Shown: one piece after another, positions 1 through 58,922 of the stretch
Layout: the number at the start of each line of letters is the position of its first letter
How positions within the stretch are numbered: the first letter of the stretch is position 1
Source: Microscillaceae bacterium
GTDB taxonomy: Bacteria; Bacteroidota; Bacteroidia; Cytophagales; Microscillaceae
Reading direction: 5' to 3'
Assembly: GCA_011390205.1 (NCBI GenBank)
Contig: JAABSX010000024.1
Coordinates: 1-58,922, forward strand
DNA length: 58,922 nucleotides
Notes under the pieces: model-generated
Told to the model about the DNA's origin: nothing
What the model saw: the letters and a program-made list of their open reading frames with translations, nothing else
The model's database searches: none
Translations under genes and position numbers: made by a program

Positions 1-252
1 GCCCTAGGGCAAGGAGACACTATGAAGCAGGAAGTAAACAGCAAATGTATAGATTTGTGTAAGTTTTACAGAACGGAATATTTCCTCTTTTGTCTTGAAA
101 TAAGAGATAGGTTATATAACTATTCCACAAAAAAATATAAATAAAAAAACATAATTCATATTAAGTTGAAATAAACTTTGAAATATCAGAAAATATCCCA
201 ATTTTTATACTGTTATAAACGTAAAAATGATGATAAATTCATCGAGAATATT

Positions 253-1368
253 ATGATGAACGTTAAATTAGACTTAGAACCCCTGCATAGCTGGATAGAT
301 TATCAGCAAAAGCCCCTCATTATCTCAGGGCCATGCAGTGCAGAATCAGAAGAACAACTGATGGAGACCTGCAAGGCACTCAAAGCACTCAATGTGGATG
401 TTTTGAGAGCTGGAATTTGGAAACCTCGTACTCGTCCCAATAGTTTTGAAGGCTATGGTGTAGAAGCCTTGGCTTGGCTCAAGACCGTCAAAGAAGAGCT
501 CAACATGCCTTTTGCAGTGGAAGTGGCCAACCCTCAGCACATCGAAGAAGCCCTCAAACACGGGGTAGATATTCTTTGGCTAGGGGCTCGCACTACTGTA
601 AACCCTTTCAATGTTCAGGAAATCGCAGATGCACTCAAAGGCGTGGATGTGCCAGTGATGATTAAAAACCCTATCAATCCTGATTTGGCTCTTTGGATTG
701 GAGCAATAGAGCGAATTTATAATGCTGGAATCCGCAAAATGGCAGTGATTCATAGAGGGTTTTCGTCTCTACAAAGCTCTAAATACAGAAACATCCCGAC
801 TTGGCAAATACCTATTGAACTAAAAACGCATATCCCAAATATGCCGATCATCTGTGATCCAAGCCACATCGCAGGCACCAGAGAATATCTTCAGGAGATA
901 GCCCAAAAAGCCCTTGACCTCAACTATGACGGGCTGATGATAGAATCACACAGAGACCCTGACAAGGCAATGAGTGATGCCAAGCAGCAGGTTACACCTG
1001 ACGGGCTACATGATATACTTTCTAACCTGAAAATCAGAATCGTCAGAAACCAAAGCCAAGATGTAGAGCTTATCAATCAATTAGACAAGCTGCGCGAAAG
1101 TATTGACGAGGTAGACAGAGAGTTAATTGAAATCTTAAGAACTAGAATGAGTCTGGTAGAACAGGCTTGTGAATACAAACGTGAAAATAACATTACTATC
1201 TTCCAAGTAGAAAGATGGAATGATATATTTCGCTCTCGTTCAGATTGGGCTCAAAAAATGGAAATGAACAAAGATTTTATTGCCGAAATCTACAAACTCA
1301 TTCACATTGAATCTATTCGTAAACAGACCGAAGTCATTACCCGAAAAGAAATAGAGATGACCAAGTAG
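253..1368 (+). CDS. aroG: Bifunctional DAHP synthase / chorismate mutase (AroG-AroQ fusion)
   Basis: Condenses phosphoenolpyruvate and erythrose-4-phosphate to DAHP, the first shikimate step, and also converts chorismate to prephenate. The first ~265 residues are a class I DAHP synthase barrel with the motifs ISGPCSAES, RAGIWKPRTRPNSFEG, GARTTVNPF, MIKNPINPDL, VIHRGFSS and ICDPSHIAG. The last ~95 residues are an AroQ-type helical mutase (LDKLRESIDEVDRELIEIL, then an acidic-basic helix). The frame is open back to a TTG at 178, but that adds a lysine-rich stretch foreign to the family, so the tandem ATG at 253/256 is preferred (371 aa, about the family size). A mutase domain in this position usually makes the synthase feedback-sensitive to prephenate; that is family knowledge. 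The gene stands alone and ends at a strong terminator. Confidence 0.93.
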   Translation: MMNVKLDLEPLHSWIDYQQKPLIISGPCSAESEEQLMETCKALKALNVDVLRAGIWKPRTRPNSFEGYGVEALAWLKTVKEELNMPFAVEVANPQHIEEALKHGVDILWLGARTTVNPFNVQEIADALKGVDVPVMIKNPINPDLALWIGAIERIYNAGIRKMAVIHRGFSSLQSSKYRNIPTWQIPIELKTHIPNMPIICDPSHIAGTREYLQEIAQKALDLNYDGLMIESHRDPDKAMSDAKQQVTPDGLHDILSNLKIRIVRNQSQDVELINQLDKLRESIDEVDRELIEILRTRMSLVEQACEYKRENNITIFQVERWNDIFRSRSDWAQKMEMNKDFIAEIYKLIHIESIRKQTEVITRKEIEMTK

Positions 1369-1393
1369 AGGGGATGGTTCTAGATTTTTATAG

Positions 1394-1424
1394 AAGCTAC
1401 TTATACAAGTAAGTAGCTTTTTTT
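1394..1424 (+). terminator. Rho-independent terminator after aroG
   Basis: A perfect 10-bp stem (1394-1403 with 1410-1419) closes a 6-nt loop and runs into a T tract. It lies 25 bp past the aroG stop. Confidence 0.85.
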
Positions 1425-1532
1425 ATGCCTAGTGAGTTAGATAAGTTTAACTAAATATTAAAATAGTTATATTTTTAAGCTAAGAAGCTTCAAAATCAGG
1501 CTGTCAATTGGTTAGTTGTAATGATAAAGTAT

Positions 1533-1540
1533 TATATTTG
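1533..1540 (+). promoter_or_regulatory. Bacteroidota -7 promoter element upstream of the M23 peptidase gene
   Basis: TATATTTG matches the TAnnTTTG consensus of the Bacteroidota housekeeping sigma factor. TTG trinucleotides at 1508 and 1516 are possible -33 partners, but neither has ideal spacing. The implied leader is about 55 nt. Confidence 0.4.
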
Positions 1541-1601
1541 CAAGCTAAGTTGTATGAACAGATAAGCCGTCTGCTCTAATTTTTTAATTTAATATAAAGT
1601 A

Positions 1602-2576
1602 ATGGCACGTATTAAGTATCACTACAATCCAGAAACCTGTCAATACGAGCGAGTCCGCCCTAAAAAGCTGGATATATTCCTGAATATTTTAGGATTTATC
1701 ACCCTCGCCGGAATTTTAGGTTTCTTAATGGCAAATCTGCTTGCAAAATACATCCAAGACGATGACAAAGCAGGGCTTAGAGCTGAAAACGAAGAACTCA
1801 AACTCCACTATGATCTACTCAGCAAACAATTTACAGAGGTAAGTGAAAGCTTAGAAGCACTCCAACACCGTGATGACAATGTGTATAGAGTAATATTTGA
1901 GGCAGAGCCTATCCCATCTTCGGTAAGGCAAGCGGGCACAGGAGGAAGCCAGAAATACCAAGAAATCCTTAACAAAAACCTCAAAAATGAAAAACTCGTA
2001 TTGACTGCCTACCAAGAAATAGACAAACTCAAACGAAAAATGTACATACAGAGCAAATCTTATGATGAAATCTCAAAACTCATCAAAGACAAATCTAAAA
2101 TGCTCGCAGCGATGCCTGCCATACAGCCTATCTCTAACAAACAACTTATCCGCCTGACCTCAGGCTTTGGCATCAGAGTACACCCCATTTATAAAGTAGG
2201 GCAGTTTCACCCAGGAATTGATTTTGCCGCACCACAAGGTACACCAATTTATGCCACGGCAGATGCCACCGTAAAAAAAGCGGTGTATGAGTCAGGATAT
2301 GGTAACCACGTAGTGCTTAACCACGGATATGGCTACGAAACACTTTATGGGCATATGGTAAACTTTACCGTAAAACCAGGACAAAAAGTAAAAAGAGGTG
2401 AATGCATAGGCTATGTAGGCAGCACAGGCTTCTCTACTGCTCCGCACGTGCATTACGAAGTAATCTATAAAGGAGAGCAAGTAAATCCTGTTTATTTCTT
2501 CTTTAAAGACCTTAGCTCCGAAGAATATGAGAAAGTACTCGAGCTGGCTTCCATAGAAAACCAATCCCTTTCCTAA
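1602..2576 (+). CDS. Membrane-anchored M23 (LytM-type) peptidoglycan endopeptidase with coiled coil
   Basis: Cell-wall hydrolase or LytM-type regulator of wall splitting. A single transmembrane helix (about residues 25-45) follows a basic cytoplasmic start. Then comes a coiled-coil region (about 55-170) and a C-terminal M23 domain (about 185-305). The zinc-site pattern is intact: HPGIDFAAP supplies H and D, and HVHYE supplies the HxH ligand. The glycine-rich LTSGFGIRVHP and YGHM motifs are also present. The layout is common in Bacteroidota, where such genes often sit near alaS; here it stands between aroG and accA as its own unit with a terminator. An intact zinc site argues for an active enzyme rather than an EnvC-like degenerate activator. 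Confidence 0.9.
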   Translation: MARIKYHYNPETCQYERVRPKKLDIFLNILGFITLAGILGFLMANLLAKYIQDDDKAGLRAENEELKLHYDLLSKQFTEVSESLEALQHRDDNVYRVIFEAEPIPSSVRQAGTGGSQKYQEILNKNLKNEKLVLTAYQEIDKLKRKMYIQSKSYDEISKLIKDKSKMLAAMPAIQPISNKQLIRLTSGFGIRVHPIYKVGQFHPGIDFAAPQGTPIYATADATVKKAVYESGYGNHVVLNHGYGYETLYGHMVNFTVKPGQKVKRGECIGYVGSTGFSTAPHVHYEVIYKGEQVNPVYFFFKDLSSEEYEKVLELASIENQSLS

Positions 2577-2607
2577 TATTGCTATTTTGACGAAAGTTAC
2601 AGCACAT

Positions 2608-2645
2608 AAAAAAGGATTACTCTGAAAATGAGTAATCCTTTTTTA
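2608..2645 (+). terminator. Terminator after the M23 peptidase gene
   Basis: An inverted repeat of about 13 bp (AAAAGGATTACT with AGTAATCCTTTT) has a 9-nt loop and ends in a T run. The A run on the other side would let it work in both directions. Confidence 0.8.
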
Positions 2646-2679
2646 TATTTGTTTGGCTTATACTTTCAGAGTATTTACA

Positions 2680-2707
2680 TTGATAATCACTTTTTTATTT
2701 AATTTTG
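2680..2707 (+). promoter_or_regulatory. Bacteroidota promoter for accA
   Basis: A TTG at 2680-2682 and TAATTTTG at 2700-2707, spaced 17 bp apart, fit the -33/-7 pattern. The inferred leader is about 32 nt. Confidence 0.5.
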
Positions 2708-2745
2708 CCCTCAATTAAATTTGAGTGGATTAAACAAAGCAAAAT

Positions 2746-3702
2746 ATGTTACTGGATTTTGAAAAGCCCATAGCCGACCTAGAAGAGAAACTGGCAAAAA
2801 TGAAAGAGTATGCTACTCAACAAGTAAAAGATTCAAGCATTGATGATGCCATCCAATCACTAGAAACCAATATATTAAAACTAAAAAATGGTACTTATCA
2901 AAACCTCACTCGCTGGCAAAAAGTACAACTTTCTAGGCACAGTGATAGGCCTTATACCCTGGATTACATCCATGCCATGTGTGATGAGTTTATAGAATTG
3001 CACGGAGATAGAAATGTAGCCGATGATTTTGCGATGGTGGGCGGATTGGGTAAAATAGAAGGACAGACGCTCATGTTTGTGGGGCAGCAAAAAGGTAGAA
3101 ATACCAAGCAAAGACAAATGCGTAATTTCGGGATGGCAAACCCCGAAGGCTACCGAAAGGCACTCCGACTTATGAAGATGGCAGAGAAATTTAACAAGCC
3201 CATCGTTACACTTATAGACACTCCAGGGGCTTTTCCTGGGATTGGAGCAGAAGAAAGAGGGCAAGCAGAAGCCATTGCACGCAATATCCAAGAAATGTTT
3301 ATGCTCAAAGTCCCTGTCATTTGTATTATTATAGGAGAAGGGGCTTCGGGTGGTGCCTTGGGCATTGCTATAGGTGATAGAGTGCTGATGCTAGAGAATA
3401 CGTGGTATTCGGTCATTTCTCCAGAGTCTTGCTCTTCTATTTTGTGGAGAAGCTGGGAATACAAAGAGCAGGCAGCCGAAGCCCTCAAACTCACAGCCAA
3501 AGACATGCTGGGCTTCAAACTGATAGACGCCATCATCAGTGAACCCCTAGGAGGAGCACACAGAGACCCCGAAACCGCCTTTCAGCGGGTCAAAGAGACT
3601 ATTTTATTGAACCTTGCCGAGCTTCAAAAATTTAGCCCCGAAGAGCGTATTTCGCAGAGAATAGATAAATTTTGTGCTATGGGAGAAGTCAAAGAATTTT
3701 AA
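2746..3702 (+). CDS. accA: Acetyl-CoA carboxylase carboxyltransferase subunit alpha
   Basis: Alpha half of the carboxyltransferase that moves the carboxyl group from biotin to acetyl-CoA, giving malonyl-CoA for fatty-acid synthesis. At 318 aa it is full family length. An N-terminal helical segment ([17 protein letters not shown]) is followed by the crotonase-fold core, with [25 protein letters not shown], the nucleotide-binding-like [16 protein letters not shown], the oxyanion-loop glycines [15 protein letters not shown], and [11 protein letters not shown]. The beta subunit (accD) is not nearby, which is normal in this phylum. The gene appears monocistronic, with its own promoter and a hairpin downstream. 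Confidence 0.96.
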
Positions 3703-3721
3703 AAATAAAAGCTATTCAGCC

Positions 3722-3745
3722 TCGGCTCGTGCTTTCACGAGCCGA
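3722..3745. terminator. Convergent hairpin between accA and the UPF0145-like gene
   Basis: A perfect 10-bp GC-rich stem (TCGGCTCGTG with CACGAGCCGA) has a 4-nt loop. A second small stem, TTTTTGC-GAA-GCAAAAA, lies at 3764-3780 directly next to the minus-strand stop. The pair lies between convergent genes and probably serves both. Confidence 0.7.
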
Positions 3746-3780
3746 AATAAAACCTACTTACTTTTTTTGCGAAGCAAAAA

Positions 3781-4176
3781 CTATCTCTCGATTCTTACTG
3801 CAGTGCCATACATTTGAAAATAAAAATCAGCATCTCCGTCCAAGATGTCCGTTTCGTAGCGCAGGTGTATCACAGCATCTGCTTCTAGCACTTGGGCTTT
3901 TTTCTTTAATTCTTCAATACCAATATAAAAGGCTTTTTCCATGTGTAAGCCTGTGGGGTGGCTGTGCCCTTTCTTAGACATTCCTTCTTTTTTCTCAGAT
4001 TCTGGGTGAATCAAACCCTTCTCTTGTAAGTCTTTGATAAATTCTTCATATTCTTTTTCCAGACGCTTCATCTGGTTTCTAAGTGTGCCCCTGTTGGTAA
4101 TCTGTACAAAAATAGGATGTATGATACTGTGCTTGTCTTCGAGTGTGCCTGTGGTTACGATAATCTGATGGTTCAT
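3781..4176 (-). CDS. YbjQ/UPF0145-like protein
   Basis: A 131-aa cytoplasmic protein whose two ends resemble the UPF0145 (YbjQ, putative heavy-metal-binding) fold. The N-terminus has VTTGTLED, and the C-terminus has GIEELKKKAQVLEADAVIHLRYET followed by YGTAVRIER, the family's usual helix and final strand. The middle (about residues 40-80) is a lysine/glutamate-rich helix, KRLEKEYEEFIKDLQEKG, not typical of the family, so this is a divergent or insertion-bearing member. No function is established for the family. The gene is alone and convergent with accA. Similarity is from motif reading only. Confidence 0.55.
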   Translation of the reverse strand: MNHQIIVTTGTLEDKHSIIHPIFVQITNRGTLRNQMKRLEKEYEEFIKDLQEKGLIHPESEKKEGMSKKGHSHPTGLHMEKAFYIGIEELKKKAQVLEADAVIHLRYETDILDGDADFYFQMYGTAVRIER

Positions 4177-4416
4177 ATATTTATAAGATTAATGATGAAA
4201 ACATTAAGATAAGATTTTTTGGCTAAAAAATGACATTGATAACTGAATCACAAGTCAATAAATATCAAATAAAATAAAACCATTCAAATTTTCTTGTACG
4301 GACATTTACTTTGTATTTATATTTCTTTAAGTTTAAAAATTTGTTTTTTTGGCGAATAATTTGCCCTATTTCAGAATAAATCCGTATATTTCACTTTAAA
4401 AAAAGACACGTATTCT

Positions 4417-4424
4417 TAGCTTTG
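4417..4424 (+). promoter_or_regulatory. Bacteroidota -7 element upstream of the 482-aa membrane protein gene
   Basis: TAGCTTTG fits TAnnTTTG. A TTTA at 4395-4398 lies 18 bp upstream as a weak -33. The inferred leader is about 18 nt. The rest of 4177-4448 is AT-rich with no other recognisable feature. Confidence 0.4.
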
Positions 4425-4448
4425 AAATTCTTGAATTATCACTAAACT

Positions 4449-5897
4449 ATGAAAAAATCACTTGTCCCCGCACTACAGTCCGCCTCCGAAAAAATAGAAA
4501 ACTTACTACAAAGTGGTAAAGGCGTAATCACTCTAGCAGATGCATCTTCAGCAAGCGGTCTGAGTTTGCGAGATTCAAAAGATGTCATGGATTTTTTGAT
4601 AGGCAAGTACAAGTGCCGCCTTCAGATTACCGAAAATGGAGATTTAATCTATGATTTTGGTACGAGCCTTGCCCGAAGAGGAGAACAAACTTGGGCAGAG
4701 TGGTGGTCAAAATCAAAGAAAATACTCTGGAATGTCTTCGTAGCCGTATTCAAAGTCTGGATTAGTATTACATTGGTGGTTTATTTTTCACTTTTTTTAG
4801 TCATCATTATCGGGCTTATTATTGCCTCTTTATCAGGTGGTGATGGAGATAGTGACATAGATGTCGGAGATGGTGTCGGAGATGCCTTTAGGGTATTGGG
4901 AGACTTGTTGTTTAATATTTTTTATTGGAAAACCGTTACGAGTTCCTATCATTATGAGGTAGATAGCCGTGGATACTCTTACCGTGCTTTTGATGCACGC
5001 CCTTCTAGCCTTTCCAAAAAGAAAGGCAAGGACAAAGGAAAAAAAGGCTTTGTGGCATCTGTGTATGATTTCGTATTCGGGCCACCTAGAGTAGAGGCAC
5101 ACCCCCTCGAAAATCAGCAAGAAGTAGCCTCTTATCTCCGTAAAAACCAAGGAGTCATCGTCAAGCCTGAAATCATAGCCCTTGCTGGCTGGACTTCCGA
5201 AAAAGCGGATGATTTCTTCTCGGAAGTCATTGCTCGCTTTGATGGAGAGCCCAAAATCAGTGATAATCAAGTGCTCTATGGAGATTTTAGAGACCTTATC
5301 AAAAGCAAAGACAATGAAGCTGATGCCCCTGTCATCTGGTATTGGAATGAATATGAAGCCGAGTACAAACTTACAGGCAATACACAAGGTAGGAATCTAG
5401 GTGTGGGCTTTATGAATGGCTTCAACCTATTGGTTTCTTCGGCTTTCTTGGCATTCTTGATGTCTGAGGGTGGGCTAGGAGCTACTATCTTTTTGGGCTG
5501 GATACCTTTTGTATTTTCTGTGTTATTTTTTGCATTGCCCATTTATAGGTGGTTTGACATCTTGCCCAAGCGCAAAAAACGCCGATTAGAAAATATCCGA
5601 AAAAGACTCATGAGGGCTATTTTTGAGAATAATTATAGGGAAATATCCCTACGAGAGCTGACAGAAATTACCAATAACAGAAGCAAAGGAGAGGAAAGCC
5701 TCAAAACACAAGAGATAGAAACTATGATGCAAACGCTTATCTATGACCTTGATGGTGAAGTAGATAGCAATGAAAATGCAGAGGTGGTTTATCGTTTTAT
5801 CCGTCTTCGTGAAGAGCTAGATGAAGCAAAAAGATTGAGAGATATCCAAGATACTGGCAACCAACTAGGAGAGATTGTATTTGATACAGATGATTAA
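4449..5897 (+). CDS. Unknown membrane protein with three repeated winged-helix-like domains
   Basis: Not assigned to a named family. A hydrophobic segment lies at about residues 92-130, followed by a Gly/Asp-rich loop (GGDGDSDIDVGDGVGD), and there is a second membrane region (two passes) at about 322-366. Three cytoplasmic segments look like divergent copies of one domain: about 12-71 ending LIYDFG, 219-281 ending VLYGDF, and 385-450 ending VVYRF. Each has two short helices followed by a helix and a beta strand, as in winged-helix modules. The tail (450-470) is a charged helix. It lies between two terminators as a single gene. A membrane-tethered regulatory or adaptor role is only a guess. 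Confidence 0.75.
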   Translation: MKKSLVPALQSASEKIENLLQSGKGVITLADASSASGLSLRDSKDVMDFLIGKYKCRLQITENGDLIYDFGTSLARRGEQTWAEWWSKSKKILWNVFVAVFKVWISITLVVYFSLFLVIIIGLIIASLSGGDGDSDIDVGDGVGDAFRVLGDLLFNIFYWKTVTSSYHYEVDSRGYSYRAFDARPSSLSKKKGKDKGKKGFVASVYDFVFGPPRVEAHPLENQQEVASYLRKNQGVIVKPEIIALAGWTSEKADDFFSEVIARFDGEPKISDNQVLYGDFRDLIKSKDNEADAPVIWYWNEYEAEYKLTGNTQGRNLGVGFMNGFNLLVSSAFLAFLMSEGGLGATIFLGWIPFVFSVLFFALPIYRWFDILPKRKKRRLENIRKRLMRAIFENNYREISLRELTEITNNRSKGEESLKTQEIETMMQTLIYDLDGEVDSNENAEVVYRFIRLREELDEAKRLRDIQDTGNQLGEIVFDTDD

Positions 5898-5924
5898 CAC
5901 TTACCAGAGTGAAAATTAAAAATA

Positions 5925-5964
5925 AGCCCTGATAGATGTTATAATCTGTCAGGGCTCGTTTTTT
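5925..5964. terminator. Convergent terminator between the 482-aa gene and the giant T9SS gene
   Basis: A 13-bp stem (5925-5937 with 5944-5956, one G-U pair) with core AGCCCTGA/TCAGGGCT is followed by a T run on the plus strand and preceded by A-rich sequence on the other side. Confidence 0.8.
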
Positions 5965-6001
5965 GAGTACATTCTTAAGTACAACAGTATTTTTGAAAAT
6001 T

Positions 6002-9000
6002 TTACCTAAGCAAGGTAATTCTTCCTTGTTTTTGAAATAGCTCACCTGTCAAGATATTGGCGTAGGTGGCTGTCCAGATATAGACCCCCTCAGGGGCATC
6101 TTTGCCTTCCCACTTTCCATCCCAGCGTACTTCTTGCTTGAGTGCCTCAAATATCAGTTCACCCCATCTGTTATAGAGTCTAAAGTGAAGTCCAGAAAGG
6201 TCTTCCCCCAGTATCTCAAGGTGGTCATTGATTTGGTCATTGTTAGGTGTGAATGCCGTAGGTATATAAAGCATAGGCTGACAATCTACGATTACCTCAA
6301 AACTTCGGTACGATAAGGGGCAGTTTTCACTGTCTCTGGCAATGACAGTATAGTTTCCTTCCTGAGATTTATCATAGATATAAATACTGCGGGTGGTATC
6401 TCCTGAGGGCTGCCATAGATAGGTATAGCTTTCTTCTGCGTCTGCAAGGTCTATGGCTTCTAACTCAAAACCTGCAAACTCAGGTGGGCAGACATTGAGC
6501 AAAAGGTTTTCGGGGTTATTTGTATCTACACTAGAGGCAGTAATAGAAACTGTTTGGTTTATCTCTTCACTGCAGCCATTCGGGTCGGTGTAGATGTATC
6601 TGATAGAGGGGGTATCCCCAGGCGTAAACTGAGCAGGGTCAAACTGAGTCTGTGCTGTGCCATTCACCTCAAAAGTCCCTCCTGTGGGGCTTGCCTGTAG
6701 TGCGAAGGGCAGTGAAGCATTGCAGTATGCTGCATCAAGATTATCAAAACGAAGTATGGGCTGCGGATAAATCTGAACGGTGCTTTCTATCTGACTACTG
6801 CAAGCATTTACCCCCTCATACGTAAAGAAGATGGTATAATTACCTACTCCTATCAGGCTTGGGTTAAGCACTTCTACTATTTCGCTGCGGCTTTGCCCAT
6901 TGGCTTCTGTAATGCTGACTTGCACAGGGATACTGGTTTCAGATATACAATAGCCTGCCGCAAGGTTATCAAAACTTAGGGTTGGAAGTGCTTTCACTTC
7001 TACATTTTTCTGGATGCTATTTTGACAGCCATTGGCATCTTCATACATATAAACCACCTCATAAATGCCCATCCCTAGGCTTGCTGGGTCAAAAGTAGTA
7101 GCAATATTACCATCTATCTTAAAAAAACTTTGAGTACTTGTGGGGCTTCCTTGCAAAGTAAAACCAGCTTCAGAGATACAATAGGCATTCTCAAGGTTTT
7201 CAAACTGGGGTGCATCGGGAAGGGCATAGACCTCTATGATGCGTGTGGTCTGTTCTGAGCATCCTGCCCCTGTTCCTAGCACATAGATAACTTCATAGAT
7301 ACCCACTCCTAGATTGGCTGGGTCAAATATACTTGCATTGGGAATATTTGTGCTGCCCCCTTGTATGGTAAATATCCCTCCGCTTGGTGTTGCTTGGAGT
7401 GTAGCAGGGTCGGAGCTAATACAGTAAGTGCTTTGCAAGCCCGTAATCTCAGGACCTGTTTCTTGTATGACCGTAACAGTAACCGAAGCTTCACTACTAC
7501 AAGTCCCTTTTGTGCCTGTTACAATGTAGGTAGTCGTTGCTCTAGGTGTAGCGATAGGGTTTGGGCAGTCAGTACAGCTGAGCCCTGTGGCAGGTGTCCA
7601 GGTATATGTTTCTCTGCCTGTAGCTTCTAGGGGTGTATTCTCACCTACACAAATGCTAATATCCGTCTCTGCAAGTGCCAGTTCACTGGGCAATACTTGA
7701 ATAGTTTGTTCAAAAGTACAATCACCGATGTCTATTTCCAAGGTATAATTTGTTTCAGTAATTGAGCTGACCAACTCAATACGCTGGCAATCAGGGTCTA
7801 AGCAAGTAAATGTGCCATTGCTAGAGCTCCATGTGTAGGCATCAGCCAATCTAGCTTCTAGCTGTATGACTTGCCCTGAAGTGCATCTATAGACAAGCCC
7901 TCCAGGAAACTCAGGCACGGGGACAATGTCATCCAAAGGTAAAATATTTACCATCAAGCTGTCTATGACCTCATTGCTACAGCCAGCTTTGAGATAGATG
8001 ATAACGGACTGTGGCTCAGTAACACCTACATCAGGCAACAGGGTCAGGTTTCGGGTAGTTTCTCCTATATTGTAATTGACATTAAAGGGATAAGAAGTAG
8101 CAGGCACTCCATCCACATTCATCGTAAAGTCTGTACCTGGGCTTGCATTTCCTCCAAAATCAATGGTATAAGTTTCGGCTCGGTCTGTGATGTTTCTATT
8201 TACCTCAATATCTCCATTGATACAGCCTGCCACTAGCTCATCTATCACAGAGTTACTGTTAAACAAGAATTTGGGCACTTCGCTGGTAATTTCTTCTATA
8301 AATACGGCTGAATCATACAGTCCATCAAATCCATCGCCTATTTTAAGTTCAAGCCTATAGCTTTCACAAGGGATGACATCAATCTCAGCGATTAAATTGA
8401 CGGTATATCCATCATATTCTATCTCTACTCCTCCGTTATTGTTGGCATAATAAGCACTGTTGGTGCATTGGTTTACATTATTGATAGATACAGCCAGGTT
8501 GGTATTGGGGATAATGGCAATGTTTCTTTTGTTATAGCTACCACCTGCGGGGTTATTTCCTGTGATTAAGAAAGCAAAAGCATCATTGATATTAGCACCT
8601 GCACATGGCGTAAACTCTTCATATTCTTCGGAAGAGAAAGTATATCTAAATCTGATTCTATTGCCTACGGGTACTACATCAAAACTAATCACACAAGCAT
8701 CAAAGATACTAAGCCCTGCAATGGCAGCAAGGTCATTATCACCAGGTGCATTCCAAGCAGTGGAGGTTTCATTAGAATTATTAGGACCTACTGCATCGGC
8801 AGCTTTTCCAGTGGTCATCACGATTCCGCTATCTAAGGGAAAATTAGCATTGTTAGAAACAAACCTTGCATAACTAAGACCTTCCGTGCGGTTGCCTGGG
8901 CAGTTGATATTAATATTGCCGATGCTTACGCCTTCTCCTACGAGCTGATTCAGGATTCGGTTAGGGCTTATGTTTTCATCAATGATTACTTGTGCTTTGA

Positions 9001-9082
9001 GCTGTAGGGGGAATCCCCAAATAGCCCAAGCGAGGCACACATACAGGCAAAGAATCTTTTTAAGGGTGTGGAGATACATCAT
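6002..9082 (-). CDS. Giant T9SS type B cargo with choice-of-anchor L domain, PKD-like repeats and CHU_C gliding-type C-terminus
   Basis: A secreted surface protein of 1026 aa. The frame can be extended to a TTG at 9118, but the ATG at 9082 gives a proper signal peptide (basic start, hydrophobic core, LQLKAQ cleavage region), so it is chosen. Residues ~30-270 look like a choice-of-anchor L domain (GIVMTTG, FRYTFSSEEYEEF, NDAFAFLITG). The middle holds Ig/PKD-like modules, including four tandem ~75-residue copies marked by YCIS/YCN and FDPA..G.GIYEVVY. The last ~90 residues (YIPTAFTPNNDQINDHL, YNRWGELIF, WDGKWEGKDAPEGVYIW) are the gliding motility-associated C-terminal domain that directs export and surface attachment by T9SS. 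The gene follows tsaD by 32 bp and may be co-transcribed. Confidence 0.9.
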   Translation of the reverse strand: MMYLHTLKKILCLYVCLAWAIWGFPLQLKAQVIIDENISPNRILNQLVGEGVSIGNININCPGNRTEGLSYARFVSNNANFPLDSGIVMTTGKAADAVGPNNSNETSTAWNAPGDNDLAAIAGLSIFDACVISFDVVPVGNRIRFRYTFSSEEYEEFTPCAGANINDAFAFLITGNNPAGGSYNKRNIAIIPNTNLAVSINNVNQCTNSAYYANNNGGVEIEYDGYTVNLIAEIDVIPCESYRLELKIGDGFDGLYDSAVFIEEITSEVPKFLFNSNSVIDELVAGCINGDIEVNRNITDRAETYTIDFGGNASPGTDFTMNVDGVPATSYPFNVNYNIGETTRNLTLLPDVGVTEPQSVIIYLKAGCSNEVIDSLMVNILPLDDIVPVPEFPGGLVYRCTSGQVIQLEARLADAYTWSSSNGTFTCLDPDCQRIELVSSITETNYTLEIDIGDCTFEQTIQVLPSELALAETDISICVGENTPLEATGRETYTWTPATGLSCTDCPNPIATPRATTTYIVTGTKGTCSSEASVTVTVIQETGPEITGLQSTYCISSDPATLQATPSGGIFTIQGGSTNIPNASIFDPANLGVGIYEVIYVLGTGAGCSEQTTRIIEVYALPDAPQFENLENAYCISEAGFTLQGSPTSTQSFFKIDGNIATTFDPASLGMGIYEVVYMYEDANGCQNSIQKNVEVKALPTLSFDNLAAGYCISETSIPVQVSITEANGQSRSEIVEVLNPSLIGVGNYTIFFTYEGVNACSSQIESTVQIYPQPILRFDNLDAAYCNASLPFALQASPTGGTFEVNGTAQTQFDPAQFTPGDTPSIRYIYTDPNGCSEEINQTVSITASSVDTNNPENLLLNVCPPEFAGFELEAIDLADAEESYTYLWQPSGDTTRSIYIYDKSQEGNYTVIARDSENCPLSYRSFEVIVDCQPMLYIPTAFTPNNDQINDHLEILGEDLSGLHFRLYNRWGELIFEALKQEVRWDGKWEGKDAPEGVYIWTATYANILTGELFQKQGRITLLR

Positions 9083-9114
9083 GATTCGTGTTTCTAGGTA
9101 AATGATTTGTTCCT

Positions 9115-10131
9115 TCAAAAAGCAAGTCGAGGGTTGGGGGAGCTGGTATTTTGGGCAAAGTCTTCCGTATTTAGTTTAAAAGAGGCTGCTATAGCAATCA
9201 TAGCGGCATTGTCTGTGCAATATTCAAAGGCTGGGATGTAGGTCTGCCATCCGTGCTCGAGCCCTTTTTCAGTCATCATTTTGCGGAGTCCAGAGTTGGC
9301 AGATACTCCTCCTGCAATGGCTATCTGAGAGATATTTGTCAGCGTAGCTGCTTTTTCTAGTTTTTGGAGGAGTGTTTTGATGAGTGTATATTGCACACTG
9401 GCACAGATGTCGTGCAAGTTTTCGCTGATAAACTCAGGGTTCTTTTGTGTCTGCCGTTGTAAAAAATACATCACGGCTGTTTTGATTCCACTAAAAGAAT
9501 AATCCAAGTCAGGCATATCAGAGATAGGAAACTCAAAGCGGAGAGGGTCTCCCGTTTGTGCATATTTATCAACCAAGGGGCCTCCAGGATAAGGCAGATG
9601 CAGCATTTTGGCTGTCTTGTCAAAAGCCTCTCCTACAGCGTCATCTTTGGTCTCACCGATGATGTTCATCTGAAGGTAGTCATCCACCCGTACAATCTGC
9701 GTATGCCCTCCGCTCACAGTCAAGCACAAAAAAGGAAACGTTGGCTTTGGCTCATCTATAAAATGTGCCAATACGTGTGCTTGCATATGATTGACTTCTA
9801 TTAGCGGTATGCCCAAGCCTAAAGCAAGAGATTTAGCAAAGGAACTTCCCACCAAAAGTGAACCTAGAAGCCCGGGCCCTTGTGTATAAGCTACGGCATT
9901 GATTTCAGATTTATCTACCCCTGCTTGTGCGAGGGCTTGAGCTACCACAGGCACGATATTTTGCTGATGTGCTCTGGAGGCAAGCTCAGGTACGACACCT
10001 CCGTAAGCCTCATGAATGGTCTGATTGGCAATGACATTGGCATACACCTTATTATCTTTGAGGACTGCTGCGGATGTTTCATCACAAGAAGATTCTATGG
10101 CAAGGATGACAGAAGACTTGGTTATTGGCAT
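9115..10131 (-). CDS. tsaD: tRNA N6-adenosine threonylcarbamoyltransferase
   Basis: Transfers threonylcarbamoyl to A37 of tRNAs that read ANN codons, together with TsaB and TsaE. The ASKHA-fold hallmarks are present: the N-terminal ILAIESSCDETSAAVL, the metal-binding H-x3-H in NHMQAHVLAH, the FLCLTVSGGHTQ nucleotide motif, GEAFDKTAKML, and the C-terminal IAGGVSANSGLR. The frame opens at a TTG (10155), but the ATG at 10131 starts right before the conserved MPITKSSVILAIESS and gives 338 aa, the family length. The partner genes are not in this window. An antisense frame over this gene is not coding. Confidence 0.96.
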   Translation of the reverse strand: MPITKSSVILAIESSCDETSAAVLKDNKVYANVIANQTIHEAYGGVVPELASRAHQQNIVPVVAQALAQAGVDKSEINAVAYTQGPGLLGSLLVGSSFAKSLALGLGIPLIEVNHMQAHVLAHFIDEPKPTFPFLCLTVSGGHTQIVRVDDYLQMNIIGETKDDAVGEAFDKTAKMLHLPYPGGPLVDKYAQTGDPLRFEFPISDMPDLDYSFSGIKTAVMYFLQRQTQKNPEFISENLHDICASVQYTLIKTLLQKLEKAATLTNISQIAIAGGVSANSGLRKMMTEKGLEHGWQTYIPAFEYCTDNAAMIAIAASFKLNTEDFAQNTSSPNPRLAF

Positions 10132-10270
10132 ATTCTTATAATTATCAATACCCAAAGATACATGATACCCTACAAACTATAAAAAAAGAGCTTCATTTAT
10201 CTTTAAAAAGCAGTGAATATAAGGATTTAGGACTCAGGCGGAGGAAGTTAAAATATTATGGAACGATGTG

Positions 10271-11332
10271 CTAAAGAAGCTTCTCGAGGTCATAATTCTG
10301 AAATTCATCCTCTTCTAGAGCCACAGATTTGTAGTGTGAGTTAAGCCGAATGGCTTTTTGTAGGCTATGTATCATGGCTGCTGTCTGTGTGGTGCGAGCT
10401 AGTAAAGTGGCCAAAGCAAACCAATAGTAGGCGTTGTTAGGGCTGTGTTTTAGCAGCTTGTGGTATGCCTGCTGTGCTTTTTCAAAAAAGAGTGTGGCAC
10501 TGTCACTGCGTTTCAGGGCTAAAAGGCTTAGGCCAGCTTGGTGCCAGCTTTCTGCAAAAAGGGGGTCTAGTTTGGCAGCTCTCTGATACATAATATAGGC
10601 TTTAAGGTAAGCCGACTCTTGCTTAAGGTCATTGGCTTGGTAGTAGTATTTTTCGGCAAATACTTTCGGAAAATATTTTTCTAACTGCCTAATGGTAGTG
10701 CTAGAGATGGGGGTGCGGGCAAAGTATATTTTCTCTAATTTTTTGAGTTGATTGATTTCGTGGGGCAGCACTGTGAAGCGATTGCCACTGATGTTGAGCA
10801 CGGTCAGGTCATCTAGTTGGCTAACCTCTTGTGGGAGGCTGTCTAATTCATAATTACACAGGAACAAGCTTGTGCCTGATTTTATCTCTCTGAGAATGAG
10901 GTGATTGGGAGCAGTCTTATGCTCAAGACAATATTTTCCACCTTTGCGTCTGAGCTTGAGGCTCATCCAAGCCAGGTCAGAAATGTCTATTTCTTGAAAT
11001 ACCTCTAAGTCTTCAAATTGATGGCTAATCTTGACTTCATTAAACTCTTCATTGTATTGCTTGCACCATCTTTTGTGAAGATATTCTATGAGTGGACGAG
11101 AGGCAGATTGATAAAAAAGTTCTTTCGCTTGCACACGTATATCAGGGCTAGGATACCACTTGCTAAGTGCCAGAAGATGTGCCAAAAAATCATGTGCTAC
11201 GCCTCCTCCCTCTATCAGCTGCAGTGCTAGTATTGTATGGGATGCTTGAGTACTCTCAATGAGGTCTTTGATATTTTGAAGCATAGGAGAAGTATCCCCC
11301 CTGTTTTTGGTTGTGTGATCTTTCTTCATCAT
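10271..11332 (-). CDS. Leucine-rich repeat plus TPR protein
   Basis: A cytoplasmic 353-aa protein with no signal peptide. Residues ~160-220 hold about two to three leucine-rich repeats (LDSLPQEVSQLDDLTVLNISGNRFTVLP). Residues ~225-340 hold about three TPR units (AYLKAYIMYQRAAKLDPLFAESWHQAGLSLL, then a second and third unit). The N-terminal ~150 residues are helical and resemble HEAT-like helical hairpins. LRR-TPR chimaeras of this kind occur in Cytophagales and presumably act as scaffolds, but no function is known. It stands alone between tsaD and a divergently transcribed phosphorylase gene. Confidence 0.75.
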   Translation of the reverse strand: MMKKDHTTKNRGDTSPMLQNIKDLIESTQASHTILALQLIEGGGVAHDFLAHLLALSKWYPSPDIRVQAKELFYQSASRPLIEYLHKRWCKQYNEEFNEVKISHQFEDLEVFQEIDISDLAWMSLKLRRKGGKYCLEHKTAPNHLILREIKSGTSLFLCNYELDSLPQEVSQLDDLTVLNISGNRFTVLPHEINQLKKLEKIYFARTPISSTTIRQLEKYFPKVFAEKYYYQANDLKQESAYLKAYIMYQRAAKLDPLFAESWHQAGLSLLALKRSDSATLFFEKAQQAYHKLLKHSPNNAYYWFALATLLARTTQTAAMIHSLQKAIRLNSHYKSVALEEDEFQNYDLEKLL

Positions 11333-11704
11333 TTTTTAGCGTGATTAAGTACCTTACGTATGAAGTCTATGGATGTAGGTCTGCTCCAAAAAATAATCAT
11401 TTGATGATTGGGAACACGTTTAGCATTAAGTACAATCAGAACCAATATACGGATTCTTTGTTCAAAACAATCTTATGAATCTATGCAAAATGAGTTACCT
11501 ACCCAAGACTTTGCCATTTTTGGTCAAAAATAGCCTTTTGATGGATAAAATATAAACGCTCAGTGATAAGATTAAAACATTGATAATGAGCTGCTTGTAA
11601 GAGATTTTTTGAAAAAATCAAGACTTACAGACATTTATACACCCTAAAAAGCTTATTTTTGTTTGCCTAAGTTGTAACAGTTATTTATTTGATTTTGTAA
11701 AGCC
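11333..11704. other. Divergent intergenic region, 372 bp
   Basis: This spacer lies between two divergent genes. Apart from one -7-like element for the plus-strand gene, it holds AT-rich sequence with no convincing small gene, RNA or repeat. Confidence 0.6.
11654..11661 (+). promoter_or_regulatory. Bacteroidota -7 element upstream of the uridine phosphorylase-like gene
   Basis: TATTTTTG fits TAnnTTTG. The upstream partner is only a TTT at 11634-11636 (17-bp spacing). The inferred leader is about 37 nt. Confidence 0.35.
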
Positions 11705-12565
11705 ATGTTAGCTCCCTCCGAACTCATCCTTAATGAAGATGGCAGTGTTTATCACTTGCATCTTTTGCCTTCTCAAATAGCCCATACCGTCATCGTGGTA
11801 GGAGACCCCGAGCGAGTGCCTGAGGTTTCTAAATACTTTGATGCTGTAGATTTTAAGATTCAGAAGCGTGAGTTTGTAACCCATACAGGCAGGGTAGGGC
11901 GGAAGCCTATTTCGGTGATTTCTTCGGGAATAGGCACAGACAATGTAGAGATTCTGCTCACTGAGCTAGATGCCTTGGTAAATATAGACCTTTGGCAGCG
12001 AGTCATCAAGCCTCAGCTTACCTCCCTGAAAATCATCAGAATAGGCACATCAGGGTCTTTGCGGGCAGATGTCCCCTTAAATAGTTTTTTGGCATCTAGG
12101 TATGGCTTGGGGCTAGATACTTTGATGCAGTTTTATCAATGGAATCAGACAGCATCGGAGCTAGATTTTTGTAGGCAAGTCCAAGACAAAGCAGGGCTTG
12201 GGTTTTGTCCTTATTTGGCTGCTTCGGGCAAGTCTTGGGCTACTACATTTTTAGAAGGCTTTGAGCAAGGCATTACACTCACCTGTCCAGGGTTTTATGC
12301 ACCACAAGGCAGGCAGCTTCGCTTACCTTTATTGCAAGATAATTATTTAGATGTATTGAAAAAAATGGATTTTGAGGGAATGCCTCTCACCAACCTAGAA
12401 ATGGAAACAGCAGGTTACTATGCACTCTGTAGCTTACTAGGGCACGAGATGATTTCTCTGAATGCCATCATTGCCAATCGTGCAGAGGGTTCATTTTCAA
12501 GTAAGCCCAGCACTGTGGTACAAAGGCTGATAGAAAAAACCTTTGAGTCACTGGAAAGCCTCTAA
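11705..12565 (+). CDS. Nucleoside phosphorylase, uridine phosphorylase-like
   Basis: Probably cleaves uridine (or another nucleoside) with phosphate for base salvage. At 286 aa it shows the PNP/UDP family features: HTVIVVGDPERVPEVSKYFD near the start (phosphate-site GDPxR), the core ISSGIGTDNVEILLTEL, IIRIGTSGSLRADVP, and the late NLEMETAGYYALCSLLGHE with the family's catalytic ME(T/S) glutamate region, then a final helix. It runs longer than the E. coli enzyme (about 253 aa), as many Bacteroidota homologues do. Substrate preference cannot be fixed from sequence reading. It lies upstream of, and convergent with, RNase P RNA. Confidence 0.85.
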   Translation: MLAPSELILNEDGSVYHLHLLPSQIAHTVIVVGDPERVPEVSKYFDAVDFKIQKREFVTHTGRVGRKPISVISSGIGTDNVEILLTELDALVNIDLWQRVIKPQLTSLKIIRIGTSGSLRADVPLNSFLASRYGLGLDTLMQFYQWNQTASELDFCRQVQDKAGLGFCPYLAASGKSWATTFLEGFEQGITLTCPGFYAPQGRQLRLPLLQDNYLDVLKKMDFEGMPLTNLEMETAGYYALCSLLGHEMISLNAIIANRAEGSFSSKPSTVVQRLIEKTFESLESL

Positions 12566-12661
12566 ATCAGGTAGATAGGTAAATGTGCGTATTGCTACAG
12601 ATTTTTTGGTTGGAACTTTTTAGGGAGGTTGCCCAAGCATTTATAAAATAAAAAAACTAAT

Positions 12662-13055
12662 ATAAGCCGATAAGCCGGGTTCTGTGCACTTCACCAAAGC
12701 GAAGGCTCTTATCATTTATCTAGGCTTTTCTTCACAAAAAAGCTCCAACGACCTACCCACAGACTACGGACGGGCAGCCCTTTACCGTTTGCACGAATCG
12801 CCTGCATATTTGGTCTTTCAACGCCTGGGGTTTGCCCTGCCCCTCTTATCACTAAGAGGGCGGTAGGCCCTTACCCTACCATTTCACCCTTACCTCTGCG
12901 AGCAAAGGCGGTATATTTTCTGTGGCACTTTCCGTCATTTTTTCGTTCCCAAAAAAACGCCTTCCCGTTAGGAAGCAAGCAGCCCTGTGTTGCCCGGACT
13001 TTCCTCTTTTGGGCAAAGCCCGAAGACCCGCCCAACAGCGATAAGATGGCTTATA
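12662..13055 (-). ncRNA. rnpB: RNase P RNA (bacterial class A)
   Basis: The catalytic RNA that trims tRNA 5' leaders. Read on the minus strand it has GAGGAAAGTCCGGGC (complement of 12992-13006), the conserved 5' core of helix P4. It also has ACAGAACCCGGCTTAT (complement of 12670-12685), the conserved 3' core. The ends pair as P1 (ATAAGCC at 13048-13054 with GGCTTAT at 12662-12668). The conserved ACGGTAAAGGGCTGCCCG and GGGTAGGTCGTTGGAGC stretches lie in between. Length is about 394 nt, normal for class A. A U-rich run (complement of 12640-12660) follows as the likely terminator. Any reading frame across it is spurious. Confidence 0.95.
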
Positions 13056-13063
13056 TTAGCACA

Positions 13064-13079
13064 CAAACATACAAAAATA
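13064..13079 (-). promoter_or_regulatory. Candidate rnpB promoter -7 elements
   Basis: Two adjacent minus-strand matches to TAnnTTTG occur just upstream of the RNA: TATGTTTG (complement of 13064-13071) and TATTTTTG (13072-13079). The nearer one would start transcription within a few bases of the P1 5' end. No good -33 is visible. Confidence 0.45.
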
Positions 13080-13164
13080 AATCTTAAATTTGTGCTTTGG
13101 TATAATCAAACACCCAAAGCTTAGATGTAAATAAGCCGAGACATTCAAAAAGAAAGATACGACT

Positions 13165-13827
13165 GTGCAAAAAATAAACCTTCAAAACATCACGCCCGAG
13201 CCTCTTCAGGCATTGCTTGCCAAACCCAAAGAGCAGGAGACTGCCTCACAGATATGGAAGCAGTTACTTTGCTTCGAAAAAGGAAAATATTACCAGATAC
13301 AAGCACCTTCGGGAAAAGGAAAATCGACTTTTGTCCATATTTTGTATGGAATCAGGAATGATTTTTCGGGAAAATTAGCGCTGGATGGGCAAGACAGCCA
13401 ACAAATCAACGCAACAGAATGGGCTCAGATACGCCAAAACCAAATCTCGATAGTTTTTCAGGATTTACGCTTGTTTTTAGACCTGACTGCCTGGGAAAAC
13501 ATAGAAGTAAAACTTGCCCTCAACTCTTCAGACAAAAGCCAAAAAGCATTGGAAATGCTTAAAAGTCTGGGGGTAGAGCGCTTGTTAGATAAAAAAACGG
13601 GATTGCTTTCTTATGGAGAGCGGCAGCGCATCGCTATTGTGAGGGCTTTGCTGCAGCCCTTTGATTTTTTGTTGCTAGATGAGCCTTTTAGCCATTTGGA
13701 TGAGGATAATATTAGAAAAGCTGCCCAACTCATCAGAGAAACTTGCCAGCTACACCAAGCAGGAATGATTACGACTTCATTGGGTTATGAATATGGAATC
13801 ACTTGGGATGAAAAGCGCATGCTATGA
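13165..13827 (+). CDS. Orphan ABC transporter ATP-binding subunit (FtsE/LolD-like)
   Basis: A 220-aa nucleotide-binding subunit of an ABC system. Walker A is APSGKGKST (residues ~48-56), the Q-loop is IVFQDLRLF, the signature is a variant LLSYGERQR in place of LSGGQ, and Walker B is FLLLDEPFSHLD. Size and the DLRLF loop suggest the FtsE/LolD/MacB group. The start is a GTG at 13165, since no ATG precedes Walker A at a sensible distance. No permease gene is next to it, so it presumably works with a partner encoded elsewhere. The signature's second glycine is replaced (SYGE), which is unusual but still seen in active members. Confidence 0.85.
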   Translation: MQKINLQNITPEPLQALLAKPKEQETASQIWKQLLCFEKGKYYQIQAPSGKGKSTFVHILYGIRNDFSGKLALDGQDSQQINATEWAQIRQNQISIVFQDLRLFLDLTAWENIEVKLALNSSDKSQKALEMLKSLGVERLLDKKTGLLSYGERQRIAIVRALLQPFDFLLLDEPFSHLDEDNIRKAAQLIRETCQLHQAGMITTSLGYEYGITWDEKRML

Positions 13828-13833
13828 GGGCAT

Positions 13834-13869
13834 AAAAAAACCACTTTACGAGATGTAAAGTGGATTTTT
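13834..13869. terminator. Terminator after the ABC ATPase gene
   Basis: A 9-bp stem (13841-13849 with 13855-13863, CCACTTTAC/GTAAAGTGG) with a 5-nt loop is flanked by an A run on one side and a T run on the other. It can serve both the ATPase gene and the convergent RRM gene. Confidence 0.8.
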
Positions 13870-13904
13870 GACTTTATTATTCAACTTTAACTAAGTCTTA
13901 GGGA

Positions 13905-14210
13905 TTAGTAACGACGATTACCGCCGCCGCCACCTGACCAGCCACCGCCGCCGCCGCCAGAATTACTCTCCTTAGGACGAGCTTTCTTTACGACTATGGT
14001 GCGTCCGTCAAATTCTTGTTCGTTCAAATCACGAATGGCGTTGTTGGCTTCATCGTCATTGGGCATTTCTACGAATCCAAAACCTTTTGAATTACCTGTA
14101 AATTTGTCCATAATGATTTTTACGGAATCGACTTCTCCGAAACCTTCAAACAACTCTCTTAGGTCGTTCTCTTCGGTTTCATAATTTAACTTTGCTACGA
14201 AAATGTTCAT
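13905..14210 (-). CDS. RRM-domain RNA-binding protein with glycine-rich tail
   Basis: A 101-aa single RRM protein. RNP2 is IFVAKL at the start and RNP1 is KGFGFVEM at about residue 43. The tail is almost pure glycine with Ser, Trp and a final NRRY. This is the Bacteroidota/cyanobacterial type linked to cold response and RNA chaperoning (family knowledge). The frame extends upstream to 14318, but the added residues are a hydrophobic non-family stretch, so the internal ATG at 14210 is used. A good promoter lies about 120 bp upstream, implying a leader of roughly 110 nt. Confidence 0.9.
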   Translation of the reverse strand: MNIFVAKLNYETEENDLRELFEGFGEVDSVKIIMDKFTGNSKGFGFVEMPNDDEANNAIRDLNEQEFDGRTIVVKKARPKESNSGGGGGGWSGGGGGNRRY

Positions 14211-14327
14211 TGTACTTAAAAATAAAATAGTAAAAAAAAACTTAAAAACGAGAATAGAATGCGTAGCAAGAAAAATTGGAGTGCCAAAAAAACGATTGCT
14301 AAACAGAAGATTGCTCACTTAAAGGAA

Positions 14328-14358
14328 CAAAGGTAGAGAGAAAAAAGGAGAATAGCAA
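14328..14358 (-). promoter_or_regulatory. Bacteroidota promoter for the RRM gene
   Basis: On the minus strand, TTG (complement of 14356-14358) and TACCTTTG (complement of 14328-14335) are spaced 20 bp apart. Start at about 14321 would give a 5' leader of about 110 nt before the ATG at 14210. Confidence 0.55.
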
Positions 14359-14561
14359 TATTTATCTCTTTTTGATTGGGAAATATTTTTTTATAGGTTT
14401 ACTTAGTCCAAAAAGCATATTTCAAATAATATTATTTAATATAGTAACATCCAGATACCTGTTTTGATTTTTTAATCTCTACAAGAAACTGGTTTTTTTA
14501 GTGTTTTACTTTTGATTTGTGTCATTTACAAAACTATTTCCTTACACAAAAAAACGCTGTA

Positions 14562-15251
14562 TCAAAAAGTAAAGCCTACTCTGCTAACCCAAGGGCTGTT
14601 GTATTGTGAAAGACCATCTACATAATTTAGGTTATACAAAATCATAAAATAAAAGCCCGTACCGAGTTTATCACGGTTGCCTTGCTGATAGCCTGCCCCT
14701 ATCATAGGGTTATAAAGCCACCTCCTGGAAAATTCTTGAGCGTTGAGGTCATAAAAATTACCATTGGTAGATTCTAGCTCTGCCCAAATAAAGACGGGAG
14801 GCACTACAAACTGCTGGGCAAACACCCTCCAGCCATAGTAATGCTCACTGACTCTGAAGCTGCTTCTTTGCCCCTGTGCACTGATGATGTCATAACGGGT
14901 GCTGAGGTATTGGTAATTTACACCCACACCTGTGATAAGTTTTTCGGTCAGGCGATAGCCTACCGTAGGAAATAAATCAACCCGTGTGAAAGTGCCTAAC
15001 TGTAGCCAAGTATTGCCTCCAAAAACGAGCCTTTCACTAAAAGACTGTTCGGATAGACTTGATGTAGGCTCTTTGCGGGCTGTGGGCTTGCTGCGTGCCT
15101 GCACAGGAGGCTTTTCGGGGCTGATGGTGCTGGCAGAGTCAGCCTTGGTTTTTTTCTCTCTTTCTTCTTTGGGGACATACTGTGCCAAGCCAAGCGACAT
15201 ACTGCTGATGTTCAGGCAGATACATAGAATGAATAGACGTGTTTTTTTCAT
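14562..15251 (-). CDS. Predicted outer-membrane beta-barrel protein, unknown function
   Basis: A 229-aa exported protein. It has a signal peptide (MKKTRLFILCICLN to LGLAQ), then a charged, proline-rich linker to about residue 65. The C-terminal ~160 residues show alternating aromatic/hydrophobic strands such as TWLQLGTFTRVDLFPTVGYRLT and LITGVGVNYQYLS, ending in VSRVGFTF, a terminal aromatic residue as in barrel proteins. It lies 26 bp behind the inositol monophosphatase gene and is probably in its transcript. The 14211-14561 stretch upstream of the RRM start holds that gene's leader and AT-rich spacer only. Confidence 0.7.
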   Translation of the reverse strand: MKKTRLFILCICLNISSMSLGLAQYVPKEEREKKTKADSASTISPEKPPVQARSKPTARKEPTSSLSEQSFSERLVFGGNTWLQLGTFTRVDLFPTVGYRLTEKLITGVGVNYQYLSTRYDIISAQGQRSSFRVSEHYYGWRVFAQQFVVPPVFIWAELESTNGNFYDLNAQEFSRRWLYNPMIGAGYQQGNRDKLGTGFYFMILYNLNYVDGLSQYNSPWVSRVGFTF

Positions 15252-15277
15252 GGTTTGATGATTTTAGACCTGTTGAT

Positions 15278-16081
15278 TTAAAAAGTTTTAGCCCAATATT
15301 GTTGGATGACTTCAAGCATAGCGGGGTGAATCGCACCTGCTGCCACGATTTCTTTGCCAAAGATATAATTATCTCCTCCTGAGAAAGTGCTTACATTTCC
15401 TCCTGCTTCTTTGACGATGACTGCTCCAGCTGCTACATCCCAGGGGCTGAGGTTGTATTCAAAAAAACCTTGAAATCTGCCCATAGCGACATAAGCCAAA
15501 TCTACGGCTGCCGAGCCCAAGCGTCTGAGCCCATGTGTTTTTTGCATAAAATTTCGGAGAATCTCGAGGTAAGCAGGCATTTGCTCAAAATCACGGTAGG
15601 GGAAGCCCGTAGCAAGCAGGCTGTCTAGTAGGTCATCTTCGTTGGCCACACGGATGGGTTTTTTATTGCAGTAAGCACCAGCATTTTTCCAAGCATAAAA
15701 GCATTCAGAACGATTGACCTCAAGCACCACTCCTAGCACCACCTCGTTTTCTTGCATCAGTGCGATGCTGATAGAGTAAATAGGCAGGCCGTGCATAAAA
15801 TTGGTAGTGCCATCAAGTGGGTCTATCACCCAGTGAAAAGGGCTTACCGTCAGGGCTTTGTGCTGTTCGTTCTCTTCTGTGATAAAACCTGCCTCAGGCA
15901 AAACTACATGCAGCGCCTTGATAAGGCGGTTTTCTGCTTCTCTATCTACATAAGATACCAAATCATTCATGCCTTTGTATTCTATCTTGGAGAGGTCAAA
16001 GTTTAGGGCTTCTTGACGTAAAAAACTGGCAACCTCTTGGCTGCTTTGTATGACTTTTTGGGTTATTTTCTCTAAATCCAT
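15278..16081 (-). CDS. Inositol monophosphatase family protein (SuhB-like)
   Basis: A 267-aa Mg-dependent phosphatase of the IMPase fold. Metal-site motifs are complete: the GFITEENEQ glutamates (about residue 66), the WVIDPLDGTTNFMHGLP motif (about 87-103), and the late WDVAAGAVIVKEAGG (about 212-226). Likely substrates are inositol-1-phosphate or related sugar phosphates; PAP phosphatase (CysQ) is a less likely reading, given length and motif spacing. It starts at an ATG with a -7-like element 75 bp upstream and runs into the outer-membrane protein gene. Confidence 0.9.
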   Translation of the reverse strand: MDLEKITQKVIQSSQEVASFLRQEALNFDLSKIEYKGMNDLVSYVDREAENRLIKALHVVLPEAGFITEENEQHKALTVSPFHWVIDPLDGTTNFMHGLPIYSISIALMQENEVVLGVVLEVNRSECFYAWKNAGAYCNKKPIRVANEDDLLDSLLATGFPYRDFEQMPAYLEILRNFMQKTHGLRRLGSAAVDLAYVAMGRFQGFFEYNLSPWDVAAGAVIVKEAGGNVSTFSGGDNYIFGKEIVAAGAIHPAMLEVIQQYWAKTF

Positions 16082-16155
16082 GGTTTTGGCGTATGTGAAT
16101 ATTTCTACTGTGTTTTAAGAAAAATAGCTGGCAGATACTTAAACTTTACGGCAAA

Positions 16156-16163
16156 CAAAGATA
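16156..16163 (-). promoter_or_regulatory. Bacteroidota -7 element upstream of the inositol monophosphatase gene
   Basis: The minus strand reads TATCTTTG (complement of 16156-16163), a consensus fit. The -33 region is only T-rich. The implied leader is about 68 nt. Confidence 0.4.
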
Positions 16164-16292
16164 ATGAATTTGATAAGAATAAATGAATACACCACAAAAA
16201 GCATATATACTTCACTGCTAGAATGCTCAAGAATGTAAGTCAATTTTGAGTGATTACACATGCATTTTGATAGCTTTATAAGAATCAGGGGG

Positions 16293-16868
16293 TTATATTT
16301 TGTTGTTTTTCTTTTTGTCTAAGGCATCTCTGACTCTTCCTGCACTTTCATAATCTTCTTTTGCCAAGAGGTTGGCGAGCATGCTTTCTAGCTCTGCAAT
16401 AGAATAATCCAACAGTGAGCCTCTCTTGAAAGCAAAAGATTTGCTTTGGTCTATGGGCAAGCCTGCCTCTACGAGGATATTTTCTAAGATATAAATAGGA
16501 CACTGAAAACGCACAGCAAGGGCAAGGGCATCAGAAGGGCGAGCATCTACGATAAACTCCTGTAGCCGTGCATCTTTTAGAATGAGCTGGGTATAAAAGA
16601 TTTCATTTTCAAAGCGGTGGATAAGTACTTCGGTAATCACTGTTTTCAGGGTTTTGAGTGTCTGAGCGAATAAATCATGCGTAAGTGGGCGTGCAGGCTG
16701 CATTTTCTCGAGGGTCACCGCAATTGCTTGTGCTTCGGAAGAACCTATGATGATGGGCAAACGCCTAAAGCCTTGCACATCTTCCAGAATCAGCACATAA
16801 TTATTTGGCTGAGATTCACTGTCTGATAGGGCAATGATGTTGAGTTCTATTTTTTTTATTTCTTCCAT
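16293..16868 (-). CDS. Bifunctional nuclease family protein (BFN/DUF151) with UVR motif
   Basis: A 191-aa cytoplasmic protein. Residues ~5-140 match the BFN/DUF151 domain: YVLILEDVQGFRRLPIIIGSSEAQAIA, then THDLFAQTLKTL, then the family motif DARPSDALALAVRFQCPIYI. The last ~40 residues (LESMLANLLAKEDYESAGRVRDAL) are a UVR motif like those of UvrB/UvrC. Plant homologues show nuclease activity, while bacterial roles are poorly defined. It is the last gene in the run that begins at the hydrogenase regulator, 9 bp behind the 75-aa gene. Confidence 0.9.
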   Translation of the reverse strand: MEEIKKIELNIIALSDSESQPNNYVLILEDVQGFRRLPIIIGSSEAQAIAVTLEKMQPARPLTHDLFAQTLKTLKTVITEVLIHRFENEIFYTQLILKDARLQEFIVDARPSDALALAVRFQCPIYILENILVEAGLPIDQSKSFAFKRGSLLDYSIAELESMLANLLAKEDYESAGRVRDALDKKKNNKI

Positions 16869-16877
16869 AGTCAGTTT

Positions 16878-17105
16878 TTAACTTTTTTTGATAAATATAC
16901 AAAGCTCCTCCACCTCATCAAAAGGGGCAATCACTGAATCATCAGAAAGTAATTTATACAAACTTTCGTTCTCTATTTCTATGCTGTAGTTATGCTCTAG
17001 ATACATCATTTTGCCTTCTTCTCGAAGAATGGTTATCTCATACACGCCAAAGGCATAACGCAAATAGGCTTTAACATCTGCCAAACTTGGTCTTTCAGGA
17101 TTCAT
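16878..17105 (-). CDS. Small acidic protein of unknown function (75 aa)
   Basis: Not recognised. A compact acidic protein without signal or membrane segment. It opens MNPERPSLADVKAYLRYAFGVYEITIL, which reads as a helix then strands, and ends ELCIFIKKS. It fits tightly between the nickel-transporter gene (2 bp away) and the bifunctional-nuclease gene (9 bp), which supports real expression. Whether it belongs with the nuclease or the hydrogenase functions is not shown by the sequence. Confidence 0.65.
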   Translation of the reverse strand: MNPERPSLADVKAYLRYAFGVYEITILREEGKMMYLEHNYSIEIENESLYKLLSDDSVIAPFDEVEELCIFIKKS

Positions 17106-17107
17106 AG

Positions 17108-17734
17108 TTAGAGTAAATTTTCATACAACACGAAGCTCCCAAAACCCATGCAAAGCAAAGCCGAGAGTAGTGTAAGGGCTGTTTTGAGACGTACATCAAG
17201 AGAGAGTGTCTTAGAAAAAGGCATACTAAACAGGCTAGAAGCTACCAACATCCCCAGTACCGAACCTAGCCCAAAAATTAGTAAATACACAATACTTGAT
17301 ACAGGTTCTTTGATTTCGGTCATCACTAGCAAAACCATCGCCCCGCTTCCTGCTAGTCCATGCACCAAACCCACTCCGTAGGCTAGGTGATGCTTGTGGC
17401 TATGGTCTATAATATGGCTATGCTGATGGTTTTGCTGAAATTGGGTTACTTTATACAAGCGATGTGCCCCCAACACTATCAGCATCACACCTACCAGTGC
17501 CTCTAGATATCCAAAATTACCTTCTAAGAAAGTAACCTTGCCCAGAATAATGACAATTCCGATGAGTAAAATGGTAGAAGTATGCCCCAAGCCCCAAAAC
17601 ACTCCATCTTTGAGGGCTAACACTGTTTTTTCTCGCTTCGTAACCAAGGCACTAATGGCTACTAAATGGTCGCCCTCGAAGGCGTGTGTAAATCCTAAAA
17701 AGCCTGCAAAGGCAAGTAATGTAAGTATTTCCAT
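17108..17734 (-). CDS. Nickel/cobalt transporter-like membrane protein (UreH/NicO type)
   Basis: A 208-aa protein with about six membrane helices. The first helix carries H17-x4-D22-H23 (HAFEGDH), the HX4DH metal-selectivity signature of Ni/Co permeases. A cytoplasmic loop is histidine-rich (NHQHSHIIDHSHKHH, about residues 101-115). GVGLVHGLAGSGAM is a second conserved glycine/histidine helix. It lies 17 bp behind the NHL gene at the end of the hydrogenase run, so supplying nickel for the active site is the natural inference. The direction of transport (uptake or export) cannot be proved from sequence. Confidence 0.85.
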   Translation of the reverse strand: MEILTLLAFAGFLGFTHAFEGDHLVAISALVTKREKTVLALKDGVFWGLGHTSTILLIGIVIILGKVTFLEGNFGYLEALVGVMLIVLGAHRLYKVTQFQQNHQHSHIIDHSHKHHLAYGVGLVHGLAGSGAMVLLVMTEIKEPVSSIVYLLIFGLGSVLGMLVASSLFSMPFSKTLSLDVRLKTALTLLSALLCMGFGSFVLYENLL

Positions 17735-17751
17735 CTCTTTTTTATATTATT

Positions 17752-18819
17752 TTATTTTTTCTTAGTCAAAATTACTCTGTGATTTCCTGTATCAGCAATG
17801 GCAATTACTTCATTTTCAATAGAAATCGAGAAGGGCCAATACAGTGTTTCTTCTGTACTTGTTTTGGTATCGGCATTTTCACTGCCCGTAATAAAATCAG
17901 GTTTTCCCAATACTTTTTGGGCTGGCATCCCTGAGTGCTGCGGTATTTTATCAAAACCCAACAAACGGCTGTTGCCTGTATCAACTACCCAAATGCCCTC
18001 TTTATCAAAACAAGTATCATAGCACCAGCTCAAAGTATGTGCATCGGGGAATGGTAAAAATTGATTCTGCCCATTGCTGTCAAAATCATTTTGCCCTATG
18101 ATACAATCTGCATTTTTTGCAAGGGCATCTCGCCAATTATTCCAAAGCAAAACTCTGTAATATTGTGTGTCTGTGATAGCCATTTGGCCCGTGCTACTGA
18201 CTTTGACCGAGTAAGGCCACAAGGCGTGTTGTGGGTCATAATCCCTTGATTCAAAATCAGGTTGCCCGATTACCTTATCGGCGGCTATAAAATTTTCTGT
18301 GGGGATATTTTCATAATACAATACCCTTCTATTGCCTGTATCTGCTATCCAGAGTTGCTTACCATCTGAAAACACTCCATAGCACCAATACAAACTTTGG
18401 GCACTAGGAGGCTGCGAAAGCCCTTTTACGTTGGGTTCATTGCTGTTAAAATCGGGTTGTCCTAGCACTACATCTGCAGCTTGTCCGTTTTGGGTGGGCA
18501 AACTATGCCAAATCAGGACTCTATGGTTCCAAGCATCAGCCACGATGAGCTTTTGCCCATCAGACCATATTCCCGAAGGATATTGCAAAGTAGAAGCATT
18601 GACTTTTGCCCCTGCATTTCGGCTGATTTGCAAAGAATCTGCTTGCCCTAGCACTACATCGGGGCTTTGATAAGGGCTTGTAGGAATGTTTTTCCAGATA
18701 AAGACCCTATTTTGCCCTGTATCCGACACAAATAAATGCCCTTTAGCAAGCCAAATACCACGAGGCGCAAGCAAGTTTTTATCTTTACTTCCTTTGAAAA
18801 TGATGGATTGTTCTATCAA
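17752..18819 (-). CDS. NHL-repeat beta-propeller protein in the hydrogenase locus
   Basis: A 355-aa protein with about six NHL-type blades. A recurring pattern of VVLGQPDF/VIGQPDF alternates with IADTGNHRVLIW/VSDTGQNRVFIW, and is often followed by YPSGIWSDGQKLIVADA. There is no signal peptide, so it is probably cytoplasmic. The start is a TTG at 18819; upstream in-frame codons contain no ATG and reach a stop at 18880-18882, inside the inserted repeat element. After removal of that element and its duplicated target, hypE and this gene would be about 27 bp apart, so it was once tightly coupled to hypE. A role in H2 metabolism is inferred from position only. Confidence 0.75.
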   Translation of the reverse strand: MIEQSIIFKGSKDKNLLAPRGIWLAKGHLFVSDTGQNRVFIWKNIPTSPYQSPDVVLGQADSLQISRNAGAKVNASTLQYPSGIWSDGQKLIVADAWNHRVLIWHSLPTQNGQAADVVLGQPDFNSNEPNVKGLSQPPSAQSLYWCYGVFSDGKQLWIADTGNRRVLYYENIPTENFIAADKVIGQPDFESRDYDPQHALWPYSVKVSSTGQMAITDTQYYRVLLWNNWRDALAKNADCIIGQNDFDSNGQNQFLPFPDAHTLSWCYDTCFDKEGIWVVDTGNSRLLGFDKIPQHSGMPAQKVLGKPDFITGSENADTKTSTEETLYWPFSISIENEVIAIADTGNHRVILTKKK

Positions 18820-18827
18820 AATTTCTA

Positions 18828-18964
18828 CTTTTATTGGTTCTCTGACAATTTTTGTGGAAGCAGCATTGTAAAACGGACTTTAGTCTGTTTGAGGAGCTAA
18901 GGCGGCAGGCTAAAGCCCGCCGTTACAGATTTACCACAAAAATTGTCAGAGAATCCTTTTATTG
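18828..18964. mobile_element. MITE-like element with 20-bp perfect inverted ends and 9-bp target duplication
   Basis: The left end TTCTCTGACAATTTTTG plus TGG (18838-18857) is exactly repeated in inverse at 18934-18953. Just outside lie direct copies of CTTTTATTG at 18828-18836 and 18956-18964, as expected for a target duplication. The 119-bp body (18837-18955) encodes nothing and holds an inner palindrome (GGCGGCAGGC with GCCCGCC). The ends differ by one base at the junction. This is the pattern of a small non-autonomous transposon mobilised by an IS elsewhere. It separates hypE from the NHL gene and may affect read-through. Confidence 0.75.
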
Positions 18965-18974
18965 ATTATCACCT

Positions 18975-20027
18975 TCAACAAATTCTTGGTAGTTGCTCAC
19001 CAGGTAAAAGGCTTACGACTCTTCTGCCGCCTATGCCACTTGTGAGTACTACTTTTTTGGGGTGTGCTTCTACCACTTCACCCACGATGGCAGCCGCTTG
19101 GCTTCCTGCCTGAGTTTGCAGTAAATCTACACATTTATCAGCAATTTCTGGAGCTACAAATGCCACAAAAACGCCTTCGTTGGCTACATACAATGGGTCT
19201 AAGCCCAAGATTTCGCATGCCCCAGCTACTTGCTCCTCTAGCGGAATTTTGGCTTGAGAAATCTCTATGCCTAATGCCGTAAATTGTGCAATTTCATTCA
19301 GAACACTTGCTAAACCGCCTCTAGTGGCATCTCTCAAAAGATGGATATCTTCCCCAAAACGCTCTATTAAAGTCTTGACAATACCATTCAAGGCACGGCT
19401 ATCACTCTCGATTTCACTCTCAAAACTAAGCCCCTCACGCAGCGACATAATCGCAATGCCATGGGCTGCTATGGAGTTGCTAATGATGATTTTATCGCCT
19501 TTTTTGATGTTTTTTGTGCTGATATTGGCATTTTGTGGCACAGTGCCTATGCCTGTAGTGTTGATGAATATTTTATCACCTTTGCCTTTTTCCACTACTT
19601 TGGTATCGCCTGTAATGACTTGCACACCTGCCTCTTCACAAGCTACTTTGATGCTCAGAAGAATCTCCCAAAAATCATTCATGGGCAAGCCCTCTTCTAT
19701 GATAAAAGACAAGGAAAGGTATTTGGGAATTGCGCCACACATGGCGAGGTCGTTTACTGTGCCATGCACGGCAAGGCTGCCGATATTTCCACCTGGGAAA
19801 AAGATAGGTGAAATCACAAAGCTATCCGTACTAAAAGCCATTTTGCCCTCAAGGGAAAAAACAGCCCCATCGTGCTGGGTATCAAGTAAATCATTTTTAA
19901 GTACATCAAAAACACCACTTTCTAAAAGCTGATGTGTGAGCAATCCGCCGCTTCCGTGCCCTAGAGTGATTACATCAAAATCCATTTTGGGCAAAGGGCA
20001 TTGCAACTGCATGCTGAGTTTAGTCAT
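18975..20027 (-). CDS. hypE: Hydrogenase cyanide-ligand maturation protein HypE
   Basis: Dehydrates the HypF-made carbamoyl group on its C-terminal cysteine to cyanide for the Fe(CN)2CO centre. At 350 aa it is complete. [13 protein letters not shown] begins the ATP-binding AIRS-type fold, with [16 protein letters not shown] and [11 protein letters not shown] following, and [16 protein letters not shown] in the second domain. The protein ends PRIC, giving the essential C-terminal cysteine. It overlaps the hypD end by 8 bp, so the two are translationally coupled. Long antisense frames here are not coding. Confidence 0.97.
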
Positions 20028-21162
20028 GGATTTGCCCTCCTACTTCAGCCAGTATTGTAGATTCCTCCCCTTCGGGGGTTGGGGGGCTAAAATGATAATA
20101 GGCGGCACAAGCCCCCTCCGAAGATACCATAGGCGCGCCCAAAGGATTGATGGGCGTACATTTTTTAGCAAATTGGCTACACTCGTTCGGTTTTTTGAGT
20201 CCTTTGAGTACTTGCCCTGCGATGCAATCTGGACATTCTTTGACTTGCTCTAGCTGTATATCAAACTTAATATTGGCATCAAAGTCGGCAAATTCGGGTT
20301 TTACGGCGTAGCCACTCAAAGGAATTTCGCCAATGCCCCGCCATTCTCTGTGGCTTACTTCAAATACTTGTTTGATTACTTTTTGCGCTTCGGGATTGCC
20401 TTCGGGCTTCACTACTCGGCTGTATTGGTTTTCTAGTTTGTATTCGCCTTTTTCTAATTGCCTGACAGTCATCAAGATACCTTGTAATAGGTCTATAGGC
20501 TCAAAACCCGTTACGACCATCGGGATTTTGTACTTTTCTACTAAGGGCTCATATTCTGAAAGCCCCATAATGGTACAGACATGCCCTGCCGCTAAAAATG
20601 CCTGAATAATATTTTCATCATCATTGATGACTGCCTCCATAGCAGGCGGCACAAGGACTTGTGAGGCAAGAATGGAATAATTTGTCAATCCTGCTCGCTG
20701 TGCGTGAATCACCGAAAGGGCATTGGCTGGGGCGGTTGTTTCGAAGCCCACGGCAAAGAAAACTACTTGCTTATTGGGGTTTTCTTGGGCAATTTTTACG
20801 GCTTCTAGGGGAGAGTACAAAATGCGTACATCTGCGCCTTCGGCTTTGGCTTCGAGGAGGCTTTTCTCTGAGCCAGGCACTCTGAGCATATCCCCAAAGG
20901 AGCAAAGAATGGCGTTTTTTTCGGTGGCAAGGTGTACGGCTTTGTCTATGAGGTGCAGAGGCGTAACACAGACAGGGCAGCCTGGGCCATGCACCATTCT
21001 GATTTTTTCGGGTAGAAGGCTCAAGATGCCATTTTTGACCAAGCTATGTGTTTGCCCTCCGCAGACTTCCATAATTGTCCAGTTTTTTGTGGCAGTTTTA
21101 TGGATTTCATCTAGGTATTTTTGGGCTAACTCAGGGTCTCTGTATTCGTTGAGGAATTTCAT
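20020..21162 (-). CDS. hypD: Hydrogenase Fe-ligand scaffold protein HypD, with repeat-derived C-terminal tail
   Basis: Holds the Fe(CN)2CO unit with HypC through a [4Fe-4S] centre. At 380 aa it has the conserved [10 protein letters not shown] (Cys34), [12 protein letters not shown] (Cys62, Cys65), [14 protein letters not shown], and the late cysteine region [12 protein letters not shown] and [31 protein letters not shown]. The usual protein stops near AAYY. Here a further ~23 residues (starting [11 protein letters not shown]) are read from a C/G-run palindromic repeat at 20062-20090 and beyond. The tail is not expected to matter for the iron site. It overlaps hypE by 8 bp. Confidence 0.97.
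20062..20090. repeat. C-run/G-run palindromic repeat, copy 1 (inside hypD 3' end)
   Basis: CCTCCCCTTCGGGGGTTGGGGGGCTAA-type palindrome, the same family as the copies near 24127, 25134 and 25538. It encodes SPPTPEGEE at the HypD C-terminus. Confidence 0.7.
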
Positions 21163-21184
21163 GATTGCGTTGTTTTAGTTTTTT

Positions 21185-21228
21185 TGACAGGATTTCCCTT
21201 TATTGTCTTTGGACAGGATTTCAGGATT
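21185..21228. repeat. CAGGAT-type short repeats upstream of hypD
   Basis: GACAGGATTT at 21187 and GACAGGATTTCAGGATTGACATGAT at 21211 follow a pattern of tandem (A/T)CAGGATT units that recurs in many environmental genomes. On the minus strand the second copy supplies the stop and last residues of the 70-aa gene. Confidence 0.55.
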
Positions 21229-21433
21229 GACATGATTTATCATTCCTTGATTCATAAATCACTTCCATCAAATCGCTATCTTCATCATCTTGCCAAGCAC
21301 CAAAGCTTGATAAGAAACGAGCTTCACGTTCTTTTTTTTCTTGTTCTTTCCACTCCCAAAGTTTTTCGAGTGTTTCTTGGTTTTGAATTTCTAAAATCCA
21401 CTGTATCAAGTTGAGTTTTATGTCTTGTATCAT
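21221..21433 (-). CDS. Small helical protein (70 aa), possibly antitoxin-like
   Basis: Not firmly recognised. It is short, charged and helical: MIQDIKLNLIQWILEIQNQETLEKLWEWKEQEKK followed by an acidic stretch DDEDSDLMEVI. The opening resembles small Bacteroidota/cyanobacterial proteins that precede toxin genes, but no toxin follows; hypD comes next, 58 bp away. The last residues (NDKSCQS) come from a CAGGAT repeat, so the original C-terminus may have been different. It could be a stray insertion in the hyp run or a small accessory gene. Confidence 0.5.
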   Translation of the reverse strand: MIQDIKLNLIQWILEIQNQETLEKLWEWKEQEKKEREARFLSSFGAWQDDEDSDLMEVIYESRNDKSCQS

Positions 21434-21524
21434 GGTAATTTGCTTTAGTTAATATTTACATAAAGATACAAAGATTTAGTTTTATTTCCCTAAATCTTGC
21501 CTAACCTGTAGTTCTGCCTCAGCA

Positions 21525-21809
21525 TCATAACTGCTTCGCCATTCTTTCTCTTTCTTCTTGGCTTGGCATCAGTTCGTCTAGCTCGCCGATGCCTTCTAAA
21601 TAAGAGAAGGTTTTGAGGGCTTCTTCTTCATCTACTATGCTGAGGGCTACGCCTACATGCACCAATACATAATCACCTACTTTGGCATCAGGCACCATTT
21701 CGAGGCTTGCTTCTTTGCGGATACCGCCAAAAACTACTTTTGCCATTTTTACCAAGCCATTGTATTGGCTCTCAATGGATTCTATTTTTCCGGGAATTGC
21801 TAAACACAT
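21525..21809 (-). CDS. hypC: Hydrogenase maturation chaperone HypC
   Basis: A small chaperone that carries the Fe(CN)2CO unit with HypD and delivers it to the large subunit. At 94 aa, MCLAIPGKI gives the essential Cys2, followed by the OB-fold sequence MAKVVFGGIRKEASLEMVPDAKVGDYVLVHVGVALSIVDEEEA. A glutamate-rich C-terminal helix (SQEERERMAKQL) is slightly longer than in many homologues. It overlaps hypF by 10 bp, so translation is coupled. Confidence 0.97.
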   Translation of the reverse strand: MCLAIPGKIESIESQYNGLVKMAKVVFGGIRKEASLEMVPDAKVGDYVLVHVGVALSIVDEEEALKTFSYLEGIGELDELMPSQEERERMAKQL

Positions 21810-24190
21810 AATTTTTTAAGTTTATTTTTTTTGTAAATATTGTATGTTTTTTTCTGTTCAATTACTTGATAACAAGCCCATTGTCCAAGGCTAATGCACT
21901 CATCGTTGGGCGAAAGTTGCTGATGAAAATAGAGGCTAAACTCCTTTGATAAATGCTCTTTTAGTAAATCAATCAAAAGGCTATTCTGAAAAACGCCTCC
22001 ACTAAAGGCAATATGTTTTATCTGTGCTGTATTGGCTTTTTGATGGATTAAATCTACCAATGATTGATGAAATGTAGCCGCTATTTCTTCTTTTTCTCTA
22101 TTATTTTTAAGGTCTTTGATAATATTTTGGAGGATAATTTGAGTTAGATTTGTTGTGCTAGATGTATTTTCTAGATAGCTTTTAAGAGGTTTGAAGCCAT
22201 TTTTTTTGATGTATTTTCTTGCCAATACTTCCAAATAAAGGGCTGTTTCACCTTCGTAACTTTGTGTATCTCCCAAACCTACAAGTGAGGCTACAGCGTC
22301 AAAAAGTCTGCCCATTGAGCTAGTTTTGAGGCTAGATTTTGCCAAGAGTTGTGAATAATTTTGCCATTCTATAGTAGAAAATTTAGCTTGTAAAAGGGCT
22401 TTGGCTTCGGGTATTTCTTGGCAAAAGGCAAGGGCTGAAATGCGGGGTTCTCTTGCCATTTTATCGCCCAAAATATGCGAAAATTCCCCAATATTGCCTA
22501 TTCTCTCAAAGCTAAAATTTTGGTATATAAAAAACTCTCCACCCCAGATATTGCCGTCTGTGCCGTAGCCTGTGCCGTCCCAAATGATGCCCAAAATAGG
22601 GACATCACTTTCTAACAAATGATTTTCGGCTAAAACTGCCCCAAAATGAGCTTCATGATGTTGGATAGATTCTACCCTCACTTGAGATAATTTTGCCCAT
22701 TCATTTGCCCATTCAGAAGTAGGGTATTGTGGGTGTGCATCTTTTAAGATAATGCTTGGTTCGGCTTTGAGGAGTTGGCTTAGTTTTTTTAGGGTATTTT
22801 GAAAATGATTTTGTGTATCAAAATTGTCTAAATCACCCAAATATTGACTTACATACAGATTGCCTGCGTGCTGTATCGTAAAACTGCTTTTGAGCATCGC
22901 TCCCATTGCCAAAATACACTCTTCTGCATTAGGCATTTTTTCATACAAAAAAGTAGGGGCAAAGCCTCTTGCCCTTCTCAAAACAATAGGTGTTTGATGC
23001 ACATCGCTTAACTGAATAACGGAGTCATCTTGCGGAAATACAATTTCTCTGTTATGAGTTAGGATAAAATCTGCAATACTTCCTAGCTTTTCTAGTGCTT
23101 CAGTATCTTGATAAATAATCGGTGCATTAGAAATATTGGCACTCGTGGCAATCAATGGCTTTTGAAAACCCTCTGCCAAAAGAGCCAACAAAGGTGCATA
23201 AGGAAGCATTACGCCTATTTTATCCAGATTGGGGGCAATGGCTTTTATCGCAAGGCTATTGTTTTCTCTAAAAGGAAGTAACACTATGGGCGAGGTTTCG
23301 CTTTCTAAATGGCTGAGAGCTTCTTGGTTTAAAAAGACTTCTTTTGCTAAAAATTCGGCATCAGGATACAAGACCGCAAAGGGTTTTGTAGGTCGATTTT
23401 TTCGTTTTCTTAGCTTCCAAATTGCCTGCTCAGAAGTGGCATCTGTGAGTAACAAATAGCCTCCAATGCCTTTTAGAGCAATGATTTTTCCTGCGGTGAT
23501 TTTTTGTTTGATAAAGTCAATGTATTCGTGTTGTTTTTCAAATTTGATTTCATTTTTTGTAGCCTCAAATAATTGAATTTGTATGCCGCATACTTGGCAA
23601 GAATTGGTTTGCGAATAATATCTTCTGTCGTTGATATTTTGGTATTCTGCTGCACAAGTTGGGCACATCTCAAAATCTTGCATGGTGGTTTTTTCTCTAT
23701 CATAAGGAAGACTTTGCAAGATAGAATAGCGAGGTCCGCACTGCGTACAAGTGATAAAAGCGTAGTCTTTTCGTCTGTTGTGAGGGTCTGTGAGTTCGAT
23801 TTTACAATTTTGGCACAAGGCAAAATCAGGACTAATCAACAAATTGGGTTTGCCTTCACTTTCGCTTTCTATGATGTTAAAATCTGTAAAATCCTCACAA
23901 TCAATGCTTTGTGCAGTATGAGAAGTGATTTTTGCTAAATTCGGAGCTTCACTCAAAAGGCGTTTATAAAAATCTTCTAAGGTTTGTGTATCACCATAAG
24001 CAGCAATTTTAACTCCTTCTACGGTATTATTTACCCAGCCTTTAATTTGCATTTTTTTCGCCAACTGATACACAAAAGGACGAAAACCTACGCCTTGCAC
24101 TCGCCCTTGTAGGTGAATGAAAAGTCCAGCCCCCCTACCCCCAAAGGGGGAGTTTTGAGGAGAAGTGATATGTTCTTTTGTGTTGGGCAT
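21800..24190 (-). CDS. hypF: Carbamoyltransferase HypF, with repeat-derived N-terminal extension
   Basis: Makes the carbamoyl group, from carbamoyl phosphate, used for CN ligands. At 796 aa it has all the domains: acylphosphatase-like GRVQGVGFRPFVYQLA (about residues 30-45), two zinc fingers (CQNC..CTQCGPRYSI and CPTC..CQVCG, about 107-205), a YrdC-like domain (about 210-400), and a Kae1-like domain with HHEAHFGAVL and FSGGVFQNSLLIDLL. Residues ~10-22 (SPQNSPFGGRGAG) come from a C-run/G-run repeat at 24127-24160. The family core begins at about residue 24, so either the extension is tolerated or translation starts internally. It overlaps hypC by 10 bp. Confidence 0.96.
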   Translation of the reverse strand: MPNTKEHITSPQNSPFGGRGAGLFIHLQGRVQGVGFRPFVYQLAKKMQIKGWVNNTVEGVKIAAYGDTQTLEDFYKRLLSEAPNLAKITSHTAQSIDCEDFTDFNIIESESEGKPNLLISPDFALCQNCKIELTDPHNRRKDYAFITCTQCGPRYSILQSLPYDREKTTMQDFEMCPTCAAEYQNINDRRYYSQTNSCQVCGIQIQLFEATKNEIKFEKQHEYIDFIKQKITAGKIIALKGIGGYLLLTDATSEQAIWKLRKRKNRPTKPFAVLYPDAEFLAKEVFLNQEALSHLESETSPIVLLPFRENNSLAIKAIAPNLDKIGVMLPYAPLLALLAEGFQKPLIATSANISNAPIIYQDTEALEKLGSIADFILTHNREIVFPQDDSVIQLSDVHQTPIVLRRARGFAPTFLYEKMPNAEECILAMGAMLKSSFTIQHAGNLYVSQYLGDLDNFDTQNHFQNTLKKLSQLLKAEPSIILKDAHPQYPTSEWANEWAKLSQVRVESIQHHEAHFGAVLAENHLLESDVPILGIIWDGTGYGTDGNIWGGEFFIYQNFSFERIGNIGEFSHILGDKMAREPRISALAFCQEIPEAKALLQAKFSTIEWQNYSQLLAKSSLKTSSMGRLFDAVASLVGLGDTQSYEGETALYLEVLARKYIKKNGFKPLKSYLENTSSTTNLTQIILQNIIKDLKNNREKEEIAATFHQSLVDLIHQKANTAQIKHIAFSGGVFQNSLLIDLLKEHLSKEFSLYFHQQLSPNDECISLGQWACYQVIEQKKTYNIYKKNKLKKLCV
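24127..24160. repeat. C-run/G-run palindromic repeat, copy 2 (inside hypF 5' end)
   Basis: CAGCCCCCCTACCCCCAAAG followed by GGGGAGTTTTGAGG, with palindromic core CCCCC-AAA-GGGGG. It is read on the minus strand as NSPFGGRGAG near the HypF N-terminus. Confidence 0.75.
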
Positions 24191-24200
24191 TTGTTTTGTT

Positions 24201-24395
24201 TTTTACCACGAGGTACACGGAGTTCACGAAGGTTTTAATTTTAATAAAATATCTATAATGTATCTATATTTTATCTATAAACTTGCTATGAATTTTTTTT
24301 ACCACGAAGGACACGAAGGCTTTACTTCTCATTTTTTTACCACGAAGAGCACGAAGGCTTTTCTCTGTGTTCTTGGTGTCCTTAGTGGTTCAATC
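24201..24395. repeat. ACCACGAAGG-type repeat cluster between hypF and hypB
   Basis: Three direct copies of a TTTTTACCACGAAGGACACG-like unit lie at 24201-24234, 24292-24323 and 24331-24361. One inverted copy is at 24362-24392 (TTCTTGGTGTCCTTAGTGGT). The last two make a large potential hairpin. The unit is a dispersed repeat met in many unrelated environmental genomes. It fills the largest internal gap of the hyp gene run (210 bp). Confidence 0.7.
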
Positions 24396-24400
24396 TTGTT

Positions 24401-25126
24401 TTAAACACTCACTTGAGCATTTGCTTTCTTCTCTTTTACTTTTTCCAAAAGCCAATTGCACCACTCGTCTATGCCTTCGCCATTGGTGCTTGAGAGGGTG
24501 ATGGCTTCTATTTCAGGGTTTACTTCACGGGCATCTTTGATGACTGCCTCCACTGAGAAAGGCACATAAGGCAATAAATCCGATTTAGAAATTAACATAA
24601 GTTCGCTAGTTAGAAACATACGAGGGTATTTTTTAGGTTTGTCATCGCCTTCGGTGCTTGCAATCAGCGTAACACGATAATCTTCCCCTAAATCAAAGGC
24701 TGCTGGGCAGACTAAATTCCCAACATTTTCTATAAAAAGCAGGTCTAAGCCTTCCACATTGATATGCTCAAAAGCTTGTTGTATCATTTGTGCTTCGAGG
24801 TGGCATACGCCATTGGTTACGATTTGTAGGGAATCGATGCCTGCCTCTCTGATTCGGATAGCATCTCGTTCTGTTTCTAAATCACCTACCAAAACAGCCA
24901 TTTTGAGTTGGTCTTTGAGCTTGCGAGCAGTGGCTTGCATCAGGGTAGTTTTGCCGCTGCCTGCCGAAGATGTAATATTGACTAAAAGCGTGTTTTGGGC
25001 TGCCATTTTATCTCTGATGGCTTTTGCCACAAAGTCATTGGCTTTGAGCAAGTTAAGTGTAGAGTTTTCGCATTGAATAGCTCCTACGGGTTGTCTGTTT
25101 GACTTGGCAAATCTTTCTATTTTCAT
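24401..25126 (-). CDS. hypB: GTPase HypB for nickel insertion
   Basis: GTPase that loads nickel into the large subunit with HypA. At 241 aa, Walker A is SSAGSGKTT (about residues 52-60). LVGDLETERDAIRI, the metal-site Cys-His of TNGVCHLEAQM, ENVGNLVCPAAFDLGE and SKSDLLPY (G4-like) follow. It lacks both the N-terminal CxxCGC nickel site and the His-rich stretch of some homologues. That is common, and it leaves nickel delivery to HypA and the transporter at 17.1 kb. It lies 57 bp after hypA, with repeat copy 3 between them. Confidence 0.96.
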   Translation of the reverse strand: MKIERFAKSNRQPVGAIQCENSTLNLLKANDFVAKAIRDKMAAQNTLLVNITSSAGSGKTTLMQATARKLKDQLKMAVLVGDLETERDAIRIREAGIDSLQIVTNGVCHLEAQMIQQAFEHINVEGLDLLFIENVGNLVCPAAFDLGEDYRVTLIASTEGDDKPKKYPRMFLTSELMLISKSDLLPYVPFSVEAVIKDAREVNPEIEAITLSSTNGEGIDEWCNWLLEKVKEKKANAQVSV

Positions 25127-25133
25127 ATTTTTA

Positions 25134-25192
25134 AAGCCCCCCTACCCCCGAGGGGGGAGTTTTAGGTGATTCCTCCTTGGGGCTTAGGGGGC
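25134..25192. repeat. C-run/G-run palindromic repeat, copy 3 (hypA-hypB junction)
   Basis: Two facing copies: AAAGCCCCCCTACCCCCGAG with GGGGGAGTTTTA at 25134-25164, then an inverted TCCTCCTTGGGGCTTAGGGG at 25171-25190. The second supplies the TAA stop of hypA. The unit can fold into a strong GC hairpin in the transcript. Confidence 0.75.
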
Positions 25193-25531
25193 TGTTTCTA
25201 TTTTATTAATTAAAAGTTCATTGCCTTGCACTATTTGGCTGCAAGGTCTTTCACAGTTTTCGCAGATAAATTTATAATTAATGACCTCTGTGGTATGCTC
25301 GCAAATGGGGCATTTTATGAGTGTCGGCAATAGTTCTATGTGTAGTTTCATAGGTTGCTCGGCAAATTCTGCACTGATTACGGCATCAAAAGCATTTTGC
25401 AATAGTATAGGCTCTACATTAGATAATTGCCCTATTTTGAGGTAGATATCCGTTATTTTCTGAAAATCCTCTTTGGAGAACTCTTCTTCTAAGGTTCTAA
25501 AAGTACTTCTTATGAGTGAGATTTCGTGCAT
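25184..25531 (-). CDS. hypA: Nickel-binding maturation protein HypA
   Basis: Hands nickel to the hydrogenase large subunit with HypB. At 115 aa it is full size. The MHE start gives His2, the nickel ligand. The zinc site is Cys74-x2-Cys77 and Cys90-x2-Cys93 (CPIC and CENC). Its stop codon and the two preceding proline/alanine codons come from repeat copy 3. The start is directly downstream of repeat copy 4. Confidence 0.96.
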   Translation of the reverse strand: MHEISLIRSTFRTLEEEFSKEDFQKITDIYLKIGQLSNVEPILLQNAFDAVISAEFAEQPMKLHIELLPTLIKCPICEHTTEVINYKFICENCERPCSQIVQGNELLINKIETAP

Positions 25532-25537
25532 AGTTTT

Positions 25538-25568
25538 AAGCCCCCTAGCCCCAAAGGGGAGATTTTTT
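25538..25568. repeat. C-run/G-run palindromic repeat, copy 4 (TPR gene-hypA junction)
   Basis: AAGCCCCCTAGCCCCAAAGG followed by GGAGATTTTTT. Palindromic core CCCC-AAA-GGGG with a T run on the plus side. It fills nearly all of the 54-bp gap between the TPR gene and hypA. Confidence 0.7.
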
Positions 25569-25585
25569 AAGTTTGTTGATTAATT

Positions 25586-27124
25586 TCATTCTGTTAATAA
25601 AACTGTTTTTAGGTTTTCTAATTTTTCTAAGTGTAGGTTGGCTTCATTTCTCAGGGTAGCATCTTCTACAAGTGTCAAGACTTCTTTGGCTTTTTGCTGC
25701 ATATCTTCCCACGTTTTGAGTTTTTGCTCTAGGGTGGTTTGTTCGTCATCTTGTGCCATAAACCATTGTGCCTCTAAATAATTCAGTAAAGTAATGGCTC
25801 TTTCGAAGGGCAAATCTTCATTGCGAATTTGCAAAGCTTCTTCATACAATTCTATGGCTTTGGGATAATTATCCATTTTTAGCCCTGTAGGAAATTTAGT
25901 GAGGGCATTGGCATAATTGTTACAAAGCATGGCATATTCATAAGGATAGGTCATTTTTGTAAAAAACCCTAGAGCTTCATGAAATGCTTTTACAGACATT
26001 GCCGCCCACATTTGTTGCTTTTGGGGTTCGTCGGGTATTTCGGAGTAAATAATGCCTAGTTGCTGTTGAATTTCTGCATACATCTCAGGATTCTCTTCTT
26101 TTTTATAGATTTTCAAAGCCTCTTGATAGGCAGATAAAGCTCCTCTGTAGAATTGTGGATTGCCATTTTGTGCCCATGTATAAAGGAGTGTTGCTTTTCG
26201 GATTTGTGCATTTCCTATAAATTCTGTGAGGTTTTCTTCTTCTAAAATGGCAATGGCTTTGTTGATATAGCCTAAAGATTCTGTATAATGTTGCTTGATA
26301 TTGGCAATTTCGGAGGCATCTATGAGGAGTAAAGCCATTTCCCATTGATTGTTTTGTGCCTCAAAATATTGTAAAGTTTCCCAAACTAGCCCTTTAATTT
26401 GTTCTATCAACTTCCAATCATAAGGCACATATACTTGGCTCATGAGCAATTGAATAAGCAAAGATTTGAGTGCAAATTCTGCTCTTTCGGAGGGTTTTGC
26501 TTTCAAAGATTGTCCAATGATTTGTTCGGCTTTTTCGAGATATTGTGCATCTAAAAGAAGCATGGTATAATGTCGGCTTATGAAGGCAAGGTGTTCAGCA
26601 TCTGGGGCAATTTGAATGGCTTCTTCGTAGAGTTGGCACAAAGTTTCGAAATCAGTAATTTTTTCTACCACGCCATAATGTGTGCAAATGGCTTGGTTGT
26701 GTATATATCGGTAAGTATCGAAGGCTTCATTTTGAGTATTTTGTGAGATAGCATCAAAGGTATTTTGCAGAATCATAGTTTCTTGCTGTAAGGCAAACGT
26801 AATGAAGAACTCTTGATAAAGTGGGTTTTCATTACTTAAATATTCGGCTACTTTTTCGAGATTATTGAGTTTTCCGAATATAATTCCTAAGAAGTTATTT
26901 TTATCCAAGGGGATAGATTTGGGTAAAATATAAGGTGGGAGCCTGTTTTCCCAATCTAATAGAAATTGTATGGCATTATTTTCTATCACTAAACTTAGCC
27001 CTGATGGAGTAGGTTTATGTTGCTCAATGTCAAGGAGTTGTATGAGTTCTTCTAGGCGGTTTTCGCTTTGGATAAACTGCTCTAAAGTATGAAATGTATC
27101 TTTTTTTGCAAAAATTGAAAGCAT
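25586..27124 (-). CDS. TPR protein of the hydrogenase locus, unknown function (512 aa)
   Basis: Not assigned to a named hydrogenase protein. It is cytoplasmic, rich in Glu/Gln, and almost wholly helical. From about residue 145 on it shows degenerate TPR units (for example LCQLYEEAIQIAPDAEHLAFISRHYTMLLL, ESLGYINKAIAILEEENL, GALSAYQEALKIYKKEENPEMYAEIQQQLGIIY, KAIELYEEALQIRNEDLPFERAITLLNYLEA). The N-terminal ~145 residues are a separate helical part. It lies between the 104-aa gene (21 bp away) and hypA (54 bp), within the hydrogenase run, so a scaffold or chaperone for the enzyme is the leading inference. A link to electron acceptors is also possible. Confidence 0.7.
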   Translation of the reverse strand: MLSIFAKKDTFHTLEQFIQSENRLEELIQLLDIEQHKPTPSGLSLVIENNAIQFLLDWENRLPPYILPKSIPLDKNNFLGIIFGKLNNLEKVAEYLSNENPLYQEFFITFALQQETMILQNTFDAISQNTQNEAFDTYRYIHNQAICTHYGVVEKITDFETLCQLYEEAIQIAPDAEHLAFISRHYTMLLLDAQYLEKAEQIIGQSLKAKPSERAEFALKSLLIQLLMSQVYVPYDWKLIEQIKGLVWETLQYFEAQNNQWEMALLLIDASEIANIKQHYTESLGYINKAIAILEEENLTEFIGNAQIRKATLLYTWAQNGNPQFYRGALSAYQEALKIYKKEENPEMYAEIQQQLGIIYSEIPDEPQKQQMWAAMSVKAFHEALGFFTKMTYPYEYAMLCNNYANALTKFPTGLKMDNYPKAIELYEEALQIRNEDLPFERAITLLNYLEAQWFMAQDDEQTTLEQKLKTWEDMQQKAKEVLTLVEDATLRNEANLHLEKLENLKTVLLTE

Positions 27125-27145
27125 TTGAATATAATTATGTGTTGC

Positions 27146-27460
27146 TTATAAATGAATATTTAATATTTTTCCATTGCCTTGTATTTCAAAAGAAAGGGTT
27201 TTGTTTTGCTCGTCTAGCTCATTATCAATTAATATTTCGTGAATAGCAATGCTTTTATCACCTTGTAAATTTTTGTCTTTGAGCATAAATTGGGCTGCTT
27301 CATGCATTTTTTTGAACCAATTTTGGCTTACTGGAGCAAGCAATAAAGATTTTCTTTCGGGATAATAGCGTAAAAATGCATGAGATTCTTCCCCAAAAAT
27401 TTCTTGATTGAGTTGCTGAGGAATGATAATATGTGAAGATTTTAGTTCTAGTGTTGTCAT
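27146..27460 (-). CDS. Unknown 104-aa protein between protease and TPR genes
   Basis: Not recognised. The start, LELKSSHIIIPQQLNQEIF, then AFLRYYPERKSLLLAPVS, reads as strand-helix-strand and faintly recalls an AbrB/MraZ-like swapped hairpin. A helical middle, WFKKMHEAAQFML, is followed by more strands ending LNIHL. There are no cysteines, so it is not an iron-sulfur protein. Tight spacing (18 bp to the protease gene, 21 bp to the TPR gene) supports expression with the hydrogenase. An assembly factor or a small structural subunit are both possible. Confidence 0.6.
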   Translation of the reverse strand: MTTLELKSSHIIIPQQLNQEIFGEESHAFLRYYPERKSLLLAPVSQNWFKKMHEAAQFMLKDKNLQGDKSIAIHEILIDNELDEQNKTLSFEIQGNGKILNIHL

Positions 27461-27478
27461 AGTGTTGCTTCAAGATTT

Positions 27479-27958
27479 TTATTTTTTCAAATCTTCTATA
27501 ATCAAATCTACTACCTTATTTCCTGCTTCTTGTACTTCTTGGCTAAGGTCTATTTCCAGCTTAGTGTTATTAATTGCAATAAGATAAACATGAATATCTT
27601 TTGGATAAGTTTCGGCTAATATTTTTTTGGCATAAGAGAGTGCTTGGTCCCATTTGATGCTGTGCAAAAATACCATAGGGTCATCTTGTACTGCTGCTTC
27701 TACCTCTGAGGCGGGTACTTTGAAGAGTGTGCCAATAGGTTCGTTGGTGTTAATTACTCCGTCCACTAGAATGATGCGCTCTTGCCCTTGTAACTGAAAA
27801 AGGACTTCAAAAGCAGAAGTACCCATGTCTAATAGTTTGAGGTTTTCTACTTCACCTAGTTTTTTATGGAGTTGTTCTATGACATAAATTCCTACGGCAT
27901 CGTCACTCCGTACAGGGTTTCCAAAGCCCATAATGGCTGTGGGTTGGTGTATTTTCAT
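27479..27958 (-). CDS. Hydrogenase large-subunit maturation protease (HupW/HybD family)
   Basis: Cuts the C-terminal tail of the large subunit after nickel insertion. At 159 aa it shows GFGNPVRSDDAVG (the GxGNxLxxDDGxG nickel-binding motif, with Asp about residue 19), the second acidic site LVDGVIN (about 65) and the histidine in FLHSIKWDQAL (about 98). The pairing with the 15-residue tail on the large subunit next door makes the substrate clear. It follows the large-subunit gene by about 120 bp, a gap that contains an ACCCTCAGGGT palindrome. Confidence 0.92.
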   Translation of the reverse strand: MKIHQPTAIMGFGNPVRSDDAVGIYVIEQLHKKLGEVENLKLLDMGTSAFEVLFQLQGQERIILVDGVINTNEPIGTLFKVPASEVEAAVQDDPMVFLHSIKWDQALSYAKKILAETYPKDIHVYLIAINNTKLEIDLSQEVQEAGNKVVDLIIEDLKK

Positions 27959-28079
27959 TCTTGGTTATTTTATTACATTACCCTTCGGGCTTTTAGTTTA
28001 GACAAGAGAGAATTAATTTTATTCAAAACTTAACTGAATACACTAAAAAACCCTCAGGGTATAAAAAGAATCTCAATTT

Positions 28080-29672
28080 TTATAATTTGAAACTGGTAAG
28101 TTCTTTTCCCGATTTGCCATCATGGGCGTGTACTGTGCATACCAGACAAGAGTCAAAAGAACGGGCGACCATTCCTACTTCTACAGGGTCATGTGGGTCT
28201 TCTATTTCGGTGCCTTCTAGGGCGGCTTCTATCGGGCCAGAATTACCAGATTCATCGTTAGGCCCTACATTATACGTAGTAGGAGCAATGACCTGATAGT
28301 TTTTGATTACACCATCTTCTATCTCTACCCAGTGAGCCAGTGCACCTCTAGCTGCTTCGGTAGCTCCGAATCCTTTGCCATCACGCTCTTCGGGCTTGAT
28401 GTAGAATGCTCCGTCTAGGTTGATTTCAGAGAGCCATTTGTTAATCATTTCATAGAGTCTTGGTGCTTCGTGCATTCGTGCTAGAGAGCGTGTGAATACA
28501 TTTGCGCCTTTTTTCTTCATAATATCACCAAAGAGCGGGTCTTTGAATTGATGGTCGAGATTATTAGGGTTAGCATTCATAATTACTCTGGAGAGTGGCC
28601 CAGCCTCTACGGCATGCCCCATGTAGCGAGGCGCTTTTGACCAGCTATACTTTTCATTAAAATTGGTTTGCTCCAAGTTTTGTGAGGTTACAGGAGTAGG
28701 CAGTGGCTGACTCCAAGGGTGTGCAGCGGGCACATCTTTGAACCAAGTATGTTTGGTATGTTCCATGATTTCCATATGGTCAAAGTCATGGTATTTTTCT
28801 CCATCAAAGAATCCACTTGAAGAGATGAGGGCTTTGTTGCGTCCTTCTACAGTGGGGTTATTGTATAAATCTTTGTGCAGATAGGTGCCATGTGCCAAGA
28901 ATTTACCCACACCTTCTCCAAATTTATCTAAGCCAAACTCTAAACCTGCCCTGATGAACAAGCCCAAGTCGCTGTTGCGTTGAGATTCATTTTCTTCTAC
29001 CCAAGCCATGAGGTCATCCCAAGTTTTAATTTGTAAATACCGCTCAATAGAGCAACCTAGCCACACTGTCTCGAGCCAATCATTGCGGAATCTATTCATA
29101 ATAGAGTGTGCTCTCGTGATGTCTTTGAGTGTAGGAGCACACATTACGCCACCTGGCACCATATAGCTTGAGTGAGGCCATTGCCCGCCAAAGAGTGCAT
29201 AAACCTCTACGGGTCGTCCACTTGCGGTTACCCCCTTTTGGAATGAAGTGCCTACATAGGCTGCAAAACGCTTTACTACTTCACCATAAAGTGGTTTGTT
29301 GGCGAATTTTTTATTGGCCAAATCAGTAGCAAAGATGGCATAAAACCAGCGAGGAATACTCTGAATGGTTTCTGTGGCTTGCCCAATAGCACGCAAAAGC
29401 AAGGCGTTAGGGGGGAGGCTTGTTTTCCAGATAGTGTCAAGGGCAGAAGACGCACAATACAAATGCGAACCCCCACAGATACCACAGATGCGAGGCGTAA
29501 CGATAAGCCCTGCCTGTGGGTCTTTGCCTTCCATGATTTTTTCAAAACCTCTAAACATTGCCGCTTGTGTGTGGGCACGTGTTACCACACCATTTTCCAT
29601 ATATACCTTCACATCTAAGTCGCCTTCTACACGCCCTACAGGTGAGATATTCAGTTCTTTGATTGTTCCCAT
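28080..29672 (-). CDS. hupL: [NiFe]-hydrogenase large subunit, group 2a (HupL/HucL type)
   Basis: Carries the NiFe(CN)2CO active site that oxidises H2. At 530 aa, the first Cys pair is RICGICGGSH (Cys63, Cys66) and the last is DSCLVCTVH (Cys509, Cys512). The protease should cut after His515, leaving a 15-residue tail (AHDGKSG and so on). The L1 form CGICGGSHLYCASSALD and L2 form DSCLVCTVHAHDG match the cyanobacterial HupL and mycobacterial Huc type, not group 1 membrane enzymes. No membrane anchor is present. It lies 86 bp after the small subunit. The assignment is from motif reading and should be confirmed by a hydrogenase classifier. Confidence 0.95.
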   Translation of the reverse strand: MGTIKELNISPVGRVEGDLDVKVYMENGVVTRAHTQAAMFRGFEKIMEGKDPQAGLIVTPRICGICGGSHLYCASSALDTIWKTSLPPNALLLRAIGQATETIQSIPRWFYAIFATDLANKKFANKPLYGEVVKRFAAYVGTSFQKGVTASGRPVEVYALFGGQWPHSSYMVPGGVMCAPTLKDITRAHSIMNRFRNDWLETVWLGCSIERYLQIKTWDDLMAWVEENESQRNSDLGLFIRAGLEFGLDKFGEGVGKFLAHGTYLHKDLYNNPTVEGRNKALISSSGFFDGEKYHDFDHMEIMEHTKHTWFKDVPAAHPWSQPLPTPVTSQNLEQTNFNEKYSWSKAPRYMGHAVEAGPLSRVIMNANPNNLDHQFKDPLFGDIMKKKGANVFTRSLARMHEAPRLYEMINKWLSEINLDGAFYIKPEERDGKGFGATEAARGALAHWVEIEDGVIKNYQVIAPTTYNVGPNDESGNSGPIEAALEGTEIEDPHDPVEVGMVARSFDSCLVCTVHAHDGKSGKELTSFKL

Positions 29673-29758
29673 TGTTAAATATTATTGATAATTAATTTTT
29701 AATTGTCAGTTATTAATGAAATTTCACGAAGCAAAATCCTTCCTCGGAGGGTTTAAGG

Positions 29759-30739
29759 CTACTTAGAAGTTTCACGCAGCTCTTTGTGCCCACCTGTTAC
29801 TTTTTCTAGAGTGCCCATTGTTTTCTCAAAGCCAGCCCTCATATAGTAGCCCAGCTTGGAGTTGCCAGTGGGTACATCTTTGGGCAAGAAGCCAAGGTGT
29901 TTCATGGTTTTGAAGATACTTCCTTTGACCAAATCATGGTGCGGAAATCCAGGCTCGGTGCAGCCCAAGCAAGGGTGATTGGCTCTAGTCTTACTTGACT
30001 GTCTGTTCCAAAGAATACGATTACAGCTTGCACGGGTCATTGGGCCTCTACAGCCTACTTCATAGAATAAGCATCCTCCACGCTTTCCAAAGTGCCCGTC
30101 TATTTTTTGGGCAAAGCTAATGGCATTGGTACAGCCTGTCTGCACAAAATCAGTAAAGAAAGTTTTGGGTCTATGATAGTCATCTATCAATACATCACCA
30201 ATACGCCCTGTAGAGATTGCGACCAGTATCTGCGTAATCCAGTCGGGGTGTGCTGGACAGCCAGGGATATTGACTACAGGCAGCCCACCTTTAGATTTAT
30301 AATTGATACCTAAGAAACCTCCTTTTTCTTTTTTGTGGAATTGCATTCCTGTAGATTCGCTAGGGTTAGGAGGCACAGCAGGGATGCCCCCCCAAGTAGC
30401 ACAATCACCTACGGCCACTACATATCCAGCCACTTGTGAGAGTTCTTTAATCCAATCCATCATGGGGCGGTCACAGAAGTAGTTCATTGTGCCAGTATTA
30501 TTAGGACCTTGAATGATTGAGCCTTCATACACTAGGATATCCATCTGGATTTTGCCAGCGATGATGTCTTTCATAAGGTCAGTAACTTGCTCACCAATCT
30601 CGAGACCGATGGAGGGATGCCAAAGAATATTGATGCCGAAGTCGGTAACAAGCTCTACTACGGTAGGTTCTTCGGCATTGAGGAAGGACATGGTGTTGCC
30701 ACTGCATGCACCACCTTGAAGCCAGAGTACATTTGCCAT
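29759..30739 (-). CDS. hupS: [NiFe]-hydrogenase small subunit, group 2a, no Tat signal
   Basis: Carries electrons from the active site through three Fe-S clusters. At 326 aa it starts directly at MANVLWLQGGACSGNTMSFLN, without a twin-arginine signal, so the enzyme should stay in the cytoplasm. Proximal ligands are Cys12, Cys113 and Cys161; the usual first cysteine is Gly9. Distal ligands are Cys203, Cys223 and Cys230; the usual His is Gln200. Medial ligands are Cys239, Cys257 and Cys260. Nine cysteines in three triples suggest three [3Fe-4S] clusters, as reported for the Huc enzyme. Cys89 is extra. It is the first structural gene after the palindromic promoter region. Confidence 0.95.
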   Translation of the reverse strand: MANVLWLQGGACSGNTMSFLNAEEPTVVELVTDFGINILWHPSIGLEIGEQVTDLMKDIIAGKIQMDILVYEGSIIQGPNNTGTMNYFCDRPMMDWIKELSQVAGYVVAVGDCATWGGIPAVPPNPSESTGMQFHKKEKGGFLGINYKSKGGLPVVNIPGCPAHPDWITQILVAISTGRIGDVLIDDYHRPKTFFTDFVQTGCTNAISFAQKIDGHFGKRGGCLFYEVGCRGPMTRASCNRILWNRQSSKTRANHPCLGCTEPGFPHHDLVKGSIFKTMKHLGFLPKDVPTGNSKLGYYMRAGFEKTMGTLEKVTGGHKELRETSK

Positions 30740-30780
30740 TGTTTGATAGGTTTAAATTATAAAATTTTATAGTCAGAGTA

Positions 30781-30885
30781 CAATATTATATAAAAAGAAT
30801 ATCAATTTACCTAAAATTAGAAAATTTTTTCTAAAAAATAGGAGGAATATTCTAAAAAGAGAATATTTAGAATATTTCTAAATTA
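30781..30885 (-). promoter_or_regulatory. Palindrome-rich control region of the hydrogenase genes
   Basis: The 188-bp gap upstream of the small-subunit gene carries three GAATATTY direct repeats (30845, 30861, 30870), a TAGAA-3-TTCTA palindrome (30869-30881) and TAGAAAA-2-TTTTCTA (30818-30833). A self-complementary TATAAAATTTTATA lies nearer the gene (about 30758-30771). No TAnnTTTG or sigma-54 GG/GC pair was found, so the promoter probably depends on an activator or an alternative sigma factor. The sites resemble TetR-type operators, and a TetR-like gene lies just upstream. Confidence 0.5.
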
Positions 30886-30927
30886 AAAAGTGCTTCTGAC
30901 AGAATAGAAAGATTTTTTTAAGAAAAG

Positions 30928-31548
30928 TTACAAAAAAAGTGGCTTTATTAAGGCGTGAAATTCGTCTTGTCCCTTTTCAGTAAGGTATGGCTTGAGGTAA
31001 AACCAGATAGCTTCTCTAAATTTTTTTTCTTGGAGATAGGTTTCCCCCGAAAGGGTTTCTTGGCTTACCCAGTGCGTAATGCTGAGTATGATTGCTTGGG
31101 TGAGCTGTTGATAGGTATGTGGAGCGATGTGTGTGTAAAGGATTTCTCTCTTTTGGTTAAATTCTATTCTTTTTTTAAGCTGTATGCCTAGTTTGGACAC
31201 AAAGTTTTGATAGACATGGTAAAGCTCAGGGTAGCTTCTTTGTATTTCTAAAAGGTCTAAGAAGCAAAATTTGAACTCTTTTAAGATAGTAAAAAGTTTA
31301 CTCATCTGTACGTCTAAGTCTAGCAAATTGGGGTATAGGCTGTAGAGCTGTAAGACCTCTCCAAATTTATCTTGCAGAGGCTCAAAAGCGGTACAGACAA
31401 TAATCTCTTTGGTGCTGAAGTGATAGGCTAGGTTACCAATACTGATGCCTACTTCGTCAGCAATCTGTTGGAGGCGCACATTGGCGAGCCCATGTTCATT
31501 AAAAAGATAGATAGCAGCAGAGATGATTTTTTGCTTGGTAGGAGTCAT
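30928..31548 (-). CDS. TetR-family transcriptional regulator next to the hydrogenase genes
   Basis: DNA-binding regulator with an N-terminal helix-turn-helix (TPTKQKIISAAIYLFNEHGLANVRLQQIADEVGISIGNLAYHFSTKEIIV). The C-terminal ~140 residues form the ligand/dimer domain. The frame can open at a GTG (31569), but the ATG at 31548 with AGAGGA directly ahead gives 206 aa and the usual family start. It precedes the hydrogenase small-subunit gene in the same direction with 188 bp between them, and that gap carries palindromes. Control of the hydrogenase is inferred from this arrangement. The effector is unknown. Confidence 0.85.
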   Translation of the reverse strand: MTPTKQKIISAAIYLFNEHGLANVRLQQIADEVGISIGNLAYHFSTKEIIVCTAFEPLQDKFGEVLQLYSLYPNLLDLDVQMSKLFTILKEFKFCFLDLLEIQRSYPELYHVYQNFVSKLGIQLKKRIEFNQKREILYTHIAPHTYQQLTQAIILSITHWVSQETLSGETYLQEKKFREAIWFYLKPYLTEKGQDEFHALIKPLFL

Positions 31549-31572
31549 TCCTCTTTTTTTAAAATACACAAA

Positions 31573-31926
31573 TCAGTTTTTCATAAAGCCATAGTCATCC
31601 TCATCGAGGTGTAGTGTTCCTCTTTGATCTTTGGCAGCTAGTTTTCTCATTAGTTTAGCCGTAATTTCTGCTTTTTTAGGGCAGTAGGTGGTAGTGATGA
31701 TGCGTTTTAGCAGTTTACAAGGCTGTCTATAATGTGCAAATATAAGGTGAATTTCCCACATTCCACGTCTGTAAGTGAGATATTCTATGACCACAGTATC
31801 TGCCAGCCACCAGTCATCAGCCAAAAAAGTAAGGTCTTTGCTCTGTCCTTTTTTTTCTATAAAATGCAGATTGTCCAAAGATTCTAACAAACTATTGTAA
31901 GCCGCAGCACTCATCCGAAAGGGCAT
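31573..31926 (-). CDS. Unknown 117-aa protein upstream of the TetR gene
   Basis: Not recognised. A mixed alpha/beta protein without signal or membrane segment, with an aromatic-rich strand region DDWWLADTVVIEYLTYRRGMWEIHLIFAHYR, then a basic helix KKAEITAKLMRKLAAKD and an acidic end HLDEDDYGF. It has an ATG start. It lies 24 bp ahead of the TetR start and is probably its operon partner. Whether it senses something or only travels with the regulator is unknown. Confidence 0.65.
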   Translation of the reverse strand: MPFRMSAAAYNSLLESLDNLHFIEKKGQSKDLTFLADDWWLADTVVIEYLTYRRGMWEIHLIFAHYRQPCKLLKRIITTTYCPKKAEITAKLMRKLAAKDQRGTLHLDEDDYGFMKN

Positions 31927-32138
31927 AAGGTATTGTTTAGAGTGTGAAGTATTGATAAGTCTTTAACCATGCCTTTTTATTATAAATTTTTGATTATCAA
32001 GATTTTATACTCGATAATTTGCTCAATATATTCATCATTTAGTTAGGCACGACTCTTCCAAGAGAATTTTGACATCTCTTTAAAAACGTAATTTAGTACC
32101 TAAAAGCAATCTCTGCACTATCAACAAGTAAAAAAATA

Positions 32139-32179
32139 AAACTAAAAATTTAGTTGTAAATAAACTAAATTTTTAGTTT
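32139..32179. promoter_or_regulatory. Perfect 17-bp inverted repeat upstream of exbD
   Basis: AAACTAAAAATTTAGTT (32139-32155) is repeated exactly in inverse at 32163-32179 with a 7-nt loop. Each arm is itself nearly palindromic. It lies 42 bp before the exbD start and could be an operator, or a cruciform or leader hairpin. The remainder of the 294-bp gap has no recognisable gene. Confidence 0.6.
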
Positions 32180-32220
32180 ATTTGATAATTCTAATTTTAG
32201 TACCCTAAAAAAAATACAAC

Positions 32221-32778
32221 ATGCTTAAAACGAAAAGAAACTTAGACCCACAAGTAAATGCAGGTTCTATGGCAGACATAGCCTTTTTACTTCTTATTTT
32301 TTTCTTGGTAACGACCACCATTGCTCAAGACAGGGGCTTGGGTGTGCTGCTGCCTCCAGCCCAAGAAGACAGAGAACCCTTCCCACTCAATGACCGAAAT
32401 GTATGTGTCATTTTGGTCAATAGCCGAGATGAACTATTGGTGGAGGGTGAGCCTATGCTGGTGAAGAATCTCCGTGCTTCGCTCAAAGAATTTATTGACA
32501 ATCAGGGCAGAGACCCCTTGCTTTCGGACAGCTCTCAGGAGGCAGTAGTGGCACTCAAGACAGATAGAGGCACACAGTACCAGACTTACATACAAGTTTT
32601 GGATGAGGTAAAAGCAGCTTTTCATGAGCTGAGGGCTGAGGCGTTGGGTGTTTCACTTGCAGCTTACCTTGATTTTGATGTTAAGATGGCAAGTCCAGAG
32701 CTGCTACAGCACCTTGAGGAGGTCAAGGTTAAGTATCCTTTGAGGATTTCGGAGTCTTCTCCTTCTTCTTTTAAATAG
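32221..32778 (+). CDS. ExbD/TolR-family biopolymer transport protein
   Basis: Inner-membrane energy-coupling protein that works with ExbB/TolQ and TonB/TolA-like partners. At 185 aa, the short cytoplasmic start (KTKRNLDPQVNAGSMADIAFLLLIFFLVTTTI, about residues 4-35) holds the membrane helix with the conserved Asp19 at its beginning. A periplasmic domain follows, with the ExbD-like VVALKTDRGTQYQTYIQVLDEVKAA. No exbB or tonB is adjacent, whereas Bacteroidota usually cluster them, so this is a stand-alone copy. The C-terminal ~45 residues are longer than in short ExbD proteins. Confidence 0.88.
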   Translation: MLKTKRNLDPQVNAGSMADIAFLLLIFFLVTTTIAQDRGLGVLLPPAQEDREPFPLNDRNVCVILVNSRDELLVEGEPMLVKNLRASLKEFIDNQGRDPLLSDSSQEAVVALKTDRGTQYQTYIQVLDEVKAAFHELRAEALGVSLAAYLDFDVKMASPELLQHLEEVKVKYPLRISESSPSSFK

Positions 32779-32788
32779 TTCTTGGTAA

Positions 32789-32825
32789 GTCCCCTTCTTC
32801 GTTTTTGCTGAGGGGGATTTTTGTT
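32789..32825 (+). terminator. Weak terminator after exbD
   Basis: TCCCC and GGGGA form a short stem around a T-rich loop and are followed by T runs. Confidence 0.35.
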
Positions 32826-32919
32826 TTTTCTTTGAACTTCAAAGGAGAAAAGCCTTGTTTCTCTAGTTTTAACAGTCTTTTGATGAAGTATCTATTTACT
32901 TTATAGGCTTAAAAATTAC

Positions 32920-33030
32920 ATGCGTACTCAAAGAGATTTCTTTAAACTGAAACTAGGAGATATTTTATGGTTCTTTTTCAGATTTTTGCGTAAACGATCA
33001 GACGAAGTTAAGAAATTTATACAAAATTAA
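32920..33030 (+). CDS. Candidate small protein (36 aa) upstream of the YceI gene
   Basis: A reading frame MRTQRDFFKLKLGDILWFFF followed by a basic tail (RKRSD to IQN). The strongly amphipathic, aromatic-rich middle and basic flanks look like a membrane-surface helix. It ends 11 bp before the YceI gene and could be translated on the same transcript. No homology is claimed and no ribosome-binding site is visible, so it is tentative. Confidence 0.3.
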   Translation: MRTQRDFFKLKLGDILWFFFRFLRKRSDEVKKFIQN

Positions 33031-33041
33031 ATATATAGGTC

Positions 33042-33599
33042 ATGAAATCATTTTTGTTAATAAGTATGTTATTGGTCTGTGGTTTTATCAGCCCCACAGC
33101 CATTACTCAGGAGGGCGCTTATCATACCCAAAAAGGGGAAGTAGATTTGCATTTTGATTTGATGGTGGGTAAAATGAAAGCGAACACCAATCAAGCCAGT
33201 TCGTCTTTAGACATTAAATCAGAGGCAGTTATTTTTAATATGAAAGTAGCTTCTTTTGAGTTTGATAATTCTATCATTGAGCAGCAGTTCAAAGATGTCT
33301 ATATGGAGGCAGATAAATACCCTCAGACTTCTTTTGTGGGAAAAATCAAAAAAGGAATTAACTTCAACAGCAAATCTGTGCAGCATGTAGAAGTAGAAGG
33401 TGTCTTGGCAATGCATGGCATTAGTAAGAAAAGAACCATTTCAGCCTCTATCACAGTTTTGGAAGGTAATAGATTACATGTAAAGTCAGAATTTACAGTC
33501 CTTGCCTCTGAGCATGATATTAACATTCCTGTTAGTTTTTTCACCAATGGAAAAGATGAAATCAGAGTAGTATTAGATGCTATATATGAGAAGAAATAA
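33042..33599 (+). CDS. YceI-family periplasmic lipocalin-like protein
   Basis: A 185-aa exported protein with a signal peptide (MKSFLLISMLLVCGFISPTA). The mature part has the YceI features: DLHFDLMVGKMKAN, KVASFEFDNSIIEQQFKDVYMEADKYPQTSFVGKI, LAMHGISKKRTISASI. The fold binds polyisoprenoid-like or other amphiphilic ligands; the natural ligand here is unknown. The gene is alone, with a strong terminator downstream. Confidence 0.9.
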   Translation: MKSFLLISMLLVCGFISPTAITQEGAYHTQKGEVDLHFDLMVGKMKANTNQASSSLDIKSEAVIFNMKVASFEFDNSIIEQQFKDVYMEADKYPQTSFVGKIKKGINFNSKSVQHVEVEGVLAMHGISKKRTISASITVLEGNRLHVKSEFTVLASEHDINIPVSFFTNGKDEIRVVLDAIYEKK

Positions 33600-33646
33600 A
33601 AGAAAATACTAAACTATCATTTGTTTGTTTGTTGTTTGTTTAAGTT

Positions 33647-33680
33647 GCCCGTTTTGTGTTTGCGCAAAACGGGCTTTTTT
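33647..33680. terminator. Terminator between the YceI gene and ggt
   Basis: A perfect 10-bp stem (GCCCGTTTTG, 33647-33656, with CAAAACGGGC, 33665-33674) runs into six Ts. It sits between convergent genes, ending just before the minus-strand stop at 33684. Confidence 0.88.
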
Positions 33681-33683
33681 CGT

Positions 33684-35399
33684 TTAGAATCCTGCTGCGG
33701 CATCGTCTCCTCTTGGGTCTGCTCCTCCTTCCAGCTTTCCGTCAGGCATCACCAGAATAGCATCTACTCTCCCAATACCGCTACGGGGCTGTATTTTATA
33801 GCCTTTTTGTGTTAATTTTTGAAGGGTAGCGGCATCAAAACTGCCTTCTTCTACATAAATCACATCAGGAAGCCACTGGTGATGAAACCTAGGGCTGCTC
33901 ACAGAAGCTTGCATTCCTAAGCCAAAATCTATGACGTGGATGATATTCTGTAGCACAGAAGTAATGATGGTAGAGCCTCCAGGTGTGCCGACTACCATTT
34001 TAAGTTTGCCGTCTTTTACTACGATGGTAGGTGTCATAGAGCTGAGCATGCGTTTTCCTGGTGCTATGGCATTTGCTTCTCCGCCCACAAGTCCATAGAC
34101 ATTCGGGAAGCCAGGCTTGATACTGAAGTCATCCATTTCATTGTTTAAGAAAAAACCTGCTCCCTGCACCACCACTTTAGAGCCATAAGCCCCATTGAGG
34201 GTAGTCGTGGCTGAGACAGCATTTCCCTCAGCATCTACGATAGAGTAGTGTGTGGTCTCTTCGCTGACGCTCCAAGAGCCTGCTTGGGTCTGGGTAGAGT
34301 TTCCTGCTTTTTCAAAAGAGAAATCTTCCATTCTTTGCTGTAAATATTTCTTATCCAACAGGTTTTCTATAGGCACGGGGTAGAAATCCATGTCTCCTAG
34401 GTGCTTTGCTCTATCAGCATAGGCACGGCGCTCTACTTCGGTGATGAGCTGTATCATCTCGGCACTGTGCAAGCCCAGTTTTTCTAGGTTATAAGTCTCT
34501 AGCATTTCGAGCATCTGTAGCAGCAGTATCCCACCACTAGAGGGCGGACTCATAGAAATGATTTGATGCTCTCTGTAAGTGCCTACCACGGGTCTTCTCC
34601 AGATGGCTTGGTAGAGGTCTAAGTCCATTTGTGAGATAATCCCCCCCCCTTTTTTCATTTCTTTGATGAGAAACTCGGCTGTTTTTCCAGCATAAAAACC
34701 TGCTCTGCCTTCCTCACGGATTCGGGTGAGTGTCTGGGCGAGGTCTGGCTGTTTGAGTACATCCCCTGTTTTCCAAGGCGTATTGTTGATAAAATGAGGC
34801 GCATGCTTGTTGGCTTTCTTAAAATCATCTTGGAATCGGTTCAGGTTATTGGCTTCTTTCTCAGTGATTATAAGTCCTTTTTGGGCCAAGTCAATGGAAG
34901 GTTGTATAAGCTCTTTGAAGGGCAACTTTCCAAACTGCTTGTGTAGTCTGAGCATTCCATCTACCGTGCCTGGCACACCCACAGCAAGGTGTCCTAGTTG
35001 GCTTAGGTTGTCTTGGGCATTTCCTTTGGCATCTAAGTACATATCTCTGCTGGCTTTCATGGGTGCTTTTTCACGATAATCCAATGCACCTATTTCTCCA
35101 TTGTTTTTTCTGTAAACCAGTAGCCCACCTCCGCCTATATTGCCAGCGATGGGGTAGGCTACTGCCAGTGCAAATTCTACGGCGACTGTGGCATCAAAGG
35201 CATTGCCCCCTTTTTGTAAGATTTCTTTGCCTATGCGGCTTGCTTCGGGGTGTGCAGAGACCACCATGGCTTTGTCTGTGATGAGTCCTGTTTGCTGGGC
35301 ATAGAGGCTGCTAGTGTGCAAAAAACACCCTAGCCATAGCATCAAGATAAGTTTGAAAGAAAAAAGGTGTATTGAGGTTTGTTTTGGGTATTTCAGCAT
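33684..35399 (-). CDS. ggt: Gamma-glutamyltransferase
   Basis: Exported enzyme that removes or transfers the gamma-glutamyl group of glutathione. At 571 aa it has a signal peptide ending about SLYAQ. The N-terminal large-subunit motifs are present (AVEFALAVAYPIAGNIGGGGLLVYR, LDYREKAP). The autocatalytic site is EETTHYSIVD, with the nucleophile Thr382 (first Thr, by analogy with E. coli Thr391). Later motifs GSKVVVQGAGFFLNNEMDDFS and MLSSMTPTIVVKDG form the substrate loop. All key parts are intact. It is transcribed alone, convergent with YceI. Confidence 0.94.
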   Translation of the reverse strand: MLKYPKQTSIHLFSFKLILMLWLGCFLHTSSLYAQQTGLITDKAMVVSAHPEASRIGKEILQKGGNAFDATVAVEFALAVAYPIAGNIGGGGLLVYRKNNGEIGALDYREKAPMKASRDMYLDAKGNAQDNLSQLGHLAVGVPGTVDGMLRLHKQFGKLPFKELIQPSIDLAQKGLIITEKEANNLNRFQDDFKKANKHAPHFINNTPWKTGDVLKQPDLAQTLTRIREEGRAGFYAGKTAEFLIKEMKKGGGIISQMDLDLYQAIWRRPVVGTYREHQIISMSPPSSGGILLLQMLEMLETYNLEKLGLHSAEMIQLITEVERRAYADRAKHLGDMDFYPVPIENLLDKKYLQQRMEDFSFEKAGNSTQTQAGSWSVSEETTHYSIVDAEGNAVSATTTLNGAYGSKVVVQGAGFFLNNEMDDFSIKPGFPNVYGLVGGEANAIAPGKRMLSSMTPTIVVKDGKLKMVVGTPGGSTIITSVLQNIIHVIDFGLGMQASVSSPRFHHQWLPDVIYVEEGSFDAATLQKLTQKGYKIQPRSGIGRVDAILVMPDGKLEGGADPRGDDAAAGF

Positions 35400-35531
35400 A
35401 AACTATTTATTTTTTTGTGCCAATTTGCATAATTAATTTTAAATACACTCTATTTCAGTCAAAAAATTAGCGTCGGTATTGCCTTGTCATCTTACAACAG
35501 ACGAAACATCCTGACTTTCAAAAAATAGATT

Positions 35532-35539
35532 TAACTTTG
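35532..35539 (+). promoter_or_regulatory. Bacteroidota -7 element for the OsmC-family gene
   Basis: TAACTTTG fits TAnnTTTG. The -33 region is poor. The implied leader is about 42 nt. Confidence 0.45.
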
Positions 35540-35587
35540 TAAGTAATCTCGAGAGAAGATACTATTTTTTAAATAAACCATATTCTG

Positions 35588-36007
35588 ATGAAAATAGAAA
35601 TAGAACGCATAGATGAGGCCTACAGATTTGAGGCAAAAAACGAACAAGGGCAATCTGTCATCATGGATAGCTCCGCAGAGCACGGTGGGCATGATTTGGG
35701 GTTTAGACCCATGCAAATGCTCTTGGCAGGCATAGGGGGCTGTAGTGGCATAGATGTCATAGATATTCTCAAAAAACAACGCCAAGATTTGAAAGATATA
35801 AAAATCACTGTAGATGCAGAGCGCGAGCAGGGCAAAGTGCCAGCACTCTTTACTAAAATCCATCTACATTACCGAATCTTTGGAGAGGTAGAAGAAGACA
35901 AAGCCCAAAAAGCACTGAATTTGTCTATGCAAAAGTACTGCTCAGTGTCTAAAATAATTGAAAAAACAGCCGAAATCACGTACTCACTCGAGCTCATCAA
36001 AGCATAG
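35588..36007 (+). CDS. OsmC/Ohr-family protein
   Basis: A 139-aa cytoplasmic protein of the OsmC superfamily. Two redox cysteines lie in the expected places, GIGGCSGIDVIDIL (about residue 58) and MQKYCSVSKI (about 118), with the strand-rich start KIEIERIDEAYRFEAKNE. Thiol peroxidase activity on organic hydroperoxides is known for the superfamily; which branch (OsmC, Ohr or YhfA-like) is not certain, although the AEHGGHDLGFRPMQMLLAGIGGC region looks most like the YhfA-like group. It precedes the metZ-like gene by 119 bp. Confidence 0.88.
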   Translation: MKIEIERIDEAYRFEAKNEQGQSVIMDSSAEHGGHDLGFRPMQMLLAGIGGCSGIDVIDILKKQRQDLKDIKITVDAEREQGKVPALFTKIHLHYRIFGEVEEDKAQKALNLSMQKYCSVSKIIEKTAEITYSLELIKA

Positions 36008-36126
36008 AGAAGAGGCCTGAAACAGACAAATGTGCTAATTATCAATGTATTACATCAAAAAATGTAAACTAGATAAGCCCATAAAATTACTTATCCACAT
36101 TAACCAATCACTTACCACTACTTCGT

Positions 36127-37287
36127 ATGTCAAAATTTGAAACGATAGCCATCCGTACTCAAAGCGAACGCACACAACACAGAGAACACACTGCTCCCAT
36201 CTTTGCTACATCTAGTTTTGTGTTTGAAGATGCAGAGCAGGCAAGGGCTACCTTTGCGGGTGAGATAGAGGGGAATATTTACTCTAGATACTCTAATCCT
36301 AATAATGACGAATTTATAGATAAAATGTGCTTGCTAGAAGGTACAGAAGAAGGCATCTCTACCAGCTCGGGCATGGCGGCGATGTTTACGAGTATTGCTT
36401 CTTTTTTGAAAAGTGGAGACCATATCTTGGCGTCTCGCTCGCTTTTTGGCTCTACACACCAGATTATTACAGAATTGCTGCCAAGGTGGGGCATCACACA
36501 TACTTATGTGGACATAGACCAGCCCGAAGATTGGGAGAAAAACATCCAGCCCAACACCAAGATGATTTTTGTGGAAAGCCCCTCTAACCCTGCCCTAGAT
36601 TTGATTGATTTAGAGGCATTGGGCAAGCTTTCCAAGGCACATGGGCTGATTTTAAATGTAGATAATTGTTTTACGACCCCTTATCTTCAAAACCCTGTCA
36701 AGTTTGGGGCTGATATTGTTACGCATTCTGCCACTAAATTTATAGATGGTCAAGGGCGTGTCTTAGGGGGTGCAGTGCTAGGGCGGGCAGATTTAATCCA
36801 AGAAGTACGTTTTATGGCAAGGCATACAGGCCCAGCTTTGTCGCCTTTTCATGGCTGGATTCTTTCTAAAAGCCTTGAGACCCTCTCTGTCAGGATGGAC
36901 AAGCACTGCCAAAATGCACTTGCCTTGGCTCAGTTTTTAGAGGAGCAAGCCCATGTGAATTTTGTAAAATATCCTTTTTTGCCATCTCACCCACAATATG
37001 CCCTTGCCCAAAAACAAATGCGTGCAGGCGGCGGCTTGGTTACTTTTGAGGTAAAAGGAGGGCAAGCAAAAGCCCAAAAATTCTTGAATCAATTAAAAAT
37101 GCTTTCCCTTACTTCTAATTTAGGAGATACACGCAGTATTGCTACACATCCTGCCTCTACTACGCACTCCAAGCTCAGTCCGGAGCAAAGGCAGCGGGTA
37201 GGCATCAGTGAGGGTTTGGTGAGAATCTCCGTAGGTCTAGAGCATATCGAAGATATTTTAGAAGACATTGCCCAGGCATTGGTCTAG
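36127..37287 (+). CDS. metZ: O-succinylhomoserine sulfhydrylase / cystathionine gamma-synthase family (MetZ-like)
   Basis: PLP enzyme of methionine biosynthesis that puts sulfide (or cysteine) onto an activated homoserine. At 386 aa it has the Cys/Met-metabolism fold: SRYSNPNNDEFIDKMCLLEG, SSGMAAMFTSIASFLKSGDH, ESPSNPALDLIDL, VDNCFTTPYLQNP, and the PLP lysine in HSATKFIDGQGRVLGG. The ending has the usual SLTSNLGDTRSIATHPASTTHSKLSPEQR and RISVGLEHIEDIL. The KFIDGQGR form suggests MetZ rather than MetB. An intrinsic terminator follows. Confidence 0.92.
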   Translation: MSKFETIAIRTQSERTQHREHTAPIFATSSFVFEDAEQARATFAGEIEGNIYSRYSNPNNDEFIDKMCLLEGTEEGISTSSGMAAMFTSIASFLKSGDHILASRSLFGSTHQIITELLPRWGITHTYVDIDQPEDWEKNIQPNTKMIFVESPSNPALDLIDLEALGKLSKAHGLILNVDNCFTTPYLQNPVKFGADIVTHSATKFIDGQGRVLGGAVLGRADLIQEVRFMARHTGPALSPFHGWILSKSLETLSVRMDKHCQNALALAQFLEEQAHVNFVKYPFLPSHPQYALAQKQMRAGGGLVTFEVKGGQAKAQKFLNQLKMLSLTSNLGDTRSIATHPASTTHSKLSPEQRQRVGISEGLVRISVGLEHIEDILEDIAQALV

Positions 37288-37304
37288 CGGGTGGATGAGA
37301 TTCT

Positions 37305-37351
37305 AAAGGAAGGTTTCACTTTTAGATATAGAAGTGAAGCCTTCCTTTTAT
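37305..37351. terminator. Terminator between metZ and the UMF1 transporter gene
   Basis: A 17-bp interrupted stem (37305-37321 with 37332-37348; one central wobble pair) is built of AAAGGAAGG and CCTTCCTTT arms. It is flanked by convergent genes. Confidence 0.8.
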
Positions 37352-37371
37352 AAATAGTTTTAATTTAATTA

Positions 37372-38679
37372 TCAGGTTTTTATCTCTCCTCTTTTGATAC
37401 GCACAGTAGAAAGCAGCACAATACCTATCACAAAATAAGCTGCCAAAGCGAGCAGGCTATTGCGCATGTTGCCCGTAATCGCTTCGATGAGTCCATAAGA
37501 AAAAGGTCCTAAGGCAGTCGCCATTTTTTCCATAACATCATAAAAGCTAAAATAAGAAGTGGTATCAGGGGTATCGGCAGGGATGAGCTTGGCGTAGGTG
37601 GAGCGTGAAAGGTGAAAACCGCCCATGACCGTGCCTACGGCTACTGCCATGATGTAAAACTCCGTCTCTGATTTCAAGAAAAAGCCATACATACAGGTAA
37701 TAATCCAGATGACGAGCATCACCAGAATAGAAAATTTATTTCCTTTTTTCTTAGAGATATAGGAGAAGAGATACGCCCCTGCAATGCCCACAAGCTGTAA
37801 GATAAAAATAGTGCCTACCAGTTTGCTTGTCTCCAGGTGAAGTTCTTTGCTCCCGAAGATGGTCGCCAAGAGCATAATACTCTGTGCCCCCATGCTGTAA
37901 AAGAAAAAAGCCACTAAAAAACGCAGCGTATTGGGCATGGTTTTGAGGTTTTTCCAGACTTTGAGCAATTCCTCAAATCCCTTTTTGAATAGATTCACTT
38001 GCTCAGGGGGTGTATTTTTAGGGTTGGGGAGGTAATAAAAGGCAATTTGGGCAAAACCCACCCACCAAACAGCCACAAACAAGAACGAAAGCCTCGTGGC
38101 AAAGCCCTCTGTCAGCCCTAGGGCTCCATGGTTAAAAATAATGATGAGGCTCACCAATAGCTGAATCACACTGCCCAAAAATCCCAAAGAAAAGCCCTTG
38201 GCACTTACATCATCTAGGCGGTCATCGGTGGCTATCTCAGGCAAAAACGAAATATAAAAAACAACTGCCCCCGAATAGCCCATACTGGCGATGACCGCTG
38301 CAATCACGCCCAATTCTACATTGCTTCCATCAAAAAAGAAAAGTGTAAAACAAGCTGCAGAGCCTGTGTAGGTAAAAAACTTCATCAGTGTTTTTTTCTT
38401 GCCTCCATAATCTGCCACTCCAGAAAGCAAGGGAGATAGAATGGCTGCCAAGAAGAAAGAAAGGGCAATGGCATAGGCATAAAGAACAGAGGCGGTTATT
38501 TTCATTCCAAAAAAAACAACCATATCTCCTCCAAAGGCTGCCTTGGTGCTTGCCTCATAATAAATCGGAAAAATCGCTGCCGTGATGGTCAGATTATAGA
38601 CAGAGTTTGCCCAGTCATAAGAAGCCCAGGCATTGAGGATTCGAGGGTCATTTTTGGGGTAGTTGTTGCTTTCTCTCAA
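37372..38679 (-). CDS. MFS transporter, UMF1 / Atg22-like family
   Basis: A 435-aa inner-membrane protein with about 12 helices. The start, LNAWASYDWANSVYNLTITAAIFPIYYEA, is the family's hallmark (D/Y-W-A-NS-Y). There is a long loop after helix 6 and a conserved GMKITA/ALSFFLAAILSPLLSGVADY motif in the first half. Homologues include yeast Atg22, a vacuolar amino-acid exporter, so efflux of amino acids or similar small molecules is the best general idea. It starts at an ATG. A 182-bp spacer with no feature separates it from miaA. Confidence 0.88.
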   Translation of the reverse strand: MRESNNYPKNDPRILNAWASYDWANSVYNLTITAAIFPIYYEASTKAAFGGDMVVFFGMKITASVLYAYAIALSFFLAAILSPLLSGVADYGGKKKTLMKFFTYTGSAACFTLFFFDGSNVELGVIAAVIASMGYSGAVVFYISFLPEIATDDRLDDVSAKGFSLGFLGSVIQLLVSLIIIFNHGALGLTEGFATRLSFLFVAVWWVGFAQIAFYYLPNPKNTPPEQVNLFKKGFEELLKVWKNLKTMPNTLRFLVAFFFYSMGAQSIMLLATIFGSKELHLETSKLVGTIFILQLVGIAGAYLFSYISKKKGNKFSILVMLVIWIITCMYGFFLKSETEFYIMAVAVGTVMGGFHLSRSTYAKLIPADTPDTTSYFSFYDVMEKMATALGPFSYGLIEAITGNMRNSLLALAAYFVIGIVLLSTVRIKRGEIKT

Positions 38680-38861
38680 AGTTTGGAAGGTTTTAGTGTA
38701 ATGAGATTATTTTTCTTAATAGGGTCTGTGTTTTTGTATAATGCTTCGCCAAAATAGTGCAAAATCTTTTATTTTGTGAAATAAGTACTTACTCAAAATT
38801 CACATAGATGATTACTGTTTTGTAAGTGTTTGATAATCAAAGTATTATATAATTCTTAATT

Positions 38862-39767
38862 TTAAATTACTGACTTCAAGTATGCCAAGATAGTGGCTGT
38901 TTCTGAGGGGTGAAACCACTTGATTTCTTGGTCTTTTTTAAACCAAGTCATTTGCCTTTTGGCATATCGGCGGCTGTTTCTTTTGAGCAGTCTGATGGCT
39001 TCTTCCCAATCATATTTGCCCTCGAGGTAGCCAAAAATCTCTGTGTAGCCTACAGTCTGTAGGGCTTGTGCTGATTTCCAATCAGATAAGTTTTTGACCT
39101 CTTCTAGCAGCCCTTGGGCGAGCATCTCATCTACTCGTGATTCTATCCGCTGATAAAGCTCTTCTCGGGGGCGTTCTAGCCCTATTTTATGTATCTGGAA
39201 ATCTCGCTCAGTTTTTTGCTCAGTACGAAAGCTAGAGTAAGGCTTTCCTGTACTAAGGCATACCTCCAATGCCCTGATGACCCGATGCGGATTTTGCAAA
39301 TCTACACTCTCATAATGGGCAGGGTCTAGGTTTTTGAGTTGTATCTGGAGTGTTTCTAAGCCCTCTTTTTGGTATTGCTGCTTGAGCTGCTCTCTGATTT
39401 CGGGTTTTGTTTCGGGCATTTCGTCAAGTCCCTCACAGATTGCCTTGATGTATAGACCTGAGCCACCTAGGAGGAGGAGGACTTGCTTTGTCAAAAATAA
39501 TTCATTCAATAATTGTATGGCATCTTCTTCATATTTTCCTACACTATAGCCCTCTCGGATACTGTGTGAATCTATGAAATGATGCCTGACACTTGCCAGT
39601 TCTTTGGGGCTAGGCTTGGCAGTCCCGATGTTCATTTCTTTGTAAAACTGCCTAGAATCTGCTGAGAGAATCTCTGTATCAAAATAAGAAGCCATCTGGA
39701 GGCTGAGTGCCGTCTTGCCGATGGCAGTCGGGCCTACAATGACGATGAGGTGTCGGCGTGTGGGCAT
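38862..39767 (-). CDS. miaA: tRNA dimethylallyltransferase
   Basis: Adds the isopentenyl group to A37 of tRNAs that read UNN codons. At 301 aa, the P-loop is IVGPTAIGKTALS (residues ~9-21), then LSADSRQFYKEMNIGTAKP, RHHFIDSHS, and the late RYAKRQMTWFKKDQEIKWF. All MiaA hallmarks are present. It lies 21 bp after the OmpA-type lipoprotein gene and is probably on the same transcript. Confidence 0.95.
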   Translation of the reverse strand: MPTRRHLIVIVGPTAIGKTALSLQMASYFDTEILSADSRQFYKEMNIGTAKPSPKELASVRHHFIDSHSIREGYSVGKYEEDAIQLLNELFLTKQVLLLLGGSGLYIKAICEGLDEMPETKPEIREQLKQQYQKEGLETLQIQLKNLDPAHYESVDLQNPHRVIRALEVCLSTGKPYSSFRTEQKTERDFQIHKIGLERPREELYQRIESRVDEMLAQGLLEEVKNLSDWKSAQALQTVGYTEIFGYLEGKYDWEEAIRLLKRNSRRYAKRQMTWFKKDQEIKWFHPSETATILAYLKSVI

Positions 39768-39788
39768 GGGTTATTTTGCTTTAAGTTT

Positions 39789-40904
39789 TTACTGTGTCAA
39801 GGCACTCAGCATAGAGATAGACAGGGTACAGATTCGGCGGTTGGGGTCATCTTCTGGGCCAGGTACTGCTCCTTTTGGCAGGGCTTCTCCCATTCCTTTA
39901 AAGTCTTTGTCAATCATGGCAGGAGGTTCAGATATTTGCGTAATGACAAACTCTCCGAGGGCTTCTGCCCGTTTTTGTGAGATTTCTAAGTTTTGTTTTT
40001 TACGTTCTTCGGCGGGTTGTCCTTCATAGAATGGCTGTTCGTCGGCATAGCCTTGCACCTGTAGCACAAGGTGCAGGGTATCATTTGGAAATTTTTTATG
40101 GTATCGGTCTATGCTTTTTTGAATGTCTTTTGCTACTACAGCCATTTGTTTTTTTCCTTTTTCGCTCAAGACGGTCTGCCCTGACTCAAACAAAGTTCCT
40201 GCTTTGAACTGAATGTCTAAATCTTTGGTATATCTGTAGCTTTTTCTTGCTTTGTCTAGCTGTAGGTCTATTTGGTCTAGCTTGTCTAGTACTTCTTTCA
40301 ATTCTTCTTCGGTAGGGTCTTTCTCGAGTGTGAGGAGCATTTCTTTTTGGGTTTCGATGCTTTGCTCTAGGTTTTTTATGGGTACGATAAGCTCTTCTAG
40401 TGCCGAACCAGGATGTTTTATTCGGATATCTTCTATGTCTTTTTGAAGTTTGCTGATTTTATTATTGAGATGTTGGATAGATTTGTCTAGGGCTGCATAC
40501 TGTGCTAAGACTCCCTCAAGGCGTTTGCCTTGTGCCGTGATGCGTTCGTTCATGGCGGCAAGGTCATCATTATCGGGGTCTTCTCCGAAGGCTTTGAGCA
40601 AGTCTTCTTCTTTTAGGATAGATTTTTCTATCAAATCTACGGGCACTTTCAGACGCTCTAGGGCTTCTCCTGAGGTTCTATTTTTTACCTTTTGAATGCC
40701 TGCGAGGAGTTTGTCTATTTGCTTTTGGATGTTTTCTTTTTCTTTGGCGATGCGTGCAAGCTCTTCTGCAGAGAGCTGCGACACGTGCGGGCGTGTGCTG
40801 AGGCCAGGCTCTGTGATGATGCTGGCAGTAGGCTTGCAGGCTGGCACTAGCAGCAATGTGATGAAGCACAAAAGCAGTGTATGTGTGGGATAGGTTGTTT
40901 TCAT
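39789..40904 (-). CDS. OmpA-family lipoprotein with long coiled coil
   Basis: A 371-aa lipoprotein. The frame opens at 40946, but the ATG at 40904 starts a clear lipoprotein signal with lipobox LLVPAC. A coiled-coil region of ~180 residues follows (AEELARIAKEKENIQKQIDKLLAGIQ onward), with three repeat-like segments marked by a gxALExLxVPxxLIEqSIxxxEexL pattern. The C-terminal ~120 residues form an OmpA-like peptidoglycan-binding domain with VQGYADEQPF and LGEFV, although the usual NxxLSxxRA is NLEISQKRA. It would tie the outer membrane to the wall. miaA lies 21 bp downstream. Confidence 0.82.
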   Translation of the reverse strand: MKTTYPTHTLLLCFITLLLVPACKPTASIITEPGLSTRPHVSQLSAEELARIAKEKENIQKQIDKLLAGIQKVKNRTSGEALERLKVPVDLIEKSILKEEDLLKAFGEDPDNDDLAAMNERITAQGKRLEGVLAQYAALDKSIQHLNNKISKLQKDIEDIRIKHPGSALEELIVPIKNLEQSIETQKEMLLTLEKDPTEEELKEVLDKLDQIDLQLDKARKSYRYTKDLDIQFKAGTLFESGQTVLSEKGKKQMAVVAKDIQKSIDRYHKKFPNDTLHLVLQVQGYADEQPFYEGQPAEERKKQNLEISQKRAEALGEFVITQISEPPAMIDKDFKGMGEALPKGAVPGPEDDPNRRICTLSISMLSALTQ

Positions 40905-41145
40905 ATCAGTATTAAATGTCTTGGTGTGTTTATAAGTCATCTGCAAAAAAAAGAATCAATTCGCAGACAATTCGCTTTGCGTAAGTTTTAAGCTCAAAAT
41001 ATTCTGAATTTTATATTTTCAAAACGAGTAAAAGACTGATTGGTCTATTTGAGGCTCATTTTTCAAGAAAAAAATATCTTCAGACAACCCTCTCAGCGTT
41101 TTGGGCATTTCTGTATTTGAAAACAAGGAATGAATTGAATCTATT

Positions 41146-41685
41146 TTGGAAACAAAAGAACTCATCAAAAGATGTAAAAACGGAGAAGCAAAAGCACAGA
41201 ATCTCCTCTATGAGCAGTTTGCAAGGGCAATGTTTGGGCTTTGCCTCCGCTACACTGCCCAAGAAGCCGAAGCCGAAGAAGTGCTGATGAATGGTTTTTT
41301 GAAAGTATTCAGACACATAGATCGCTTTGAAAATAGAAACGAAGGAAGCTTTGCCGCTTGGATAAAAAAAATTATGGTCAATGAAGCTCTTAATTTTATT
41401 AGAAACCAAAAAAAACACATCTATCAAGAAATAGATGAAATAAATGCAGGCATAGACGAAGATGAAAATGCACTAGAAGCTCTGCAAGCCGAAGATATTT
41501 TTGAGATGATTCGGGTGTTGCCCACAGGCTACCGTACTGTTTTTAATCTCTATGTAGTGGATGGCTTTACGCATTCCGAAATAGCCGAAAAGCTCGCAAT
41601 AAGCCCTAATACTTCTAAAACCCAACTCAGGAAAGCTCGCTTGCTGCTGCAAGCAAATTTAAAAAAAAATGAAATTGCTCTATGA
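41146..41685 (+). CDS. ECF-type RNA polymerase sigma factor
   Basis: A 179-aa sigma-70 family, group IV factor. Region 2 is METKELIKRCKNGEAKAQNLLYEQFARAMFGLCLRYTAQEAEAEEVLMNGFLKVFRHIDRFE, and region 4 is EDIFEMIRVLPTGYRTVFNLYVVDGFTHSEIAEKLAISPNTSKTQLRKARLLLQ. The start is a TTG at 41146, since upstream in-frame codons reach a TGA at 41131 with no ATG. It overlaps the following anti-sigma-like gene by 4 bp (ATGA), so the two are translationally coupled. No canonical -7 lies upstream, which fits possible self-control. Confidence 0.92.
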   Translation: METKELIKRCKNGEAKAQNLLYEQFARAMFGLCLRYTAQEAEAEEVLMNGFLKVFRHIDRFENRNEGSFAAWIKKIMVNEALNFIRNQKKHIYQEIDEINAGIDEDENALEALQAEDIFEMIRVLPTGYRTVFNLYVVDGFTHSEIAEKLAISPNTSKTQLRKARLLLQANLKKNEIAL

Positions 41686-42482
41686 ACCAAGAAGAAAAAG
41701 ACAAAATCATCCGCCAAAAGTTAGAAAACTTTGCCCCACCTATGCTTCCAAACAGCACCTGGCAGCCACCACAGACATGGCGCAAAATAGCCCCTCAGCT
41801 GACATCTAAGCCCAAAACAAAAGTACTCAGCCTGCAAAGAGTCATTTATAGGAGTATCGCAGCAAGTATTTTACTTTTGTTGGGAGTGTGGGCTGCTTTT
41901 ATGGTAAATACAGCTCAAGAAAATAACACACTTGCTCAGGATAAAAAACCAGAAAATTCTCTCAAAGAAAAAATAGCAGTACAGAAATTCACCCATCAGA
42001 CATACCAAAATAAAACAAATTGGCTTGCCCAAGAAGATGCAGAAGAAGCCGTGGAGCTTGAAAATAAGCAAATGGCTATTTACAAAAAACCTGAAAACTC
42101 ATCAAAAATAAGAAGCAATGATACAAAAACACAAAAGCCTCAAAAACAGACATCAAAAATACAAATACTTGAAAATCAGCCTGTTGAGTTGACAGAGATT
42201 CAGCAAGATTTTGAAATTATAGAAGAAATATCTCCGACCACCTTGGCAGCACAAACTACTGCAAAAGAGACCAAGCCACAGGAGATTATACTCCTGGTAA
42301 GTGAAGATGCTCAAAAGAAGAAAATAGGCTTGTTTGTGGGCAGAAAGAACAAATCACAAGCCACAGAAACAAATAAAATTACAAATAAAAATAAAATCAG
42401 GCTCAATAAAAGTACAGATGACGGCTTCAGGTCTAATGCACTCAGTGCCGAGGTAGCCTTGCTCAAAGTAAAACTTAAATAA
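41682..42482 (+). CDS. Putative anti-sigma factor, single-pass membrane protein
   Basis: A 266-aa protein coupled to the ECF sigma gene by a 4-bp overlap. The first ~50 residues (EEKDKIIRQKLENFAPPMLPNSTWQPPQTWRKIAPQL) are cytoplasmic and would bind the sigma factor. One helix at about residues 56-75 (YRSIAASILLLLGVWAAFMV) crosses the membrane. The rest is a long, lysine/glutamine-rich periplasmic part without a recognised domain, ending in an LSAEVALLKVKLK motif common at the end of Bacteroidota proteins of this kind. No zinc motif is present. Role inferred from position and topology. Confidence 0.75.
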   Translation: MNQEEKDKIIRQKLENFAPPMLPNSTWQPPQTWRKIAPQLTSKPKTKVLSLQRVIYRSIAASILLLLGVWAAFMVNTAQENNTLAQDKKPENSLKEKIAVQKFTHQTYQNKTNWLAQEDAEEAVELENKQMAIYKKPENSSKIRSNDTKTQKPQKQTSKIQILENQPVELTEIQQDFEIIEEISPTTLAAQTTAKETKPQEIILLVSEDAQKKKIGLFVGRKNKSQATETNKITNKNKIRLNKSTDDGFRSNALSAEVALLKVKLK

Positions 42483-42518
42483 ACCTAAACACAAAACCCT
42501 TTTTAAACATTTAAAATT

Positions 42519-43568
42519 ATGCGAAGAATTAACCTATTTTCTTGGCTCGTGGCATTGCTTTGCCTGAGCCAAATGGCCCAAAGCCAAAGTATCTCACAAG
42601 ATTTTGAGGAAATATATAAAACACCTCTAGAGACTTCTATAGTAAAAATAGACTTGGGAGAAGGAAGACAGCTGGTGTTTAAAGACGAAAGTTTTTTCTT
42701 GTATGGACAAATTAAAAGCTCTGAGTCATACATGGAGGAGATTCTAAAAAGCTTACAAAATGATTTGGCGATTCTCAAAGATAGTTTGTCTTCTTCGAAT
42801 GCCTATGACATTACTTATACATTAGAGGGTGATGCCGCCCAGCCCATTCTCTCTACCAAAGTTCAAAATCCTGAAATAAAAAATTATAGACAGGAAAACG
42901 GACAACTCAAAGCCATCAAAACCCAAAAAGATTATGTAAAAGTGCTGAAGATAAAAGACCATCAGTTTTATTTGGTTCTCAATGATTTATCAGAATTAAA
43001 TGAGCTAGATCCCGCAGTGATGAAAGGCTATGTTACTGCCATCCTGAAAGATTTTGAAGACCTGCCCAATAGATACAAAAGTTATATCTTAAACATTCAG
43101 TACAAGGCAGAAAACAACACACTGACCCGCACTAAAGATGATACTAAAGGTACAGATTATCTTGAGCTGAATACAGGTCTGGGCATCAATCTAATCCGTG
43201 ATAAATTTGTGCCTGAGCTAGATTTTAGTATGAAGCTGCATTTTAAAGATATATTTTATATCGGGGCTACAGCCTCTACACATTACTTTTTTGAGGCACG
43301 AGAGGAGAGGGGTTTTCGCACACTCCGTAATCTCTTTGTGGGGGGAGAGTTGGGTTTAAACATCACCCAAAATCGTAAAAAACCTTATTTTCTGGGCTTA
43401 GGTGTAGAGTATTTGGTAAGACAAAGAGGAGATTTTTACAATCCTAACACAATGCGCATCAACCTCAGCCTGCCCAACAAATCAGGCTTTAAAATCTCTC
43501 CACAGGCTTACTATGATTTTGATACTGATGATTTTTTCTGGGGCTTCAAGCTCGGGAAGGTGTTTTAA
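42519..43568 (+). CDS. Predicted outer-membrane protein co-encoded with the sigma/anti-sigma pair
   Basis: A 349-aa exported protein with signal peptide (LFSWLVALLCLSQMAQS). The first ~210 residues form a soluble, charged part, and the C-terminal ~140 residues read as beta strands (DYLELNTGLGINLIRD, FVPELDFSMKLHF, FLGLGVEYLVRQR, GFKISPQAYYDFDTDDFFWGFKLGKVF), ending in phenylalanine as for outer-membrane barrels. It lies 36 bp after the anti-sigma gene and likely belongs to the same operon. It is probably either the sensed component or the target. No function is known. Confidence 0.7.
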   Translation: MRRINLFSWLVALLCLSQMAQSQSISQDFEEIYKTPLETSIVKIDLGEGRQLVFKDESFFLYGQIKSSESYMEEILKSLQNDLAILKDSLSSSNAYDITYTLEGDAAQPILSTKVQNPEIKNYRQENGQLKAIKTQKDYVKVLKIKDHQFYLVLNDLSELNELDPAVMKGYVTAILKDFEDLPNRYKSYILNIQYKAENNTLTRTKDDTKGTDYLELNTGLGINLIRDKFVPELDFSMKLHFKDIFYIGATASTHYFFEAREERGFRTLRNLFVGGELGLNITQNRKKPYFLGLGVEYLVRQRGDFYNPNTMRINLSLPNKSGFKISPQAYYDFDTDDFFWGFKLGKVF

Positions 43569-43594
43569 AGAAAAAATCACAGACAGGCCTTTCA

Positions 43595-43645
43595 CAAAGC
43601 CCCCCAAAAAGCATTTCTATTGGCAGTTCGGGGGCTTTGTTTTTA
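43595..43645. terminator. Terminator between the outer-membrane gene and the patatin gene
   Basis: A 10-bp stem (CAAAGCCCCC with GGGGGCTTTG, 43595-43604 and 43630-43639) has a 25-nt loop, followed by a T run. It overlaps the minus-strand stop region, so it works for convergent genes. Confidence 0.75.
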
Positions 43646-46054
43646 TCTATTGAGAAGCCGCTCTAGCTGCCTGAGTGCAAACTGGTTTCGCAGCTCATAA
43701 ATCGTTCTTTTGATGCTCTTTTTTTCTTTTTGGGTCAATCTCCAGCTCAGAGGTGCTCGCCTGATGGTGATGACTTCATAGCGTTTTTCGTCTGAATCTT
43801 CTTCTTTTTCTCTTTCGGCAAAGGCCTTTTCTTTTTCGTGGATTTCTTGCAGGCTTTGTGAGATGGGCACATACTGAAACTCCACTCGGTGCACTCCAAA
43901 ATCTCTGGGAAACCAAGAGCGGGCAAACTCCACAAAGTTGTCATTGGTAATGTCTTGGAGATACTCTAAGTTAGAATACAAACTCGTAACAGGGGTGAAG
44001 ATTCTCTGAAAAAGCGATTGCCCCACACTTTTCTCAATGGGTTTGTCTTTTTGGGTATCACGGATAGACACGAAGATGACTCCAGAGGTATTGGCAGCTA
44101 TCCAATCTTTAAAGGCATATAAAAACCGAACGGCATCGGAGACTCCAAAATTATCAGAAAGCCCTGCATCCATAATTTCCATTTCGGGTTCACTCGGGAG
44201 CTTCACATTGGGGGTTACATACGGGAAGGTAGCACTCATCCTCAAAGCACTCAAGAAGCGTAAATCACTTGCTTTTTGCTTCTCAAAAAAGCGGGAAAAC
44301 TCAATCCCCTTGGTTTTTTGGTTTAAGAAGCGGGTCTGGTCTAGGCGAGGCACGGTCATATAAGATACATTTTGGGGAGAGATAAAAAGTTTTCGCCCAT
44401 CATTGACGATGGTAGGCGCCAAAATCATCATCGGTATCCAGCCCAGCAGTTCGGGTTCTTTGTATTCACAAAGGGCTTTGTCTAGCAGTCCTTCTGTATT
44501 TCGGTTGAGTTGTTGCTCAAAAGCAAAGCCCCTGTCTTTGGCATATCTGTGCCCATTGTATTCAAAGGTTTGGAAGCCAAAAAACAGGTCATTTACTACA
44601 AGACTAAACATAATGGCATTGAGATTATCCTTGGCAATGTTGTCCAGGTATTGTTCTGAGTATGGATTTAGGTTTGTTTTTCTAAGATTCTGCCTGAATA
44701 ACTCTCTTTGCAAGCATAATTCACGAAAATAAGCAGCCCCCACCAAGCCCCCCGATGCCCCTGTGATGAGGCTTGTGTTTTTCATAAGCCCGCCATCTAG
44801 AGTGCTATCCACATATTGGAGCGTACGCATAGCCCAGACGGCAGCCCTCTGCCCACCACCACTTGCACAGATAAAAATCATCTTGGGTTTTTTGTCAGGA
44901 GTGGCTTTTGTAGCACGTGCTTTCCAGTTTTCTAGGGCTAAAAGCGTGATGCTTTTGTCTAAGGTATAGAGAGAATCTTGGCTCAATTCTTTTACTCTTC
45001 GCAGAGAATATTCGGCACGCTCTGTATTGTAATCAAGCCCGTATGCTTCATAATTGGCATTGAGGTATTGGTTTTGCATCAGTAGATTGAGCAAAAGCAC
45101 CATTGCAATCACGGTGCTGATGGTCCAGCCTCTGAGCCAGTAAGAGAGTGCCCCTGCCATCATCAGTAGCAGGGTAAGCAAGAGCACAAAACTAGCCCCT
45201 GCAGGAATCTGAAATACAGGAAAATCTCTCAAAGTGCCAATCACCAACACCAGCACAAAGACAGTCATTTGGATGATGACTGCATTGAGGTGGTTTTGGT
45301 CAAAGACCTTGATGATGTCTTGGCGCTCATAAAACTCATCACTTTCAAGTTTTCGGAGTTTAAAGGGATTCACCAAATAGTAATCTACCCTGATATTTCG
45401 GCGGCGAGATTCTTTGATTCTGCCCAGCACATTGACACGCATCACACGGGTTTTGCGCAGCCTTTTATCTACCTCTTTGGCAAGTAATTTAAAAATATCT
45501 TGATTGGTACTGACAAAATAAAAGAACACCAGCAAAGAAGAGAGCAGAATGCCCAAGACCAAGCCCCCTACTCTGTGGGCAATGTCTTCGGGGGTGTTTT
45601 GGTCATAAGAAAGCTGATAACTGAGCATTTCTTTGACATAGACTACAGTAACCAAAAAAGGCAGCAAGCTATTGTTAAGCAAAAACTTAGTGAAAGGGCG
45701 GCGCAGCAAGCCTGTAAAGCTAAACTGTGGTGCATCTAAGATATAAGCCACGATATGGTATGACATCATGAAAGTGCCCCAAGTAAAGCCCATAATCAAG
45801 CAGCTCCAGAAGCTGACCTTGTCAAGGTATTCGGGGTCTAAAAACAAAGACGGAATACCAATACTCGTACCAAGCTCACCTATGATGATGGCATACAGCA
45901 CTACCCACAAGAGCATTAAGATTTGATTTTTACGGAGATTGTAAATCAGTAATTGTGCTGGAAAAGAGTAAAAAATACGTGAAATAAAGATGTCTTGGAT
46001 TTTTTTTCTCAATGATGTAAATTCGTTTAAGCTTGGATTAATAGAAGGTATCAA
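43643..46054 (-). CDS. Membrane-anchored patatin-like phospholipase
   Basis: An 803-aa protein. The first ~330 residues hold about eight membrane helices in groups, with basic loops between. The C-terminal ~410 residues form a patatin domain: GGGQRAAV (oxyanion glycines, about residue 399), the nucleophile elbow GASGG with Ser434, and the DAGLSDNFG catalytic Asp (DGG/DxG form). It would act on lipid or acyl-ester substrates at the inner membrane. A -7-like TATCTTTG (complement of 46063-46070) lies only 9 bp before the start codon, so the mRNA may be nearly leaderless. No partner gene is adjacent. Confidence 0.88.
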   Translation of the reverse strand: MIPSINPSLNEFTSLRKKIQDIFISRIFYSFPAQLLIYNLRKNQILMLLWVVLYAIIIGELGTSIGIPSLFLDPEYLDKVSFWSCLIMGFTWGTFMMSYHIVAYILDAPQFSFTGLLRRPFTKFLLNNSLLPFLVTVVYVKEMLSYQLSYDQNTPEDIAHRVGGLVLGILLSSLLVFFYFVSTNQDIFKLLAKEVDKRLRKTRVMRVNVLGRIKESRRRNIRVDYYLVNPFKLRKLESDEFYERQDIIKVFDQNHLNAVIIQMTVFVLVLVIGTLRDFPVFQIPAGASFVLLLTLLLMMAGALSYWLRGWTISTVIAMVLLLNLLMQNQYLNANYEAYGLDYNTERAEYSLRRVKELSQDSLYTLDKSITLLALENWKARATKATPDKKPKMIFICASGGGQRAAVWAMRTLQYVDSTLDGGLMKNTSLITGASGGLVGAAYFRELCLQRELFRQNLRKTNLNPYSEQYLDNIAKDNLNAIMFSLVVNDLFFGFQTFEYNGHRYAKDRGFAFEQQLNRNTEGLLDKALCEYKEPELLGWIPMMILAPTIVNDGRKLFISPQNVSYMTVPRLDQTRFLNQKTKGIEFSRFFEKQKASDLRFLSALRMSATFPYVTPNVKLPSEPEMEIMDAGLSDNFGVSDAVRFLYAFKDWIAANTSGVIFVSIRDTQKDKPIEKSVGQSLFQRIFTPVTSLYSNLEYLQDITNDNFVEFARSWFPRDFGVHRVEFQYVPISQSLQEIHEKEKAFAEREKEEDSDEKRYEVITIRRAPLSWRLTQKEKKSIKRTIYELRNQFALRQLERLLNR

Positions 46055-46381
46055 TAAAATACCAAAGATACCCTACCTTTGTCAAAAAAAGATTCTTTAT
46101 AAACACAAATTCTGAGAGATTAAAAATAGTTACTATTTTAAGTCAATGTGTATTAAGTTCAAAAATAATCTTTAATTTTATTTTAATTATTTTGTGATTC
46201 AATAATCTCTTTTCGTTAGCAATGAAACAATGTTATTTGATAATAAAAGAGAGTTTGTGTATTGCCGAGATAAAAGTAACTTTTTTTGCGGTATTTATGC
46301 AGATATAAAAGAGGTTCTTAATCCGCAAAACATAATACCATCAAACACCCAAAAGTTAATAACCCATATAAAGAGAATTGC
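46055..46381. other. Divergent intergenic region, 327 bp
   Basis: The spacer lies between the patatin and PorV-like genes. It holds two facing -7-like elements, TATCTTTG (complement of 46063-46070) and TACCTTTG (46074-46081), and otherwise AT-rich sequence. A 68-codon frame across its right end is out of phase with the PorV-like gene and is not convincing. Confidence 0.55.
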
Positions 46382-47473
46382 ATGCATACTTGGTATTCTT
46401 ACACGTTTTTACCGTTTATCTTTTTTATTTCAATAGGTCTTCATTTGCCTTTGTATGCCCAAATCACCACTCCTAAGTATAGCAACGAATTTCTAAACAT
46501 AGGAGTAGGGGCAAGAGGCTTGGGCTTGTCTAATAGCCAAGTAGCCATCACCGAAGATGTAACGGCAGGCTACTGGAATCCTGCAGGACTGGTGCACATC
46601 CAAGACAAATACCAAGTATCACTGATGCACTCTGAGTATTTTGCGGGCATTGCACAGTATGATTATGCAGCTTTTGCCACACCCATAGACACGGTGAGCC
46701 ACTTGGCGGTGTCTGTGATTCGATTTGGGGTAGATGATATTCCTGATACAAGGTTTTTGTATGATGCAGATGGCAGACTTAACTATGACAACATTCGGTT
46801 CTTTAATGCTGCAGACTATGCCTTCTTATTTTCGTATGCTCGCCGTAGCAAATGGATGCGAGGGCTTAGTTTGGGCGCTAATTTTAAGGTGATTTACAGA
46901 AATGTGGGTGATTTTGCCAATGCTTGGGGGCTAGGGCTAGATGTGGGGGCACAACTACACAGGGGGAGCTGGAGATTCGGACTGGCTCTTAGAGACATTA
47001 GCCCTACCTTCACCACTTGGTCTCACAATGTCAATGCCATTTATGATATTTTTATACAGACAGGCAATGAAGTGCCTCAAAATACCACAGAGGTAACCCT
47101 TCCCAAGGCTGTGCTTGGCATCGCAAAGGCTTTTAGAGTAAAAGAAGATTTTGGAATCTTGGCAACGGCAGATTTCAGCAGTACCTTTGATGGAGCACGC
47201 AATGTATTGATTAGGTCATCTAGCATCTCAATAGACCCGAGTGTGGGCTTAGAGTTAGATTACAAAAAATTATTTTATTTGAGATTTTCGGTGGGTAATT
47301 TTCAAGAAATCAAAAACTTTGATGGCTCTACTTACTTATCTTATCAGCCCAACTTTGGGCTCGGAATACAGTTCAAAAAACTAATGATAGATTATGCCCT
47401 GACCGATGTGGGCGACCAATCAGAAGCACTCTACTCCAATGTGTTTTCGCTTAGGGTAGGTTTTGGAAATTAA
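46382..47473 (+). CDS. PorV/PorQ-family T9SS outer-membrane protein
   Basis: A 363-aa outer-membrane protein with signal peptide ending LYAQ. The family start is clear: YSNEFLNIGVGARGLGLSNSQVAITEDVTAGYWNPAGL. FadL/UPF0164-type strands follow (GLSLGANFKVIYRNVGDFANAWGLGLDVGAQ, FGLALRDISPTF, MIDYALTDVGD), ending FSLRVGFGN. PorV shuttles T9SS cargo to the PorU sortase and PorQ tethers chains; this copy may be a second PorV-like protein. It lies 37 bp ahead of the C25-protease gene, strongly suggesting that they work together. Confidence 0.88.
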   Translation: MHTWYSYTFLPFIFFISIGLHLPLYAQITTPKYSNEFLNIGVGARGLGLSNSQVAITEDVTAGYWNPAGLVHIQDKYQVSLMHSEYFAGIAQYDYAAFATPIDTVSHLAVSVIRFGVDDIPDTRFLYDADGRLNYDNIRFFNAADYAFLFSYARRSKWMRGLSLGANFKVIYRNVGDFANAWGLGLDVGAQLHRGSWRFGLALRDISPTFTTWSHNVNAIYDIFIQTGNEVPQNTTEVTLPKAVLGIAKAFRVKEDFGILATADFSSTFDGARNVLIRSSSISIDPSVGLELDYKKLFYLRFSVGNFQEIKNFDGSTYLSYQPNFGLGIQFKKLMIDYALTDVGDQSEALYSNVFSLRVGFGN

Positions 47474-47510
47474 AATAAAGACGATCTAAGAATTTAAAAT
47501 ACACCATCAG

Positions 47511-50500
47511 ATGAAACAGATTCATACATTCCATAAGTCTTTCCTTATTTGCATTACTTTTATCTTTCTTTTGCCTGATTTATCTTATGCTCAGTTTGGC
47601 AATGGATGGATTAATTTTTCACAGACTTATTATAAAATCCCTGTCATTCGGGATGGTGTCTATCGCCTGAGCAAAGAAAGCCTAGATGCCGCAGGGATTA
47701 CAGGCATTAACCCCAAACAGATTCAGATTTTTCACCGTGGTGTAGAGCATGCTATTTACATAGAAGGCGAAAATGACAATTCATTAGATGCAGGAGATTT
47801 CATAGAATTTTATGGCAAAAAAAATGATGGAACACTTGATTCAGGACTCTATAAAATAGCCACTCGGCAAGTCAATAAATACTATAATTTATACTCTGAC
47901 ACTACTGCCTACTTCTTGACTTGGACACTGGATGGTACATTGGGCAAGCGCATGGACATCGTGAATGCTCCCGTAGCAGGCAGTTTCGCTCCTTATCACT
48001 GGAAAGAAGAACTGATTGTGTATTCTGATGAATATTCCATTGGTCAGAATTACCCCATCCCGTCTAATGAAGATATTTATCAATCAGAGTTTGACAATGG
48101 AGAGGGTTGGGTAAGCACACGCATAAGCTCAGGGCAATCCCGTAATATTACTGTGCCTATTTCTAATGTCTATACCACAAGCGTAAACAGTGTCAAACCC
48201 ATTCTGGAGATAGTAATGGTGGGGGCTACCAAAAATATCAGCAGCTACAGTGTAGATGTGAGAGTGGGCAACTCTACTTCTAACCTCAGGTTACTGACGA
48301 GCACGGGGAATAATAATTTTCAGAAGACTACACTGAATACCAGTTTTATAACCACCCCAGATATAGAGCCCTCTGACATCAATGGCACAGGGCAGTTTGT
48401 CATCAGACTTACTTGCACAAGGGGAGGTGCACGCTTGGCGTATGTAAAGGTCTCTTATCCTCAAGTATTAGACCTTGGCAATGCCAGCAGCAGTCAAGTA
48501 GGTATCCCGAGCAATGCCAATAACATTAGCTACTTAGACATCAGCAACCCGCCCAGCAATGCCCGTATTTTGGATGTGAGCAAGCCCGAGTCTGTACGCA
48601 GGGTAAGCTACACTACAGTAGGAACTAACCTCAGAGTAGCCTACCCCCACACCATTTTTCCATTTACAGAAATAGACCCCATTTACAATAGATTACTAAT
48701 AGACGATGGCACCGTAAACACAGCACTAGAGATACGCCCTGTTACGTTTCAAAACATAGACCCTAGTGCCTATGATTACCTCATCATTAGCCACCCTCGC
48801 CTCAGACAGCTGGTAGATGGCAGTGATGTAGTGCAGGCTTATGCAAATTATAGGGCGAGCCAAGCAGGAGGGGGCTTCAGCCCTTTATTACTCAATATTG
48901 ACCAAATATATGATCAGTTTACTTTTGGAGAAAAGACCCCTCTGGCGATTCGCCGCTTTGCAGATTATATGTACACCAATGGCGACCCTCGTTTTTTGCT
49001 ATTGATTGGCAAGTCTGTGTCTTTGCCCGATATATACTTCAATGCTGGAGCTAGTTTTTTCTTGAATATTCGCAAAGATTTTGCAGCTTCTCAAGAGGAT
49101 TTAGTGCCTACAGGAGGCTTTCCACCTTCAGATATTGAGATGGTTACGGGCTTGGGCAATCAAGGTACATTTACACTCTCTATCCCTATTGGGCGTATCC
49201 CTGCCTCTCAGCCAGAGGAAGTTCGCAATTATCTCAATAAAGTAGTAGAATATGAAGCAAGCCCCTGCGCCGATGCACTCTGGCAAAAACACGTGCTGCA
49301 CCTCAGTGGAGGAAGAACAGAATCAGAGCAGAATACTTTTAAGAATTACCTCATTAATCTAGGACAATCCATAACAGATACTTTGTCTTCACCTCCGCCG
49401 CCGCTTTTCTCAAGTGGTGGCTTGCTAGGAGGCAAGGCTTTTTCGCAAAGTAAAAGCACGACAAGCCCGACCGAAGTCATCAATATCTCACAAAGTGTCA
49501 ATCAGGGGCTTGGGCTGATTACTTTCTTTGGGCACTCTGCCATAGGTGGCACTGATGTAGAGATAGGAAGGGCCTCTGCCCCCACACAGGGCTACAACAA
49601 TCAAGGCAAATATCCTTTTATGCTTACCAATGGATGCCAGTTAGGGGCTGTTTTTTATAACTTACCTACTTTTTCTACAGATTGGATTTTTACACCTAAC
49701 AAAGGAGCGATTGGTTTTATAGGGCATAGCTTTTTGGGCTATTCAGGGCCATTGTTTAGTTATTCCAGAAGATTTTACGCACAGGCCTTCACCAATCCTA
49801 CTATGGTGGGCAAGCCCATAGGAGATGTCATGGCTGCTGCGATACTTTCCATCGGTTCTAATCCTAATTTTCAGAATGAAACCACCGCCGAGCAAATGGT
49901 CTTGCAAGGAGACCCCGCCATCGGCTTCTTGAAACCTGCCAAGACCGATTACGCCATCTCAAGCAATCAAATTTACTTAGAATCTATTGATGGCTCGCCC
50001 ATCTCTGATGTAAGTGAATCTTTTAAATTGCAGATGATTGTTTCTAACTTCGGAATGATAGATACAGAGAAAAAAACTTTCTCGGTAAGAGTAGAAAGGA
50101 CTTATGCCAATGGAGAAACCTCTGCCATCATCAGCCCAGACAACTACAAGGCGGTCTATTACCAAGATACACTCACCCTGACCATACCAAGGGAGGAGGA
50201 TAAATCTGCCTTCGGACTCAATCTATTTACCGTCATACTTGACTGGGATGATAGAATAGATGAATGTAACAAAGAAAATAATATGGCTACACTTGAGTAC
50301 TTTATCCCTACCATCGGAGTAAGACCGCTTACGCCCTTAGAGTTTGCCATAGGAAATGAGCAACCCATAACGCTGACTGCCCTAGTGGGGAGCAACAACG
50401 CTCAAAATCAAGAAATTATCTTTGAGATAGATACCGTCTCGACCTTTAATAGCCCCGCCAAACAGACCCAAATAGTGCCACCTACTAGCAATCCTAGCTG

Positions 50501-52601
50501 GGATGTAAACCTCCTGACAGACAATGCACAAGACAGTACTGTGTATTACTGGAGGGTCAATGTAGCAAGTGCCGTCAATGACCCCACCATCCTCTGGGGT
50601 GAAAGCTCTTTTACATACATCAAAAACAGCCCTGAAGGCTGGTCTCAGAGTAGCTTTTATCAATTTAGAAAAAGTAATCTTAACAACCTGATAGCAGATA
50701 GAAACCAAGAAAGATGGAAATTTACCAAAAGAGTGGATCAAAACATCAAAATCAATACCTATGGCAATGGCTTTACGCCCGAAAGCTCATATGTGTATTT
50801 TAGATACCAAGGGGATGCTTATGTTACCTCCATAGATGCTTGTAACCAAGGAATTATCGCCTACAGGCTCAACAATAATGGAGATATATTCCCTCCGCCT
50901 ACCATTGCAGGGACTTCAAACTGTGGCAGAAATAATTTAGCTACTTATTTTAACAATACTGCACTGCAAAACAACAGACTCCTCACATTCATACAGCAGG
51001 CTGGTGAAGATGATTATATTTTGTTATTTACAGTAGGAACAGTCAATTTTAGTAACTGGACTCCAGCCCAAAAAGAAGCATTCAAATCTATAGGTGCAAA
51101 CCCAAATATCTATACAAACTTGGTTACGGGGCATCCCTATGCCATTCTGGGCAAAAAAAGATATACACCAGGTACTGCCATTGAAGCCATTGCCTTCGAA
51201 AACCCAACAAGCAGCGAAATAGAACTCAATGCTTCTATCTCTGTACTAAATACTGAAGGAAAAATGACATCATCGCTCATAGGCCCTGCACAAGATTGGG
51301 CAGAGGTAATCCACGAGCTAAGAATGGGGCAGGGCGATAGCTACCAGCTAGACCTGTATGGTGTGAGCCTCCAAAATGAAGAAACAAGCAGCCCTCTTAT
51401 CGCCAACATCACAAATACAAACCAAGATTTGAGTGCCATAGATGCCACAATGTATCCTTATCTCAGGCTCAAACTTACGGTAAGAGATGAGACAAATCAG
51501 ACTCCTCCACAGCTTAAAAAGTGGATAGTCCTCTATGATGGTGTTCCCGAAGGAATGATAGACGTGGAAGCCGTAAACCCAAACGCCTACCAGATTACAC
51601 CCAAAAATGAAGGACAAGATTTTATACTGCCTTTTGTATTTAGAAATATTAGCAGCCTGCCTTTTGCCAGTGACTCATTAGAAGTAAGATATACTCTTAA
51701 TGGCACAGCATTAGAAACACTCAAAATCAAAGCACCCGCCCCCAAAGATACTGTCCATTTCTTTTACCAAGTCAATACCCTCAATCTCAATGGCGAGAAC
51801 GAACTCCTCGTATTTGTAAACCCAAGGGTGCTGCCAGAGGCATATTATGAAAACAATATACTTCCCGTCCGATTTCAAGTCAATGGAGACAACATCAACC
51901 CACTCCTAGAAGTTGCCTTTGATGGCAGAAGAATCATGGATGGAGAAATCGTAGCACCTGAGCCGCTCATAGGCTTGGTGCTGAGAGATGAAAACCATTT
52001 TCTGACGACAAGCGACCCTTCCAGCCTGACTTTTTCTCTCAAAAAACCGTGTGAAGGCTGTGATTTTGAGGAAATAGACCTTGCACAAAACAATGTGAGC
52101 TGGAGCTTTGAAGAGGGCGTGCTTAAGGTAGATTACAAACCCGAAAGATTGCAAGATGGCATACACTCCCTTAGGGTGCAAGGGCGTGATGCCGCAGGAA
52201 ATCAAGCAGGAATAGAACCCTACACCATTAGTTTTGAAGTGGTCAATGAATCTAGTATCACACATTTTTATCCTTATCCCAATCCTTTTTCTACAAGTAC
52301 TCGCTTTGTATTTACGCTTACAGGTGCAGAAGTGCCTTCTCAACTGAAGATACAAATCATGACCGTATCAGGCAAGGTAGTTCGTGAGATTACTCAAGAC
52401 GAAATCGGGCCTATCCGAATAGGCAATAACATCTCTGAATATGCTTGGGATGGAAGGGATGAGTTTGGAGATGTGCTCGCCAATGGGGTTTACCTCTACC
52501 GTGTCGTCATGGGCAATACCCAAAATAATTTTAGTGAAAGAGCTACCTTTGGTGACAAAGCCTTTAAGAATGGCTACGGCAAAATGTATATCCTGAGGTA
52601 A
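47511..52601 (+). CDS. C25 (gingipain-like) protease, PorU2-type putative T9SS sortase
   Basis: A 1696-aa secreted protein. Signal peptide ends LSYAQ. Residues ~30-180 are a PorU-type N-terminal domain (YYKIPVIRDGVYRLSKESLDAAGI). The C25 core lies at about 370-850, with candidate catalytic His675 (FFGHS) and Cys709 (TNGCQLG). Fibronectin/CARDB-like modules follow. The last ~110 residues (FYPYPNPFSTSTRFVFTL, WDGRDEFGDVLANGVYLYRVVM) are a FlgD-like/T9SS C-terminal domain. The size and PorV partner fit annotated PorU2 proteins better than classical PorU (about 1150 aa), whose gene usually lies elsewhere. Whether it cuts CTDs or is itself cargo is open. Confidence 0.85.
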   Translation: MKQIHTFHKSFLICITFIFLLPDLSYAQFGNGWINFSQTYYKIPVIRDGVYRLSKESLDAAGITGINPKQIQIFHRGVEHAIYIEGENDNSLDAGDFIEFYGKKNDGTLDSGLYKIATRQVNKYYNLYSDTTAYFLTWTLDGTLGKRMDIVNAPVAGSFAPYHWKEELIVYSDEYSIGQNYPIPSNEDIYQSEFDNGEGWVSTRISSGQSRNITVPISNVYTTSVNSVKPILEIVMVGATKNISSYSVDVRVGNSTSNLRLLTSTGNNNFQKTTLNTSFITTPDIEPSDINGTGQFVIRLTCTRGGARLAYVKVSYPQVLDLGNASSSQVGIPSNANNISYLDISNPPSNARILDVSKPESVRRVSYTTVGTNLRVAYPHTIFPFTEIDPIYNRLLIDDGTVNTALEIRPVTFQNIDPSAYDYLIISHPRLRQLVDGSDVVQAYANYRASQAGGGFSPLLLNIDQIYDQFTFGEKTPLAIRRFADYMYTNGDPRFLLLIGKSVSLPDIYFNAGASFFLNIRKDFAASQEDLVPTGGFPPSDIEMVTGLGNQGTFTLSIPIGRIPASQPEEVRNYLNKVVEYEASPCADALWQKHVLHLSGGRTESEQNTFKNYLINLGQSITDTLSSPPPPLFSSGGLLGGKAFSQSKSTTSPTEVINISQSVNQGLGLITFFGHSAIGGTDVEIGRASAPTQGYNNQGKYPFMLTNGCQLGAVFYNLPTFSTDWIFTPNKGAIGFIGHSFLGYSGPLFSYSRRFYAQAFTNPTMVGKPIGDVMAAAILSIGSNPNFQNETTAEQMVLQGDPAIGFLKPAKTDYAISSNQIYLESIDGSPISDVSESFKLQMIVSNFGMIDTEKKTFSVRVERTYANGETSAIISPDNYKAVYYQDTLTLTIPREEDKSAFGLNLFTVILDWDDRIDECNKENNMATLEYFIPTIGVRPLTPLEFAIGNEQPITLTALVGSNNAQNQEIIFEIDTVSTFNSPAKQTQIVPPTSNPSWDVNLLTDNAQDSTVYYWRVNVASAVNDPTILWGESSFTYIKNSPEGWSQSSFYQFRKSNLNNLIADRNQERWKFTKRVDQNIKINTYGNGFTPESSYVYFRYQGDAYVTSIDACNQGIIAYRLNNNGDIFPPPTIAGTSNCGRNNLATYFNNTALQNNRLLTFIQQAGEDDYILLFTVGTVNFSNWTPAQKEAFKSIGANPNIYTNLVTGHPYAILGKKRYTPGTAIEAIAFENPTSSEIELNASISVLNTEGKMTSSLIGPAQDWAEVIHELRMGQGDSYQLDLYGVSLQNEETSSPLIANITNTNQDLSAIDATMYPYLRLKLTVRDETNQTPPQLKKWIVLYDGVPEGMIDVEAVNPNAYQITPKNEGQDFILPFVFRNISSLPFASDSLEVRYTLNGTALETLKIKAPAPKDTVHFFYQVNTLNLNGENELLVFVNPRVLPEAYYENNILPVRFQVNGDNINPLLEVAFDGRRIMDGEIVAPEPLIGLVLRDENHFLTTSDPSSLTFSLKKPCEGCDFEEIDLAQNNVSWSFEEGVLKVDYKPERLQDGIHSLRVQGRDAAGNQAGIEPYTISFEVVNESSITHFYPYPNPFSTSTRFVFTLTGAEVPSQLKIQIMTVSGKVVREITQDEIGPIRIGNNISEYAWDGRDEFGDVLANGVYLYRVVMGNTQNNFSERATFGDKAFKNGYGKMYILR

Positions 52602-52710
52602 ACAAAGCCTTTGGAGAAGTTGTCTGTTTTATGTATTAAAAAACGAACAAATGGGGTGGACTGTGGCGAGCAGCACTTGAAGGCGCTTTTCTATTTCAGG
52701 TGCATCACTG

Positions 52711-53835
52711 TCATTTTTCACTGTTTTTTGTACTAAACTGTTGATAAGCTTTGGCTACCCAGCCCAAAAACTGGTGTAGCTCAGGCTTGTAGTTCAGTTC
52801 TTTTACTTTTTTGCGGACATTGAACTTGACTACTTCTCTTCGCTCGTTTTCTTCATTTCTGACTTTGATACCTTCTGCATTACGTAGTTTCTTTCTGGAT
52901 TCTTTCATTCTGTGGGTCAGGTCATATTTTTGTGTGGGCAGACCCAAGTTTACTTGGTAGGTAGTTCTGATTTTATATTTGATTTTGGTTTTGACTTTAG
53001 TTTTTCCGCTTGCACCCCTCCTCATACGTGTGATTCGGTATTTATGCACCTCATCCGTAATCCCGATATCTAGTTTAGTGCCATCATAGAGTCTTCCTTG
53101 TGCCTTGAGCCAAGGGAATAAGTGGGTAGTGTGCACGGTTCGGGGATATTTAATGAATAAAGTATTGAAAGCACCTACAAGAATGAGCAATAACAAACCA
53201 GCAAAGAACATCAATATACCACTATCATATTCTGATGTAATCTGAGATACCATTAAGACACCCACAATAATGAGTGTAAATACCACAATCCTTCTGAGGG
53301 TTACGGCTCCTTCTTTGTAGCTGGTCTGTCGGTCTATTTGGTTGTTTTTGCGAGCCTTTTTGCGCAGGTCTATAGAGAGGTGCAAAAGCTCCCCTGCTTT
53401 CATTTCTTCATTCAAAATCACCAAAAGTGGCAGGATAAATTCTCTGAGGTAATCTGGTATATCCTGAGATTTCAAAAAAATATACACAAGCAGCAGCAAA
53501 GCGCCAAAGCCGATGATTACTAAAAGAACCACCTGTACTACCGTATAAATTGTGTAAAGCTCATTACTGAGTAAAAAGGCTGCCAAAAAAAAGTTTGAAA
53601 AAATGCCTGCTGCGATAAGGCTTGCCGAGATATTCCCGACCCTAGGGCGGACAGCATCCGCCTTGCTGTCAAAGTCTGCTATCTTCTCAAGCAATGATTT
53701 CCAGTATAAAGGGCTGTAGTTTCCTTCTATGACTCTATCGAAGATGATACTTCTATGTTTTTTTTCTAATGAAAAATAAGCACTGAGGGTTGTGCGGATG
53801 TGTAGGATGGTTGTTTTTATAGAGGTAGTAGGCAT
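52711..53835 (-). CDS. Unknown four-helix membrane protein, paralogue A
   Basis: Not recognised. A 374-aa protein with two pairs of membrane helices (about residues 66-118 and 187-238). A cytoplasmic loop between them includes LREFILPLLVILNEEMKAGE. The C-terminal ~130 residues form a basic domain with KYPRTVHTTHLFPWLKAQGRLYDGTKLDIGI, KTKVKTKIKYKIRTTYQVNLGLP and an end helix LGWVAKAYQQF. The next gene upstream has the same plan, so they are tandem paralogues. No enzyme motif was seen. The basic tail could bind nucleic acid, lipid or another protein. Confidence 0.75.
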   Translation of the reverse strand: MPTTSIKTTILHIRTTLSAYFSLEKKHRSIIFDRVIEGNYSPLYWKSLLEKIADFDSKADAVRPRVGNISASLIAAGIFSNFFLAAFLLSNELYTIYTVVQVVLLVIIGFGALLLLVYIFLKSQDIPDYLREFILPLLVILNEEMKAGELLHLSIDLRKKARKNNQIDRQTSYKEGAVTLRRIVVFTLIIVGVLMVSQITSEYDSGILMFFAGLLLLILVGAFNTLFIKYPRTVHTTHLFPWLKAQGRLYDGTKLDIGITDEVHKYRITRMRRGASGKTKVKTKIKYKIRTTYQVNLGLPTQKYDLTHRMKESRKKLRNAEGIKVRNEENERREVVKFNVRKKVKELNYKPELHQFLGWVAKAYQQFSTKNSEK

Positions 53836-53893
53836 CGTATTTAGCAGTTTGATACTGTATTTATTGATTTAAAATCTACGGTGTATATGTATT

Positions 53894-54994
53894 TTAGCCA
53901 TGTACATTGTTTTTTTTGACCTGCTGATAAGCATTTCCTAGCATTTTGAGAAGGTACTCAATCTTAGGCTGTCTGCTTGTGTTTTTGGCTTTTATCTTTC
54001 CTTTTTGAATGATTTGGTTTCGTCTATCTCCGAGCATCTTTTGTACCTCATAAGCAGATGAGAGGGGCTTGCTTTTTTCATTCCATTCATAAGTGTGTGT
54101 AGGTAAATTTACTTTCAGTTTATAGCTCTCTACAGATTTAGATTTATATTTTGTTTTTATTTTCCCTCTTGGATTTTTCTTCACAACCTTAATTTTAAAA
54201 AAATGACTGGTGATTTGTGCCTGTATCAGTCCTCTGTCTGCCAGCTTAAGCCTAAAAGAAAGCCAAGGATTTTGGTACATCTTGGTCTGGATACGTGGGT
54301 ACTTGGGTGCAAAATAATTATTTATAAACACCAGCAACAGCCCCAGCATGAATGCCCCAAAGAAAATCAAAAAATGAAGCCCTTCATTTATTTTCTCTAT
54401 AAACAGACCGAATTGAGATGTAAAAAAGAGAATACATAGCAACACAAAATATAAATACAACAGAGATTTTAGGAAATAACTCAACAGACTTCGCTTGTAG
54501 TTTTTTGTTTTTTGGAAGTAATGCGCTTGGTCATCGTCTTCTTTCAGGTTGGCATCTAGCTCAATGGCAGCATCTCTGTAGGCTTCTTCTTTCAGAATAA
54601 GTACCAAAGGGAATATAAAGTCAGAGAATCGGCTCGTAATTTTGATTTCGCTTAAGAACCAATGCAGTAGGTAAATCAGTAAAAGAAAACACAAAAACCC
54701 GTACAATGTATTCAATAAAATTTCTGAAATATCTTGTTCTATCACCCAATGAGCTGTAAACAGCAGCACAAGGGCAAGTAAAATCATTGGCAAAAGAAAC
54801 TGCATGAGTTTTTTTAAGAAGCGGCTTGCAGCAGGCAATGATTTCTCAAGCTTCCTCAATTTAGAGAAAGAAGCCAGCCATTCATTGGGGAGCAGATTGC
54901 CTTTTAGCCTTTGTCTTAAAAGCATAGAGAATTCCCTTTTGTTGAGTGAGGGGAGTGTTTTTAATACTTGGATAAATGCGTAAATACCCTGCAT
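53894..54994 (-). CDS. Unknown four-helix membrane protein, paralogue B
   Basis: Not recognised. At 366 aa it has the same architecture as paralogue A: helices at about residues 64-118 and 172-225, with FSDFIFPLVLILKEEAYRDAAIEL between them. The C-terminal domain repeats the paralogue's landmarks, KYPRIQTKMYQNPWLSFRLKLADRGLIQAQI, GKIKTKYKSKSVESYKLKVNLPTHTYEW and LLKMLGNAYQQVKK. The two genes are 58 bp apart in one direction and presumably form an operon, perhaps giving a hetero-oligomer. Their divergence is large, so duplication is old. Confidence 0.75.
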   Translation of the reverse strand: MQGIYAFIQVLKTLPSLNKREFSMLLRQRLKGNLLPNEWLASFSKLRKLEKSLPAASRFLKKLMQFLLPMILLALVLLFTAHWVIEQDISEILLNTLYGFLCFLLLIYLLHWFLSEIKITSRFSDFIFPLVLILKEEAYRDAAIELDANLKEDDDQAHYFQKTKNYKRSLLSYFLKSLLYLYFVLLCILFFTSQFGLFIEKINEGLHFLIFFGAFMLGLLLVFINNYFAPKYPRIQTKMYQNPWLSFRLKLADRGLIQAQITSHFFKIKVVKKNPRGKIKTKYKSKSVESYKLKVNLPTHTYEWNEKSKPLSSAYEVQKMLGDRRNQIIQKGKIKAKNTSRQPKIEYLLKMLGNAYQQVKKNNVHG

Positions 54995-55034
54995 GGATGC
55001 TCAAATTTTCGCTAAAATAATAACTCAAAACAAA

Positions 55035-56240
55035 TTAAGTATTTTTGATTGTTTTGCCAAGTATTTGGGCATAAAAATCACTCAGTTCTTGGTTCTTTTT
55101 TTCCCAAGTAAATTTTTGAGAAATATGTGCTTGTGCTTTCTGCCCCATTGCTTTTCTTTGCTTAGGGTGCTCCAGCAAAAGTCGAATCTGGCGTGCAAGT
55201 ACCGTAGGGCGGTCAGGGCGGATAAGCACACCCACCTCTGAGCTGCTGATAATCTCGCGCACTGCAGGCAGGTCAGAGGCTATTACAGGAGTACCTAAGG
55301 CCATAGACTCCAGTACTTTGAGGGGGCAGCAGCCTTGGTCTAGGTTGCGGCTACATTCTTTGAGAGGGGCTACACTGAGAGCGGCTTCTTTTATCCACTG
55401 ATAAAGTTCTTTTTTGCGGAGCTGATACTGCCAAACTACCCTGTCTTCTAAGCCCAGTTTTTCTATCAACTTGAGGTAATATTTAGAAAACTTAGGGCGG
55501 TTAGAGGAGCAAATTACCAGACGGAGATGCTCATAATCTTGCAGATAAGTAAATGCTTTCAGCAGTGTCTCTAAACCCTGCCATGCCTGCAAAGCACCAA
55601 AATACAAGATATACTCTTGGGGTCTTTCTTCTAAGGGTTCTAAGGTTTGTGGGATTTCGGCACCATTGTAAATCACCCTGATTTTAGAAGCTTCTGCCCC
55701 TAGCCTGATGAGGTTTTGGCGGATGGTCTCTGAGGGAGTGAGCAGGTAATCCGCATGCTGCCAGCAGAAGCTTTCCATATCTCTGATTTTTTGGAGGGTG
55801 CTTTGTGTGAGTTTGGGGTAGCGGTAGGGCAGCTCTATGGAGGGCAAACCATTGACCTCAAATACGGTCAGGTATTTTTGTGATTTTTTGTTGAGAAGAA
55901 TGGGCATTCCGCTCCAGGGGTCTCTAAAATGGCAAATTTCTAAGGCGTTCTGTTCTTGAAGAAGATGGATAAGATGAGCAGCATAGGCCTGTGTACGCTC
56001 TAAGAAGTTGGGGATTTCGGGCATAAATCTACTAATCTCAATCCCGTCTGGTTCTTTTTGATAAGGAGCTAGTTTGGGTGAGCCTAGCACGTGCAGCCAC
56101 CCCCCATTCATTTTTTGGAAGAGGGTCTGCGCAAAATGATAAATATGTGTAGAAGAGCCTTTGGCAGTAGGATAGACATCAAAGGCGGCATAGAGTGCTT
56201 TGTGATTTAAAACAGGTCTTGACAACAGATTTTCAGACAT
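55035..56240 (-). CDS. Family 4 glycosyltransferase
   Basis: A 401-aa GT-B fold enzyme. The frame is open to 56300, but the ATG at 56240 (MSENLLSRPV) starts the natural N-terminus before the first strand (ALYAAFDVYPTAKGSSTHIYHFAQTLF). The C-terminal domain has ILYFGALQAWQGLETLLKAF, and the EX7E region LKVLESMALGTPVIASDLPAVREII carries the nucleotide-sugar contacts. It probably builds a surface glycan or glycolipid; donor and acceptor are unknown. It is divergent from the DUF423 gene. Confidence 0.88.
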   Translation of the reverse strand: MSENLLSRPVLNHKALYAAFDVYPTAKGSSTHIYHFAQTLFQKMNGGWLHVLGSPKLAPYQKEPDGIEISRFMPEIPNFLERTQAYAAHLIHLLQEQNALEICHFRDPWSGMPILLNKKSQKYLTVFEVNGLPSIELPYRYPKLTQSTLQKIRDMESFCWQHADYLLTPSETIRQNLIRLGAEASKIRVIYNGAEIPQTLEPLEERPQEYILYFGALQAWQGLETLLKAFTYLQDYEHLRLVICSSNRPKFSKYYLKLIEKLGLEDRVVWQYQLRKKELYQWIKEAALSVAPLKECSRNLDQGCCPLKVLESMALGTPVIASDLPAVREIISSSEVGVLIRPDRPTVLARQIRLLLEHPKQRKAMGQKAQAHISQKFTWEKKNQELSDFYAQILGKTIKNT

Positions 56241-56246
56241 AAATTG

Positions 56247-56254
56247 TAAATTTG
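56247..56254 (+). promoter_or_regulatory. Bacteroidota -7 element for the DUF423 gene
   Basis: TAAATTTG fits TAnnTTTG in the 60-bp divergent gap. The implied leader is about 40 nt. The -33 region is only T-rich. Confidence 0.45.
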
Positions 56255-56300
56255 AACTTAAGAAACAGTAAACAAGATTGAATTTACAAACAATTATCAT

Positions 56301-56672
56301 ATGGCAAAAATATTTTTAGTGATAGGTGCTTTATCGGGGCTGCTTTCGGTGGCTTTGGGTGCATTCGGTGCACATGCCTTGCGTAGTATTTTAGAAGCCA
56401 ATCAACGCACAGACACCTTTGAATTGGCTTCACGCTATCAGTTTTATCATTCTTTGGCACTGCTGGCAGTAGGGCTTTTGGCATTGCACAGCTCTAGCAA
56501 ATGGCTGGGCTATGCGGGCTATGGTTTTTTGATAGGGATGATTATTTTCTCTGGCTCGCTGTATGTGCTTGCCCTGAGCAATGTACGTTGGCTAGGTGCA
56601 GTTACACCTATCGGCGGAATTGCCTTGATTGTGGGCTGGTTTTGTCTATTGTGGGCAGCGCTGAAGCTGTAA
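56301..56672 (+). CDS. DUF423 (YgdD-like) membrane protein
   Basis: A 123-aa inner-membrane protein with four helices. It shows the DUF423 landmarks: GALSGLLSVALGAFGAHALR, the FELASRYQFYHSLALLAVGLL helix with conserved histidine, and GYGFLIGMIIFSGSLYVLALSNVRWLGAVTPIGGIALIVGW. Function is unknown across the family. The 206 bp that follow, up to the next gene, hold nothing recognisable. Confidence 0.92.
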   Translation: MAKIFLVIGALSGLLSVALGAFGAHALRSILEANQRTDTFELASRYQFYHSLALLAVGLLALHSSSKWLGYAGYGFLIGMIIFSGSLYVLALSNVRWLGAVTPIGGIALIVGWFCLLWAALKL

Positions 56673-56878
56673 TGAGAGGCAAGGAAATGTATGAATTATC
56701 CATACACCATCATTATGTGTAAGGCATCAAGCAAAACTCTATTTCGCTCCAAAATTCAAGGAAAGACACTTAACCAAGACTTTTTTGCTTTATCTTGAAA
56801 TTTTTTCGGTGAGAATATCTACACAAGGTTTGGGCAGCAGAAAATTGAGTGTATTATTCAAGAGTTGGCTTGGAGGCT

Positions 56879-58078
56879 TTATCTAACCAATAGTTTTTGA
56901 CTTATGATTTCTTTTTCAGTAGTTATCTCCAAAAAATAAATGCCTGCCTTTAAAGCTACATCAGGTTTTACCAAGATAACTGAGTTTTGTGATGAGTAAG
57001 GAGGTATTTCTGATTGATACGCTATTTTGCCCAGTTCGTCAAAATAGCTTATTTTCCTGACAGGGGTGGGCAATGCCTGTGTCGGGATGAATATCTCGCC
57101 TTGTGGTGCAGGATTAGGATAAAATAAATTTTTATGCTGCACAAATACTTCTATACTTTTTGCATATTGTTCTTCACCATGTTCATTAAACCAATACAAG
57201 TAATAAGTGATTTTACCTGCCTGCGCTTGCGAGTCATACACAGTATATTGCTGTGTACTCCTTTCAGTAGTCTTGCTAGGCACTTGTTCAAGTATTTCGG
57301 TACGTGTTTCTACAACACGCTCCACAACGAAGTATCCTTCATTTTGCAAGGCAGAAGTTTCCCAAAAAATCTTGACTGTCTTTTCATCTTCTACAACTAC
57401 CTGAAAATCAAGTAATATGATAGGCAAGGCAATACCAAGATTGCAGCCATAATTTAGATAAGAAGGAGTTCCTGCGCTGCTAAACATAATCAATGCACCA
57501 TCTTCTTTACCTGGCAATCCATCAGTTCCCGTCAGGTTGCAAGGGCTCCAAGAGACTGTACTCACTATACCACTGCCAAAACTAAGACTGAAATTTTGTA
57601 TAGGTGCATTACAAGCACCATTAGTGCCATCAGGAAACTGACTGCCTGAACCATTACTTCCTTGATCTTCGAATACATAGTAAGGACCCGTGCCACACAG
57701 GATGTTGAAATCATAAATATCTGCTTGCCCATTTGTGCTTGTAAAGATAAGTACTTTTGCGTAAGGAGGTATCAAACCATCAGCAGGTGATACAAACAAG
57801 GGGGTTACACTTGAGCAAGTCGCTTGGTTATTTAATGCTGCTGTCAAATCTACATCAGGGGTAAAAACAGTGCGTATTGTGCCATTATAATTTGCGGTGA
57901 GGTCATTGATATCAAAGGTTGAAGATCCATTTTGAAAAAAAAACAATTCATTGTTGCCTTCATTTCCACAGGCATTTGCCACAATCCCAAGCACATAAGG
58001 GTTTTGTGCAAACAGGTTTAAGTGGCAAAACAAAAATAGGGCGGTAAAAAAATATGTGTATATATTGTGCGTATTCAT
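56879..58078 (-). CDS. Secreted protein with T9SS type A sorting domain
   Basis: A 399-aa exported protein with a signal peptide (ALFLFCHLNLFAQ). The N-terminal half is a lamin-tail-like or surface-adhesin-like region rich in Gly/Asn with several cysteines (for example ANACGNEGNNELFFFQNGSS). A fibronectin-III-like module follows (about residues 225-315: VEDEKTVKIFWETSALQNEGYFVVERV). The last ~80 residues (FYPNPAPQGEIFIP, YFDELGKIAYQSE, AGIYFLEITTEKEIISQKLLVR) are the type A sorting domain. It is likely a surface or secreted protein of unknown role. Confidence 0.85.
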   Translation of the reverse strand: MNTHNIYTYFFTALFLFCHLNLFAQNPYVLGIVANACGNEGNNELFFFQNGSSTFDINDLTANYNGTIRTVFTPDVDLTAALNNQATCSSVTPLFVSPADGLIPPYAKVLIFTSTNGQADIYDFNILCGTGPYYVFEDQGSNGSGSQFPDGTNGACNAPIQNFSLSFGSGIVSTVSWSPCNLTGTDGLPGKEDGALIMFSSAGTPSYLNYGCNLGIALPIILLDFQVVVEDEKTVKIFWETSALQNEGYFVVERVVETRTEILEQVPSKTTERSTQQYTVYDSQAQAGKITYYLYWFNEHGEEQYAKSIEVFVQHKNLFYPNPAPQGEIFIPTQALPTPVRKISYFDELGKIAYQSEIPPYSSQNSVILVKPDVALKAGIYFLEITTEKEIISQKLLVR

Positions 58079-58691
58079 ACTTAAATAAATAATTATCTTT
58101 TTTGTTAAATCCTATCTCTAAAATTGATTTTTTGACTGGTTTTATACATAGAGTAATATGATTTATGTGTTATAGCAATTCTAAATCCATTTAATTAAAT
58201 AACTGATAATCAAATATTTACATTTATATTTTTATCCTTTTTTTCTATTTATGGGAAAAAATCTCTTAATATACTTGATACATTTTTAAAATAACACAAT
58301 GTAATAAAAACTGTATGTAATGCAATTTTACACCTTGTTTTTGGTAACTTTCATCAGATAGGCTTTGATTTATACCAGATATGCTGCCTTCAAGGCTTTG
58401 GATTGGATAAGATGCGTCGTATTTTTAATAGCTTCGTTAAATTGAGATTTTCGTGGAGCATATGAATCTGACACAGGAAAATAACCCTGCAGTGCAGCTT
58501 TGTAATTGTTTAATTGATTATCAGCAGTTTATCAAACTCCTCAATGAACGCCCTCTTATTAATGTACTCTTCTGGGGGGATTAGCGGCTCAATATCAAGC
58601 AATGCTTAGAAACGCATTTAAACTAAAAACCCTCTTAATGAGCTATTTAGGCTTATTAAGAGGGTTTTTAGTTGATGTATTTGCTTATAAC
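58079..58691. other. Long intergenic region, 613 bp
   Basis: AT-rich sequence with no clear gene. A 40-codon frame (58462-58584) is the only open stretch with a plausible start; it matches nothing known and may be a fossil. No repeat or RNA was recognised apart from the hairpin at the right end. Confidence 0.55.
58623..58671. terminator. Strong hairpin terminator
   Basis: A perfect 17-bp stem (58623-58639 with 58655-58671, CTAAAAACCCTCTTAAT arm) and a 15-nt loop, with A and T runs at the base. It lies just past the stop of the minus-strand S9 peptidase gene. Confidence 0.85.
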
Positions 58692-58922
58692 TTATTTGTC
58701 TTCTGCTTTGTCTTTGTCAGGAGAGGCCTTGCGGTTTTTTACGTAAGTTTCTAGCCAGCTGTCCATTTCCCAAAGCATGTGCAAGATAGATTCTTTACCT
58801 TGGTAGCCGTGGCTTTCGTGGGGTAGCATCACAAGGCGTGTAGTAGCTCCCATGCCTTTGAGTGCAGCATAAAAACGCTCACTTTGAATAGGGAATGTGC
58901 CAGAGTTGTTGTCTGCAATGCC
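58692..58922 (-). CDS. S9-family prolyl oligopeptidase, C-terminal end (partial)
   Basis: Only the last 76 residues lie in the window. GTFPIQSERFYAALKGMGATTRLVMLPHESHGYQGKESILHMLWEMDSWLETYV has the alpha/beta-hydrolase end of S9 peptidases, with the catalytic histidine in ESHGY. The acidic/lysine tail (SPDKDKAEDK) is the true C-terminus, followed by TAA. The gene continues past base 58922; the serine and aspartate of the triad are outside the window. The glutamyl-peptidase-like (S9C/GEP) branch is likely. Confidence 0.88.
   Translation of the reverse strand, partial: GIADNNSGTFPIQSERFYAALKGMGATTRLVMLPHESHGYQGKESILHMLWEMDSWLETYVKNRKASPDKDKAEDK

Follow-up and report, generated by a model that had tools for sequence, protein, structure and literature searches.

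Both MITEs of the ISL3 type and REP dimers within a palindrome have been published before, and what is unusual in the element described here is its two-in-one build. In Microcystis aeruginosa PCC 7806, a 187-nt ISL3-type MITE is flanked by 8-nt direct repeats (PMC11448079), and 8 bp is the target duplication length given both for the ISL3 element of Microcystis (PMC11448079) and for ISPpu12a (PMC4133298). Like the Microcystis MITE, the present element is short and multi-copy, has ends in common with an ISL3 IS and is bordered by 8-nt repeats; unlike it, with its 9-nt imperfect ends (GGCTCTTCG) and no REP doublet described in the sections of that paper available to us, it has 22-bp ends and a two-hairpin body (PMC11448079). 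GTAG-tagged REP dimers inside longer palindromes are known from Anabaena variabilis (GTAG-15) and also from Halothiobacillus neapolitanus (PMC3733652). Here, as in GTAG-15, a REP-like dimer is nested in an outer inverted repeat, and the two hairpins, with their feet outward, correspond to the head-head REP dimer of that paper; section 7 of the same source, as far as it is available, neither calls the outer palindrome a transposon end nor gives a duplication, whereas here there is an ISL3-type end with an 8-bp duplication. As in the REPINs that accompany RAYTs (PMC3116915), an inverted REP doublet forms a hairpin and, in one relative, a RAYT stands with a repeat array; unlike REPINs as covered in the available part of that paper, many copies here also lie between the ends of a DDE transposon and are flanked by a duplication. 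TIMEs (Tn3-derived miniature elements) are likewise non-autonomous mosaics thought to be moved in trans, but have Tn3 ends, 5/6-bp duplications and, in the portion of the source at hand, no described REP cargo (PMC4133298). Our literature search, incomplete in its coverage, found no description of REP doublets between ISL3 ends.

The whole stretch of DNA analysed here (hereafter the window) comprises 58,922 nt from a Microscillaceae bacterium; G, C and L numbers denote genomes, contigs and loci, G000 being the genome of the window. A non-autonomous transposon of 120 bp occupies positions 18836-18955 (Table 1). A preliminary description had proposed a MITE-like insertion with exact 20-bp inverted ends, and this was borne out by the 22-bp ends, the target duplication and the presence of further copies in the genome. 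The 20-bp inverted repeat pairs without mismatch (18838-18857 with 18934-18953, 76-nt spacer), and the ends in fact extend to 22 bp with 21 of 22 positions paired (GGTTCTC... and ...GAGAATC), so that the element falls within the usual bounds of MITEs (<300 bp, 15-30 bp terminal inverted repeats, non-coding). Scanning the window for the 20-bp end with up to three mismatches returned just these two matches, against 0.02 expected from shuffles. None of the listed ORFs of at least 80 aa overlaps the element, a terminator scan gave no terminator-like site or tail, a promoter scan gave nothing useful, and the single Rfam match (mir-153, E 0.15) lies far under the gathering score. The single-strand DNA fold of the element has a z of -7.2.

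Table 1 Features of the element and of the adjoining genes in the window.
Feature	Position	Strand	Remarks
Left target duplication copy, CTTTTATT	18828..18835	.	8 bp; length set by flank agreement in paired units
Left terminal inverted repeat, GGTTCTCTGACAATTTTTGTGG	18836..18857	+	22 bp; inverted-repeat search, copy alignment
REP-like hairpin 1, GTAAAACGGACTTTAGTCTGTTT	18868..18890	+	GTA-footed; like hairpins without ends at C102, C22
REP-like hairpin 2, GTAACGGCGGGCTTTAGCCTGCC	18904..18926	-	Inverted; like hairpin without ends at C6
Right terminal inverted repeat, GATTCTCTGACAATTTTTGTGG	18934..18955	-	22 bp; inverted-repeat search, copy alignment
Right target duplication copy, CTTTTATT	18956..18963	.	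8 bp; length set by flank agreement in paired units
hypE	18975..20027	-	Directly upstream in transcription direction; TIGR02124 439.5 bits, cut-off 251.6
NHL-repeat protein gene	17752..18819	-	Directly downstream; TTG start as listed; PF01436 64.5 bits, cut-off 20
Membrane-protein gene	17108..17734	-	Next after NHL gene; marginal PF13386 DsbD_2, 25.8 bits, cut-off 24.9

A 9-bp duplication had been proposed, and nine matching bases are literally present on both sides (CTTTTATTG at 18828-18836 and 18956-18964), but the duplication is 8 bp (CTTTTATT, identical at 8/8 positions) and the ninth base is a chance match, since the element begins with a G and the host base that follows the right copy of the duplication is a G too. 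The length was set on 95 units, one per distinct context, in which paired ends lie less than 700 bp apart, cores have at most 3 mismatches in 16 and the unit stands more than 30 bp from a contig end, a sample that places the own-genome copies at C34, C30, C113 and C7 outside it. With the outer boundary at GGTT, the flanks match at 7 or more of 8 positions in 49/95 units. At length 8 a mean of 69.3/95 units agree per position, compared with 40.8 when flanks are shuffled between units, while length 9 gives 45.1 against 39.2; lengths 6, 7, 9, 10 and 11 rise only 1 to 7 above the shuffled controls, and as many of the 95 units come from three genomes they are not independent. A duplication of 8 bp rather than 9 fits the ISL3 family. 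Unit lengths range from 70 to 244 bp in 94 of the 95 cases, with one of 614 bp, and extra internal inverted repeats were seen in longer units of 193-614 bp (L157 2893-3506, L206 2159-2388, L229 1552-1782 and L187 160-352), which are possibly insertions into MITEs.

With the 137-bp element and its flanks as query, the genome of the window gave 41 matches at E <= 10, the best six of which cover most of the element at 70-100% identity; the search of 57 genomes with the element gave 14 matches in this genome at E <= 0.01, both arms counted. The proposed genome search for the 20-bp ends located 23 places with up to three mismatches, against 3 in the reversed control. Eleven own copies, namely that of the window and ten diverged ones elsewhere, were aligned with hand-set boundaries that are poor for some copies; in this alignment the window copy departs from the majority consensus at 12/120 positions, the fewest of all, while the others are 14-57% off and the nearest sibling is just 82% identical. 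The insertion had been called probably recent, which holds only relative to its siblings: judged from these divergences, the window copy is the best preserved member of an old family, not part of a fresh burst. The family now looks inactive in this genome, where the copies have diverged and a search of the assembly found no ISL3 transposase bearing these ends.

Beyond this genome, matches to the element at E <= 0.01 came from 11 of 57 genomes, the own one included, and reading of the loci placed the ends in eight of them (G000, G002, G006, G007, G011, G013, G030 and G049); the loci fetched from G004, G014 and G028 are body-only or chance matches to the element query. A near-exact scan of genome contigs for the end, with one free base, gave at least 119 stretches; among the 119 matches listed, 91 come from three WN_Cytophagales MAGs (JAAFJK 43, JAAFJS 30, JAAFIN 18) and 10 from a Flexibacter MAG, the others including Lewinella, Rudanella, Arcicella and an Ignavibacteriae MAG. 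A scan of IMG/VR turned up a lone stretch (L233) that has one end-like match. The conserved part of the family is the end, and the bodies vary between and within genomes. At L079 (G007:C160, 1425-1712) four end matches are nested in the order + + - -, in what appears to be a MITE inside an older MITE copy. Three G013 contigs (L055, L066 and L075) all stop about 95 bp inside an end and have the same body, which suggests a multi-copy element that was not assembled.

The mobiliser is probably an ISL3-family transposase. None was found in the window, in agreement with the preliminary description, but the suggested search for an IS with the same termini was productive in other genomes, where contigs that stop just inside an end often have coding sequence at that edge. 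On the JAAFJK contig L206, which seems to be the same as G002:C287 (L238), the C-terminal 156 residues of an ISL3 transposase (PF01610, 109 bits, cut-off 23) are directly followed by an exact 22-bp end; in JAAFJS (L213) a near-identical stretch of 156 residues (99% in G141) likewise adjoins an exact end. On G014:C54, 336 residues of an ISL3 transposase (NF033550, 255 bits against an NCBIfam cut-off of 180) are adjoined by an end with two mismatches. A 115-aa remnant at L228 had no Pfam match and was excluded from the ISL3 evidence, and the IS ends of the Flexibacter MAG (PFKD) were read by eye only. Six 5'-end contigs of JAAFJS were compared with ten 3'-end contigs (nine from JAAFJS/G141 and one from JAAFJK, L206), and the outer 8-mers agree perfectly in 3/60 combinations (ATAAAGGT, GAAAGTTT and ATTTAATT), compared with 1/60 at 7/8 or better in a wrong-strand control, suggesting that the ISL3 IS itself makes 8-bp duplications. 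No complete IS with both ends on one contig occurs in the loci examined, the ends lying on separate contigs. What the sequences show for the transposase and the 22-bp ends is co-location.

Among the eight genomes with ends, an ISL3 gene stands by an end only in G002, in G030 (an end with five mismatches just beyond the stop of the gene) and in G049 (gene decayed), and G006, G007, G011 and G013 gave no ISL3 match whatsoever. Viewed from the transposase, ten genomes have ISL3 matches, and ends with up to 4 mismatches of 22 accompany them only in G002 (0), G014 (2) and G049 (3); five-mismatch ends in G018 and G033 were taken as chance, and the ISL3 loci of G000, G019, G024 and G046 have no end under six mismatches, nor does the second ISL3 match of G002 (L246) have an end. 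With the L206 protein as query at E <= 1e-10, 13 of 390 genomes in the order gave matches and the own genome no further ISL3; its one ISL3 gene (C62, L234) was rejected as a partner, being split over two overlapping frames and bounded by different ends (CTAAGATTTATACGG, by eye).

The element has the structure of a MITE, an 8-bp duplication, ends in common with ISL3 transposase genes and a body of two hairpins. The latter form an inverted pair with both GTA feet outward, and the foot is GTAA, not GTAG, in both. GTAG feet do occur elsewhere in the own genome, in hairpin 1 of the copy at C83, in hairpin 2 of that at C58 and in the free hairpins at C102, C22 and C6. These three are the free hairpins of the window type, all single and without ISL3 ends, and no free doublet of this type was seen. 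The one open RAYT of this genome (C47, L049) is flanked by other palindromes of the CCAGTCTTCAGACTGG type, as read by eye, which apparently represent a REP family of their own, different from the MITE body; as a source of the hairpins this RAYT was not supported. Because the own RAYT is not flanked by the body repeat, we call the window body REP-like and not a REPIN; the REP reading is drawn from its architecture, the feet being GTAA and the RAYT having other palindromes.

A direct link to RAYTs comes from a relative, G007, in which a gene for a REP-associated tyrosine transposase (C325; NF047646, 83.2 bits, cut-off 80) is followed by an array of GTAGCACACACTTTTAGTGTGTG, the GTAG-footed hairpin that forms the body of the MITEs of this genome, so that, at the level of sequence, MITE body and RAYT-linked repeat are identical. 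GTAGCACACACTTTTAGTGTGTG has 102 matches in G007 (0 in the control), and the 30 loci fetched from these contain 21 distinct sites. With ends counted up to 4 mismatches, ISL3 ends stand on both sides of 13 of these sites (in 11 cases with no more than one mismatch in either end), 5 sites have a single or a weak end, and the remaining 3 lack ends. A looser threshold (5 mismatches in 16) gives chance ends, for instance at L077, which has none by eye, and was not relied on. The partner hairpins are 38-39 bp apart in two free doublets, compared with 50-54 bp in ISL3-flanked ones in which both hairpins were recognised. Another doublet, GTACCAACGGGCTTTAGCCTGTTG, stands free in G007 (at L338, and also at L333, where the contig ends soon after) and in G014 (L077), and ISL3-flanked in G002 at L052, at L063 (one slightly decayed end) and at L078 (shortened doublet). 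The identity of GTAGCACACACTTTTAGTGTGTG with the repeat of the RAYT, together with the occurrence of GTACCAACGGGCTTTAGCCTGTTG both free and ISL3-flanked, indicates that a body can move as a module and is more than mere MITE sequence.

On this evidence, the window element (18836-18955) is most likely an ISL3 MITE with REPIN-like cargo that was transposed by ISL3. ISL3 ends would have come to flank a REP doublet (REPIN), either by entry of the REPIN into an ISL3 MITE or by placement of the ends round the REPIN, and the captured doublet would then have spread as a chimera by ISL3 transposition. An ISL3-family DDE transposase, since lost or unassembled, would have recognised the 22-bp ends in trans and moved the window copy to its site in the narrow space that separates hypE from the NHL gene, duplicating 8 bp (CTTTTATT).

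It is rather unlikely, though the best of the alternatives, that the element is a plain ISL3 MITE which arose by internal deletion and whose hairpins are ordinary body evolved in place, unrelated to REPs. This would agree with the failure of 87/95 units in a strict doublet test, and with L221, which by eye starts out like the L228 end and then diverges from it in the manner of a deletion derivative. The automatic classifier behind that test is unreliable for long nested hairpins, and filed the window copy as 'one hairpin'; the full GTA..TAC doublets that it recognised (8/95, all of the G007 type) compare with 0.8/95 in shuffled bodies. GTA feet are missing from the hairpin bodies of many units, such as those of the 120-bp JAAFJS type. 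Ordinary body evolved in place is at odds with the G007 body being the repeat arrayed beside a RAYT, with one doublet that has ISL3 ends in one genome and none in two others, and with the single window-type hairpins that stand without ends in the own genome.

The element lies inside a hydrogenase-maturation gene cluster, and its reported placement at the 5' side of the NHL gene was confirmed, between the end of hypE (18975) and the listed NHL start (18819), an interval that shrinks to a short gap once the element and one duplication are subtracted. The statement that it splits the hyp operon is accurate only in part, since the hyp genes themselves are unbroken and it is hypE that is parted from the NHL and membrane-protein genes. 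For the host, the insertion means that hypE and the NHL gene have a 120-bp hairpin between them, which can, from the predicted fold, form strongly in the transcript; an effect on NHL expression is conjecture. The NHL gene matched 8 of 57 genomes at E <= 0.001, the own one included, with high scores in four relatives (G001, G008, G009 and G024) and weaker ones in the remaining three. None of these four loci contains the element ends at up to three mismatches, and the NHL gene directly follows hypE in G008, G009 and G024, with one gene intervening in G001; none of the relatives compared is of the same genus, and the exact empty allele is not among them. The NHL orthologue of G009 (C194, L084) lies in two frames with the break near query residue 271, owing to either a sequencing error or a pseudogene.

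These loci also bear on the reading of the element as a long-fixed hairpin retained because it regulates the hyp-NHL transcript, for instance as a site of RNase III action or of transcript stabilisation, which we regard as very improbable. The sense RNA fold of -50.9 kcal/mol (z -8.9) would suit such a role, but any inverted repeat would give such a fold, and three relatives have hypE and the NHL gene adjacent without the element, the 8-bp duplication is perfect and other copies are scattered in the genome. The sole copy with an identical arrangement in distant relatives, named in the preliminary description as grounds for an old hairpin, is not what was seen: the element is multi-copy and the relatives lack it.

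Slightly less probable still is that the outer repeat is a palindrome that received REP doublets from RAYTs, as for Anabaena variabilis and Halothiobacillus, and not a transposon end. The nested geometry is the same as in the available section 7 of PMC3733652; against this, 8-bp duplications of host flanks lie outside the outer repeat, and ISL3 transposase genes, as well as many bodies that are not REPs, are bordered by the same repeat.

More broadly, it is conceivable, and put forward tentatively, that in the Cytophagales ISL3 ends repeatedly took up different RAYT-dependent REP doublets, giving miniature elements that would have had two possible routes of spread, by the DDE enzyme for the whole and by the RAYT for the core, and that REP dimers in other palindromes are REPINs riding on DDE MITEs. 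If true, an unrelated DDE transposon would be copying REP doublets, for which a resident RAYT is thought to be required, and this could explain REPs that outlive or outspread their RAYT as well as REP dimers within palindromes.

In G011, an IS982-like transposase gene fragment with PF13612 adjoins an exact end at C365 (L065), and its role as the mobiliser, of practically negligible probability, was rejected, as another copy of the gene (L110) has no end and both genes are bounded by AACGTGAGTTCGGAATTAAAA, by eye, which in L065 lies inside the end; this marks an independent IS with ends of its own beside the end of a MITE. The repeat of the G011 RAYT was found between ISL3 ends in 0 of 6 cases, which speaks against the cargo reading, and the RAYT gene itself (C160, L282) is preceded by five GTAGCACACCCTTTCTAGGGTGTG-type hairpins and followed by one inverted.
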